41,614 nucleotides of DNA from a virus. Shown here one piece after another: positions 1 through 41,614 of this stretch (the first letter of the stretch is position 1; each line of letters begins with the position of its first letter). Location of the stretch: positions 1 through 41,614 of IMG/VR virus record IMGVR_UViG_3300033153_009793. One strand, given 5' to 3'. Below the pieces are notes generated by a model that saw only the letters and a program-made list of their open reading frames with translations, made no database searches and was not told the DNA's origin. The position numbers and the translations under genes are program-made.

Positions 1-114
1 ATATAAGTCTTAAAAAAATAAAGCTAAGATTGGACTAAATATAGAAAAATCGCTTAAAATTATATCAATAAACTATGAAAAAGATAGAAGCATATATAGT
101 TATTATTAAAAAAG
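1..114. repeat. Left copy of 114-bp terminal direct repeat
   Basis: The first 114 bases are repeated exactly at 41501-41614. This is either a true direct terminal repeat or the overlap left when a circular or circularly permuted genome is assembled. Either way the genome is complete at 41,500 bp unique. The repeat includes the start of the gene at 75, so that gene is continuous across the junction. A weak promoter-like pair (TTGGAC at 30, TAAAAT at 55, spacer 19) lies inside it and could serve the first genes. That promoter call is a guess. Confidence 0.95.
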
Positions 115-251
115 AATATATGAGAAAAGGAAATGAGTTTTGGAATCATAAAGAAGCACAAGAGGTTTACAGAACTTACAAAATGGCAAAACAACGCTGT
201 GGAAGTTTATGTAAAATCGCTAAAATAGAAATAAATAACTATGAAATCTAA
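75..251 (+). CDS. Small basic hypothetical protein (58 aa)
   Basis: An uninterrupted 58-codon frame from ATG at 75 to TAA. The product begins MKKIEAYIVIIKKEY and is Lys/Arg-rich, with two Cys near residues 43 and 47. It overlaps the next start codon by 11 nt, like many tightly packed genes here. The first 40 nt are duplicated at the right end of the window because of the terminal repeat. The N-terminal pattern resembles a short beta strand of a single-domain phage accessory protein. I recognise no family. Confidence 0.6.
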   Translation: MKKIEAYIVIIKKEYMRKGNEFWNHKEAQEVYRTYKMAKQRCGSLCKIAKIEINNYEI

Positions 252-627
252 ACCTATACAAAAACAAGAACAAACCAAGAAGCAATCTATACAAAATTGG
301 GAAAAAATTAAAAAGTATTTATTAGAAGCTCACAAAGAGTATAAATCAAGAAATGGCTTACCTTATTGTAAAAATTGTGGAATAGACCACGAACAATTAG
401 TTCAAGATATTGAAAATATTTTAAAAGCCCAAGAAAAAAGAAACAAAAAACTAATAAAGACAATGACAAAATTGTTTGAAAACAAGACAGATGAATTATT
501 AAAAACCCAAAAAGAAGGGTTTATTAAAATGGTTAAAGAGATAGAAACAGATGCTTTAGGTGTTGGGCTCACAAAACAAGGAAGGCAAATTATAGATAGA
601 TTATTAAAAGAATTAAAACAATGTTAG
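241..627 (+). CDS. Hypothetical coiled-coil protein with one CxxC
   Basis: A 128-aa, strongly Lys/Glu-rich protein. A YCKNCG motif near residue 42 could form half of a zinc site. The rest, from about residue 50, is predicted by eye to be helical and coiled-coil (KAQEKRNKKLIKTMTK). It overlaps the gene before (11 nt) and the gene after (7 nt), so the three probably share one transcript. No catalytic motif is visible. Confidence 0.6.
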   Translation: MKSKPIQKQEQTKKQSIQNWEKIKKYLLEAHKEYKSRNGLPYCKNCGIDHEQLVQDIENILKAQEKRNKKLIKTMTKLFENKTDELLKTQKEGFIKMVKEIETDALGVGLTKQGRQIIDRLLKELKQC

Positions 628-806
628 TAGAATTATTCGCAATCATTTTAACAATATTAGCAATCCTATCTATGATTTTTCGCCTATCAGATTGGTGGTT
701 TTATCTTTTAATGGTAGGTATATTCTGCACATTTACTTCTTATATACTGATTTTAATTGGTTATAAGATTACTGGAAAAATTAAAAAAGATTACTTTGAG
801 AAATAA
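621..806 (+). CDS. Small membrane protein (61 aa)
   Basis: A 61-aa protein made almost wholly of two hydrophobic segments (about residues 3-20 and 25-48) with a short charged C-terminus (KITGKIKKDYFEK). It starts inside the end of the preceding gene, which suggests translational coupling. It is the last gene of the rightward early group, and a convergent terminator follows. Function is unknown. A role at the host membrane is the only inference possible. Confidence 0.6.
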   Translation: MLVELFAIILTILAILSMIFRLSDWWFYLLMVGIFCTFTSYILILIGYKITGKIKKDYFEK

Positions 807-810
807 CAAA

Positions 811-831
811 AGCCACTCTTAACAAGTGGCT
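811..831 (-). terminator. Intrinsic terminator of the leftward operon
   Basis: AGCCACT (811-817) pairs with AGTGGCT (825-831) around a 7-nt loop. Read leftward, the stem is followed by a U-rich stretch (TTTTGTTATTT), so it should end leftward transcription from 919-3050. Read rightward the tail is A-rich, so it is weaker for the 75-806 genes. The stretch 832-918 between it and the next gene shows nothing else. Confidence 0.75.
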
Positions 832-918
832 AAAAACTTTCAAATGTTTTTTATTCCTTGACAAATCTGTCCTTTTATATTATGACGATAGAAACTATAA
901 ACTATTACACTTGATTTG

Positions 919-1071
919 TCAATAAATCCCCTGCATAACTCCCATTTGATATAAAACCGCTAAAACAAATCCTAATAAAGCTCCTATTAAACCTAAACTA
1001 ATATATCTATATAACGGCTCAAACTTATTGGGCTTTTTATATTTATGGGGTTGTCTATATTTATTTATCAT
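919..1071 (-). CDS. Small single-pass membrane protein (50 aa)
   Basis: A 50-aa frame on the minus strand, too short for most gene finders. It has a basic N-terminus (MINKYRQPHKYKKPNKFEP) followed by one hydrophobic segment of about 20 residues (residues 22-42). Its ATG overlaps the end of the DUF4177-like gene at 1061 (ATGATAAA context), so the two are probably translationally coupled. The last gene before the leftward terminator. Function unknown. Confidence 0.6.
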   Translation of the reverse strand: MINKYRQPHKYKKPNKFEPLYRYISLGLIGALLGFVLAVLYQMGVMQGIY

Positions 1072-1228
1072 ATTCTTTTAGGCGTTTTTTAGCGATTTTC
1101 CTTTTAAGAATTACAAAATAATTTCTAGTAGTAGGACAAACTCCTACAACTTCCCAACCATCTTTTCCATAACTACTTAAAAGGTTTTCTTCAACTGAAT
1201 ATAGTACCTTGTATTCATATTTATTCAT
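1061..1228 (-). CDS. DUF4177-like small protein (55 aa)
   Basis: The 55-aa product reads like the short DUF4177 family: an N-terminal EYKVLYS strand, a helix, the signature GKDGWEVVGV near residue 21, and a terminal strand ending in ILKRK. The family is widespread in phages and bacteria and has no assigned function. It sits between the HNH gene and a small membrane protein on the same leftward transcript. The assignment is by motif recognition only. Confidence 0.65.
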   Translation of the reverse strand: MNKYEYKVLYSVEENLLSSYGKDGWEVVGVCPTTRNYFVILKRKIAKKRLKEYDK

Positions 1229-1280
1229 ATTATTTCTCGCTTAATTATTTAACCGACCTTTTAAACCCTCAATTTTACCC

Positions 1281-1700
1281 TCAATATAAGATTATATCCT
1301 GTTTGCCGATATTACACTCTTTACAAGCAATTATTAGATTATTTAAGGTTAATCTACCACCTTTGCTTTTAGGATATTTATGGTCTACTTGTAATTCAAC
1401 TTTTGGGGCTTTTCTACCACAATACTGACAAGTGAAATCATCTCTTTTAAGCACTTTAAATCTTAACCCCCAAGTTCCGTGATAACTATACATTATAAAT
1501 TGATTTTTCAAATAGCATTTTTTACTACAATATCTTTGATTACCAGTTATGGCTACATATTTATTATCACAGATTAAGCATTTTCTATTCTTATTCCACT
1601 TCCTTTTCTTATAGGCATATTTTTGAGGATTTTTAATCCTCTGTTTTCGTTGCCACTCTCTCTGATATTTGTTATGTTTTTCTCTTTGTTCTTTGTTCAT
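1281..1700 (-). CDS. HNH endonuclease with extra zinc motif
   Basis: A 139-aa protein. Residues 1-40 are highly basic (DNA contact). A first zinc pair CLIC...YCSKKC lies at about 41-62. The HNH core follows: CQYCG near 92, then VDHKYPKSKGG (the catalytic His), NNL and ACKECN with the second Cys pair. This arrangement fits small free-standing phage HNH nucleases, which nick or cleave DNA using one metal ion. It is the first gene after the leftward promoter at 1792, and its ribosome binding site lies inside a structured leader (1706-1756). It could be a homing enzyme or a host-DNA nuclease. Confidence 0.85.
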   Translation of the reverse strand: MNKEQREKHNKYQREWQRKQRIKNPQKYAYKKRKWNKNRKCLICDNKYVAITGNQRYCSKKCYLKNQFIMYSYHGTWGLRFKVLKRDDFTCQYCGRKAPKVELQVDHKYPKSKGGRLTLNNLIIACKECNIGKQDIILY

Positions 1701-1705
1701 ATAAA

Positions 1706-1756
1706 GCCCTCTCTAACCAGCGAGGTATGAGAGGGCATAAAATAAAACCTCGCTGG
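1706..1756 (-). ncRNA. Interleaved-stem (pseudoknot-like) 5' leader of HNH gene
   Basis: Read on the minus strand, two perfect stems interleave. S1 is CCAGCGAGG (1756-1748) with CCTCGCTGG (1725-1717). S2 is GCCCTCTC (1736-1729) with GAGAGGGC (1713-1706). The linkers are 11, 3 and 3 nt. S1 begins at the predicted transcription start, 8 nt after the -10 box. The 3' strand of S2 contains the GAGAGGG that would act as the ribosome binding site, 5 nt before ATG at 1700, so folding should control translation. The leader at 2962-3013 has the same dimensions and a different sequence. Confidence 0.7.
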
Positions 1757-1764
1757 ATACTATA

Positions 1765-1792
1765 ATTATAGCAGTTTGAAAGGGCTTGTCAA
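1765..1792 (-). promoter_or_regulatory. Sigma-70 promoter, leftward (HNH operon)
   Basis: On the minus strand TTGACA (1792-1787) is separated by 16 nt from TATAAT (1770-1765). Both boxes match the consensus perfectly. The predicted start is at about 1757, directly in front of the interleaved-stem leader. It should drive the genes 1281-1700, 1061-1228 and 919-1071. Confidence 0.85.
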
Positions 1793-1870
1793 GAATATGT
1801 AGACCTCAATTTAGCAAGTAATTAAGGGCTACAATTATCGGCAAAGTTATATTAAGGGCAATATGAGTTT

Positions 1871-2050
1871 TTAATTGTATCTTTTAATAACCACTTCTTC
1901 TACGCTAAAATCTTTTGCCAGTTCTGTCATTTCTAACTCCAATCTTCTTTCTTCGTTATGTTCTTTAAGCCATTTTTTAAAATTGTTAGTAGTTATTTCG
2001 TAGTGGTAGTCGCCATCAGCTCTGTAAAATATATTGTATAATTTTTCCAT
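1871..2050 (-). CDS. Small hypothetical protein (59 aa)
   Basis: A 59-aa acidic, helical protein beginning MEKLYNIFYRADGDYHYEI. It is the last gene of the leftward set read from the promoter at 3050. The conserved AGCACATTAAA box lies directly against its ATG (2050-2061 on the plus strand), marking it as the fourth member of the modular gene family here. There is no recognised domain. The 70 bases between its stop and the next promoter hold only two short TTAAGGGC repeats. Confidence 0.6.
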   Translation of the reverse strand: MEKLYNIFYRADGDYHYEITTNNFKKWLKEHNEERRLELEMTELAKDFSVEEVVIKRYN

Positions 2051-2061
2051 TTTAATGTGCT

Positions 2062-2236
2062 TTCTTGCTTAAAGCGGTTAGGTTAATTTTCGCCTATTAT
2101 TCTTATAAGATTAAGGAACAGAGAAGTATTGTTATTAAGTTTATAAGCTTATTTCCCTACCTCTCTGCCCTTGCTTATCTTAATCAGCTTTAGCCACTTG
2201 CCTATTATTAGGGTAATAAGCAAGTGATAAAATGGA
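2062..2236 (-). other. Structured intergenic region with nested stems
   Basis: This 175-base gap carries several stems. CACTTG/CAAGTG (2195-2200 and 2221-2226) extends through a TATTATTA/TAATAA inner stem. GATTAAG/CTTAATC encloses CAGAGA/TCTCTG (about 2108-2184). An ATAAGCAAG segment can alternatively pair with CTTGCTTAT of the first hairpin. It separates two small leftward genes and includes the 3' hairpin typical of the modules. No open frame is seen. It is likely an RNA processing or regulatory segment. Confidence 0.5.
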
Positions 2237-2443
2237 CTAATTTTCTTCGTCTAATAATTCGTCCACATCTTCACTTTCCCAATCGCCTTGTAAACAAGCC
2301 GTAGCCCCACAAATCTTGCAAGTCATTTCAACCTCCATACTATCATAATCTTCGGTTATACAATCAAAACCTTTGATTTTTCCTTTAGAATCTGTCCAAA
2401 TATGATAACCACTTTTTTTACAAACCTTTGCTTTGTTTTCCAT
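2237..2443 (-). CDS. Small acidic zinc-ribbon protein (68 aa)
   Basis: A 68-aa protein with a Cys/His pattern that could bind zinc: CKKSGYH near residues 8-14 and CKICG at about 42-46, followed by a very acidic tail (ESEDVDELLDEEN). It is part of the modular leftward series: the AGCTCATTAAAA box precedes the ATG, and the stop is followed by TCCATTT and a hairpin. Function unknown. An acidic tail on a zinc ribbon suggests a protein- or nucleic-acid-mimic role, but this is a guess. Confidence 0.65.
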   Translation of the reverse strand: MENKAKVCKKSGYHIWTDSKGKIKGFDCITEDYDSMEVEMTCKICGATACLQGDWESEDVDELLDEEN

Positions 2444-2500
2444 ATTATATTTTAATGAGCTATCCCCTAAAATAGCGTTATATTATTATCAGCTTAATGA

Positions 2501-2542
2501 GACACTTAATCTTATTGGAGTAAATTAAGTGTCATATAAGAT
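2501..2542 (-). promoter_or_regulatory. Overlapping alternative hairpins after gene 2545-2688
   Basis: GACACTTAAT (2501-2510) pairs perfectly with ATTAAGTGTC (2524-2533). A second pairing, ATCTTAT (2509-2515) with ATAAGAT (2536-2542), interleaves with it and shares bases at its edge. The element lies between two small leftward genes, after the stop of the upstream one. There is no clean U-run, so it may be an RNA-processing or stabilising stem rather than a terminator. Confidence 0.55.
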
Positions 2543-2544
2543 GA

Positions 2545-2688
2545 CTATTCTTCTTCTTTTTCAATAAACTTAACTTCTATGTATGGTCTCTCTATCTGTC
2601 TTGCCTTTTGTCTTGCTTCATAAACCGCTTCATCTTCATCTTCAGCCTTAATGTTTGGAAGTGTAATAATTACGTCATAAATGTTCAT
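2545..2688 (-). CDS. Small hypothetical protein (47 aa)
   Basis: A 47-aa acidic/basic protein beginning MNIYDVIITLPNIKAEDEDEA and ending in EEE. The pattern of a short strand, an acidic turn and a helix (EAVYEARQKARQI) resembles a tiny one-domain fold of beta-alpha-beta type. The AGCACATTAAAA box is 6 nt before the ATG. It is one of four modular genes on the leftward transcript. No family recognised. Confidence 0.55.
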   Translation of the reverse strand: MNIYDVIITLPNIKAEDEDEAVYEARQKARQIERPYIEVKFIEKEEE

Positions 2689-2742
2689 ATTATATTTTAA
2701 TGTGCTGTCTCCAACCAGCTATTATTTAATAATCCGTTTATC

Positions 2743-2778
2743 ATATCGCTCAATCTATTAGGGTAGATTAAGAGATAT
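2743..2778 (-). promoter_or_regulatory. Hairpin after gene 2788-2931
   Basis: A 15-nt arm at 2743-2757 (ATATC, CT, AATCTA elements) pairs with 2764-2778, leaving a 6-nt loop. It starts about 9 nt after the stop codon of the upstream leftward gene. A hairpin in the same relative position, also with a TAgggTA loop on the plus strand, follows the gene at 2237. So the hairpin is part of the repeated module. It lacks a strong U-tract. Confidence 0.55.
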
Positions 2779-2787
2779 GGAAATGGA

Positions 2788-2931
2788 CTAATCTTCGGTA
2801 TGTTCTTTAGCCACCTCTTCAATCCAGCTATCAATCTTTTTCATATCTTTATAATTGTCGGGGGAAAAGTTAATCTGTTTTTTGGCTTGTTCTATTATTC
2901 TCTTTAGTGCTTTATATGTTTCTGTTGTCAT
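2788..2931 (-). CDS. Small hypothetical helical protein (47 aa)
   Basis: A 47-aa protein beginning MTTETYKALKRIIEQAKK, predicted by eye to be two helices separated by NFSPDN. It is the first gene after the leftward promoter at 3050, about 80 nt from the predicted start. Between them lie an interleaved-stem leader and the AGCACATTAAAA box. The sequence after its stop (TCCATTT) is the same as after the gene at 2237. No known family. Confidence 0.55.
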   Translation of the reverse strand: MTTETYKALKRIIEQAKKQINFSPDNYKDMKKIDSWIEEVAKEHTED

Positions 2932-2961
2932 AAGTTTTTAATGTGCTTCCCTAAAAGCTAA

Positions 2962-3013
2962 GACCCTGCTAAGAGTTAAGCTTTGCAGGGTCATAATTAG
3001 TATTGCTTAACTC
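2962..3013 (-). ncRNA. Interleaved-stem (pseudoknot-like) 5' leader, second copy of the architecture
   Basis: On the minus strand S1 is GAGTTAAGC (3013-3005) with GCTTAACTC (2981-2973). S2 is GACCCTGC (2992-2985) with GCAGGGTC (2969-2962). The linkers are 12, 3 and 3 nt. Both stems are perfect. S1 starts within 1-2 nt of the predicted transcription start. The stem lengths (9 and 8) and linkers match the leader at 1706-1756 almost exactly, although the sequences differ. That is what compensatory change in a conserved RNA fold would produce. Confidence 0.75.
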
Positions 3014-3021
3014 CTATTTTA

Positions 3022-3050
3022 ATTATCGGTTATATCAAAAATATTGTCAA
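3022..3050 (-). promoter_or_regulatory. Sigma-70 promoter, leftward (modular small genes)
   Basis: On the minus strand TTGACA (3050-3045), a 17-nt spacer and GATAAT (3027-3022), five of six bases of the -10 consensus. The start falls at about 3014, immediately in front of the S1 strand of the leader. It should drive the genes from 2931 down to 1871. Confidence 0.8.
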
Positions 3051-3081
3051 TACCCTGTTTTTATGAACAATCACAACACAA

Positions 3082-3129
3082 TGTGGATAACTTGTCAATG
3101 GTAGGATAATAAATAACATCTGTGGATAA
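3082..3129. other. Two perfect DnaA boxes; candidate replication origin
   Basis: TGTGGATAA, the complement of the DnaA box TTATCCACA, occurs at 3082-3090 and again at 3121-3129, in the same orientation and 39 bp apart. The flanks are AT-rich and lie between divergent promoters (3050 leftward, 3161 rightward). A third copy is at 36114. Since no phage replication initiator is visible, host DnaA loading at this site is a reasonable inference. DnaA could also act here as a transcription regulator. Confidence 0.5.
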
Positions 3130-3160
3130 CTCAAGAAATCGCATAAAAGAAAACAAACAT

Positions 3161-3189
3161 TTGACAATTTAAACGTAATAATATATAGT
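3161..3189 (+). promoter_or_regulatory. Sigma-70 promoter, rightward (head gene block)
   Basis: TTGACA (3161-3166), a 17-nt spacer and TATAGT (3184-3189). The first gene behind it starts at 3221 and has a GAGG ribosome binding site. It is the only convincing promoter before the long series of packaging and head genes, so it may drive much of the late region. Confidence 0.8.
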
Positions 3190-3220
3190 AATACAACGTC
3201 ATAATAATAAGAGGAACATA

Positions 3221-3454
3221 ATGAACATACTAACCATTATAATTATAAACGCCTTAATCGTATTTATATTAGCCATAGCTTTTGTTATTGGCTTTTTGGT
3301 TGGCTCGCAAAAGAAGATAACCAAAACTAATATGTTAAAAGTTTTCAAACTTAACCCAAAAGGAAAAGTTATAAGACCATACGATATACAAAAAGACCAA
3401 CAAGTCAAAGCGGAGCAAGAAGCAATTAAAAATAAATTACCTCACAATGATTAA
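3221..3454 (+). CDS. Small membrane-anchored protein (77 aa)
   Basis: A 77-aa protein with one N-terminal membrane segment (about residues 3-27, rich in Ile/Val/Ala) and a hydrophilic Lys-rich tail. A GAGG ribosome binding site lies 7 nt before the ATG. It is the first gene after the rightward promoter at 3161 and overlaps the next gene by 8 nt. Its job is unknown. Topology would place the tail in the cytoplasm. Confidence 0.65.
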   Translation: MNILTIIIINALIVFILAIAFVIGFLVGSQKKITKTNMLKVFKLNPKGKVIRPYDIQKDQQVKAEQEAIKNKLPHND

Positions 3455-3668
3455 AATACCTAATCCAATTAAAGAAATTGACAAAGTTAGAGCTAAGTTA
3501 TTAAAAGACAAAGCAGAAGCTTGTCAAAAAGAAATACAACAAGTATTAGACAAACATAACCTTGAGTTGATAGCCATAATTCAATCATCAGCTTTTGGTA
3601 TATTCCCCGCACATACATTAAGACCTAAAGCCAAAAAAAACGCCTTAAAATCGCAATTAGAACGATAA
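3447..3668 (+). CDS. Hypothetical protein (73 aa) upstream of small terminase
   Basis: A 73-aa helical, basic protein (IPNPIKEIDKVRAKLLKDKAEA) with a hydrophobic middle (LIAIIQSSAFGIFP). It lies between the membrane protein and the probable small terminase. The 34 bases at its 3' end (3638-3671) are repeated, with 28 identities, at the 3' end of the next gene (4109-4142). No family recognised. Confidence 0.6.
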   Translation: MIKIPNPIKEIDKVRAKLLKDKAEACQKEIQQVLDKHNLELIAIIQSSAFGIFPAHTLRPKAKKNALKSQLER

Positions 3669-3671
3669 TAA
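3638..3671 (+). repeat. 34-bp imperfect direct repeat, copy 1
   Basis: AAACGCCTTA at the start and CGATAATAA at the end are shared with 4109-4142. The two copies match at 28 of 34 positions and span the stop codons of two successive genes in different frames. Their position just ahead of the terminase genes suggests a DNA site, such as for packaging or a regulator, rather than a coding repeat. Confidence 0.6.
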
Positions 3672-3672
3672 A

Positions 3673-4119
3673 ATGGCAATATATAATAAACAAGCATATT
3701 ATAAGCAAACCGCAAAAGATTACGTCAATTCTGGCTTTAATATGAGTAAAGCTCTTAAAAAACGCCATAAAGAAATAACTAATCAAGGTATAAGAGTAAA
3801 AGGTTCTCGCTTATTAGCAAACGATAACTTCAAACAAGAACTAAAAGAGTATTTAACAAACCTAACTCCTAATTTACAAGAAAAAGCCAAAGAACTATTA
3901 AACGCTAAAAAGGTAGCCGTTCATCAAGGAGAAGCTATTTTAACAGACGCTCCTGATTATAAGATACAATCAACTATGTTTAAAGAGATAGCTACAATTC
4001 TAGACGTTTATCCCGCACAAAAACACATACAAACCAACGTAAAGCTTGAGATTAAGGCTAAACTACAAGATTTAAACGAATTTGATTTAAAGAACCTTTT
4101 AACCCACAAAACGCCTTAG
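3673..4119 (+). CDS. terS: Probable terminase small subunit
   Basis: A 148-aa basic protein. Residues 14-40 (AKDYVNSGFNMSKALKKR) look like the helix-turn-helix DNA-binding part of small terminases. The middle is helical. A C-terminal stretch (DYKIQSTMFKEIATILDVYP, then a strand NVKLEIKAKL) resembles the oligomerisation and large-subunit contact region of this family. Length is typical. The large terminase follows with one gene between. Small terminases recognise the packaging site and load the large subunit. The call rests on pattern and position, not on a database match. Confidence 0.6.
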   Translation: MAIYNKQAYYKQTAKDYVNSGFNMSKALKKRHKEITNQGIRVKGSRLLANDNFKQELKEYLTNLTPNLQEKAKELLNAKKVAVHQGEAILTDAPDYKIQSTMFKEIATILDVYPAQKHIQTNVKLEIKAKLQDLNEFDLKNLLTHKTP

Positions 4120-4142
4120 AACGCTAATTAGAGCGATAATAA
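4109..4142 (+). repeat. 34-bp imperfect direct repeat, copy 2
   Basis: The second copy of the 3638-3671 repeat, spanning the stop of the probable small terminase. It contains ACGCTAATTAG, which is also related to the TTAGCGT/ACGCTAA words repeated in the next gene. After it, 4143-4256 is non-coding and includes an unusual purine run (AGAGGGGGGAGGG near 4161) and an inverted pair TAGACA/TGTCTA. Confidence 0.55.
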
Positions 4143-4256
4143 TAATGTAGACAAGCAAGTAAGAGGGGGGAGGGTGTCGTTGTGGATTTGTGTAGTATAA
4201 GTATTGTCTATCTCAAATTTTACGTACAAAAATTAGATAAATAGATAATTGACAAA

Positions 4257-4613
4257 ATGAAGTGTATATCGTGTAATAAAGAATATAAAGCTAAAAGAAA
4301 TACGTCTAAGTATTGTAGTGCACGCTGTAGGAAGTTAGCGTTCCAAGGTGTGGGAATTAGCGTTCCAGATAAGGGAGATAGCGTAACAGAGAACGCTAAA
4401 ATTAGCGTATCAAAAGACGCTAAGGAGATTAGCGTATCAAAAATAAATTTTGACGAGTATGACGCTCAAGACTTATGTTTCGCCATTAATTCTTATAAGC
4501 ACGATGAATGGATAGATTCTCCAGAATTTAAGGAATTGGAGAGTAGATTAGAGATTATAAATGTAGAGGAATTGAAAGAGAGGGGTTATTTTATACCAGC
4601 TAGATTGTTATGA
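4257..4613 (+). CDS. Zinc-ribbon protein containing a DNA repeat array
   Basis: A 118-aa protein. The N-terminus is a treble-clef-like zinc motif (CISC at residues 3-6, then YCSARC at about 23). The middle, residues 30-62, is low-complexity with recurring ISV(S/P) words. The C-terminal half is acidic and folded-looking. Its stop overlaps the start of the large terminase (TATGA). The middle is encoded by the TAGCGT repeat array, so the protein repeat may be a by-product of a DNA site. It may assist DNA recognition by the terminase, which is inference. Confidence 0.65.
   Translation: MKCISCNKEYKAKRNTSKYCSARCRKLAFQGVGISVPDKGDSVTENAKISVSKDAKEISVSKINFDEYDAQDLCFAINSYKHDEWIDSPEFKELESRLEIINVEELKERGYFIPARLL
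4335..4435 (+). repeat. TAGCGT repeat array; candidate pac site
   Basis: TAGCGT occurs at 4336, 4358, 4379, 4403 and 4430, spaced 22, 21, 24 and 27 bp, about two helical turns each. Two inverted copies ACGCTAA lie at 4393 and 4417. The first two repeats extend to TTAGCGTTCCA and the last two to TTAGCGTATCAAAA. In several phages the small-terminase recognition site lies inside or beside the terminase genes, so this phased array is a good pac candidate. Confidence 0.55.
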
Positions 4614-6133
4614 AACCCAAAGAACAAGCTATTATAGAATTATTAAGGGTCAAGCGATGTGAGAGGGATATTATTTATTTCGCTGAGACATATTTAAAGC
4701 ACCTTTTAAAATCAAAAACCCCAGAGTTTCATAAAGAAATATACGCATTATTAAGGGAAACGAGGTTAGCTGTCGCTGCTCCCAGAGGATTTGCCAAATC
4801 AACGATTGTACAAAAGATTTACGGATTATGGCTGATACTTACTCAAAAGAATGTGGATGTATTAACTATATCAGCTTCAGGGAGTTTAGCTACAGAATGG
4901 GTAATCTGGATGAGGAATGAACTGGAGACGAACGATTTATTGAGGAATGATTTTGATTATTTGGTCTGGGGAGACCAGAAATCACAAAAATGGACGGAAA
5001 CTCATATTACGATTGATACGATGGAAGGGAAGATATTGAACCAACTAAGAGCCAAAGGAAGAGGTTGTCAGGTTCGTGGATTTAGACCTACTCATGTTTT
5101 GTGCGATGATTTAGAGGATGATGACCAAGTTCGTAGTTCAGAGCAGAGAGAAAAACTAAAAGAATGGTTTTTAGGAGCTTTGCTTAACACTTTAACTCTA
5201 GACCAGCAGTTAATCGTAATAGGAACAATTCTACATCCACTAGCACTTTTAAATGATATAATAGCTAGAAAAAAGGAATTTAAAGGATGGACTACTAAAA
5301 AGTATAAAGCTTTGGTTGACGGTAAGTCAATTTGGAAGGAAAGATGGCCTACTAAGAAACTATTTGAAAGAAAGGCAGAAATTGGTACTTATAAATTTGA
5401 GGCTGAGTTTCAGAACAATCCGATGGCTTCTACTCACCAGTTGATTAAAAACGAATGGATTAAGACCTGGAAAAAGCTTCCTAAAGATTTAACAAAATAT
5501 CTAATAATAGACCCAGCAATTTCTCAAAAAGAAGAAGCAGACGAAACTGGAATGGTTATACTAGGAATAGACGAAGAAAAAGACATTTATGAGGTGGAAT
5601 CTCGTGCTGGAAAGTGGGGAATATGGGAAATTAGAGATAATTTATTAGACCTTTATAAAAAGCATAATCCAGTTAAGATAGGAATAGAGGCGATAGCATA
5701 TCAACAGGTTTTAAAGCCAATTTTCTTAAAAGAGGGAAAAGAAAGAGGGTTTTATCTCCCAATTCAACAGATTACTCTGGGTAGTTATTCAGGAACTCAG
5801 AAGAAAAGGAAAGAACCGAAAGATAAATTCACCAGGGCGATGGGAATAACCCACATGTTCGAGAACGGATGGGTGTTTCTTAAAAGCCAGAAGCTGATAG
5901 ACCAGACTATTTTATTCCCAACTGGAGATAAAGACGATTTGTTTGATGCTATGGTTTACGGACTTCATATGATAATGAAATATTCGAAGAAAACAGCAAT
6001 ATTTAAAGATAAATCGGAGAGATTAAGGCAAAAAGTTACTAGTTTCGAGGTAAAAGATAAACAAATGCCGTGTCTTGCTCCTCCTCCTGGAAAATACAGG
6101 GTTGGGGGAAGAGACTGGAGGACACTATGGTGA
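4610..6133 (+). CDS. terL: Terminase large subunit (packaging ATPase and nuclease)
   Basis: The 507-aa motor that pumps DNA into the capsid and cuts it. The ATPase half shows Walker A APRGFAKST at about 57-65 and Walker B HVLCDDLED at 162-170, whose acidic residues bind magnesium and activate water. The nuclease half is RNase-H-like: LIIDPA (Asp 301), IGIEA (Glu 360) and DDLFDA (Asp 443/446). The C-terminal third matches the large-terminase C-terminal domain type often called TIGR01630. ATG overlaps the stop of the gene before. Full-length and intact. Confidence 0.95.
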   Translation: MKPKEQAIIELLRVKRCERDIIYFAETYLKHLLKSKTPEFHKEIYALLRETRLAVAAPRGFAKSTIVQKIYGLWLILTQKNVDVLTISASGSLATEWVIWMRNELETNDLLRNDFDYLVWGDQKSQKWTETHITIDTMEGKILNQLRAKGRGCQVRGFRPTHVLCDDLEDDDQVRSSEQREKLKEWFLGALLNTLTLDQQLIVIGTILHPLALLNDIIARKKEFKGWTTKKYKALVDGKSIWKERWPTKKLFERKAEIGTYKFEAEFQNNPMASTHQLIKNEWIKTWKKLPKDLTKYLIIDPAISQKEEADETGMVILGIDEEKDIYEVESRAGKWGIWEIRDNLLDLYKKHNPVKIGIEAIAYQQVLKPIFLKEGKERGFYLPIQQITLGSYSGTQKKRKEPKDKFTRAMGITHMFENGWVFLKSQKLIDQTILFPTGDKDDLFDAMVYGLHMIMKYSKKTAIFKDKSERLRQKVTSFEVKDKQMPCLAPPPGKYRVGGRDWRTLW

Positions 6134-6546
6134 TGTTTAAGCTAAAATTAAAAAAAGGAGAGAAGATGCCAGAGATTGAGTTTATTGATATTCCGATTGG
6201 AGGAAAAAAACTAAAATGTCCTAATTGTAACGAAAGGTTTAAGGTTGAATTGTGGAAGAACAAAAGGAGGAACGACAAATATTTTAAGGGAGAGTGTTGG
6301 ACTTGTGGGTATAAGCTTCACATATCTCCAGAAGCCTGTGATTTAATACAACCAAGCAATCCATTATTCGGACTTTATTACGGTGCTCCAGAAGACGTTT
6401 CAAAAAAAGCAGAGAGAGAGGTGATGAAAAATAAATTTAAAGAAAAAAGAGAAGAAAAGCTTTATGAAAAACAAAAGGAGGGAATATTAAAAAGTTCAGA
6501 CGTAAAAAATATTAAATCATATACAAAATCAAGGGGGTTAGAATAA
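6127..6546 (+). CDS. Small zinc-ribbon protein between terminase and portal
   Basis: The ATG at 6127 is chosen because GGAGG lies 5 nt upstream and it overlaps the terminase stop. A longer frame starting at 6070 would run inside the terminase gene. The product (139 aa) has a two-knuckle zinc ribbon: CPNC at about 31-34 and CWTC at about 55-58. After that comes a charged helical tail (KKAEREVMKNKFKEKREEKL). Such zinc ribbons recur between packaging genes of uncultured phages. Its role is unknown. Confidence 0.65.
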   Translation: MVMFKLKLKKGEKMPEIEFIDIPIGGKKLKCPNCNERFKVELWKNKRRNDKYFKGECWTCGYKLHISPEACDLIQPSNPLFGLYYGAPEDVSKKAEREVMKNKFKEKREEKLYEKQKEGILKSSDVKNIKSYTKSRGLE

Positions 6547-6547
6547 T

Positions 6548-8260
6548 ATGTATGAATCACCGTTTATAACAACAGACGTTTTAACAGACATCGAGCCTTC
6601 GGTTAGCTTGGACGATGACGAGTTAATAGCATTGGCGAATAGGTGGATGAAAGAGTCCACAAATTTTCACGATGAACTTAAAAAAGTTCAAGATATTAAC
6701 GAAAGGTATTATCTAGGAAATCAAACTGGGAGAGACTTAATTCCATCTCATAAGTGCAACGCCGTTCAGAATCAGATTTTTATGGGTGTGGAAACGATAG
6801 TTCCAATTATGACCTCAAATCCAGCTCAGTTCGTTGCTTTACCAGCTCAAGAGACTGATGCCTCGCAGGAACTAGCTAACTCTCTTCAAGAAATACTTAA
6901 ACTTCAGTACGAACAAAGACACGTTAGGAAATTTTTAGAACAAGCGGCTAGGCACATGATTATTTATAGATTTGGAGTAATTAAAGTTTTCTGGGATGAA
7001 TACATAGACGATTGGAATTTAAAAACTGTTAGACCACAAAGGATTTGGCTTCCACAATACGGAACGAATGAAGATGAAGTTCCTTTTATTATTGAAAAAG
7101 TGGACATGACTTTAGAAGAGATTGAAGATTTTTTTGGAAAAGAAAAGAAAGAAGAGGTTAAGAAGAGCATGACAAAAACCGAAGATGGATATGAAGGAGC
7201 TACAACTATTTGGGAAGTTTGGACGAATGATTTTGTGTTTTGGAGATATGGTGATAAAATATTAAAAAAGCAACCAAACCCATATTTTGATTTTAAAGGA
7301 CAGACCAACAAAGATGACCCATCCGAAACCCTTTTCTTTAATCACTTTAGAAGACCGAGAAAACCGTACGTTATTTTGTCTCCATTTAGATTAGGAAAAT
7401 CAACTATAGGAGAAACTTCCTTAATTGAACAGGGAATTCCTCTACAAGATGTGATTAATACCCTAAATAGACAAATAGTTAATAACGCAAAGAAAATGGG
7501 TAATGCAGCTTGGTTTGTAGATTCAGCAGTAATGTCAGAAGAAGAAGCAAGAACTAGAATTACTAACGAAGAGGGGTTGATAATTTACGGAACAGATGCT
7601 GGAAATCCAAATATGATTAGACGTGAATCTCCACCACCACTTCCAAACTATATTCCACAAACCAAAATGTTTGCTGAAAATGCGTTTGATAATATTTTTG
7701 GAACTCACTCAACTAGCAGGGGAGAAAGAAAACAACCAGAGACTCTTGGTGGAAGAATACTCTTAAAACAGGGAGATATTTCAAGGATTGATTTATTGGT
7801 TAGAGAAATAGATAGAGCCGTTTCTTCAATAGGAAACTGGGGAACACAATTTATTAAATTATTTTATGTATCGCAAAAAACAATTAAGGTTTATGGACAG
7901 AATGGAGTAAAATTTATTAATTTCTCAAGAGACAATATTGAAGACGGAATGGAAGTATTTGTGAAAGATGGTTCAACCTTACAGGTAGATGAAGTGTCAA
8001 GAAGGAATGAGGCCATGCAATTATTCCAGGTTGGAGCATTAGACCCAATTACATTATACGAAAGATTAAAGTTCCCCAACCCACAAGAATCAGCAGAAAG
8101 ATTAATTCAATGGTTATCGGGACAATTAACTCCTACCCAAAAATCTGCAACACAAGAGGCACAAAAAAGAGAGGCAACAGAGGGTGGCGGTAAAACAACT
8201 TCACCTTTAACAGAAATCGCCCAAGGTCGTAAAAAACTAGGGGGCGGAGGAGGGTTGTAA
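6548..8260 (+). CDS. Portal protein, P22-like
   Basis: A 570-aa protein of the right size and place for the dodecameric portal through which DNA enters and leaves the head. The N-terminal part (ERYYLGNQTGRDLIPSHKCN, then MGVETIVPIMTSNPAQF) follows the pattern of P22-type portals. It has long helices in the middle and an acidic/Gly-rich C-terminus ending GGGGG. A P22-type portal with no tape-measure gene downstream argues for a short-tailed virion. A ribosome binding site (AAGGGGGTT) precedes the ATG. The stop overlaps the ParB-like gene (TAATG). Confidence 0.85.
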   Translation: MYESPFITTDVLTDIEPSVSLDDDELIALANRWMKESTNFHDELKKVQDINERYYLGNQTGRDLIPSHKCNAVQNQIFMGVETIVPIMTSNPAQFVALPAQETDASQELANSLQEILKLQYEQRHVRKFLEQAARHMIIYRFGVIKVFWDEYIDDWNLKTVRPQRIWLPQYGTNEDEVPFIIEKVDMTLEEIEDFFGKEKKEEVKKSMTKTEDGYEGATTIWEVWTNDFVFWRYGDKILKKQPNPYFDFKGQTNKDDPSETLFFNHFRRPRKPYVILSPFRLGKSTIGETSLIEQGIPLQDVINTLNRQIVNNAKKMGNAAWFVDSAVMSEEEARTRITNEEGLIIYGTDAGNPNMIRRESPPPLPNYIPQTKMFAENAFDNIFGTHSTSRGERKQPETLGGRILLKQGDISRIDLLVREIDRAVSSIGNWGTQFIKLFYVSQKTIKVYGQNGVKFINFSRDNIEDGMEVFVKDGSTLQVDEVSRRNEAMQLFQVGALDPITLYERLKFPNPQESAERLIQWLSGQLTPTQKSATQEAQKREATEGGGKTTSPLTEIAQGRKKLGGGGGL

Positions 8261-8529
8261 TGAAAGTAGAGATAAACGAAAGTGAACTTCCAATAACTTT
8301 TTTCAGACTAGAACAAATAGAGGAGTGGACAGAAAAATTAGTTAAGGGAAAAGGAAGATACACAGAAGAGGACTTTAAAAATTTAAAAGAAGATATTTTA
8401 AAAAATGGACTTAAAGAACCATTAATAGTAAAAAGACAGGGAGACAGGTATATTGGAATAAATGGAGGACATAGATATTTGGTTTTAAAAGAATTGGGAT
8501 ACAAAGTCGTTCCTTGTAAAGTTAAATAA
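8260..8529 (+). CDS. ParB-like nuclease-domain protein
   Basis: An 89-aa single domain of the ParB/Srx type. It has ILKNGLKEPLIV at about residues 46-57, followed by YIGINGGHRYLVLKELGYK, in which GGHR is the nucleotide-binding signature. Family members bind CTP or act as nucleases. No helix-turn-helix follows, so it is not a partition protein. It starts on a strong GGAGGAGGG site overlapping the portal stop. Similar small ParB-fold proteins occur beside portal genes in other phages. A role in head assembly or DNA processing is inferred. Confidence 0.75.
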   Translation: MKVEINESELPITFFRLEQIEEWTEKLVKGKGRYTEEDFKNLKEDILKNGLKEPLIVKRQGDRYIGINGGHRYLVLKELGYKVVPCKVK

Positions 8530-8538
8530 AGTCGAATT

Positions 8539-8588
8539 GAGCACTAAAGCTCGTTAAAATAATGTGTCACTAAAGACGGTAAAACGTC
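8539..8588 (+). promoter_or_regulatory. Tandem hairpins with ACTAAA loops before the scaffold gene
   Basis: GAGC-ACTAAA-GCTC (8539-8552) is followed by GTC-ACTAAA-GAC (about 8566-8577) and GACG-GTAAAA-CGTC (8575-8588). The second and third share bases. The shared word CACTAAAG and similar loops suggest a repeated RNA hairpin bound by a protein. The element occupies the whole leader between the ParB-like and scaffold genes, and no ribosome binding site is evident there. Confidence 0.45.
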
Positions 8589-8597
8589 CATAAAATT

Positions 8598-9191
8598 ATG
8601 GCTGATGAAGAAAAAGAGAAGCCTGAAACCTCTTCAGAAACATCAATTGAAGAAACAGGTGAGGAAAAGGAAAAGGGTAATGAGGACACTGGGTCTGAAG
8701 AACCTAAAATACCTCTTTCTCGCCTTCGTGCAGAGAGCAAGAAGGTAAAAACGTTGCGAGAAGAATTAACAAAACTTCAAACTTCAGGACAAGATAAAGA
8801 GACTTCAACCGATGATATAAAGGGTCGTAAGGATGAAGAGGCTCGTATCCGTGAGTTGATAGCAAAGATTGGAACTGAAAAAACTGAAGAAGAGAAAAGG
8901 GTTCTTAGCGAATATAACAGTAAGATAGAAGACCTTAAAGTTATTGACCCATCTCTTAATGTCAAACAATTAGAGGGCATTATTGAGAAATATGGGTTCA
9001 CTGACCCAGATAAAGCATTTAAGCTTTATCAGGATAGTAAGGGCGGAAAAACTCCTGTTATTAAACCAAAAACACTTGTCTCTAAAAAAACTTCAGATGA
9101 TGTGAAAGAAGAGGATTTTGACGCTACGAAAGTAGGGTCTATCCACGAAGCAATTCAAAAAGGATTAAAAAAGTTTGGAGTTGGTAAATAA
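8598..9191 (+). CDS. Capsid scaffolding protein
   Basis: A 197-aa, highly charged and predicted all-helical protein: acidic N-terminus (EEKEKPETSSETSIEETGEE), a central coiled coil (RAESKKVKTLREELTKL) and a basic C-terminus ending KGLKKFGVGK that would contact the coat protein. Composition, size and the place directly before the major capsid gene all match scaffold proteins of P22-like phages, which shape the procapsid and leave before packaging. The only alternative is a capsid accessory protein. Confidence 0.8.
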   Translation: MADEEKEKPETSSETSIEETGEEKEKGNEDTGSEEPKIPLSRLRAESKKVKTLREELTKLQTSGQDKETSTDDIKGRKDEEARIRELIAKIGTEKTEEEKRVLSEYNSKIEDLKVIDPSLNVKQLEGIIEKYGFTDPDKAFKLYQDSKGGKTPVIKPKTLVSKKTSDDVKEEDFDATKVGSIHEAIQKGLKKFGVGK

Positions 9192-9207
9192 AGTGAGGAT
9201 TATTTGA

Positions 9208-10257
9208 ATGTCTAATATATTTAGCAAAGTCGTAACTACGATTACCCAGGACTATATTGTTCCTAAGGTAGTTGATAATATTCTTGACGGAAACGTTCTA
9301 GCTGGAAGATTTCTTTCAACCAGAAAAGACGCTACCTCCTGGGGAAGATTGGTCAGCGGTGAACAGTTGAAAATACCTATTAAGTATCAAAAATCTACTA
9401 CAGGTGGATGGTACTCGTTCTGGGATACTTTCAGCACTAACCAAGACCAAACCAGAGTTTTAGCAGAATACAATCCTAAACAACTTTACTGGTCAGTCGG
9501 AGCTGCTGGTATCCAAATTGGAGTCAATAAGGGAGACCAAAAAGTTCTTGACCTATTAAAAGTTGAAATGGATTCTTGCTCTGCTGACATGATGGACACT
9601 TTCGGTACTGGTCTCTATTCAGACGGTACTGGAACTTCCAACAAAGAGTTAACTGGTTTAAAAGCAGCCGTTGACGATGGAAACGGTGTAGCAACTTACG
9701 CTGGTTTAGCTAGAGGAACATATACCACTTGGCTTTCTGACCTTGATGCCTCGTCTAACACAATCACTCGTTCCGAACTAGGTGCATCATTTAATGCTGC
9801 AGTTCATGGAAATGAACAACCAACATTAGGTGTTACAACCGAAACAATTTGGACTACGATTGAGGGCTTAGCAATGGGGACTATCATGTTCAACAACCCA
9901 ATGCCTGGTTTATCCAAAGAATATGGACAATGGAGCAGAGCTGGAGTAAAGAAAGGAGTTGGAGCAGAACTTGGTGTTACCTCTCTATTTTTCAGAGGAA
10001 AACCAATTATTGCTGACGAAAAGTGCACTTCAGGATACTTTTATTGGTTGAATGAAAGGCACATTGGTTTAGCCACTTGGCCTTACCCAATTCCAGAGTT
10101 TCCAGGTTATGTTTCAAAACCCAACTATCATGGTTTTTGTTGGACAGGACTTAAAGTCCCAACCAACCAAGACGCATCTGTTGGACAATTTTTGTTCTAT
10201 GGAAATCTAGTTACTGACGCTTGTCGTACACATTCATATATGACTGGCAAATCATAA
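9208..10257 (+). CDS. Major capsid protein
   Basis: A 349-aa protein directly after the scaffold. Features typical of HK97-fold coats: an N-terminal arm, TTGGWYSFWD and LYWSVGAAGIQIGVNKGD strand-rich segments, a central helix, and an Asp/Gly-rich E-loop region (DTFGTGLYSDGTGT). The late part has FNNPMPG and FFRGKPIIADE, common in phage coat proteins. It assembles the icosahedral shell. Codon use is less AT-biased than in the accessory genes, as expected for a highly expressed protein. Confidence 0.85.
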   Translation: MSNIFSKVVTTITQDYIVPKVVDNILDGNVLAGRFLSTRKDATSWGRLVSGEQLKIPIKYQKSTTGGWYSFWDTFSTNQDQTRVLAEYNPKQLYWSVGAAGIQIGVNKGDQKVLDLLKVEMDSCSADMMDTFGTGLYSDGTGTSNKELTGLKAAVDDGNGVATYAGLARGTYTTWLSDLDASSNTITRSELGASFNAAVHGNEQPTLGVTTETIWTTIEGLAMGTIMFNNPMPGLSKEYGQWSRAGVKKGVGAELGVTSLFFRGKPIIADEKCTSGYFYWLNERHIGLATWPYPIPEFPGYVSKPNYHGFCWTGLKVPTNQDASVGQFLFYGNLVTDACRTHSYMTGKS

Positions 10258-10259
10258 AC

Positions 10260-10742
10260 ATGGCAGATTTAACAGGAAGAGTTCAAATTTTTAGCGGAGA
10301 CACTTCTGTTGTTGACACTACCTTAAAACATGCTTTAGGAACTAGAGCTTTTGATGCTAACGCCAATGAGTATATTTATCTCAAAGGGGTCGCCTCTACA
10401 GCCGCAGGTTCTTGGGTATCTTTTGATGAAGCTCATGTAACATCTTTAGCAGTTGCTGATGCTGTTGGCAGAGTTGGTGTTGCTATGGCTGCGATTGGTG
10501 CTAGTGCATATGGGTGGTATCAAATCTATGGATATTGCGTAACTACAGCTGCAATTACAGACGGTGATTGTGCTGCAGACGTATTACTTTACTTAACTAG
10601 CACTGCTGGTTCAGTAGATGACGTAGATGTTGCTGGAGACGCCATTTTTGGTGCAATTTCCAGGACAGCAGAAACAGCAATAGCAAGTGTAGTTTCGGCA
10701 GAACTTAACTACCCTTGGGTTTGCAATCAGGACTTCGCATAA
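10260..10742 (+). CDS. Probable head decoration protein
   Basis: The ATG at 10260 (MADLTGRVQIFSGD) is chosen because it lies just after the capsid stop; an upstream frame from 10221 would overlap the capsid gene. The 160-aa product is Ala/Val/Gly-rich, beta-stranded and without charge clusters, like head decoration or fibre proteins that sit on capsid hexamers. It ends NYPWVCNQDFA. Position next to the coat gene supports this. The exact family is not recognised. Confidence 0.65.
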   Translation: MADLTGRVQIFSGDTSVVDTTLKHALGTRAFDANANEYIYLKGVASTAAGSWVSFDEAHVTSLAVADAVGRVGVAMAAIGASAYGWYQIYGYCVTTAAITDGDCAADVLLYLTSTAGSVDDVDVAGDAIFGAISRTAETAIASVVSAELNYPWVCNQDFA

Positions 10743-10760
10743 AGTTTGATTTTAGATTAC

Positions 10761-10855
10761 TTCCCCCTTTCGTTAACGCTTTCCTTGTAGGCTAGAACGG
10801 GGGAAATATTTGGGATTAAAAGGTCGATTATAATTAATAGTCGGTTGCCCCGACT
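10761..10855 (+). promoter_or_regulatory. Two stable hairpins after the decoration gene
   Basis: TTCCCC (10761-10766) pairs with GGGGAA (10800-10805), with an inner CGTT/AACG stem. A second hairpin is AGTCGG-TTGCC-CCGACT (10839-10855). There is no U-run, so this is not an ordinary terminator. The GC content is well above the flanks. It may set message stability, so that capsid and decoration transcripts outlast the rest. Confidence 0.5.
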
Positions 10856-10878
10856 GAAGAGATAACTTAAAGAAAGAT

Positions 10879-11406
10879 ATGGCAATTAAAAACCCAACAG
10901 TGCTGCCAGATGACCCTAAAGAGTCGTTTGATACAGCCAAGAAGTTCACGAATATCGATAGTGAGCCATTCCAATTTAATTGGGATAGCAAACCATTCGG
11001 AGGAACATTAGGGAATAAAGAGGAGATTAAATCAGGAGAAACAGTAATAATGCCAAAATATTTGGTAAGATATGCTGCTCTTCACTTAGCTAAGAAAATA
11101 GTTAAAAGAGAGGGAATAGAAGAAAAACGAAAACATCCTCTTTACAAGAAACACGGAGAAGAATTTATTAAGAATATTGGATACACTATTAGAAATCCTG
11201 CTAGAGAAAAGGAACTTATTAAAGAAATGATAGCTAAGAATTTTGAAGAAGAACCTAAGATTGTTTCACCAGAACCTAAGGTTGTTCCAGAACCAAGTGT
11301 AGAAAAAGCGGAGGAGAAGAAATTTAAGTGTGATTTTCCAGGGTGTGACTTTAGCACAAATGTTAAAATAGCACTTCTAGGACATCAAAGAAAACATAAA
11401 AAATAA
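10879..11406 (+). CDS. Virion-region protein with a C2H2 zinc finger
   Basis: A 175-aa protein. The N-terminal part has NWDSKPFGGTLGNKEEI and a helical basic middle. A Pro/Glu linker (EPKVVPEPSVEKAEEKK) then leads to a C-terminal finger with exact C-x4-C-x12-H-x3-H spacing: CDFPGCDFS, then GHQRKH. Classical C2H2 fingers are rare in phages. Proteins of this organisation follow capsid genes in some uncultured phages. The finger may bind DNA or a capsid partner. Confidence 0.7.
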   Translation: MAIKNPTVLPDDPKESFDTAKKFTNIDSEPFQFNWDSKPFGGTLGNKEEIKSGETVIMPKYLVRYAALHLAKKIVKREGIEEKRKHPLYKKHGEEFIKNIGYTIRNPAREKELIKEMIAKNFEEEPKIVSPEPKVVPEPSVEKAEEKKFKCDFPGCDFSTNVKIALLGHQRKHKK

Positions 11407-11415
11407 AGGTCGCTT

Positions 11416-11497
11416 AGCCCAACTTCGATTGAAGTTTGGGCTGGGGGTTGGAGATTGAAGAACTTACTCCTCCTAAGGGAAACTCTCTCGAACCCCC
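11416..11497 (+). promoter_or_regulatory. Tandem long hairpins before gene 11528
   Basis: AGCCCAACTTC (11416-11426) pairs with GAAGTTTGGGCT (11431-11442) with one bulge and a 4-base loop. Immediately after it GGGGGTT (11443-11449) pairs with AACCCCC (11491-11497), enclosing a 41-nt loop that holds shorter GGAG/CTCC pairings. Clearly structured, without a terminator tail. The next gene begins 30 nt later behind GGAGG. Confidence 0.5.
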
Positions 11498-11527
11498 ATA
11501 CGAAATTTTGATTGGAGGATTATTAAT

Positions 11528-11863
11528 ATGGATATTTTTGCAGGTGTAGCACACACAACGATGCTTAACGGAGTGGTTGATGTTGGGAATTCCAGCGTTA
11601 CAGCAGTTAGGGTTGGAAGTGAAAATCTATCAGAAAGAAAGTGGCTTTACATAATGAACGCTGCTGGGGGAACTAATATTAAGATTTTTATTGGTTCTCA
11701 AAGTGCAGTGGGAGTTGCCTTAACTACAAGTTCGCTACCGAAGTATGGATTTAAGATAGAACAAGGAGATGCTATTTGGTTACCAGTCAATGAAAATATA
11801 ACAATTTATGCTATGTCTAGTGCTGGGGAAGGAAAGCGACTGAGAGTAGCAGAATTAGCTTAA
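11528..11863 (+). CDS. Small virion-region protein (111 aa)
   Basis: An 111-aa, beta-rich protein without Cys (VGNSSVTAVRVGSENL, LYIMNAAGGTNIKIFIG). The pattern matches small single-domain head or head-tail accessory proteins. A GGAGG site lies 11 nt upstream. It is immediately followed by the first Thr/Ser-repeat mini-protein at 11865. I recognise no family with certainty. Confidence 0.6.
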   Translation: MDIFAGVAHTTMLNGVVDVGNSSVTAVRVGSENLSERKWLYIMNAAGGTNIKIFIGSQSAVGVALTTSSLPKYGFKIEQGDAIWLPVNENITIYAMSSAGEGKRLRVAELA

Positions 11864-11864
11864 C

Positions 11865-12041
11865 ATGCCAAATTTAGGACAAATTGAAACATCATTAACT
11901 TGGACAACCACTAGTAGTACTAGTTCAACAAGTACAACTTCTAGTACCACTAGTTCAACCACTAGTACATCTACTTCAACTTCTACTTCTACTAGTAGTA
12001 CATCTACTTCAACTTCTACAAGCACAACCACAGCTGCATAA
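11865..12041 (+). CDS. Mucin-like Thr/Ser-repeat mini-protein (58 aa)
   Basis: A 58-aa frame that starts 1 nt after the previous stop. After MPNLGQIETSLTW the rest is only Thr and Ser, ending TTTAA. It has no other domain. It shares the Thr/Ser composition and codon shuffling of the two large proteins at 20052 and 21455. It lies directly upstream of the sugar cassette, in which it may be an O-glycosylation substrate. Alternatively it is a leftover of a recombined longer protein. Confidence 0.7.
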   Translation: MPNLGQIETSLTWTTTSSTSSTSTTSSTTSSTTSTSTSTSTSTSSTSTSTSTSTTTAA

Positions 12042-12060
12042 TAATTCTTCACAGAGGAGT

Positions 12061-13329
12061 ATGAAGAAACTTAAAATAGCAGTCCTTACCACATTTTACG
12101 AATGGAGTAAGGCGTATAGTTTAACAAGTGTCGTAGATAATCAACTTAGAACTTTGGTAAAACACGGTTATGAAACAATACTTTTTGTACACGATAATTT
12201 TACTGGAGGTGACAAAATTCCAAAAGGTGTTGAGGTGAGAAAGGTTATACCAAGGTTTAAGTTGGTAGATTATTCTGCCAACAAAGAATTGGCAAAGGAT
12301 TTTTGGGAACAAGTTAAGGTAGCCCAAGAGTCATTCGAAGAACATTTAAAAGATATAGATATCGTCTTAACGCACGACTTGATATTTCAGGGTTGGTTTT
12401 TAAACTACAATGTGGCAATGAGACGAGCACAACCAAATTTAAAGTGTAAGTGGTTTCACTGGACACACTCAGCACCATCACCAAGACCAGCAAACCTAAA
12501 AGAGCCACACGATTGTAGGTACAAAATGATGCCAAACTCTAAATTGATTTATATGAACCACTATGACGCTTTAAGGTTAGCTGAAATGTACAGCGGAAAA
12601 TTAGACGATGTCAGAATAGTGTTTAATCCACTAGACCCAAGAAGCTTCTATAAACTACACCCATTAGTAGAAAAACTAATAGATAAATATAGTTTATTAA
12701 AAGCAGACGTAATAGACGTTTATCCTTTATCTTCTACGAGATTTGCGGGCAAGCAACCTAAAAAAGTTATTAAAATCTTGGGAGAGATAAAGAAACAAGG
12801 AAAATCAGTTAGATTTATATGTCCAAATGCTCACGCTAATGCTGAAAGAGAAAAGAAAGCGGTTGAGAATTTGATTCATTATGGGATTGAGTGTGGATTA
12901 ACAAGAGAGGAAATTATATTTACTTCGCTAGAGGGCAAAGAATATGAGTTGGGAATTCCACACGAAGCAGTTAGGGACTTATTCTTACTATCTAATTTAT
13001 TCATTTTCCCAACCATGTCAGAGAATTGTCCATTAATATTACTGGAGGCAGCTCTTTCAAAATGTTTATTAGTATTGAATGAAAGCTTTCCGCCTTTAAG
13101 AGATTTTTTTGGAGAAGATGCTCTGTATTTCAAGTTTAATTCTTTAATAGAAACCGTTAACTACGATGATGAAGATAGATTCTATCATGACGTAGCCCTA
13201 ATAATCATTGGAGAATTAAAAAAGAACAGGCCACTTGGTGCATTTACTAAATTAAAACAAAGGTTTAACTACGATTTTGTATTTAAAAATCAACTTGAGC
13301 CTTTATTCTACGAAAAAGATGGCAGATAA
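12061..13329 (+). CDS. GT4-type glycosyltransferase
   Basis: A 422-aa GT-B fold enzyme. The N-terminal Rossmann half starts KIAVLTTFYEW and contains LTHD and WTHSAPSP. The C-terminal half carries the donor-binding E-x7-E motif in FPTMSENCPLILLEA near residue 321. GT4 enzymes retain the anomeric linkage and use nucleotide-sugar donors. GAGGAG precedes the ATG. It is the first enzyme of the sugar cassette and overlaps the methyltransferase by 11 nt. Donor and acceptor cannot be told from sequence. Confidence 0.85.
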   Translation: MKKLKIAVLTTFYEWSKAYSLTSVVDNQLRTLVKHGYETILFVHDNFTGGDKIPKGVEVRKVIPRFKLVDYSANKELAKDFWEQVKVAQESFEEHLKDIDIVLTHDLIFQGWFLNYNVAMRRAQPNLKCKWFHWTHSAPSPRPANLKEPHDCRYKMMPNSKLIYMNHYDALRLAEMYSGKLDDVRIVFNPLDPRSFYKLHPLVEKLIDKYSLLKADVIDVYPLSSTRFAGKQPKKVIKILGEIKKQGKSVRFICPNAHANAEREKKAVENLIHYGIECGLTREEIIFTSLEGKEYELGIPHEAVRDLFLLSNLFIFPTMSENCPLILLEAALSKCLLVLNESFPPLRDFFGEDALYFKFNSLIETVNYDDEDRFYHDVALIIIGELKKNRPLGAFTKLKQRFNYDFVFKNQLEPLFYEKDGR

Positions 13330-14083
13330 AAGTATAACTCAAAAAGACTATAAGGAGTGGGCAGAAATGAATTATTCTAAAGAAAGTCAATACATGAGAA
13401 ACATAGATATGTTTCGTAAGTGTGGAAGGATTCTTTATCCAGATACATCATCAATATACAAATATATTAGAAATATTTGTATTGACCAAGTTAAATGTCA
13501 TCCTCAATATCCAAAGTTTCAGTGGAAACCAAAAATCTGTGATGTGGGCTGTGGTGGAGGATACGGTTCATATATTTTATCTCATGAAGCAGATTTTGTT
13601 TGGGGGATAGATATGAGTGAAAATAATATTAATTGGTGTAAGCAGGTTTATGAGAAACATAAGAATAATATTTACTATTCTTCTCAACTAACCTTTGAGG
13701 TTATAGATATTCGCAACGAACCCAGAGAGTTAATGGCATTTGACATTGTGGCCTGTGTTGAGGTGATAGAACATATTTCTGATTATGAGAAGACTTTATC
13801 GTTTATTAAGAGACTTTGTAAGAAAGAGAAGAATGGAGTTTTTCGAGAACCACCACAAGCAACGATTGTTTATATTTCTAGTCCAAATAGGAATCATCCT
13901 AAAATAGGAGAGATGAATCCTAAGAATAAACGACACGTTAGAGAGTGGACACCACCAGAATTGTATAAGATTTTAACTGAACACTTTAAGTATGTAACCT
14001 TAATGGATATTAAAGGAGAAGCTAAAGGTCTAGATATGAAAAACGCAGTAATGCTTTTTAAGTGTGAATGCCCAATTCCATGA
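13319..14083 (+). CDS. SAM-dependent methyltransferase
   Basis: A 254-aa class I methyltransferase. ATG at 13319 overlaps the glycosyltransferase stop. Motif I is VGCGGGYGS near residue 76, followed by WGIDMSE (motif II acidic residue). FDIVACVEVIEHI matches the next motif of the Methyltransf_11/23 group. Such enzymes cap sugars or sugar carboxylates in glycan clusters. Position in the cassette suggests a sugar or glycan substrate rather than DNA. Confidence 0.85.
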   Translation: MADKSITQKDYKEWAEMNYSKESQYMRNIDMFRKCGRILYPDTSSIYKYIRNICIDQVKCHPQYPKFQWKPKICDVGCGGGYGSYILSHEADFVWGIDMSENNINWCKQVYEKHKNNIYYSSQLTFEVIDIRNEPRELMAFDIVACVEVIEHISDYEKTLSFIKRLCKKEKNGVFREPPQATIVYISSPNRNHPKIGEMNPKNKRHVREWTPPELYKILTEHFKYVTLMDIKGEAKGLDMKNAVMLFKCECPIP

Positions 14084-14508
14084 TAAAAAAACAAAGAAAA
14101 CGAATTTATGATGGATATGTTTATTTATACTTTTCAAACTTTCGTAATACGGGAGTGGGTAAGTATTATGCAGAGCATAGAGTAATAATGGAAAAACATA
14201 TAGGAAGACAATTAAATTCTCGTGAGTTTGTTCATCATAAAAATAAGATTAAAACTGATAATTGTATTGAAAATCTTATCATTGTTACTCAACCACAACA
14301 TTCAAGTATTCATTATTCTAATGAAAAATTACTTAAAGCAAGAATGAAGAAATATAGAAATTGTTGGGGTTGGTGGTTGAAAGGAAAACACTTATCTCTA
14401 GAAACAGAATATAAAAAAGGAAATATTCCTCAAAATGGTTTCAAGAAAGGTCATCCAGGATATTGGTTAGGGAAAAAAAGAATTAAATTATGCGAAACAC
14501 CAAAATGA
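14080..14508 (+). CDS. HNH homing-type endonuclease
   Basis: A 142-aa protein with the HNH_3-type core: EHRVIMEKHIGRQL, then FVHHKNKIKTDNCIENLIIVTQPQHSSIH. The HH pair and the N residues form the metal site. A DNA-binding tail rich in Lys and aromatic residues follows. It starts on an ATGA overlap with the previous stop and ends on an ATGA overlap with the next gene, so it fits the operon without any visible intron. Its AT-rich codon use resembles its neighbours. A free-standing homing endonuclease that spreads the cassette is likely. Confidence 0.85.
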   Translation: MIKKQRKRIYDGYVYLYFSNFRNTGVGKYYAEHRVIMEKHIGRQLNSREFVHHKNKIKTDNCIENLIIVTQPQHSSIHYSNEKLLKARMKKYRNCWGWWLKGKHLSLETEYKKGNIPQNGFKKGHPGYWLGKKRIKLCETPK

Positions 14509-16175
14509 AAAGTTCAAACTCTATAGAACATAAACCTCCAGTTGTTTCAGTTATTATACCAGCAAGAAATGAATTTCCTCAAATAGCATTTACGGTACAA
14601 TCAATTATTAATGACCTGGAAACCTTTTTAAAGCCAGGAGAATTTGAAATAATAATTTGTAATAATTGTTCATCAGATGAGATTTATCCTAAAAGGGGAA
14701 CTGGTGGAACTGTAGATTATTTAATGCCAAGAGGAATGTATTGGAATAGAACTTTAAGAGTTTTATATGACCCAATAGCTGGAAATCACTCTACAAGGAA
14801 TCATGGAGCAATGTTGGCTAGAGGAAAATATATTTTCTTTTCAGATGCTCACATGTCTTACAAGAGAGGATTCTTTCAAAGAATGATTAGGGTAATTGAT
14901 AAAACAGGTGGATTGGTTCATGGCACAATAGGTTGGTTAGGAGCTTATCCAATAGGAAGTTCGATGGGTTATCAATATACAATGAAACTTGGAGAAGAGA
15001 TTAAAGGAACTTGGAATAATTACAAATTAGCAGACGATTATTTTCACATTCCATTACAGGGTCATTGTTGTTTAGGAATGTTAAGAAAGCAGTTTATAGA
15101 GTTTGATGGTTATCCTAAATATCACAGATGTTACGGAGGAGGAGAATTTTATCTTGATATTAAGTGGTGGTTATTTGGTTCAAATGTATCAGTTGACCCA
15201 CAAGCAATCGGATACCATTTATCAGCTCCAAGGGGATATTCCTATAATCACGATGATTACAAACATAATGTCCTAGCTATAGGACTAGCTATCGGAGCTG
15301 ATGAATGGGCAGAAAGGGCTTATATAAATTGGTGTAGACGAGGCAGACCAGAAGTAATGGCAAGGATTTGGAAAGAAGCTCAAGAAGAAACCAAAGAAGA
15401 TAAGGCGTGGATAGCTAAAAAGAGAGTTAAGACATTCAATCAATTGTTAGTGGAAAGGCCGTGGGATAAAATGAACGATAAACTACATGGAAAACACAAT
15501 TCTTCAATGCTTATATTCCATGATACTTGGTTACCTTTGATTAAAGGAACTCCAGCAGAAGAGCTTTATAATAAATCAGAACTTCAGAAGAAATTGGCTA
15601 AATTTATAGATGAAAATCTATCAGATAAGGTTTATAAAAGAGGATACAAACCACCTCAAATAGAAATCAAGTTGAATAAAAAGCAATTACAATACTTGGA
15701 ACGAAATAAAGTCAGATATGATGCTATGAGGACTTATATTCAAGAATATCCAAGGATTCTAGATTTTGGGATAGGGCAAGGAGGATATTACTATGGAACA
15801 AGAGAACCCAAAGTATTGGGGATTGATAATGATAAGGTTTTACTTAATAGGGCTAAAGAATATAATCCAAACTTAGAGATTGTCCACGGAGATGTATTAA
15901 CAGCAGAAATAAAAGAAAGAGATTTTCCCCTAATAATATTATCAGAGATATTAGAACATTTAGAAGACTATCAACCTTTAATAGATAGGGCTAAAGAGTT
16001 TTCTAAAGAAAATGGTCGTTTCTTAATTACAGTGCCGATTAATTCTCCAAAACATAAACATTTTCACCCGATTTGGTCAAAAGAAGATGCGAGAAAATTA
16101 GCTTATAAGTTCGGTATTTTAGAAGAAATTAAAAAAGTAGATAAATCTTGGCTATTATATGTTAGAAAAACTTAA
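14505..16175 (+). CDS. Fused GT-A glycosyltransferase and methyltransferase
   Basis: A 556-aa two-domain enzyme. Residues 10-320 are a GT2-like GT-A domain: VSVIIPARNE, then FFSDAH near 110. The metal motif is Asp-x-His, the form seen in polypeptide GalNAc-transferases (GT27), not the usual Asp-x-Asp. HCCLGML and GGGEFYLDIKWW resemble their later acceptor-side segments. Residues from about 410 form a SAM methyltransferase (DFGIGQGG near 419, then LGIDND). The fusion could add and then methylate a sugar on one acceptor. The GT27 comparison is my inference. Confidence 0.75.
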   Translation: MKSSNSIEHKPPVVSVIIPARNEFPQIAFTVQSIINDLETFLKPGEFEIIICNNCSSDEIYPKRGTGGTVDYLMPRGMYWNRTLRVLYDPIAGNHSTRNHGAMLARGKYIFFSDAHMSYKRGFFQRMIRVIDKTGGLVHGTIGWLGAYPIGSSMGYQYTMKLGEEIKGTWNNYKLADDYFHIPLQGHCCLGMLRKQFIEFDGYPKYHRCYGGGEFYLDIKWWLFGSNVSVDPQAIGYHLSAPRGYSYNHDDYKHNVLAIGLAIGADEWAERAYINWCRRGRPEVMARIWKEAQEETKEDKAWIAKKRVKTFNQLLVERPWDKMNDKLHGKHNSSMLIFHDTWLPLIKGTPAEELYNKSELQKKLAKFIDENLSDKVYKRGYKPPQIEIKLNKKQLQYLERNKVRYDAMRTYIQEYPRILDFGIGQGGYYYGTREPKVLGIDNDKVLLNRAKEYNPNLEIVHGDVLTAEIKERDFPLIILSEILEHLEDYQPLIDRAKEFSKENGRFLITVPINSPKHKHFHPIWSKEDARKLAYKFGILEEIKKVDKSWLLYVRKT

Positions 16176-17058
16176 AAACTTATTACTAGAAGAAATTAAG
16201 AAAGTTCCTAGACCATTCGGAGTATTTCTATCAGGAGGTATGGATTCAGCTATTTTAACAGCACTTTCAAAACCAGACTTTGTTATCACCTGTAATTTTC
16301 CTTTAGGAGAAAAGTACGATGAGTTAAAATATGCTCAAATAGTAGCTAGATATTTCAAGATACCACTAACTATTATTAGACCGAGAAAAGAAGACTTTAA
16401 AGAAGATTTAGTTAAAGCAATTAAAATTATTGGACAACCTACAAATTCAGTAAGTATAGTTCCTTGGTATAAACTAATGGAAGCCACTAAGGGTAAGATA
16501 ATGATTAATGGCGAGGGAGCTGATGAGTTATTTGGCGGATACTCTAGATACTTAATTCTAAAGCAAGTATTTGAGCTTTATAAAAGACCAGAATTAAAAA
16601 ACTACAAACCAACTTTAGACTTTTTGTTTAAAGATATTCATTCAAGATTGGTTGAGAAAGAACTTAAATATGTTTATGAGAAGGATAAAACCGATATGGA
16701 AAATGCAATGAACTTAGAGTTTAATGAAACACTACCAGATATTCTCTTTATGGAACGAAGACTATCAGAACACTTTGACGTTGATTTTTACCAACCATTT
16801 ATGAGCTTAAAAGTTAGAGATTTTGCCAAAACTTTACCAATAGAGAAAAAAATTAAAGGTTGGGCTACTAAGTGGATTTTAAGAAAGCTGGCTAATAATT
16901 TAAGTCTTCCTGGTGTTATTTATAGAAGGGTTGACAAAAAAGGATTATGTTGTCCAGTTAATCTGTGGATGGATTGGACTGGAGAAAGGGGTGAGTTTGA
17001 TAAAATTAAGTATATTAAATTTCAACAAAACATTTTATATGGAGGAAATAAAAGATAA
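16159..17058 (+). CDS. Asparagine-synthase-like amidotransferase, no glutaminase domain
   Basis: A 299-aa protein equal to the C-terminal domain of asparagine synthetase B. The ATP PP-loop is SGGMDS near residue 24. GEGADELFGGYSRY near 117 is the other hallmark. The N-terminal glutaminase domain is absent, so it needs free ammonia or a partner. Stand-alone relatives occur in surface-polysaccharide clusters, where they amidate sugar carboxylates. Overlap with the neighbouring genes and context point to sugar amidation here. Confidence 0.8.
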   Translation: MLEKLKNLLLEEIKKVPRPFGVFLSGGMDSAILTALSKPDFVITCNFPLGEKYDELKYAQIVARYFKIPLTIIRPRKEDFKEDLVKAIKIIGQPTNSVSIVPWYKLMEATKGKIMINGEGADELFGGYSRYLILKQVFELYKRPELKNYKPTLDFLFKDIHSRLVEKELKYVYEKDKTDMENAMNLEFNETLPDILFMERRLSEHFDVDFYQPFMSLKVRDFAKTLPIEKKIKGWATKWILRKLANNLSLPGVIYRRVDKKGLCCPVNLWMDWTGERGEFDKIKYIKFQQNILYGGNKR

Positions 17059-17779
17059 TTACGTTTCAATAATATTTATTCATTGGGCACAAAATTCGCA
17101 TAGGTCACAGTTATCAAGAGCTTCTTTAAAATCACTACAATCAACAATTCATAGTTCATCAGAAATAATAGTAGTGGATAATGGAGATAATTTAGAAGAT
17201 TCACAATTCTTTTTAAAAGAGTGCCAAGAAAAAAGAATAGCACTTTATATAAGAAATTCGGACAATATGTATTTTGGGTTCGCAAGAAATCAAGGAATAA
17301 TAGCTTCAAGTTCTAATTGGGTGGTAATAGTAGATAATGATATTGTTTATAGGAAAAAGTGGTTAGAAATGTGTTTAATGATGTTAAAAGCTCATCCAGA
17401 TAAGAAATTAATAGCTTCACCTTTAAATTATCCTTACGTTCATAAAAGAGACCCAAGATGGAGACATGGAACTATTCAAGTTAAAAAAAGAGCTTGTAAT
17501 CTTACAGAAAGAGCTGGTTCAAATTGCATGGTTATGAGAAGAAATGTGTTCGATGATGTGGGATTGTTTAAGTTTAACAGAATTGCTGGTTCACATTTTA
17601 CAGACGCTTTGGTTAGTGCAGGATATTTAGTAATAACTCCTGAGGTTAATTGGGCTTTTGATGGAGCATTAAGAGCTGGGTATAATTTTAAAAATCCAGC
17701 CACAGTCAAAAGAACTTTATCTGATGGAGAACAAATAGATTTCAATGACAAAAGTTTCAGTTCTTATTTCAAATTATAA
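17039..17779 (+). CDS. GT2-type glycosyltransferase
   Basis: A 246-aa GT-A enzyme starting at the ATG at 17039, inside the end of the previous gene; an earlier in-frame start at 16913 would give a 126-nt overlap and is not favoured. YVSIIFIHWAQNSHRSQL opens the fold, EIIVVDNG is the nucleotide-binding strand, and VVIVDNDI near residue 98 provides the Asp-x-Asp metal site. RAGSNCMVMRR and the following region fit GT2 acceptor sites. It overlaps the next gene by 35 nt. Confidence 0.8.
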   Translation: MEEIKDNYVSIIFIHWAQNSHRSQLSRASLKSLQSTIHSSSEIIVVDNGDNLEDSQFFLKECQEKRIALYIRNSDNMYFGFARNQGIIASSSNWVVIVDNDIVYRKKWLEMCLMMLKAHPDKKLIASPLNYPYVHKRDPRWRHGTIQVKKRACNLTERAGSNCMVMRRNVFDDVGLFKFNRIAGSHFTDALVSAGYLVITPEVNWAFDGALRAGYNFKNPATVKRTLSDGEQIDFNDKSFSSYFKL

Positions 17780-18464
17780 AAATGACGACATTACAGTGGT
17801 TCACGTTAGAGAGTGCATGAATTCAACTTTGATGCCAGATGAGATAGTTGTGGTTAATGATGGTGGTTTTCTGGGCTTAAAATCGAAGCTAGAGGCCTTA
17901 GAGCTTAAAACAAAAGTGATTTATGCCTATATACTAGAAGATATTCGTTGGAATTATACTGGAGCAAGAAATTTAGGTATTTGGTTGTCATCTGGAGACA
18001 TTATTTCTGTAGAAGATAATGACCACATACCGCATAAAGATTTTTATAAACAATGCGTAGAAGTTTTTGAAAAGAATCCTAACATTGGAAGAATCAAAAC
18101 ACATAAAAGATGGGTGGTTGAACTAGAAGATGTATTAAAAAATCCAATAGAAGAATGGAAAATAATTGGAAAAAGACCACCACATCAGGACACGGTGATG
18201 TTAAGAAGAAGTGTTCTATTAAAAATTAAAGGTTATGACGAAAGATTTGCTGGAGAATATGGATGGTGTTCAACCGATGCCAGAAGAAGACTATTAAAGG
18301 CTGGAACAGAAAGTACTAATATAGGAAATCAATACGTTGTTATGTCGCCAAAGACAAGGGGTTTAAGTTCAAGGAATTGGAAAATGGCTAGAACTCAGAG
18401 AGACTATCAATCACCTCATGGTATACTAAATTTTCATTATATTTATGAAACCTTACAAAATTAG
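17745..18464 (+). CDS. GT2-type glycosyltransferase
   Basis: A 239-aa GT-A enzyme. KVSVLISNYKND begins it, EIVVVNDGG follows, and SVEDNDH near residue 89 is the metal-binding region. RPPHQDTVMLRRSVL matches the acceptor loop region of GT2 enzymes. It overlaps both neighbours, so the cassette is one translationally coupled unit. Sugar donor unknown. Confidence 0.8.
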   Translation: MTKVSVLISNYKNDDITVVHVRECMNSTLMPDEIVVVNDGGFLGLKSKLEALELKTKVIYAYILEDIRWNYTGARNLGIWLSSGDIISVEDNDHIPHKDFYKQCVEVFEKNPNIGRIKTHKRWVVELEDVLKNPIEEWKIIGKRPPHQDTVMLRRSVLLKIKGYDERFAGEYGWCSTDARRRLLKAGTESTNIGNQYVVMSPKTRGLSSRNWKMARTQRDYQSPHGILNFHYIYETLQN

Positions 18465-19017
18465 AATAGACGATGTTTTACAAGTTAATCCAGCTTCAAA
18501 GTGGCAGAGATTAGCTTGGAAAGAAAAATCGCCATTTGAATGGTTTAAAGAAACAGATGAGATTATTAAAAAATACAAACTTCATTGTATTTTAGCTGTT
18601 TTATCAGAAGGAATAGACGAATATCCTAAATGGGTTAGCTATATTAAGAGAAGAAAAAAGAGATACCAAATTGAACTTCATGGCTCTTCTCACAAAAATT
18701 ATTTAAAACTAACCGAAGAAGAATTAGAACAAGACTTGATAGAAGCTAGAGATAAAATAGAAAAAACATTTAAGACTAAAATAACAACATGGTACGTTCC
18801 TTGGGGCAGAAAACAGCAAAATCTTTACGGGAAAAAGATTTGTCGCAAATTAAGATTAAAATATGGAGTTCCAAAAGGAAGACAAGATATACTTACTTAT
18901 TTATGGGTTAAAAAATATAGACCAAATCATAGGTTTACCTCAAATGAATTTAATATTCACTTTTGGTCGGCAAAAGAAATTAGTAAATTAGAAGAATTTA
19001 TAAAAACATGGAAGTAA
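18445..19017 (+). CDS. Polysaccharide deacetylase-like (CE4/NodB) enzyme
   Basis: A 190-aa protein with the short form of the CE4 layout: IRIDDV near residues 7-11 (catalytic and metal Asp pair), ELHGSSHKNY near 76-85 (metal His residues) and WYVPWGR near 111-117. CE4 enzymes remove acetyl groups from N-acetylhexosamines with a divalent metal. In this cassette it could deacetylate a GlcNAc or GalNAc residue on the phage glycan. Alternatively it acts on host wall or capsule. Confidence 0.75.
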   Translation: MKPYKIRIDDVLQVNPASKWQRLAWKEKSPFEWFKETDEIIKKYKLHCILAVLSEGIDEYPKWVSYIKRRKKRYQIELHGSSHKNYLKLTEEELEQDLIEARDKIEKTFKTKITTWYVPWGRKQQNLYGKKICRKLRLKYGVPKGRQDILTYLWVKKYRPNHRFTSNEFNIHFWSAKEISKLEEFIKTWK

Positions 19018-19178
19018 AAGAAAAAGAACCAACATATACAAGAACTCAAGTTTTAGAAATGTTTGACTTTTGTTTTATGGGATTAAATGGTTCTAGAGTT
19101 AAATGGCCTGCTGGAAGTAAAGACTTAATGAAGCTTTTGTTAGATAAATATAATAAACCAACTAAAAAAAATGTATAA
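19008..19178 (+). CDS. Small hypothetical protein in sugar cassette (56 aa)
   Basis: A 56-aa frame overlapping the deacetylase by 10 nt and the epimerase by 8 nt. The product (MEVKEKEPTYTRTQVLEMFD) is charged and helical, with a WPAGSKDLMKLLLDKY segment. Tight overlaps on both sides are good evidence that it is translated. No known family. Confidence 0.6.
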   Translation: MEVKEKEPTYTRTQVLEMFDFCFMGLNGSRVKWPAGSKDLMKLLLDKYNKPTKKNV

Positions 19179-20046
19179 TATAGTTGTTAGTGGTGGAGCG
19201 GGTTTTATAGGAAGTCACTTAACGGACAGGTTAATAGAACTAGGACATAGGGTTATTGTTTATGATAATTTAAGTACTGGCAAAATAGAGAACCTTAATC
19301 CTAAGGCTAAGTTTATTAAATATGATATTTCAGAATTATATTATTTTGAAGATAAAGTAGATTATGTATTTCATTTAGCGGCAGTTCCAAGAGTTCCTTA
19401 CTCAGTAGCCCATCCAAGCATTACTCACAGAATGAACGTAGAAGGAACTTACAAGATTTTAAAAGTAGCGTCTGACGCTAAAGTTAAAAAGTTTATTTTC
19501 GCCTCATCTTCATCGGTTTATGGAGACCAAGAATTACCCTTAAAAGAAACAATGAGAACTTATCCTAAAAGCCCCTATGCTCTTCATAAATTAATAGGAG
19601 AACAATATTGTAAACTATTTAATGAGTTATATGGATTACCGACAGTTGCTCTAAGATTTTTTAATGTCTACGGGAAAAGAGCAGACCCAAACAGTGAATA
19701 TTCTTTAGTAATAGCTAAGTTTTTAAAATATAAAAAAGAGAATAGACCGTTCACAATTTATGGTGATGGAGAACAAACGAGAGACTTTACTTATGTTGAT
19801 GACGTAATTAATGCATGTATTCTCGCAATGGAAAAATTAGTTCAAAATGAAGTCATTAATATTTGTAATGGAAGAGCAGTTTCAATAAATAAAATTGCTA
19901 AGATAATTGGAGGAGAAAAGACATTTTTACCTAAAAGAAAAGGAGACATAGAGCACACTTTGGGTAGTCCTGAAAAAGCCAAAGATTTATTAGGGTGGAA
20001 GCCAACTATCGATATTAAAAAAGGAATTAAGTTAATGGAGGGATAG
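19171..20046 (+). CDS. NAD-dependent nucleotide-sugar epimerase (GalE-like)
   Basis: A 291-aa extended SDR enzyme. GGAGFIGSHL near residue 8 binds NAD. VFHLAAVPRVPYS, SSSSVYGDQ and the catalytic YALHK (about 136-140) follow. RDFTYVDDV is the substrate-domain signature of UDP-hexose 4-epimerases and dehydratases. It most likely interconverts UDP-Glc/Gal or UDP-GlcNAc/GalNAc, giving the cassette its own donor. Length is slightly shorter than GalE but complete. It ends 5 nt before the Thr/Ser-repeat protein at 20052. Confidence 0.85.
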   Translation: MYNIVVSGGAGFIGSHLTDRLIELGHRVIVYDNLSTGKIENLNPKAKFIKYDISELYYFEDKVDYVFHLAAVPRVPYSVAHPSITHRMNVEGTYKILKVASDAKVKKFIFASSSSVYGDQELPLKETMRTYPKSPYALHKLIGEQYCKLFNELYGLPTVALRFFNVYGKRADPNSEYSLVIAKFLKYKKENRPFTIYGDGEQTRDFTYVDDVINACILAMEKLVQNEVINICNGRAVSINKIAKIIGGEKTFLPKRKGDIEHTLGSPEKAKDLLGWKPTIDIKKGIKLMEG

Positions 20047-20051
20047 ATTAA

Positions 20052-21053
20052 GTGGCTTGGACTTACGAACAACTTTTTAATGGATTAAACGATGGTGATT
20101 TAAACACTCAAGATTCTTGGAGTGGTGATACATCGTTTGATGTTCAAACTACCGAAAAATATGAAGGGGCAAAAGCCGTTTCAGCAGTAACAGATGGGAA
20201 TATTCACGAAATCACGAGGTCAATTACTAGTATTAGTGCTGGGTCGGTTTATGTCGCAATAAGAGCATCGGTAACTACTCTTGATACAACTATACTCTTT
20301 TTAGAAGAATCTCCAGACAGTAAAATGTTTCTCGGTTGTAAATCGGGATATTTCGCAATATATGATAATTCAGCTGGTTGGGTTAATATTCAAACCTATA
20401 ATGCTAACCAATGGTATGTGGCAAATATTGAATTTAATAATTCTACTCAACCCGATGAATATAGGATAAGAATTCATGACGGCACATCTTGGGGGACTTG
20501 GACTGGTTGGAAAACGGTTTCAGGTGGTTCTTATACAAACATTGACGGTATTTCATTTTACCACGATACAGCAACTGCTACTATTTGGTGGGATACAATA
20601 ACTCCAACAGACCCAGTACCAGCCACAACCACCACAACCAGTTCTACGACTACGTCTACGACCTCATCTAGTACTACAACATCTACGACTTCCTCAACGA
20701 CTAGTACAACATCTACGACAACATCGGCAACTTCCACCACATCAACGACTACTTCTGCAACAAGTACTACAAGTACTACAACTAGTGCCACATCAACCAC
20801 TTCCACTACATCTACTTCTTCTACGACGTCTAGTACGTCTACCACAACCTCTGCTACGTCTACCACCTCTACAACAAGTTCTACATCTTCAACATCTTCT
20901 AGTACATCTACTACTAGTACTAGTACAAGTACAAGCTCTACTTCATCGTCTACCTCGACTTCTACATCTACAACCACACCACCAATGCCTTTTTTAATAG
21001 CAAAAATGGATATTAGTGACTTTAAGCCAATCATGACAATAAAAATAAAATAA
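20052..21053 (+). CDS. Mucin-like virion protein with beta-sandwich head
   Basis: A 333-aa protein starting at GTG 20052. Residues 1-185 look like a carbohydrate-binding or LamG-type beta sandwich (SWSGDTSFDVQ, AKAVSAVTDGN, QWYVANIEFNNSTQP, TIWWDTITP). Residues of about 190-310 are Thr/Ser only. The end, MPFLIAKMDISDFKPIMTIKIK, resembles the C-terminus of the 1005-aa protein (MD-x2-DFKPI-x2-IKI). That suggests a shared virion-anchoring tail. It directly follows the sugar cassette and is a probable glycosylated fibre or surface protein. Confidence 0.75.
   Translation: MAWTYEQLFNGLNDGDLNTQDSWSGDTSFDVQTTEKYEGAKAVSAVTDGNIHEITRSITSISAGSVYVAIRASVTTLDTTILFLEESPDSKMFLGCKSGYFAIYDNSAGWVNIQTYNANQWYVANIEFNNSTQPDEYRIRIHDGTSWGTWTGWKTVSGGSYTNIDGISFYHDTATATIWWDTITPTDPVPATTTTTSSTTTSTTSSSTTTSTTSSTTSTTSTTTSATSTTSTTTSATSTTSTTTSATSTTSTTSTSSTTSSTSTTTSATSTTSTTSSTSSTSSSTSTTSTSTSTSSTSSSTSTSTSTTTPPMPFLIAKMDISDFKPIMTIKIK
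20620..20985 (+). repeat. Codon-shuffled Thr/Ser repeat region, first large protein
   Basis: About 120 codons of only Thr and Ser with a few Ala (for example SATSTT). All four Thr codons and all six Ser codons are used in mixed order, so no long perfect DNA repeat exists. The protein repeat is kept while the DNA repeat is broken up. The reverse strand is also open over this stretch, an artefact of the composition. Confidence 0.9.
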
Positions 21054-21116
21054 ATAATATATGGAGGAATAATTAAGGGCAAGCTTTTTAAAAATAGGCT
21101 TAATGTCCAAAAAGAT

Positions 21117-21458
21117 ATGAAAATTGAAATTAAATTACCAGAATGGGCAGACGAAAGAGCTATTTATATTATGGCTGGAATTGAATTAGTCGCCTTTAAA
21201 ATACCAGAGAAGAATTGGCAGATAAAAACTAGTAGGTGTAATATGTGTGGGAAATGTTGTATGAATTTACGAAACACACATCCATTTCCAATAATAGATG
21301 GAAAATGTATTCATCTTAAAAAAGAACCAGGAAATAATCAGAAGTGGAGATGTGGATTAGGAATACATAGACCATTTGGTTGTTGTGTAGGCATATTTAC
21401 TGGTGATTATGCATACAAACATGTTCCAGAATGCACTGAAAAATACAAAGAACTATGA
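21117..21458 (+). CDS. YkgJ-like Cys-cluster protein
   Basis: An 113-aa protein with CNMCGKCC near residue 40, CIHL, then CGLGIHRPFGCC and a final Cys. The CxxCGxCC signature is that of the YkgJ (CxxCxxCC) family, thought to bind iron-sulfur or zinc. It lies between the two Thr/Ser-repeat proteins, and its stop overlaps the ATG of the second. A redox or modifying role on those proteins is possible. Why a phage carries it here is unknown. Confidence 0.75.
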   Translation: MKIEIKLPEWADERAIYIMAGIELVAFKIPEKNWQIKTSRCNMCGKCCMNLRNTHPFPIIDGKCIHLKKEPGNNQKWRCGLGIHRPFGCCVGIFTGDYAYKHVPECTEKYKEL

Positions 21459-24400
21459 ATATAATTTGTTGTAAATGTAAAAAGGAATACTTATTAGAGG
21501 AGAACATATTTGAGGCGAATAAATTAAACAGACCGATTCTGAATTGTCCTCATTGCGAATTTAAACATTTGATTGATTTTATTCCTTTTAAGAAAGATTT
21601 GGGGCTTAAAAAAATCAAAGAGTTAAATCTTCTTACTTATTATATAGATTTAACTGCTTCAAGAATTGCTGATTCTGATAGGGCTGACCAATCAGGTTCA
21701 GATGATGGAGATGTGATTGATTGGACAAAAACTAATGACTTTATTCTTGCTACTCAAATAGCAACGAGTAAAGGTCCAATAGATAGAAGTTATAAACTTA
21801 GATGGAGAAACGTTACTGATGGTGGTTCTTTCGCAGATGTAGCTTCTACTGGAGAAATTTCTTATTCTGCTACTACTGTATTGGGAGATGGCACTACATT
21901 AACAAGTGGAAACAAACTCTGCACTGGAACTGTTGGAACTTGGCAAGATGGATTAGAAACTGAAGGAGATAATCTTTTACCTGATTCTGGAATATACTCT
22001 TTAGCAGATGAATATTACACAGAATTTCAATGGGCTTTAGATTGTGATAGTGCTTTAGATAGTAAAGAATACGAATTTGAGCTTTATGAGATAACAAATG
22101 GAGTAGTTATCGCAACAGCTTTATCATCTATTACAATGGCTGCTGCGGCAACCTCTACAACCTCTACTACTTCAACAACGACCTCCACTACATCAACGAC
22201 TACCAGTACAACCAGTAGTACTACATCTACAACTACTAGTGCCACATCAACAACTTCTAGTACAACTAGTTCTACCACGTCATCTACAACTAGTAGCACA
22301 ACGTCAACGACTACATCCGCCACCAGTACTACATCAACAACCTCTACTACGAGTAGCACTACAAGTTCTACTTCTACAAGTACGACCTCTACTACATCTT
22401 CCACTACAAGTACTACAACTAGTGCAACATCGACCACTAGTACAACAAGCACTACTTCGTCTACTACCTCTAGTACCACTTCAACTACCTCATCTACTAC
22501 CTCATCATCAACTACATCGACTAGTACAAGTACTTCTAGCACGTCTAGTTCTACATCTACTAGCACCTCAACTACCACATCTGGAGTTCAAAACTATTCA
22601 TTAGATTTAGAGAAAGATTCTTCTCAATATGCTTATGCGGCAGATAGCACAGACCTTTCTATTACAAGCGATATAACTATTGAGGCGTGGGTGAAAGTGG
22701 AAGATGCTCCAAGTTCAGCGGCTTATTCAATGGTTGGAAAATGGGCTTCGGGCGATGGTGCTTATTTCTTTTCTTATCTTGATGCTTCTGGTACAAAGAG
22801 TATACGATTAAATCTTTATGATACAGCTGCCCCAGGAACAAATGTGCCTTACGATTGGACTTATACTTTAACTCCTGGAACTTGGTATCATTTAGCAGTA
22901 ACGTGGGACAAAACAGGACATGCCAATGGCGATGGAACGGCAGAGTTATTTGTAAATGGTTCAAGCCAAGGAACGGTTACTGATGGTAGTGCTGCTGATA
23001 TTAATGATAGTGCCGCAGTTTGTGGAATTGGTGCATTAGGAGCAGGAGTATCGGGTTATTTCTTTGACGGAAAAATAGATGATGTAAGAATATGGTCTGA
23101 CATTAGAACTTCTACTGAAATAGCCAATAATAGGTGTGTAGAACTTAATGGAAACGAAGCTAATTTGGTAGCATACTGGATGCTAGATGGTCACGAAGAA
23201 GATAAAGGAACATCCACCGACCCAGCGGGTTCAATATCAGATGATTTAACTTTAGTTGCCAGTCCTGTTTATTCTACAGACAGAGCTTCTTGTTGGGCGG
23301 CTACAACTACAACATCTTCTACGACAACCTCTACGACCTCTAGTACAACCTCAACCACCACTTCAGCTACCTCAACGACTAGTACTACTTCGAGTACAAC
23401 AACTTCAGCTACAAGTACTACATCTACCACGTCTTCCACAACATCAAGCACTACGTCTAGTACTACCTCGACTACAACTTCGGCTACATCTACAACTTCT
23501 ACAAGTACGAGCACCTCTAGCACTTCCACCTCTACAAGCACGTCTACGAGTACAACCACATCTCCACCTGAAACTTCCACAACTAGTACCACCACATCTA
23601 GTACAACTAGTACAACTTCTTCCACCACCTCAACAACTACATCTGCAACTAGCACAACATCTACGACCTCGACAACTACATCATCAACTACTACTTCCAC
23701 TACAAGTACCACTAGTTCTACTACAACATCAGCTACCTCGACTACTTCTACTACTTCAAGTACGAGTACTAGTACCACTTCTTCTACAACCAGTACCACT
23801 ACTTCAGTAACTTCTACAACGAGCACGACTTCTAGCACGACCTCAAGCACTACGACATCAACTACGTCTACAACGACATCGGCTACTTCTACAACCAGCA
23901 CAACTAGCAGTACTAGTAGTTCAACAACCAGTACTACAACTAGTACTACCTCTAGTACAACAAGCTCAACTTCAACAACTAGTAGTACTTCTAGTACTAC
24001 AACATCGGCAACAAGTACTACCTCAACTACGACCTCGACAACCTCTAGTACGACAACTAGTACCACGTCAACAACATCTTCTACAACCACATCTGCTACA
24101 TCGACAACCTCAACAAGTACAAGTACTTCGAGCACTTCTACGTCAACAAGTACAAGTACAAGCACGACTACATCTCCAGGGGTTACATCTACTACATCTA
24201 CGACTACAACCGCCACGAGTACAACCTCAACCACGTCTACTACAAGCACGACCAGTAGTACAACTTCTACAACGAGTAGTTCTTCGACCACATCAAGCAC
24301 AACATCTTCCTCGTCTACTAGCACCTCTAGTTCTACAAGCTCAACGAGTTCGTCTACTTCATCATCAACTTCAACCACTACTGGGTTGGCTTCTAGCCTA

Positions 24401-24472
24401 CAAGCACAGATGGATGTATTTGACTTTAAGCCCATTTTAGGTATAAAAATAAATTATAGAGATAGAAGTTAA
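21455..24472 (+). CDS. Large mucin-like virion protein with LamG domain
   Basis: A 1005-aa mosaic. Residues 1-45 are a zinc ribbon (CCKC, then CPHC). Residues 60-225 form a beta-rich structural domain. Thr/Ser block A covers about 232-375. A LamG/concanavalin-like jellyroll spans about 380-595 (ITIEAWVKVED, WYHLAVTWDKT, KIDDVRIWSD). Thr/Ser blocks B, C and D fill most of 616-975. The end (MDVFDFKPILGIKI) matches the C-terminus of the 20052 protein. This is probably a long, glycosylated tail or surface fibre with a sugar-binding jellyroll. Confidence 0.8.
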   Translation: MNIICCKCKKEYLLEENIFEANKLNRPILNCPHCEFKHLIDFIPFKKDLGLKKIKELNLLTYYIDLTASRIADSDRADQSGSDDGDVIDWTKTNDFILATQIATSKGPIDRSYKLRWRNVTDGGSFADVASTGEISYSATTVLGDGTTLTSGNKLCTGTVGTWQDGLETEGDNLLPDSGIYSLADEYYTEFQWALDCDSALDSKEYEFELYEITNGVVIATALSSITMAAAATSTTSTTSTTTSTTSTTTSTTSSTTSTTTSATSTTSSTTSSTTSSTTSSTTSTTTSATSTTSTTSTTSSTTSSTSTSTTSTTSSTTSTTTSATSTTSTTSTTSSTTSSTTSTTSSTTSSSTTSTSTSTSSTSSSTSTSTSTTTSGVQNYSLDLEKDSSQYAYAADSTDLSITSDITIEAWVKVEDAPSSAAYSMVGKWASGDGAYFFSYLDASGTKSIRLNLYDTAAPGTNVPYDWTYTLTPGTWYHLAVTWDKTGHANGDGTAELFVNGSSQGTVTDGSAADINDSAAVCGIGALGAGVSGYFFDGKIDDVRIWSDIRTSTEIANNRCVELNGNEANLVAYWMLDGHEEDKGTSTDPAGSISDDLTLVASPVYSTDRASCWAATTTTSSTTTSTTSSTTSTTTSATSTTSTTSSTTTSATSTTSTTSSTTSSTTSSTTSTTTSATSTTSTSTSTSSTSTSTSTSTSTTTSPPETSTTSTTTSSTTSTTSSTTSTTTSATSTTSTTSTTTSSTTTSTTSTTSSTTTSATSTTSTTSSTSTSTTSSTTSTTTSVTSTTSTTSSTTSSTTTSTTSTTTSATSTTSTTSSTSSSTTSTTTSTTSSTTSSTSTTSSTSSTTTSATSTTSTTTSTTSSTTTSTTSTTSSTTTSATSTTSTSTSTSSTSTSTSTSTSTTTSPGVTSTTSTTTTATSTTSTTSTTSTTSSTTSTTSSSSTTSSTTSSSSTSTSSSTSSTSSSTSSSTSTTTGLASSLQAQMDVFDFKPILGIKINYRDRS
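22150..22581 (+). repeat. Thr/Ser repeat block A
   Basis: About 144 codons of Thr and Ser, broken only by occasional Ala in SATSTT words. Codons are mixed as in the other blocks. It separates the N-terminal structural part from the LamG jellyroll and would act as an extended, glycosylatable stalk. Confidence 0.9.
23301..24380 (+). repeat. Thr/Ser repeat blocks B, C and D
   Basis: Three blocks (about 23301-23563, 23571-24174, 24187-24380) separated by short SPPETS and SPGVTS breaks. About 350 codons in total. The breaks and the recurring STSTSTTTSP ending suggest block duplication followed by codon drift. The final block leads straight into the conserved C-terminal motif. Confidence 0.9.
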
Positions 24473-24485
24473 AGGAGGCAAAAAA

Positions 24486-25850
24486 ATGTTATTAAAAAAT
24501 CAAAATGATGTCTTAATTAAAGACCAACCAAGTACAATACTAACAGCATCGGTAGCTGCTACTGGTACGACTTTAACTGTTAAGAATAATAGTGGGTTTT
24601 CTCAAGACGATTTTGTTCTTATAGGAAAAATTGGGGAGGAAAAAACTGAAATTAAAAGGATTTCATCAGCAGTTTCAGCAGGAACTTCTTTAGCGGTTAT
24701 TGCTTTAGTATTTCCCCACGATGAAGATACTCCTATTATTAAAATAGATTATGACCAAGTAGAATATTCTCACTCTACTACTGAGACAGGTACTAAAACC
24801 ATTTTAACCACTATAGACGTTGAACCAAGTGAGGTTTTCACCTATTACGAAGATATAACTTATACTACTGGTTATGGTTTTAGTAGATTTAAAGATTCTA
24901 ACGCATCTACTTATTCGGTTTATTCAGATGCTATTCCTTATACGGGTTATACCGAAAAGATGTTAAGGATGATTAGAAATAAAGTTAGACGACTATTAAA
25001 AGAAACAGATGAATTAAATTCTCCCCTTGAGAATAGCGAGATAAATGATGAAATAAATTTAGCTCAAAAAGAAGTAGCTCACGAAAGATTGTGGAGTTTT
25101 TATGAAGCAACTAAATCATTTTCTTCTGTAGCTAACCAATATGAATATACCTTGGCTACAAATGTATTTAAACCCTATGAGTCAAAATATGATTCTCAAC
25201 CCTTAGCAATTATAGGACTATCTAGGTGGAATATTTTAAGATGGGATTCAAATACTACTGGTGACCCAACTCATATTTGTTTGTGGGATAACAAGGCAAG
25301 AATTTATCCTTATACTTCTTCTTCAGCTGACACTACGGCTATTGATGATGCTAGTAATATTACTGCTACAGATAAAACAATTACGGTTGATTCAACTTCT
25401 AGTTTTAGAGACCAGGGAAGAATAATAATTGATTCAGAAGTTATTTCTTATACAGGTAAAACCTCAACAACCCTTACTGGATGTACAAGAGGAGAAGAAG
25501 GAACTACTGCGGCTACTCATAATGATGATGCCGTAATAACAGAAAGAGATTTTATTTATTATTTTCAAGAAGACCCAGCAGACCTAGATGATGAAACAGA
25601 TAAAACAGAAATTCCCAATCCTTCTATTTTAGCTTATAAGGCGGGAGCAGAATTGGCTTTACAAATAGATAACGAAATCTTACACGATAGATTATTAGCT
25701 AAATATGAAAGAGCTTTCAAGCAATTAGTTAAAGCAGACCAGTTTAAAAATAAAGGAGGGTTTATGAGAGTTAGAGAAAGTTCAGAGGGTATTTCTGATT
25801 ATGGAGTATTAAGAGACCCAAATCGCAATCCTAAAATAACAGGACAATAA
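24486..25850 (+). CDS. Probable head-tail adaptor protein
   Basis: A 454-aa protein behind a perfect AAAGGAGG site. Residues 1-140 are beta-rich. The segment KMLRMIRNKVRRLLKETDE (from about 158) to QKEVAHERLWSFYEATKSF is a helical DUF-type core typical of adaptor or connector proteins below the portal. Another beta-rich part follows, with repeated ATDKTITVDSTSSF-like elements, echoed at the N-terminus. Position after head genes and before the nozzle-like gene fits. Exact family uncertain. Confidence 0.6.
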   Translation: MLLKNQNDVLIKDQPSTILTASVAATGTTLTVKNNSGFSQDDFVLIGKIGEEKTEIKRISSAVSAGTSLAVIALVFPHDEDTPIIKIDYDQVEYSHSTTETGTKTILTTIDVEPSEVFTYYEDITYTTGYGFSRFKDSNASTYSVYSDAIPYTGYTEKMLRMIRNKVRRLLKETDELNSPLENSEINDEINLAQKEVAHERLWSFYEATKSFSSVANQYEYTLATNVFKPYESKYDSQPLAIIGLSRWNILRWDSNTTGDPTHICLWDNKARIYPYTSSSADTTAIDDASNITATDKTITVDSTSSFRDQGRIIIDSEVISYTGKTSTTLTGCTRGEEGTTAATHNDDAVITERDFIYYFQEDPADLDDETDKTEIPNPSILAYKAGAELALQIDNEILHDRLLAKYERAFKQLVKADQFKNKGGFMRVRESSEGISDYGVLRDPNRNPKITGQ

Positions 25851-25852
25851 AT

Positions 25853-27328
25853 ATGGCAGAACAAACACAAAAACTTAATAATTATGACCTTAGTGGAGGA
25901 CAGAATTCATTAGTTTCGCCCTTATTCTTAAAAGATAATGAGTGTGAGTTGGTACAAAATTATCACATGGATAATATTGGTGGACTTACTAAAAGAAAGG
26001 GAATTACTTATCTTATTGGACAAGTAGAAAGTGCTAAACCAATTTCGTCATTATTCCAATTTATAGATAAAAGTGGAAATAATTATGACAATCTTTTAAT
26101 AGGTATAGATAAAGCTGATGATTCACAAGGATTAATAAGAACGATTGATTCTGATGGAACAGCTTGGGATGATTCTAAAACAAGTGAAACTTTAGGTTCT
26201 GTTCCTGTATTTTGTACATTAGTAAATTATATTTTTAGAACTAATAGTAATGAAGTTGTTGGTTCTAATAATAACCCCTTGGGGGCTTGGGGAACAACTA
26301 ATTGTCCCACTACTATTAAACCAAAATATTGTAAAGTATGGGAAGATAGAGTTTATGTTGCTAATAATAATCTTAGTGGAGCATTAAGACCATCAAGGAT
26401 TTATTGGTCATCACTTCCATCAGAAACAGGAACTCTTACGTGGACTACTAGCACAGATTATGCTGATATTAATCCAGACGATGGAGATGAAATTACTTGG
26501 ATAGAACCATCTGGTTCAAAACTTTTAATATTTAAAAACAGAGGATTATATCGTTGGACTTTTGGACAAGTAGAACCAGATAAAATTATAGATATAGGAA
26601 CTCCCGAAGGAAGAAGTGTGGCTCAAACTCACGGAATATGTTTCTTTGCTAATAATTATGGGGCTTACGCTTATACTTCAGGACAACCTAAAATGATTTC
26701 TAAGAAAGTTCAGCCATTTATTGATGCTGTTTCTAATACTAATATTTATAGGTCAGCTTGTGATAATGACCATTATTATTTATATATTGGAGACGTAATA
26801 GTTGATAGTATATCTTACGCCAATGTAATGTTAGTTTATACTATTTCATTAAATACTTGGCACATTGAAACTTATCCTTTTGAAATTAAAGCAATGGCAA
26901 GGTTTGAAAGAGATACTATTCCAAAAACTACCGATGTTGAAATTTATGACAATGTTTATTTAGGAGATGATGCTGGATATATTTACCGAAAAGGAATAGG
27001 AAATACAGATGATAATGGAACTACAGCTGGAACTATTAATGGTCGCATTATTACTAAAGAATACCCACTTAACTTTCCTAAAAATACTGAACTTAAAAAC
27101 CTATATGTTTTAGCTCAAAAAGCACGTGGAGCAAAAGTAAATTATAGAATTGATAGAGGTAAATGGAAACCTTGGAAAGACCTAAAAGAAAGAATAAACG
27201 AAGGAAGATTAAGTGGAAGAGCAAAGACCATTCAGCTCTCTTTTACAGATAACTCAATACTTACCCCATCAAGAATTGAAGGCTTTACGGTAGAATATAA
27301 ACCAAAGGAGGAAATAAGAAGAAAATGA
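25853..27328 (+). CDS. Probable tail nozzle/stabilisation protein
   Basis: A 491-aa, beta-propeller-like protein beginning LNNYDLSGGQNSLVSPLFL, then ECELVQNYHMDNIGGLTKRKG. This opening is common in phage head-closure or nozzle proteins such as P22 gp10-type stabilisation proteins. Repeated strands with WTWT/TWIEPSG motifs follow. The C-terminus is basic (KPKEEIRRK). It overlaps the next gene by an ATGA. Confidence 0.65.
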   Translation: MAEQTQKLNNYDLSGGQNSLVSPLFLKDNECELVQNYHMDNIGGLTKRKGITYLIGQVESAKPISSLFQFIDKSGNNYDNLLIGIDKADDSQGLIRTIDSDGTAWDDSKTSETLGSVPVFCTLVNYIFRTNSNEVVGSNNNPLGAWGTTNCPTTIKPKYCKVWEDRVYVANNNLSGALRPSRIYWSSLPSETGTLTWTTSTDYADINPDDGDEITWIEPSGSKLLIFKNRGLYRWTFGQVEPDKIIDIGTPEGRSVAQTHGICFFANNYGAYAYTSGQPKMISKKVQPFIDAVSNTNIYRSACDNDHYYLYIGDVIVDSISYANVMLVYTISLNTWHIETYPFEIKAMARFERDTIPKTTDVEIYDNVYLGDDAGYIYRKGIGNTDDNGTTAGTINGRIITKEYPLNFPKNTELKNLYVLAQKARGAKVNYRIDRGKWKPWKDLKERINEGRLSGRAKTIQLSFTDNSILTPSRIEGFTVEYKPKEEIRRK

Positions 27329-27930
27329 TAGACTATACTCAAACAGAACAATTTGATAGTTATTTAAACAGAGTAGATTCTATTTTAGCTCAACCATCAG
27401 TCATGGGTAGATTAGATTTTTTAGGAGGAATAGAAGAAACGCTAACAGAAATGTTAGAAGGTGGTGTGTTTGGTGGATTTAGTCAAACACAAGGAATAGA
27501 ATTTAATATAGATAAAGCAAGTCAGCAAAGTTATATTCAGTCAAGAAATTATACAGACGGAACTACTGGTTGGAGGATTGATTCCGATGGTGATATTAAT
27601 ATTAAAAAATCAGGAGCACTAAGTGTTTATCATAGCGATGGAACATTAGCTGGTAAAATTACAACAGACAACACAACTGCTGGAGTTGTTATTAAGGGTG
27701 GAAATAGTGGAAAGGGAGTTATGGTATATAAAACTGGAGCATCTACAGCCGATTTAGTTCCTTTTGGGGGAAGCTTTGGTTGTGGTAATTCTACTTATCC
27801 TTGGGGAGAAGTATATACATCACAACTTAATCTTAATCAAAACTATGTCGCTGGAGACCCAACAACAACTGGATATTTTCTTATTAAATTAAAAGGAACA
27901 TTTTATAGAGTACCAATTCAACTAAATTAA
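27325..27930 (+). CDS. Probable tail appendage protein
   Basis: A 201-aa protein with an N-terminal helix (about 1-50) and a beta-rich, Gly/Asn/Thr-rich rest (GWRIDSDGDINIKKSGALSV). This is the look of short tail fibres or needle-type proteins, with an N-terminal anchor and a stranded shaft. It is preceded by GGAGG and lies between the nozzle-like and internal virion genes. Confidence 0.6.
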   Translation: MIDYTQTEQFDSYLNRVDSILAQPSVMGRLDFLGGIEETLTEMLEGGVFGGFSQTQGIEFNIDKASQQSYIQSRNYTDGTTGWRIDSDGDINIKKSGALSVYHSDGTLAGKITTDNTTAGVVIKGGNSGKGVMVYKTGASTADLVPFGGSFGCGNSTYPWGEVYTSQLNLNQNYVAGDPTTTGYFLIKLKGTFYRVPIQLN

Positions 27931-27946
27931 TGGAGGGTAAAAATAT

Positions 27947-29257
27947 ATGTTAATAGAAGCAACAAAAAATCTAACGGATTATCTAAAATCGCAAAATAAG
28001 GGTTATTCAACTACAGACCTAAGAACTCTATATGGTGGTATGAATTTAGAAGGACGCTTAGGGTCTTATTCTGGAACTGGCTCTCAACATAGAGGAATGT
28101 TAAATCTCTTACAAGTAGAACAAACGATAGCAGATGTTAAAACTAAAACCTCTGCCATAGGTTCTATGATAAGACAGGGCGTTCAATTAGGAGCAGCTGG
28201 AGTGCAAATAACTCCTCAAACAGAGTTTGCTCCAACAGAGGAATATGCCAAGGCTTATCCTGAATTCGGAGAACTTAAAGAGGGTGCTTTAAGAATAACT
28301 CCTGACGGTAAAATAGAACAAGCACTTCCTACTGGTGAGTTTGCTGAAGTTGTTGGTCAAGACCAATTTACTAAAACTCCTTATGAATATGGATACGCAA
28401 TACCAAAAGATATTAAAGGAAATATTCAAACTCCATTAGGAACAAATGATTTAGCGGGAATAATTGGTAAAATTTCTTCTGGAGAAATAGAAGTTCCTGA
28501 AGTAGCTATTGCCAAGGAGGCTTCTGGTTTAGCTAAAGGAGATGAAAAAATGAGAGCAGCTCAAGCATTAGAAAGTACTCAACAAATGTTAGCTAAAAAA
28601 GGAATGGCTTTTAGCGGTATTAGAACTGAAACTGAAGCAAATTTAGCTGCAGAACACCTATCAAGAATGTCTGGTATTTCATTAAGATTAGCTTCAACTA
28701 TTATTTCAGCAGCAAGACAAGAACAAACCAGAGTGAAGCCAACTTATAGAAGTGTTGGTGGGGCTTTATATGAAATGATACCAGGAGAAGAACCACGCAA
28801 GGTAATAGAGGCAGAACAAAATATAGAATCAATGACTTACCAGGGACAAAGATGGGAAAAAGACCCAGCTACTGGAGAGTGGAAGTTAGCTTTTGAATTA
28901 CCAGAACAAACACCATCTCTTCAAACGGTTAAAAGTAATATAGTTTCTGACATTAATAGAGCCGTTGACCAATATAAATTAAACCCAGAAGGGTTTAGAG
29001 AACGATATATTGAAGCATTAGTAGCTACTCATGGAGAAGAACATAGAAAATATATTACAAACCAAACTTATGCTTTAATGCCAAGTATTATTGAAGGAGA
29101 AAAAGAATTAACTAAGTGGCAATTAGAGGCAACCGTAAATCAGTGGTTAGGAACTCCATCATCTTTAGATGGTGGTTCAGACTTATCTAATGAAGAAAAA
29201 GCCATACAAATTAGATTATTTGGACTTAATCCTGAAGATTTTGGTATTTATGATTAA
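27947..29257 (+). CDS. Probable internal virion or ejection protein (436 aa)
   Basis: A 436-aa, mostly helical protein with Gly/Gln-rich segments, behind GGAGG. No enzymatic motif. The long helices (QALESTQQMLAKKGMAFSGI, LRLASTIISAARQEQTRVK) and position beside a second large helical protein resemble the ejection proteins of podoviruses, which leave the head with the DNA. The assignment is by context. Confidence 0.55.
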   Translation: MLIEATKNLTDYLKSQNKGYSTTDLRTLYGGMNLEGRLGSYSGTGSQHRGMLNLLQVEQTIADVKTKTSAIGSMIRQGVQLGAAGVQITPQTEFAPTEEYAKAYPEFGELKEGALRITPDGKIEQALPTGEFAEVVGQDQFTKTPYEYGYAIPKDIKGNIQTPLGTNDLAGIIGKISSGEIEVPEVAIAKEASGLAKGDEKMRAAQALESTQQMLAKKGMAFSGIRTETEANLAAEHLSRMSGISLRLASTIISAARQEQTRVKPTYRSVGGALYEMIPGEEPRKVIEAEQNIESMTYQGQRWEKDPATGEWKLAFELPEQTPSLQTVKSNIVSDINRAVDQYKLNPEGFRERYIEALVATHGEEHRKYITNQTYALMPSIIEGEKELTKWQLEATVNQWLGTPSSLDGGSDLSNEEKAIQIRLFGLNPEDFGIYD

Positions 29258-29259
29258 AT

Positions 29260-31986
29260 ATGAGCATACAATCATTTTTAAAACAACAAACTAATAAAGA
29301 AACCGAATCTGTAGAGGTTACGAAAAGTGCAATTAGAAATTTTCAATTAAATCGTTCCGAAAATATAATAAAACAAAATAGAACGATTGAAAATACTAAT
29401 CCTATATTTAATGAATTCGTTGGCGAATTGGTTGGTTTAGACGTTGGACAAATATACACAGAAGCAATACCAAAGCCAGTAAAAAAGAAAATAAAGACTG
29501 GTTGGGATTGGTTAACTAAACAACTTATGAAACCAGTAGGAATGGTTGCAGCAGAGGTAGAACAATTAGGACTGCTTATAGGAACGGGAAAGCTATACGT
29601 TCCAGGTAGGGCTGGTTTAGATGTTCTAATGGGAAAAGAAGAAAATTCATTTACTGAAATGTGGACTGGATATGGTGCTAATTTAGGTATAAATCCAAGG
29701 GTGGCAAGTGCCATTGGTTTTGTATCTGACGTAATAATTGACCCACTAAATTTTATTGGTGCTGGACTAACAACTAAGGGTAGATTAGCTACTAAAGTTA
29801 CTTCATTGTTGGCACAAGGAGATAAAATTGTAGATGGTTCTAAGTTAGCAAAACAAATAATTAAACTTGGATTAAGTGCTGATGATTTGGTTTTAGGAGC
29901 TACTAAGGCAGAACAAGTATTAAGAGGACAAAGGGCATTTGTTACGTTTGCTGGTAAGCCATTAGTTAAAGGACTTAAAATTATAAAAAAATTAGAGAAA
30001 GCTGAGGATGTTGCTAAGGCAACTAAAATGGGGCAAGCATTTACGAAAGCATTTATAACAAAAACTGGAATACCAGCCATGGATAAAATGATTGATAATT
30101 TTCAGAACCTGTCTAGTTATAGAAAAACAAAAGTTATTGAAACCGCTTTAGATATACAAAAAACAACAAAAAATATGTCTCCAGCTGAAATTAAAATAAT
30201 TACAGAGGCACTTGAGAATCCTGTCGCAAGAGAAACAATACAACATCCCAAGGTGATAGAGGTGGTAGACCAACTAGAAGACTTGTATAAGCAAATGAAA
30301 TATAAGGAAAAATCTCTGAATATTTTAAAATCAGAAATACAAGAATACGTTCCTCATATAAAAATAGAAGATAATTACATTGAAAGAATAAAACAATTCT
30401 TTAAACCCAAAGTTTATAAAGATACTTTAGGAGCTTCTAAGGGTAGAAAAATACCAGGAACTGTTATGGAAATTAATCAAATGATGGGTAAAGAGTTTTT
30501 TCAAGCTAATCCCGTGGTTGCTTACACTCAAAGAGGATTAGCTTCATCTCAAGCGATTTCTGCTAAAGAGTTTTTAGAAGAAGTTGGAAAAAAGTTCTTT
30601 ATTAAATCTGAACTTGCTCCTATTAGATTTATGGAAAGCACAAATCCACTGTTTAGGGGTCTTAGGGCAGAACCAGAAGTAGTAAGGGTTCTTGACCAAT
30701 ACATACAAGGGATTCAACCAGAAGAATTAAGAACCATGGTTAAGGCTTTTGATAGTGTTCAAAATTGGTGGAAAGCTCAAGTTTTAATTTCTCCTTCTTA
30801 TCATTTAAGAAATATGGCAGGAAACTTTTGGAATAATTGGTTGGCTGGAATAAAGAGTCCAGTAAGTTATTATAAGGCTGGAAGTATTCAGGCGGGTAAA
30901 AATATGGATGAAGTTTTAATGGTTACTGACGCTGGTAAGTCTTACACCAAAACTCAACTATTAGAAGAAATGCAAAAAAGAAGGGTTATTGGTAAGGGTT
31001 GGTATGCCGCTGATATTAAAAAAGCATTAACATCTGAAATTGGAGATATTAGTAAGTGGGAACAATTAATGCCATGGGAACAAGAAAATATATTATTTAA
31101 ATCAAACAGACAAATTGGAGGAGTGGTTGAAAACAATGCAAGAATGGCTCATTTTATAGAATTAGTGCAAAGCGGATATGGACTCGATGAGGCAGCTTTA
31201 AATGTTAAAAAATATTTGTTTGATTATGAAGATTTGACTAAGTTTGAGAGAACAATTCTTAAAAGAATATTTCCATTTTATACATGGACTAGAAAAAATA
31301 TTCCACTTCAGATAGAACACTTAATTACAAACACAGAAAAGTTTGCTGCTATTCCTAAGGTAATTAAACAAATTGAAAGTGGTATTATAGAACCTAAAAC
31401 AGAAAAATATTTATCTAGTTATATTTCTGAAAACATTCCAGTAAGAATAAGACAAAACGAAGAAGGTAATACAGAATATTTCTTATTAGGTAATTGGCTT
31501 CCATCAGCTCAAGCAATAGACTTTTTATCTAATCCTTTTGACAACATAGTTAGTATGGCTACACCATTTGTTAAAGTTCCAATAGAATTGTGGGCAAATA
31601 AATCTATGTTTTTTAAGAACACACTAGGAGAACCCTCTAAAATTGAATATTATTATAAACAACCAACAGAATTTATTAACATTGTAATGAGAAGAAAAAC
31701 CGCTCATTTAATGAGAAACATTAGAATTCTTAATGACTTAAATAAATTAATAAAAACACCAACTAAAGATGAACCAGAAAACAGTTGGGTAGTTAAGTTA
31801 TTGAATGTTTTATTTGGCAAGGCAGCTACTTATGACATATCAAAAAGTAGATATTTTTATAGAAGAGAAACAGAAGACAGAATCAGTGAACTTAAAGCTG
31901 CGATTAAAAAAGCTAAAAAACTTGGAGATATGGTACAAGCCAAAAGGTTGATAAAAGAATTAAAGGAGTTTCAAAAAGAAAGATGA
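29260..31986 (+). CDS. Large internal virion protein (LPD-like, 908 aa)
   Basis: The second-largest protein. It is basic and helix-rich, with ISPSYHLRNMAGNFWNNWLAG near residue 512, then NARMAHFIELVQSGYGLDEA and FYTWTRKNIPLQIEHL, a set seen in phage large polyvalent proteins. An amphipathic region near 125-170 could insert into membranes. It probably enters the host with the DNA to form a conduit. No transglycosylase motif was found. Ends with a charged coiled coil. Confidence 0.65.
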   Translation: MSIQSFLKQQTNKETESVEVTKSAIRNFQLNRSENIIKQNRTIENTNPIFNEFVGELVGLDVGQIYTEAIPKPVKKKIKTGWDWLTKQLMKPVGMVAAEVEQLGLLIGTGKLYVPGRAGLDVLMGKEENSFTEMWTGYGANLGINPRVASAIGFVSDVIIDPLNFIGAGLTTKGRLATKVTSLLAQGDKIVDGSKLAKQIIKLGLSADDLVLGATKAEQVLRGQRAFVTFAGKPLVKGLKIIKKLEKAEDVAKATKMGQAFTKAFITKTGIPAMDKMIDNFQNLSSYRKTKVIETALDIQKTTKNMSPAEIKIITEALENPVARETIQHPKVIEVVDQLEDLYKQMKYKEKSLNILKSEIQEYVPHIKIEDNYIERIKQFFKPKVYKDTLGASKGRKIPGTVMEINQMMGKEFFQANPVVAYTQRGLASSQAISAKEFLEEVGKKFFIKSELAPIRFMESTNPLFRGLRAEPEVVRVLDQYIQGIQPEELRTMVKAFDSVQNWWKAQVLISPSYHLRNMAGNFWNNWLAGIKSPVSYYKAGSIQAGKNMDEVLMVTDAGKSYTKTQLLEEMQKRRVIGKGWYAADIKKALTSEIGDISKWEQLMPWEQENILFKSNRQIGGVVENNARMAHFIELVQSGYGLDEAALNVKKYLFDYEDLTKFERTILKRIFPFYTWTRKNIPLQIEHLITNTEKFAAIPKVIKQIESGIIEPKTEKYLSSYISENIPVRIRQNEEGNTEYFLLGNWLPSAQAIDFLSNPFDNIVSMATPFVKVPIELWANKSMFFKNTLGEPSKIEYYYKQPTEFINIVMRRKTAHLMRNIRILNDLNKLIKTPTKDEPENSWVVKLLNVLFGKAATYDISKSRYFYRRETEDRISELKAAIKKAKKLGDMVQAKRLIKELKEFQKER

Positions 31987-32126
31987 AAGAGATATTAATA
32001 AATATTTTAATAGTTTTAGCGATAACGTTATTTTGTTATGGATTTTATTATAATTACTTTGTAGCAAATTCTTCTTTTTACGAAACAGAGTGTGTTCCAA
32101 ATTATATGGGAGGATGTGACTTATGA
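31983..32126 (+). CDS. Small membrane protein (47 aa)
   Basis: A 47-aa frame with an ATGA-type overlap with the genes on both sides. Residues 2-22 are a single membrane helix, and the outer part has two Cys (ETECVPNYMGGCDL) that could form a disulphide. The small size and position near the end of the virion operon suggest a lysis or membrane accessory role. No family. Confidence 0.55.
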   Translation: MKEILINILIVLAITLFCYGFYYNYFVANSSFYETECVPNYMGGCDL

Positions 32127-32332
32127 AAGAAAAAAACCACAAACAGGACATAGAAATAGTAAAAATACAGGGTGAGATAGTAAGAACTAACGCTGAAGTT
32201 AGAGCATTAAGAAATTTATTAAAAGATTTTATTGGTAATCACTTCTTACATTTGCGACAAAAAGTAGATTGGATTTTATATTTAATTATCACAACCCTTA
32301 TTAGTATAGCTGTCAAGTTGTTGTTTTTTTAA
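32123..32332 (+). CDS. Small coiled-coil protein with C-terminal anchor
   Basis: A 69-aa protein: an N-terminal coiled coil (EIVKIQGEIVRTNAEVRALRN) followed by one membrane segment at about 50-68. This layout resembles the haemolysin XhlA/holin-accessory type of phages. It overlaps the preceding gene by 4 nt. It is the last gene before the promoter at 32336. Confidence 0.55.
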   Translation: MKEKNHKQDIEIVKIQGEIVRTNAEVRALRNLLKDFIGNHFLHLRQKVDWILYLIITTLISIAVKLLFF

Positions 32333-32335
32333 CTA

Positions 32336-32365
32336 TTGACACGAGTTTTTAATAAAAGGTATAAT
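32336..32365 (+). promoter_or_regulatory. Consensus sigma-70 promoter
   Basis: TTGACA (32336-32341), an 18-nt spacer and TATAAT (32360-32365), both perfect. The start falls at about 32372, at the first base of the leader's S1 strand. It drives the 32498-33592 genes, which have the strongest ribosome binding sites in the genome. Confidence 0.9.
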
Positions 32366-32371
32366 ATAGAT

Positions 32372-32464
32372 AGTTCGTTTACATAAAAAGGCGAAAGGGT
32401 AGCTGAGTTTAAACCCCAAGGAGGTGGTCTAATTAAAACATCTGCGAACTCCAGCTATCCCGCC
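32372..32464 (+). ncRNA. Structured 5' leader with interleaved stems
   Basis: S1 AGTTCG (32372-32377) pairs with CGAACT (32445-32450). Stem S2 joins GGCG (32390-32393) plus GGGTAGCTG (32397-32405) with CAGCTATCC (32452-32460) plus CGCC (32461-32464). The two helices interleave. The 12-nt linker before S2 matches the leftward leaders. The large S2 loop contains AAGGAGGTGG, a ribosome binding site with no gene behind it. S1' bases can alternatively extend S2 through AGTT/AACT, which suggests a switch. Confidence 0.65.
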
Positions 32465-32497
32465 AATTTCATTCAATACACTTAGGAGGTGATATTC

Positions 32498-32812
32498 ATG
32501 AATGGAAAAGAACTGACTGAAGCCGAATTTATTGAAGTTGTTGGTAAAGAAATACGACATACTCTTAATAAAATCGCTAGGTTAAAATCTCTTAAAGTTC
32601 CAAGAATGCATCGTAAGTTTCTAAAAGAAGTCTTACAAGAAGCAGAGGAGGAATTAGAGATGGCTATATCCTCTTTTAATGGTTATGAAATAAAAAGGAA
32701 AATAGGACTTGAACTTATCTATGGTCAAACAGACATGGGTATTCCTTTCTACTATGAAAAGAGAGAATGGCGAGAGCCACAATACTCCAGTCATAAAACG
32801 GAGGTGATATGA
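32498..32812 (+). CDS. Hypothetical helical protein (104 aa)
   Basis: The ATG at 32498 is chosen because AGGAGGTGAT lies just before it; a GTG at 32489 would fall inside that site. The product is helical and charged (EFIEVVGKEIRHTLNKIARLK), with a C-terminal segment rich in Tyr/Glu. It ends 1 nt before the TTG start of the phosphoesterase. No family recognised. Confidence 0.7.
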   Translation: MNGKELTEAEFIEVVGKEIRHTLNKIARLKSLKVPRMHRKFLKEVLQEAEEELEMAISSFNGYEIKRKIGLELIYGQTDMGIPFYYEKREWREPQYSSHKTEVI

Positions 32813-33592
32813 TTGGTTGATGTAAATATGTTTAAAAGAAGAAAAGATGGTGTGCAGGTTGTTACACACTCATCTGCCGAGGTGGAAGTTAAGTTGATTC
32901 CTTTAGGGGATGTTCACTTAGGTTCTCCTACCTGTAATATCAAAAAGTTTTTAAGCACCATTGATTATATTAAAAAATCAGGTAGCCTAGTTATTTTGAT
33001 GGGAGATTTAATGGAAGCAGCTTCACGACATTCCGTAGGAGCTGGATGGGTTGAACAAACAGGAACACCACAAGACCAGTTAGATTTCTTTCAAGACACA
33101 CTCTATCCAATACGAAAGCAAATCCTTGTAGTTTTAGATGGAAACCACGAACACCGAATTTGGAAACAAACAGGTATTCATGTTTCAAAGATACTGGCTA
33201 AACACTTAGGAGTCCCGTATGGTGGATATTCATGTTTTGTTAAATTGAGAGTTCAAAAGCAAAACTATATTATTCACGCACAACACGGAAGTTCTAATGC
33301 CTGGTATCCACATACTAAAATTACTGCTGCGATGAGAACAGCTCAACACACTACGGCTGACCTCTATCTTTATGGACATACTCACGAATTAATGTCTCTA
33401 GCACTTGACCGCAGAGAGTTTGACATTCGTTCTCGCACAGTTAAAAGGAAGAAACAATACTTCTGCCTAACTGGTGGATTCCTCGACTACGAGTCTAGTT
33501 ATGCACAGAGAAAGAATATGTATCCTACGAAGACTGGTGTTGCTAAAATTAAGTTCTTTGGTGACCGCTGGGATATTCATATTTCAACCTAA
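32813..33592 (+). CDS. Calcineurin-like metallophosphoesterase
   Basis: A 259-aa enzyme starting at TTG 32813 with GGAGGTGAT upstream. All metallophosphoesterase motifs are present: GDVH (about 32-35), GDLME (64-68), GNHEH, QHGSS and GHTHE. These bind two metal ions and hydrolyse phosphodiesters or phosphomonoesters. Relatives in phages include Mre11/SbcD-like nucleases and protein phosphatases. There is no ATPase partner, so a stand-alone phosphatase or phosphodiesterase is likely. Confidence 0.85.
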   Translation: MVDVNMFKRRKDGVQVVTHSSAEVEVKLIPLGDVHLGSPTCNIKKFLSTIDYIKKSGSLVILMGDLMEAASRHSVGAGWVEQTGTPQDQLDFFQDTLYPIRKQILVVLDGNHEHRIWKQTGIHVSKILAKHLGVPYGGYSCFVKLRVQKQNYIIHAQHGSSNAWYPHTKITAAMRTAQHTTADLYLYGHTHELMSLALDRREFDIRSRTVKRKKQYFCLTGGFLDYESSYAQRKNMYPTKTGVAKIKFFGDRWDIHIST

Positions 33593-33604
33593 AGTTCGCC
33601 TTAA

Positions 33605-33638
33605 AGAGAGGGCGAATTAAAACCCTCTCTATTTTTTA
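33605..33638 (+). terminator. Intrinsic terminator with overlapping alternative hairpin
   Basis: AGAGAGGG (33605-33612) pairs with CCCTCTCT (33623-33630) and is followed by ATTTTTTAT. An alternative stem TTCGCC (33595-33600) with GGCGAA (33611-33616) uses two of the same G bases, so the two cannot both form. This looks like a terminator/antiterminator pair at the end of the phosphoesterase gene. Confidence 0.8.
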
Positions 33639-33649
33639 TCTTAGTTCTT

Positions 33650-33727
33650 TTTTGGGGGAAGTAGTGGCTTTAATTCCACAGAGTCCATTCTAGAATGGAC
33701 AGTAGTCCAAGACTACCCTCCCCAAAA
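33650..33727 (+). ncRNA. tRNA-sized four-way-junction RNA
   Basis: A closing stem TTTTGGGG (33650-33657) with CCCCAAAA (33720-33727) encloses three hairpins: GTGG/CCAC (33664-33667, 33676-33679), GTCCATTC/GAATGGAC (33683-33700) and GTAGTC/GACTAC (33702-33716). All stems are perfect and nearly contiguous, 78 nt in total. It lacks tRNA T-loop residues and an anticodon, so it is not a tRNA. It lies between a terminator and the next gene, so it is a leader or a small RNA. Confidence 0.6.
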
Positions 33728-33788
33728 GGGAAGTAAGACAGTACCTTAAATAATACTTTACAAAATTCACACAAAGGAGGTGATAGAA

Positions 33789-34151
33789 TTGAGTAAAGAA
33801 CCAATGAGAGAAAAAATAATGATATTAGTTAAAACCGTAGAAACATCTCTTGGGATGATTCTTCGTAGCGATTATTATCTTATGCAAGGAGCGGCAGAAG
33901 CGTTGTCACCAGACAAAATCAAAGCAGAAGATAGAGGAGAATTATTAAACATAAGGACTGGATTGGGTTCTGCTTTATTAATGCTTGATTCGTTGTTAGA
34001 GTTTAGAGCTTTAGTTAAAAAAACTAGAGAACACGAAAACCTAACTGCTGATGAACTTAGTTGGTTGTATGACAACACCGTGAAAGCAACTGAAAAACTT
34101 GTCACAATGCTAAACGGTTTAGAAGACAAGGAAGATGGTATATATATCTAA
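33789..34151 (+). CDS. Hypothetical helical protein (120 aa)
   Basis: Starts at TTG 33789 behind AAAGGAGGTGAT; the GTG at 33780 lies within that site. A 120-aa, all-helical protein (REKIMILVKTVETSLGMIL, LLNIRTGLGSALLMLDSLLEF). No motif identified. It shares the strong ribosome-binding style of the two genes upstream and is probably part of the same acquired block. Confidence 0.65.
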   Translation: MSKEPMREKIMILVKTVETSLGMILRSDYYLMQGAAEALSPDKIKAEDRGELLNIRTGLGSALLMLDSLLEFRALVKKTREHENLTADELSWLYDNTVKATEKLVTMLNGLEDKEDGIYI

Positions 34152-34197
34152 TTTTTTCTCTCTCCTTTTTTTATAACGTATATACAGCGTATACACG

Positions 34198-34344
34198 ATG
34201 CAAACAACATATATAATACCAATAATACTAATAATTTTAGACATAGGTTCGGCTATAATTTATGCGTTTTCTGGTAAATGGCTTCACGCTGGATACTGGA
34301 TTTCAGCGGCACTTATAACCACCTTTGTTACATTAATGAAATGA
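34198..34344 (+). CDS. Small two-pass membrane protein (48 aa)
   Basis: A 48-aa frame with two hydrophobic segments (about residues 5-23 and 31-46) around a short GKWLHAGYW turn. Too short for most gene finders. Its stop overlaps the ATG of the next gene (ATGA). It lies just before the lysis genes, so it could be a holin or an antiholin-like partner. No closer call possible. Confidence 0.55.
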   Translation: MQTTYIIPIILIILDIGSAIIYAFSGKWLHAGYWISAALITTFVTLMK

Positions 34345-34541
34345 TAGAATATACTATTAAACATAAAGGGGAAACAATAAGTTGGGGAGAATATGCCTTT
34401 TATATATATCAAACCCATGGATTACCCTTAGAATATACTTGGGAAATACTTTATAAAGAATTACTTAAAAGAAAGAAAGTTCAATTAAATAATTTCCAAG
34501 AAAGATTTATTCAAAACATAAAAACATTACTAATAAAATGA
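34341..34541 (+). CDS. AlaRS-like mini-protein (66 aa)
   Basis: The start at ATG 34341 overlaps the previous stop; a longer frame from 34278 would sit inside the membrane protein. Residues of about 12-50 (WGEYAFYIYQTHGLPLEYT) follow the alanyl-tRNA synthetase pattern of AF-x-LYDTYGFP-x-x-LT, a segment near the end of the catalytic domain. The next Phe (NNFQ) also aligns. The ATP- and alanine-binding motifs 1-3 are absent, so it cannot charge tRNA. Perhaps a decoy, regulator or recycled fold. Confidence 0.6.
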   Translation: MIEYTIKHKGETISWGEYAFYIYQTHGLPLEYTWEILYKELLKRKKVQLNNFQERFIQNIKTLLIK

Positions 34542-35125
34542 GAATTTTTAGACCAATTAAAACAAATTGGATAACTCAGAAATTTGGAAAAGAAAATACA
34601 TTTCCTATCCTTTTAAAGTTTTATAACAGCATAGGATTAAAAGGACATAATGGACTTGATTTTAAAGCTATTCGTGGTGAAAGGGTTTATTGGAATTGTG
34701 ATTTAAAAGGAGAGGTTATAGGAACTATTACAGATTTAAAATTGGGTTATGGTGTTGTTATTTTAACAAAAGAATATAATAAAATTCATCAACATCGACA
34801 CTGGCATTTTTTAGCTATTCATTGTAAAATAGGACAAACACTAAACCCAGGCGATTTAATGGGTTGGGCTGACTCTACTGGAAACTCTACTGGAGACCAT
34901 GACCATTATGACTTAAAACCCCAAACAAAGGTTAATGGAATGCTAAAAAACGAATTCCAAAACAATGGATACAAAGGAGCGACAGACCCAATGCCATTTT
35001 ATGTAAATATATTTATTCTTGATTACGTAATGACTCTAAAAAGAATTGAGGGACAATTAGCTGTTATAAGAGAAAAATTAAAAAGAATTCAAGAGGCGAT
35101 ATTTTCAATACTAAAAGGTCGCTAA
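34538..35125 (+). CDS. M23-type peptidoglycan endopeptidase
   Basis: A 195-aa protein. The zinc site is visible: GHNGLD (H-x3-D) near residue 38 and the GDHDHYD H-x-H near 120. GYGVVILTKEYN and WHFLAIHCKIGQTL match the LytM fold. A C-terminal amphipathic helix (RIEGQLAVIREKLKRIQEAI) may contact the holin or membrane. M23 enzymes cut cross-links of the cell wall. No signal peptide, so export needs a holin. Confidence 0.85.
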   Translation: MRIFRPIKTNWITQKFGKENTFPILLKFYNSIGLKGHNGLDFKAIRGERVYWNCDLKGEVIGTITDLKLGYGVVILTKEYNKIHQHRHWHFLAIHCKIGQTLNPGDLMGWADSTGNSTGDHDHYDLKPQTKVNGMLKNEFQNNGYKGATDPMPFYVNIFILDYVMTLKRIEGQLAVIREKLKRIQEAIFSILKGR

Positions 35126-35143
35126 TTAATCAAACAAAATACA

Positions 35144-35377
35144 ATGTCAAAAATACTAGAAAATACCATAATTAAGAGTGGCGTTAAGGCGATTAAATAT
35201 CCCGCCTTTGCTGCTGCTTTGCCAGTAATATTTGAACTCTTAGAAAAATTTGCTGAGATTCAAATTATTATTCCTGGACTTGATAAACTTGCTACCACTG
35301 GAGTATTGTTCACGGTTGCTGGATTTATCTTTGTATATGATGTTTTAAAGCATGGATTTGGTTTAAAGCTTTGGTAA
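35144..35377 (+). CDS. Holin-like membrane protein (77 aa)
   Basis: A 77-aa protein with one strong membrane segment (about 49-68) and a second hydrophobic, amphipathic stretch (about 18-45). Size and position between two wall-degrading enzymes suggest a holin that releases the M23 endopeptidase. No family match claimed. Confidence 0.6.
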   Translation: MSKILENTIIKSGVKAIKYPAFAAALPVIFELLEKFAEIQIIIPGLDKLATTGVLFTVAGFIFVYDVLKHGFGLKLW

Positions 35378-35393
35378 CATCTATTAAAGAAGT

Positions 35394-35795
35394 ATGGATA
35401 AACCATTACTTTTTTTAACCATCTTATTATTAGTAGGAAGTTATATTTTCGCTACACCTGAAATACCATTAGAGGCTGTTTCTTTGCGTCTAATAACAAT
35501 TCAGGGGAATACTCTGTCTCCTGTTTCTAACCCAAACTATGTTAGACCGTTATATCACCCTGAAGTCCTAGCTTGTTTATCGTTTTATGAGAGTTCTCAT
35601 AATCCAGACGCAAAAGGAGCAGCAGGAGAATGTGGACAGCTACAATTTATGCCAGCCACATTCCAATATTTCTGTGTAGAACAATATGGATTACCTGATG
35701 ATATTTGGAATACAGAAACACAATTCAAATGTGCGGATAGAATGCTAGAAGCTGGGCTAGAAAAACACTGGACGACTTGGGATAAGTGTTATTAA
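35394..35795 (+). CDS. Lytic transglycosylase (SLT-like) with signal sequence
   Basis: A 133-aa protein. Residues 1-21 form a signal or anchor (DKPLLFLTILLLVGSYIFA). The goose-lysozyme/SLT core follows: LSFYESSHNPDAKG with the catalytic Glu near 66, then GAAGECGQLQFMPATF and YCWN-type residues. It cleaves the MurNAc-GlcNAc backbone with formation of an anhydro product. Together with the M23 enzyme and holin it completes a lysis set. Confidence 0.85.
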   Translation: MDKPLLFLTILLLVGSYIFATPEIPLEAVSLRLITIQGNTLSPVSNPNYVRPLYHPEVLACLSFYESSHNPDAKGAAGECGQLQFMPATFQYFCVEQYGLPDDIWNTETQFKCADRMLEAGLEKHWTTWDKCY

Positions 35796-35796
35796 A

Positions 35797-35834
35797 GAAA
35801 AACCCTACTATGCGGGAGATAGTAGGGTTTTAAC
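35797..35834. terminator. Bidirectional intrinsic terminator
   Basis: ACCCTACTAT (35802-35811) pairs perfectly with ATAGTAGGGT (35819-35828) across a 7-nt loop. An A-run precedes the stem and a T-run (TTTTAAC) follows, so it works on both strands. It separates the rightward lysis genes from the leftward gene at 35844. Confidence 0.85.
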
Positions 35835-35843
35835 TTACTTCTT

Positions 35844-36023
35844 TTAAACTAATTTATAAATATAAAATGGAGTTTCAACTCGTTTTGTTTTACCCGCCCA
35901 AAATTCTTCTTGTGCTGTTTTAGGATAAACATAAGTTCCTTTAATTCTATCTTTAAACTCTGTCGGAGTTATTTCTTTTATTACTTCTTTTCCATTTCCT
36001 TTATCGATAACTTTTATTTTCAT
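35844..36023 (-). CDS. Small hypothetical protein (59 aa)
   Basis: A 59-aa basic protein beginning MKIKVIDKGNGKEVIKEI. Its leader (CTTAAAAACTAAATATG) resembles the box before the modular genes at 1871-2931, and the leader forms a GCTAAC/GTTAGC hairpin. It is transcribed away from the DnaA-box region. No family recognised. Confidence 0.6.
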   Translation of the reverse strand: MKIKVIDKGNGKEVIKEITPTEFKDRIKGTYVYPKTAQEEFWAGKTKRVETPFYIYKLV

Positions 36024-36075
36024 ATTTAGTTTTTAAGGTTCTCCCGCTAACCTCGGTTAGTTAGCATCTACTACC

Positions 36076-36084
36076 ATTATACCA
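36076..36084 (-). promoter_or_regulatory. Extended -10 promoter, leftward
   Basis: On the minus strand TGGTATAAT, a perfect -10 box with the TGn extension. No good -35 box at the usual distance (the nearest, TTGAAA, is only 12 nt away). The predicted start is near 36069, followed by the hairpin of the leader. Drives the 59-aa gene at 35844. Confidence 0.65.
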
Positions 36085-36113
36085 TATTGGCTTTTTCAAC
36101 TAGCGATAAAAGC

Positions 36114-36122
36114 TGTGGATAA
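36114..36122. other. Third DnaA box
   Basis: A perfect TGTGGATAA between divergent promoters (36076 leftward, 36143 rightward). It is in the same strand sense as the two at 3082 and 3121. It could be a DnaA-dependent regulator site or part of a second origin-like region. Confidence 0.45.
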
Positions 36123-36142
36123 CCCTAACAAATAATGCCGAC

Positions 36143-36172
36143 TTGACAAGGTTTCTTGGAAAATGCTAATAT
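36143..36172 (+). promoter_or_regulatory. Sigma-70 promoter before triple-interleaved RNA
   Basis: TTGACA (36143-36148), an 18-nt spacer and TAATAT (36167-36172). The start is near 36179. The same 18-nt spacing is used at 32336. The transcript opens with AAGGAGG, the triple-interleaved element and then a tRNA-like domain. Confidence 0.75.
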
Positions 36173-36199
36173 AGAAGAAAGCTAAGGAGGAAACAAAGA

Positions 36200-36278
36200 G
36201 TTGTGCGAGACAAATACACAAAAATCAACAGGGAAACAAAAGGAGCGTTCGCACAACATCCCTGTTGGTGACGCTCCT
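36200..36278 (+). ncRNA. Triple-interleaved RNA element (A-B-C-A'-B'-C')
   Basis: Three perfect pairings are woven in the same order. A GTTGTGCGA (36200-36208) with TCGCACAAC (36249-36257). B CAACAGGGA (36226-36234) with TCCCTGTTG (36259-36267). C AGGAGCGT (36241-36248) with ACGCTCCT (36271-36278). Gaps are 17, 6, 0, 1 and 3 nt. The C hairpin loop holds A' and B', which pair with upstream strands. This is an elaboration of the two-stem leaders elsewhere. Whether all three form at once is unknown. Confidence 0.7.
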
Positions 36279-36290
36279 CTTGTTGTTTAG
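36201..36290 (+). CDS. Possible 29-aa leader peptide
   Basis: A TTG at 36201 lies 10 nt after AAGGAGG and opens a 29-codon frame ending TAG, whose last base is the first G of the tRNA-like acceptor. The peptide is hydrophilic, ending GDAPLVV. It runs straight through the triple-interleaved element, so translation would unfold it. The spacing is slightly long and no homolog is known, so this is tentative. Confidence 0.3.
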   Translation: MCETNTQKSTGKQKERSHNIPVGDAPLVV

Positions 36291-36367
36291 GGCTGTAACA
36301 GAAGATGTGCACTATAAACTTTTGTTGGTAAGAAGCGAGTTTGTGGGTTCGAATCCCACCCAGCCCG
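36290..36367 (+). tRNA. tRNA-like domain, degenerate or minimal
   Basis: The acceptor is GGGCTGT (36290-36296) with CCAGCCC (36360-36366), six of seven pairs. A perfect T arm (GTGGG, TTCGAAT, CCCAC at 36343-36359) carries the canonical T-loop. The middle does not form a normal D arm. One reading gives a 5-bp arm with loop GTTGGTA (anticodon TGG, Pro). Another pairs AACAGAAG with CTTTTGTT (36297-36326). No CCA is encoded. It ends 8 nt before the next ATG. Confidence 0.5.
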
Positions 36368-36374
36368 CATTGAT

Positions 36375-36611
36375 ATGGTTACAGAAACAGAAAACTTAAA
36401 GAATATGGAACGATGTCCAAGATTTCAGGCTTGTAGTATTCCCAAGTGTCCTTTGGATTTTTATATGAAAGATAGGGTAGAAATGGCAGAAGATGAAAGA
36501 TGTCCTCTTATGAAAATTATGGGGGGAACTAGAAGTAAAAGAGTAAAAGGTAGTATTAGTGCTAAAATGAGGGGTATCTCCAGTTTTATATATAAGAAAA
36601 ATAAAAGTTAG
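36375..36611 (+). CDS. Small Cys-rich protein (78 aa)
   Basis: A 78-aa protein with CPRFQACSIPKCPLD near residues 14-28 and CPL near 43, a four-to-five Cys pattern fit for one metal ion. The C-terminal half is basic (RSKRVKGSISAKMRG). The ATG lies directly after the tRNA-like domain, with no ribosome binding site, so that RNA may control it. Confidence 0.6.
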   Translation: MVTETENLKNMERCPRFQACSIPKCPLDFYMKDRVEMAEDERCPLMKIMGGTRSKRVKGSISAKMRGISSFIYKKNKS

Positions 36612-36665
36612 CGATAAATAGGCACAGTAAAGCCTACTTTGTGGACACTCGTTGGAAGTTAAAAT

Positions 36666-36875
36666 ATGATTGCGAGTATAAAGAAGAAATATGCTTTGGA
36701 CTTCCCATATTTCTCGGGCTTAAAAGCTTTCAAGTTTCATAATCCAAGTATTTACTGGGCTGCTCTCGGCTCTAAAATGAGGGGGGAGATAATAAAAAGA
36801 ATCCCACGCAGTAAAGAAAGGAACTTAAACAACGCATTTGTGTTGTGGAAGTCCTATTTACTACAAGGGAGATAA
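36666..36875 (+). CDS. Small basic hypothetical protein (69 aa)
   Basis: A 69-aa basic protein (MIASIKKKYALDFPYF, then RGEIIKRIPRSKERN). It could bind nucleic acid. The 54-base gap before it holds a small TAGGC/GCCTA hairpin and little else. No family recognised. Confidence 0.5.
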   Translation: MIASIKKKYALDFPYFSGLKAFKFHNPSIYWAALGSKMRGEIIKRIPRSKERNLNNAFVLWKSYLLQGR

Positions 36876-36904
36876 TATATTAATAACGTAACGTAATAAA
36901 TATT

Positions 36905-37135
36905 ATGGATAAAAAAATAGAAACAGAAAAAAGAAATAAAATTGTTTTTGATGAACTAACAAAAAGAAACGGTTTTCCAATCTTAATTGTGTATGCTGAA
37001 ACGAAAAACGAGAAGACACATTTTGATTTATTAGAAACAAGTTTATGTAGAAATATAGACGTAAGAAAGAAAGTTAAAAAAATGTTAAAGAAATGGATAG
37101 ATTATTCTGACGACTTAACGCCAATAAAAATATGA
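36905..37135 (+). CDS. Hypothetical protein (76 aa)
   Basis: A 76-aa Lys-rich protein (MDKKIETEKRNKIVFDELTK) with a basic C-terminus ending DDLTPIKI. It overlaps the next gene by an ATGA. Position in the densely packed small-gene block supports translation. No known family. Confidence 0.55.
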   Translation: MDKKIETEKRNKIVFDELTKRNGFPILIVYAETKNEKTHFDLLETSLCRNIDVRKKVKKMLKKWIDYSDDLTPIKI

Positions 37136-37266
37136 AATGCCATAAATGTAATTTAATAATGAAGTGTTGTGGGGTTACTACTCATTATTGGGATTGGATA
37201 TGTGATTGTGGACACCAAGAACAAGTAGAAAAACCCCCAAAACAAAAGAAAAATAAAAGTAAATGA
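37132..37266 (+). CDS. Small zinc-ribbon protein (44 aa)
   Basis: A 44-aa protein with two zinc knuckles: CHKC at residues 3-6 and CDCG near 24-27, plus a CC pair between them. The C-terminal tail is basic (KPPKQKKNKSK). ATG/TGA overlaps with both neighbours. Function unknown. Confidence 0.6.
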   Translation: MKCHKCNLIMKCCGVTTHYWDWICDCGHQEQVEKPPKQKKNKSK

Positions 37267-37538
37267 AGTATATTAAACGCTATAAATATATATATTCTAT
37301 ATACCAAGATAATCAAGATAGATATTTATGTAGAGGAGATATTAAAGTTAGGATTTATTATGATAGCGATTTAGGAGGTTATAACGTATCTCAGGCGGAA
37401 GAAACTATGAAATTCGCACAAGATAAGGAAGATACATTTAATCGCAAATCAAAAGCTAGGAAACTTAATTGGAATGATAAAAAAGAAAGGAACGAGTATT
37501 ATAAAAATTGGAAAAGAAATAATAAATTAAAATTATGA
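37263..37538 (+). CDS. Hypothetical Tyr-rich protein (91 aa)
   Basis: A 91-aa, Tyr- and Lys-rich protein (KRYKYIYSIYQDNQDRY) ending in a basic stretch. Overlaps the zinc-ribbon gene by 4 nt. No known family. The N-terminal half looks beta-stranded and the C-terminal half helical. Confidence 0.5.
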   Translation: MKYIKRYKYIYSIYQDNQDRYLCRGDIKVRIYYDSDLGGYNVSQAEETMKFAQDKEDTFNRKSKARKLNWNDKKERNEYYKNWKRNNKLKL

Positions 37539-37630
37539 AAAATATAAATACATTCATGGCAATAATTGAAATAATGGTCTTAATACTATTCCTCGACCTC
37601 TTATCTCATTGTGTTCGTTATATGGTGTAG
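37535..37630 (+). CDS. Very small membrane peptide (31 aa)
   Basis: A 31-aa frame overlapping the previous stop by 4 nt. About 20 of its residues form one hydrophobic helix (MAIIEIMVLILFLDLL). Such tiny membrane peptides are common in phage accessory regions. Function unknown. Confidence 0.4.
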   Translation: MKNINTFMAIIEIMVLILFLDLLSHCVRYMV

Positions 37631-37681
37631 TGTTTAAATAAACATGTTAAAGAAAATGAAAAATAAATTAAACAAATAATT

Positions 37682-37999
37682 ATGTTAAAAGATAAAATTA
37701 GAGAGATATTAATAGGAATAACTGGCTTTGATATTAAAAAAGCAAATGACCAAATCTTACTAGCAATAGAAGAGGATAAGGACTTTTTTCGGGGCAAAGA
37801 TATATATGGAAAATACTACGAAATGAAAACTAAAGCAGAACAACAAGTATTAGATGAGATAAGAAAGTATAGAGGTTATGAAGTAAAGGGTGAGCCATTT
37901 ACTAAAGAAGGAGCTTATTCAGGCGAAGAATTATCTGAACTTATTGTCAATATAGTTAATGAAATTAAATTTTGGCAAGAACGCCTAAAAGAAAAATGA
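37682..37999 (+). CDS. Hypothetical helical protein (105 aa)
   Basis: An 105-aa charged protein (MLKDKIREILIGITGFDIKK) with a Gly/Tyr-rich centre and a helical C-terminus. It overlaps the next gene by an ATGA. No family recognised. Confidence 0.55.
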   Translation: MLKDKIREILIGITGFDIKKANDQILLAIEEDKDFFRGKDIYGKYYEMKTKAEQQVLDEIRKYRGYEVKGEPFTKEGAYSGEELSELIVNIVNEIKFWQERLKEK

Positions 38000-38100
38000 A
38001 TCTAAATAATATATTAGAAGTAACAATGGACGTATTAGAAAATACAAGACTTAATTTTATATCTAGGTTTCTCTTCAGGGTCTGGATGAAACGCCAATGA
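37996..38100 (+). CDS. Very small protein (34 aa)
   Basis: A 34-aa frame with start and stop overlapping both neighbours (ATGA each side). Ends with a basic, amphipathic stretch (ISRFLFRVWMKRQ). The tight overlaps favour translation. Function unknown. Confidence 0.4.
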   Translation: MNLNNILEVTMDVLENTRLNFISRFLFRVWMKRQ

Positions 38101-38258
38101 GAAGAGATAAAAGATTACAAAAGACTCGGCTTAATAAGAAGAAACGAACTGACTTAAACCGTAGAGGAAGAAAGGGTGGTAGAAAGAAGATGTGGAAGAA
38201 AAAGAAAACAAGTAAAAGGTCAAAGAAAATAATGACTCATAAAAAGTTAATCAAATGA
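38097..38258 (+). CDS. Extremely basic protein (53 aa)
   Basis: A 53-aa protein in which about half the residues are Lys or Arg (RRGRKGGRKKMWKKKKTSKR). Such proteins coat DNA or RNA, as protamine or nucleoid-like proteins do. Overlaps both neighbours. It could condense phage or host DNA. That is inference. Confidence 0.6.
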   Translation: MRRDKRLQKTRLNKKKRTDLNRRGRKGGRKKMWKKKKTSKRSKKIMTHKKLIK

Positions 38259-38422
38259 ACAAAAAAGATAAAGAATTTTTCGCTAGAGAAGAAAGACAAA
38301 TATCTTCTTTAGAGGAAGCGGAAAGAAAAGAAATAGAAGCAGGTATGAGATGTAGGAAGTGTGGAGTTAAGATTAAATCAGATGAAGAGGGGTTGTGTGG
38401 GGATTGTATTAAGGGGTGTTAA
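38255..38422 (+). CDS. Small zinc-ribbon protein (55 aa)
   Basis: A 55-aa protein: helical acidic/basic N-terminus and a C-terminal zinc ribbon (CRKCG near 33, CGDC near 48, final Cys). Overlaps the basic protein gene. The last of the operon before the promoter at 38447. Confidence 0.6.
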   Translation: MNKKDKEFFAREERQISSLEEAERKEIEAGMRCRKCGVKIKSDEEGLCGDCIKGC

Positions 38423-38446
38423 TAACTTCTAAAAATAAAGCTAAAT

Positions 38447-38475
38447 TTGACACAATTTCTCGCCTATGCTAAAAT
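38447..38475 (+). promoter_or_regulatory. Promoter giving a leaderless transcript
   Basis: TTGACA (38447-38452), a 17-nt spacer and TAAAAT (38470-38475) with a TGC extension. The predicted start falls on or within one base of the ATG at 38483. There is no ribosome binding site. The message would be leaderless. Confidence 0.75.
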
Positions 38476-38482
38476 TATAATA

Positions 38483-38659
38483 ATGAAATTAAAGCAAAGA
38501 GTTAAGAAGCATTTACAAGGGATTAAGAATAAAGAATATTATAGGGTATGGGAAAAATATAAAGCAGAAAGGTCTATGGAAGAATTGGCTGATATTTTAA
38601 ATTGCCCTCTTCCAAGCTTCTATCGCATAATACAAAAAGAACATGAAAAGAGAAATTAA
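38483..38659 (+). CDS. Small helix-turn-helix regulator
   Basis: The ATG at 38483 is chosen because it coincides with the predicted transcription start; the TTG at 38447 lies in the promoter's -35 box. The 58-aa product has a basic N-terminus and a helix-turn-helix at about 33-53 (SMEELADILNCPLPSFYRII), like sigma-type or Xre-like DNA binders. A leaderless repressor-like message recalls lambda cI. It overlaps YopX by 17 nt. Confidence 0.65.
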   Translation: MKLKQRVKKHLQGIKNKEYYRVWEKYKAERSMEELADILNCPLPSFYRIIQKEHEKRN

Positions 38660-39101
38660 GTTCAGGGCTTGGTTAAAAAAAGATAAATCAATAAATGAAG
38701 TATTAGAAATTAACTGGACTGGAAGACCAACGGCTCTATTAAAAAAAGGTAATCTTAGAAATGATTTTAGATTAGAAGACTTAGTTTTAATGCAATACAC
38801 AGGCTTAAAAGACAAAAATGGAGTTGAGATATATGAGGGGGATATAGTCTCTTTAGATGGCAATATGACAGCAGATAATTCATTGGGTTGGCTTCCTAAT
38901 GGTTGGATGTTTGACAAAGATGATAAATACCCAGTTGTGTGGGACAAAAAATTAGCTGGTTGGGTATTAAAGATGCCAATAAAATATAATTCAGAAGATG
39001 AAGAAAATGTTAAATATTTAAATCACGCAAGAGGATTGCTTATTACTGAAGCGGTTGAGGTCATCGGTAATATATATGAAAATAAAGATTTATTAAAATG
39101 A
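38643..39101 (+). CDS. yopX: YopX family protein
   Basis: A 152-aa protein with the family pattern: REIKFRAWLKKDKSI at the start, LMQYTGLKDKNGVEIYEGDIV in the middle and VEVIGNIYENKDLLK at the end. YopX is a common phage protein of unknown function, made of a beta-barrel domain. Length is typical. The ATG lies inside the end of the HTH gene. Confidence 0.9.
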   Translation: MKREIKFRAWLKKDKSINEVLEINWTGRPTALLKKGNLRNDFRLEDLVLMQYTGLKDKNGVEIYEGDIVSLDGNMTADNSLGWLPNGWMFDKDDKYPVVWDKKLAGWVLKMPIKYNSEDEENVKYLNHARGLLITEAVEVIGNIYENKDLLK

Positions 39102-39361
39102 AAGACGAACAAGTGGGAGGGGTTATTCTCGTTAACAATAAAGCACAAATTAAACAAATAGAATTTTTAATAGGTAAGAATATACCCCTTAAAATTAAAA
39201 AGGAAATTGGCTCATTGTCTCATTTAACTATGGGTAATGAGTGGATATTAAAAGTATTAGATAAAATGGGTAAAAAAGTTTCAGATATAATTTACGAACA
39301 AGATAGAAAAATTTTACAAGACGAATTTAAAGAAAACAAAAAATATCAACACTTACTGTAA
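39098..39361 (+). CDS. Hypothetical protein (87 aa)
   Basis: An 87-aa helical protein (MKDEQVGGVILVNNKAQIKQ). Overlaps YopX by 4 nt. Its N-terminus resembles the gene at 39369 (both begin M-x-DEQV), suggesting an old tandem duplication of the start region. No known family. Confidence 0.55.
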   Translation: MKDEQVGGVILVNNKAQIKQIEFLIGKNIPLKIKKEIGSLSHLTMGNEWILKVLDKMGKKVSDIIYEQDRKILQDEFKENKKYQHLL

Positions 39362-39368
39362 ATAAATT

Positions 39369-39536
39369 ATGCAAGACGAACAAGTAATAGAATATAAAAA
39401 GAATAAAGAGAAACTTAAATGGCTCTTAAATGTTCCAGAGATAATAAGAACTCCTTTAGATATAAGGGTTATTAATAATTTAGAAAAAAGGCAAAATCAA
39501 TTAAGCAGAGAAATATGTCTGAAGACAAAAAAATAG
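39369..39536 (+). CDS. Hypothetical protein (55 aa)
   Basis: A 55-aa, charged, helical protein beginning MQDEQVIEYKKNKEKL. It overlaps the next gene by 22 nt. Too short for most finders but in the same operon. Function unknown. Confidence 0.5.
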   Translation: MQDEQVIEYKKNKEKLKWLLNVPEIIRTPLDIRVINNLEKRQNQLSREICLKTKK

Positions 39537-39829
39537 AGATAAGCAGGTCATTTAGCCGAAAAATCCAAGTAAGCCAATATGAGCCTGCTGAATTTTTCGC
39601 AAGTTATAAATCAGATTGTCTCTTAAAAGACGCAGAAAAAGTAAGTAAAGAACTATATGCCCTATGTAAAAGAGATGTAGAACATAGTGTAGATAAGTTT
39701 AGAGAGAACCAATTTGAATTATTACCAGATAAAGACACTAAAGAAATAAGAACAAAACTAGACCATGACCATAGAATAGCAGGTATGGAAAGTAGTCCAG
39801 ATGAAGTAAATAAAGAATTACCGTTCTGA
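39515..39829 (+). CDS. Hypothetical protein (104 aa)
   Basis: A 104-aa protein. ISRSFSRKIQVSQYEPAEFFASYKS is a pattern I have seen in small phage proteins placed near replication or recombination genes, but no function is known. The C-terminus is acidic. Followed by a GC-rich structured region. Confidence 0.6.
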   Translation: MSEDKKIEISRSFSRKIQVSQYEPAEFFASYKSDCLLKDAEKVSKELYALCKRDVEHSVDKFRENQFELLPDKDTKEIRTKLDHDHRIAGMESSPDEVNKELPF

Positions 39830-39831
39830 CG

Positions 39832-39902
39832 CTCCCCACCGCAGTCTTAACTTCTAAGTGTCAATGCATTTGACTCGGGGGGAAAACGATTGTCGGCGGG
39901 AG
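39832..39902 (+). ncRNA. GC-rich structured RNA candidate
   Basis: A GC-rich island in an AT-rich region. CTCCC (39832-39836) can pair with GGGAG (39898-39902). CCCC and AGTC can instead pair with GACT and GGGG (39872-39880). Small stems ACTT/AAGT and GTCAA/TTGAC lie inside. Several pairings exclude each other, again an interleaved layout. There is no ORF. It precedes a zinc-ribbon gene. Confidence 0.45.
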
Positions 39903-39931
39903 GGTTAGATAATTAACTAAACAAATAAATT

Positions 39932-40189
39932 ATGTATCTAAAAAATTGCCCAGATTGTGGAAACTCAATGAAAACAGTTCCAGCGGGAAAATCAAAACGC
40001 ACAGGAAAATCTTATGAAGCCTTTGATATATGTGAGCAGTGTAATCCATGGAAGGGAGAGAAAAAAACGCCCAAAGCATCTAACACAGATGAGGTAATGA
40101 ACGCATTAAGGAAACTTTATGTTTTAGTAGATGAGCTTAAAGAACAATTTAAACAATTCACAGAAGCTTTTACTAAAAAGGATGAATAA
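39932..40189 (+). CDS. Zinc-ribbon protein (85 aa)
   Basis: An 85-aa protein: an N-terminal zinc ribbon (CPDCG near 6-10 and CEQC near 34-37) with a basic GKSKRTGKSYEAF segment, typical of ssDNA- or RNA-binding ribbons. A C-terminal helix follows (ELKEQFKQFTEAF). Its stop overlaps the next start. Confidence 0.65.
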   Translation: MYLKNCPDCGNSMKTVPAGKSKRTGKSYEAFDICEQCNPWKGEKKTPKASNTDEVMNALRKLYVLVDELKEQFKQFTEAFTKKDE

Positions 40190-40328
40190 AGAAAAAAACA
40201 CTAATAAAGAATTTTATAAACACTGGTTAAGAGAAGAATTAATTAAAGAATTGTGTCGTTTAAATCAATTATTAATTGATATGTTGAAAACTATTAAAGG
40301 TGCGGATGTGGCTGACGGTAAGCGGTAG
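40182..40328 (+). CDS. Small helical protein (48 aa)
   Basis: The ATG at 40182 overlaps the previous stop; the longer frame from 40131 lies inside that gene. A 48-aa helical protein (WLREELIKELCRLNQLLIDM). Its stop codon TAG forms part of the 5' acceptor strand of the tRNA-like RNA at 40322. Function unknown. Confidence 0.5.
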   Translation: MNKEKNTNKEFYKHWLREELIKELCRLNQLLIDMLKTIKGADVADGKR

Positions 40329-40411
40329 AAAAAATGTGAATCCCCTAACTTGGGGCACTTGAAGAGAGATAGCATTTTTCTATGTATGTGGGTTCAATTC
40401 CCACCTTCCGC
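40322..40411 (+). tRNA. Second tRNA-like domain
   Basis: The acceptor is GCGGTAG (40322-40328) with CTTCCGC (40405-40411), six of seven pairs. A perfect T arm (GTGGG, TTCAATT, CCCAC at 40388-40404) follows. AAAAATG (40330-40336) pairs with CATTTTT (40373-40379) directly after the acceptor. Inside, CCCC-TAACTT-GGGG (40342-40355) is a hairpin. D and anticodon arms are absent. It ends 9 nt before the next ATG, as the first one does. Confidence 0.5.
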
Positions 40412-40420
40412 TATATTATT

Positions 40421-40738
40421 ATGAAAAATAATCATTTCCATATAAATACACCCTATTATTCAGTTTGGGCAAGATATGGCTGGGGAAAAGATGATTATGG
40501 ATTAGGATTACACAAAGGAAGAATAGACCAACTCGCAAAAGACAATACAACCGTAATAGTAAGTTATGGAAAATCAGACCAAGAATATACTATAAAAGCA
40601 AGAAAAGTCCAAGAGTATCCAATAGAGAGTATTAAGGGCGGAAAAGTCAAGGTGTATGTAGTTAAGAAATCCGCCTTAAATTATAGAGCTAAAATAAAAG
40701 AAACTCCCTTAATGGAGTATAATAAATATTTAGTATGA
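40421..40738 (+). CDS. Hypothetical protein (105 aa)
   Basis: The ATG at 40421 is chosen because the earlier in-frame ATG (40382) lies inside the tRNA-like RNA. A 105-aa, beta-rich protein (HFHINTPYYSVWARYGWGKDDYG). No family recognised. Overlaps the HNH gene by 4 nt. Confidence 0.6.
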   Translation: MKNNHFHINTPYYSVWARYGWGKDDYGLGLHKGRIDQLAKDNTTVIVSYGKSDQEYTIKARKVQEYPIESIKGGKVKVYVVKKSALNYRAKIKETPLMEYNKYLV

Positions 40739-41079
40739 ACAAGAAGCAACGCCTGAGAAATAAGTGTGATAAACTTTGGTTCACAAAATTATATTCAGAA
40801 GAGTGTGAGGTGTGTGGTAAAAGAGCAAATCAAGTTCATCATTTTTATCCAAAGGGCTTATATGGACACCTACGCTACGATTTAGATAATGGAATATCAA
40901 TGTGTATGGGTTGCCATTTTTCGCATCATCATAGAGGAAATCCAGAGATACATCAGATTATTATAGAAAAACGTGGGAAGAAATGGCATAATCGCCTTAA
41001 AAAGAAAGCTAAAAATAGACCTACGAGTAGTTATCTAACAATTTTATATTATCAAGACATAATAGATAACCTAAAATAA
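40735..41079 (+). CDS. HNH nuclease, recombination-type
   Basis: An 114-aa protein with CEVCGKRANQVHHFYP near residues 24-40, then ISMCMGCHFSHHHRGNPEIHQ. The Cys pairs and the His cluster form an HNH zinc finger. The GNPEIHQIIIEKRG tail recalls NinG/Rap-like recombination nucleases. A basic C-terminus follows. It probably cuts DNA junctions or nicks DNA. NinG identity is not certain. Confidence 0.8.
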   Translation: MNKKQRLRNKCDKLWFTKLYSEECEVCGKRANQVHHFYPKGLYGHLRYDLDNGISMCMGCHFSHHHRGNPEIHQIIIEKRGKKWHNRLKKKAKNRPTSSYLTILYYQDIIDNLK

Positions 41080-41081
41080 TT

Positions 41082-41237
41082 ATGGAAGAAAATAACTGCG
41101 AAAAATGCCCAGAGTTAGAGGCTAAAATAGAGGAATTAGAAAAAGAAATAGAAGAACTTAACGACACAGTAACAGCTTCAATAGATGCTTTTGATAACCT
41201 TTTTGATACGATAAGTAATATAAGAAGAAGATTTTAA
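41082..41237 (+). CDS. Small coiled-coil protein (51 aa)
   Basis: A 51-aa protein with one CEKC pair near residue 6 and a Glu/Lys-rich coiled coil (ELEAKIEELEKEIEELND). Starts 2 nt after the HNH stop. Function unknown. Confidence 0.55.
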   Translation: MEENNCEKCPELEAKIEELEKEIEELNDTVTASIDAFDNLFDTISNIRRRF

Positions 41238-41260
41238 TAACTAAATTAAAATAAATATAT

Positions 41261-41428
41261 ATGGGAACAGGAATAGGTAAATTTTGTAAAAGATGTGGAG
41301 AGCAACTTAATTATGATGATGGATTTAACGCTATTGAAACTCTTTGTGATGGATGTGAAAGTATAGTTAAGTTTGATTTGCTCTCTGATGAAGAAAAGTT
41401 AAAGATTTTAGAAGGAGAAGAAGACTAA
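41261..41428 (+). CDS. Small zinc-ribbon protein (55 aa)
   Basis: A 55-aa protein: CKRCG near residues 9-13 and CDGC near 29-32, then an acidic helical tail (LSDEEKLKILEGEED). The last gene before the terminal repeat. Function unknown. Confidence 0.6.
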   Translation: MGTGIGKFCKRCGEQLNYDDGFNAIETLCDGCESIVKFDLLSDEEKLKILEGEED

Positions 41429-41456
41429 ATTAAACTTATAGAGGTTAGATAAATAA

Positions 41457-41489
41457 GGGTTTACAAAGAGCTAAAAAGGGGTTTACAAA
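41457..41489 (+). repeat. Two GGGTTTACAAA repeats
   Basis: GGGTTTACAAA at 41457-41467 and 41479-41489, 22 bp apart, so on the same face of the helix. They lie upstream of the gene at 75 across the circular junction. Candidate operator or binding site. Confidence 0.5.
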
Positions 41490-41500
41490 AGATAAAGACG

Positions 41501-41614
41501 ATATAAGTCTTAAAAAAATAAAGCTAAGATTGGACTAAATATAGAAAAATCGCTTAAAATTATATCAATAAACTATGAAAAAGATAGAAGCATATATAGT
41601 TATTATTAAAAAAG
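41501..41614. repeat. Right copy of 114-bp terminal direct repeat
   Basis: Identical to bases 1-114. Contains the first 40 nt of the gene that starts at 75. See the left copy. Confidence 0.95.

Follow-up and report, generated by a model that had tools for sequence, protein, structure and literature searches.

Why should a tailed phage carry a set of sugar enzymes among its structural genes, with proteins composed largely of threonine and serine on both sides? The question is raised by a locus in the window analyzed here, that is, the whole 41,614-nt stretch formed by positions 1 to 41,614 of the IMG/VR record IMGVR_UViG_3300033153_009793. An earlier, sequence-only reading of this DNA proposed mucin-type glycosylation of the phage's own virion proteins. 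Our analysis makes it likely that the phage encodes here a system for cytoplasmic O-glycosylation of its own Thr/Ser-rich appendage proteins.

The gene order in the window is capsid genes, a Thr/Ser mini-protein, sugar genes together with an HNH gene, two large Thr/Ser-rich proteins, and head–tail-connector genes; all the genes described below are on the plus strand. Distant kin of the capsid occur in a TM7 phage. Between the head genes and the mini-protein lies the gene of a 111-aa protein (11528–11863), whose homologues (27–55% identity) are found directly 5′ of the mini-protein in most close relatives. The mini-protein (11865–12041, 58 aa, 46 of them Thr or Ser), a candidate acceptor, is followed by the eight sugar genes that had been placed at 12061–20046, all of which were borne out by Pfam and NCBIfam. 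They encode a GT4-type (GT-B fold) glycosyltransferase (12061–13329; PF13439/PF00534, below cut-off) and a SAM-dependent methyltransferase (13277–14083; PF13847, E = 1e-14), which are the first and second genes of a core block, and then a DxH (GT27-like) glycosyltransferase fused to a methyltransferase (14490–16175; transferase at residues ~1–395, methyltransferase at ~415–530). These are followed by an asparagine-synthase-type amidotransferase domain that lacks the glutaminase domain (16159–17058; PF00733, E = 3e-39), two GT2 glycosyltransferases, GT2b (17039–17779; PF00535, E = 1e-14; the ORF is open from 16913, with the likely start at 17039) and GT2c (17745–18464; PF00535, E = 2e-10), a NodB-type polysaccharide deacetylase (18445–19017; PF01522, E = 8e-11), and a GalE-like NAD-dependent nucleotide-sugar epimerase/dehydratase (19171–20046; PF01370, E = 7e-63). 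A ninth ORF of the cassette, encoding an HNH endonuclease (14068–14508; PF13392, E = 3e-10), is a probable mobile insertion outside the pathway; it is missing at the corresponding position in two related loci (L007 and L129).

Downstream of the cassette are a 333-aa Thr/Ser protein (20052–21053), with an N-terminal domain of ~185 aa, a Thr/Ser tract and a conserved tail ..DFKPIMTIKIK, and a 1005-aa Thr/Ser protein (21455–24472), with a zinc-ribbon-like start, an N-terminal domain, Thr/Ser tracts, a LamG-like lectin domain (residues 389–557; PF13385, E = 4e-25) and the tail ..DFKPILGIKINYR. They are separated by a 113-aa Cys-rich protein (21117–21458) matching no Pfam family. Minus-strand ORFs across the Thr/Ser tracts (e.g., 23269–24435) were dismissed as antisense artefacts. 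The arrangement of the cassette between the mini-protein and the two large proteins is thus real by ORF calls, Pfam and NCBIfam alike, and the position and domains of the large proteins suggest that they are virion proteins.

The enzyme most telling of function is the fused transferase. Polypeptide GalNAc-transferases are the animal enzymes that initiate mucin synthesis, and the sequence-only reading had noticed their DxH motif in this protein, which it placed at 14505. The motif is present as Ser-Asp-Ala-His at residues 118–121, and Asp119, His121 and His243 are invariant in 11 homologues. Although Pfam assigns the enzyme only to the generic GT2 family, polypeptide GalNAc-transferases lead its profile search against the PDB (8uhv, E = 1.3e-6 over 259 positions; later matches 6s22, 2d7i, 1xhb, 5nqa and 8v9q), with the whole catalytic domain covered. 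Asp119/His121 and the C-terminal His243 align with the metal ligands of 8uhv, its DSH and YH; the GT27 ligands are described in PMC11074326. The supposed kinship to GT27 held up in a structure search as well: the best 50 Foldseek matches of the AF2 model, which is of moderate confidence (pLDDT 73), were all GT27 (best E = 3.1e-16; TM 0.42–0.51 to the query). Replacement of DxD by DxH has been reported for GT27 and GT60, both of which carry out polypeptide Ser/Thr O-glycosylation (PMC7185993). By profile and predicted fold, the enzyme is related to polypeptide GalNAc-transferases, which makes it a candidate polypeptide Ser/Thr transferase. Of the two other GT2-type enzymes, GT2c matched chondroitin synthase and SpsA but no GT27 in the PDB profile search, and the best matches of GT2b were heparosan/chondroitin synthases, with a weaker, partial match to GalNAc-T2 in its N-terminal half (residues 6–126). 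The fusion to a methyltransferase is indeed present at 14490 but is not seen in close homologues.

Could the cassette act on the host surface polysaccharide instead, for receptor masking or superinfection exclusion, with the Thr/Ser proteins being unglycosylated stalks that are adjacent by chance? Genes for an epimerase, a deacetylase, an amidotransferase or a UDP-sugar dehydrogenase are what one typically finds in O-antigen and capsule loci, and some temperate phages change the host serotype by means of glycosyltransferases (PMC12619734). However, the cassette encodes no membrane protein, polyprenol-linked transferase, flippase or polymerase. The GtrA/GtrB and Wzx/Wzy families of Gtr-type serotype conversion and O-antigen modification are absent from it, and no transmembrane segment is predicted in any cassette protein. 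The enzymes are thus all predicted to be soluble, which fits action on phage proteins in the cytoplasm. Moreover, the key DxH enzyme resembles polypeptide transferases, the cassette lies within the structural block in the window, and Thr/Ser genes flank the sugar genes in relatives. We consider this alternative unlikely.

The AF2 model of the GT4 protein (pLDDT 91) has GT4 enzymes such as BshA/MshA as its nearest Foldseek neighbors; identification of the protein as a GtfA homologue was not supported. The methyltransferase at 13277 stands beside the GT4 and DxH genes in nearly all full-length relatives, and one relative has a full-length asparagine-synthase-type version with GATase_7. The epimerase has UDP-glucose 4-epimerase (4zrm) as its best PDB match and scored 168 bits against NCBIfam TIGR01179, under the 262-bit cut-off, so it can be called only GalE-like.

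In phage proteins, runs of low-complexity Thr/Ser sequence are generally regarded as linkers. The large proteins had been described as Thr/Ser-repeat proteins, but they do not contain true repeats; their Thr/Ser runs are irregular and codon-scrambled. Over 12 tracts, 94% of residues are Thr or Ser, even though only 44% of single-base changes in the tracts would preserve Thr/Ser and third positions are scrambled. The hydroxyl residues are thus under selection at the protein level, and an origin of the tracts from simple DNA repeats was rejected. Proline makes up 0.5% of the tracts, in which they differ from animal mucins. The proposed mucin-type glycosylation is supported in part: the GT27-like enzyme, the linkage of the cassette to Thr/Ser proteins and the predicted solubility of the enzymes agree with it, and, with Thr/Ser tracts of this composition and a GalE-like epimerase, a GalNAc core supplied from UDP-GalNAc is putative. 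The mini-protein is built of a short N-terminal motif, MPNLG..TSLTWTT, and a near-pure Thr/Ser tail; it was found in 9/9 close-lineage loci that cover its position, and in further relatives beyond.

At least 11 related records show one and the same gene order, from a Thr/Ser mini-protein through 0 to ~10 sugar genes and the large Thr/Ser protein(s) to the connector, so the arrangement is not due to chance. The description of the locus as one operon is valid for the window but not for distant relatives, in which the GT4–methyltransferase–DxH block, while traveling as a unit, is separate, often elsewhere in the genome and on the other strand. Even with the core transferases relocated, the link between cassette and Thr/Ser proteins persists across diverged phages. 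The variable set of relatives also includes a UDP-sugar dehydrogenase and an aminotransferase. A fragment of 18.5 kb, G130, carries tracts of both kinds but encodes no transferase. Another contig, G129, was rejected as an in-clade phage devoid of cassette and tracts, as its portal is identical to that of G103 and it stops before the locus.

Every record of at least 25 kb with the DxH enzyme also has Thr/Ser tracts (12 of 12, although two of these, G109 and G110, appear to represent a single virus). Of 13 phages that have a related portal and lack the enzyme, one has tracts, and true tracts occurred in none of 50 random viral records. On the portal tree, cassette and tracts correspond to about one joint gain, and the 12/12 versus 1/13 contrast does not represent many independent events. 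A broader Thr/Ser pattern scan was noisy, with a real Thr/Ser ORF in 50 of 120 loci, and only those 50 were used. Among unrelated phages with Thr/Ser tracts, a GT2 gene was found in 10/30; for controls of comparable length the figure was 2/50 (Fisher p = 0.0007; length-stratified p = 0.002). The gene also lay nearer the tract than random placement would predict, with 6/10 at a distance within 7 kb (p = 0.01). As the other 20 of the 30 had no GT2 gene, tracts can also exist without one.

The converse was observed in the cultured phage Tunturi_4, the only match of the DxH enzyme in a tblastn search of 50,697 phage records; it has a relative of the enzyme (gp2, encoded between terminase and portal) but no Thr/Ser tracts, so that action on tracts of this kind is not a necessary trait of the enzyme family. 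The GT4 protein found no match in these records. A motif-based scan of the genomes of 84,980 species gave one weak, partial cellular match to the DxH enzyme (31%); given the design of the scan, this is not proof that cellular relatives are absent. Together with the mycobacteriophage precedent, Tunturi_4 speaks for glycosylation of capsid or tail proteins, with the Thr/Ser tracts being mere flexible spacers for LamG-type domains. Ordinary flexible linkers would, however, allow Gly, Pro, Asn and Gln, from which the tracts are nearly free, and the mini-protein is almost all tract, yet it is kept with sugar genes over wide divergence. We regard capsid or tail acceptors as improbable.

A role in DNA modification, in which the transferases would add sugar to a modified base as protection from host nucleases, is far less probable still, even though base-hypermodification pathways also contain methyl- and amido-transfer enzymes. 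Phages are known to use glycosyltransferases in DNA hypermodification (Pyle 2024, as cited in PMC12619734). However, the scanned proteins, which included some of the small ORFs, contained no hydroxymethylase, thymidylate-synthase-like protein or DNA kinase, the genes lie among structural genes and with a sugar-nucleotide epimerase, and the DxH enzyme is polypeptide-transferase-like.

We therefore return to glycosylation of the phage's own Thr/Ser proteins. The long-range evolutionary linkage of sugar enzymes to these proteins indicates that this uncultured tailed-phage group probably sugar-coats its own particles. The core (GT4, methyltransferase and DxH transferase) would put the first sugar or sugars on Thr/Ser side chains, presumably those of the tracts, with the mini-protein adjoining the capsid genes and the large stalk proteins as acceptors. 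The variable set (further GT2s, epimerase, amidotransferase and deacetylase, and the dehydrogenase and aminotransferase of relatives) would make and decorate a lineage-specific glycan. Conserved ends, the LTWTT-type motif at the N-terminus of the mini-protein and the PILEI/KPIL tail at the C-terminus of the large proteins, may anchor the acceptors to the virion. With stalks so anchored, assembled particles would bear sugar-coated bristles, some of them displaying the lectin-like LamG domain, and these may serve in shielding, spacing or adhesion. A more specific version is that this clade has its own polypeptide Ser/Thr O-glycosyltransferase related to the GT27/GT60 branch, along with dedicated near-pure Thr/Ser acceptors. 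The acceptors would then amount to viral mucins borne by the particles of tailed phages, primed by a conserved core of enzymes and tailored by a set that changes rapidly. We give this version slightly less than an even chance of being correct. If the proposed glycosylation is real, it would tie Thr/Ser stretches to an enzyme set and give a sequence-based route to finding sugar-coated phages, show that prokaryotic viruses possess a DxH enzyme resembling polypeptide transferases, which bears on the origin of GT27/GT60, and offer a soluble transferase–acceptor pair for dense O-glycan production in bacteria.

Virion glycosylation has been proven for few phages, and it already has precedent in mycobacteriophages. 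Those of the Che8 and Corndog type share with the window phage-encoded glycosyltransferases and a methyltransferase; in Corndog, glycosyltransferases and an O-methyltransferase are encoded among structural genes (PMC4351075), and the window and its relatives likewise link glycosyltransferase genes to virion genes. Their glycan is on the phage's own particle, as is proposed for the window phage. However, the GT4 and DxH enzymes have no homology to any mycobacteriophage detectable by tblastn, the sugar-modification set is larger in the window, and the acceptors reported for mycobacteriophages are capsid and tail-tube C-termini (Freeman 2023, as cited in PMC12619734), as opposed to the dedicated Thr/Ser stalk proteins proposed here. 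The loci of serine-rich repeat adhesins (Fap1, GspB, PsrP) also encode soluble glycosyltransferases beside a long Ser/Thr-rich acceptor, a candidate one in the window, and combine conserved priming enzymes with a variable number of extenders (PMC6973325). They use GtfA/GtfB with accessory Sec, whereas the candidate primer in the window is a DxH GT-A enzyme and the acceptors are phage-encoded; the cassette proteins had no Pfam or NCBIfam match to GtfB-like DUF1975 or accessory Sec. With GT27/GT60 the DxH enzyme shares the GT-A fold, the DxH motif, the C-terminal metal His and candidate Ser/Thr-rich acceptors. It differs from GT27 in having Gly-Gly-Gly-Glu in place of Trp-Gly-Gly-Glu-Asn and a helical C-terminal extension, followed in the window by the fused methyltransferase, in place of the ricin-B lectin domain, to which it has no match. 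Finally, chloroviruses and giant viruses, like the window, encode a pathway with sugar-nucleotide enzymes and glycosyltransferases, and one chlorovirus GT4 fold is among the Foldseek matches of the window GT4; their autonomous glycosylation belongs to eukaryotic viruses, whereas the window comes from a phage.

The window is the entire IMG/VR virus record (41,614 bp, metagenome-derived), and its source is a tailed phage. The head genes for terminase (4610), portal (6548), a scaffold-like protein (8598) and major capsid protein (9208) are followed by those for a 111-aa protein (11528), a 58-aa Thr/Ser mini-protein (11865-12041), a cassette of eight sugar genes and an HNH gene (12061-20046), two Thr/Ser-rich proteins of 333 aa (20052) and 1005 aa (21455), and a 454-aa protein (24486) whose position is kept in relatives and which we treated as the head–tail connector. 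All of these genes lie on the + strand. The sugar cassette is flanked by a mini-protein and two large Thr/Ser-rich proteins, as the sequence-only reading had described. A 175-aa protein (10879-11406), with homologues at the same place in relatives, carries a C2H2 zinc-finger-like C-terminal motif (CDFPGCDFSTNVKIALLGHQRKHKK) that is unusual for a phage head-gene region. Strain L002, 99.99% identical to the window, lacks 157 bp (13997-14153), so that its methyltransferase and HNH frames are joined into one.

The cassette transferase with a DxH motif (14490-16175) was recognized by Pfam only as GT2. A profile of 9 homologues matched polypeptide GalNAc-transferases in the PDB at E=0.004; with 11 homologues, the best six matches were all such enzymes and spanned the whole catalytic domain, led by Toxoplasma GalNAc-T3 (8uhv, E=1.3e-6). 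In the latter alignment, DAH corresponded to DSH, the Tyr of YGGGE to the Trp of WGTEN, and the YH of PxAxxYH to that of PCSRVYH. The structure search against GT27 proposed in the earlier reading agreed: with an AF2 model of moderate confidence (mean pLDDT 73), the 50 best Foldseek matches were all GT27 (best E=3.1e-16; query-normalised TM 0.42-0.51). As controls, the GT2 at 17745 matched chondroitin synthase and SpsA but no GT27 enzyme, and that at 17039 matched heparosan synthase first and GalNAc-T2 in its N-terminal half only. According to a published analysis of the GT-A fold, DxD is replaced by DxH in GT27 and GT60, two families that have polypeptide Ser/Thr O-glycosylation in common (PMC7185993). 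Judged by profile and model, the enzyme is GT27-like; unlike GT27 it lacks a lectin domain, so we did not file it there. Its homologues in two related phages (L358:14523-16565, +; L360:16669-18672, -) contain, at a conserved site, an in-frame insertion of ~300 aa that looks like an intein, starting with CVDExTExLT and ending in ..V..TG(N/Q) before TW.

The cassette start was covered by nine close-lineage loci (the window, L005, L007, L129, L130/L004, L131, L132, L133 and L134). All nine have a Thr/Ser mini-protein (~51-192 aa) at this position; its N-terminus is related among them, whereas the tail varies freely in length and order. L007, a complete counterpart, encodes in order the mini-protein, GT4, methyltransferase, DxH transferase, GT2, deacetylase, UDP-sugar dehydrogenase, epimerase, a 592-aa Thr/Ser protein and the connector. 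Its GT4 and DxH transferase are 74% and 75% identical to those of the window, versus 55% for the capsid proteins, placing the core transferases among the better-kept genes. In distant relatives (G111, G125, G126, G128, G131, G109/G110 and G133), the core block of GT4 (12061 in the window), methyltransferase (13277) and DxH transferase is found apart from the structural genes and is often encoded on the opposite strand. Wherever the stretch was read, these relatives keep the order of mini-protein, variable sugar genes (0 to ~10), 1-3 large Thr/Ser proteins and connector; block and Thr/Ser genes are therefore co-retained in the genome without adjacency. In L136 (7037-7879 and 9968-20678), apparently a different phage, a remote GT4 homologue (34%) and several GT2 genes adjoin another Thr/Ser-rich protein of 280 aa. 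The major capsid gene is in two matching ORF pieces in L348 (3055-5006), L356 (9369-11324) and L284 (5078-6361), possibly through an intron or intein; one of the three has an HNH gene nearby.

Among records of at least 25 kb, a tract (a run of 20 Thr/Ser-type codons) was present in 12/12 with the DxH enzyme and in 1/13 portal relatives without it, the exception (G132) encoding three other GT2s. One of 50 control records had a 20-codon run, of Cys/Arg/Ser rather than Thr/Ser type. The Fisher p=3e-6 for this small sample overstates the evidence, because the portal tree shows essentially one clade with both features and neighbours with neither. In an independent, likewise small sample, obtained by scanning viral contigs for a pattern, 10/30 Thr/Ser-tract records of at least 15 kb had a GT2 gene, versus 2/50 random-pattern records (p=0.0007; length-stratified p=0.002), and in the former GT2 genes lay closer to the tract than under random rotation (p=0.01).

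Twelve tracts (1,727 residues) consist of Thr (53%), Ser (41%) and Ala (2.6%), with Gly (0.5%), Pro (0.5%), Asn (0.2%) and others rare. Selection by threshold accounts for part of the 94% Thr/Ser but not for the codon scrambling, seen in mixed third positions and in the use of both Ser codon families. As 56% of single-base changes from these codons would lead away from Thr/Ser and only 6% of residues have departed from it, the tracts appear to be selected for hydroxyl side chains, a composition that would suit O-linked modification more than a simple flexible linker. The large Thr/Ser proteins differ at their N-termini, and most share a related tail past the tract (..PELEIKxITPILEIKRTYR; DFKPILxIxxxYR in the window and L007), a putative anchor.

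All cassette enzymes are predicted to be soluble (maximum 19-residue hydropathy <1.5), and the cassette showed no flippase, polymerase or polyprenol-linked transferase. The simplest reading is cytoplasmic, nucleotide-sugar-dependent glycosylation of phage proteins before particle assembly. Priming would fall to the DxH enzyme and/or GT4, as the constant part of the gene set, and tailoring to its variable part.

The cultured Tunturiibacter phage Tunturi_4 encodes a DxH relative between terminase and portal (PP885687.1:1567-2565, L368; 27% identity by profile, motif DNH). As no Thr/Ser tract was found in this phage, the family may have other acceptors; Tunturi_4 offers a cultured case in which the enzyme can be tested.

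The proposed pathway resembles that of serine-rich repeat adhesins, likewise cytoplasmic and nucleotide-sugar-dependent (PMC6973325). In mycobacteriophages, phage-encoded virion glycosylation is established (Freeman 2023, as cited in PMC12619734 and PMC11256854), and Corndog has GT and methyltransferase genes among its structural genes (PMC4351075). The GT4 and DxH enzymes of the window have no detectable kin in mycobacteriophages. In a set of mainly open-access papers, we found no account of phages that pair a DxH polypeptide-transferase-like enzyme with Thr/Ser acceptors.
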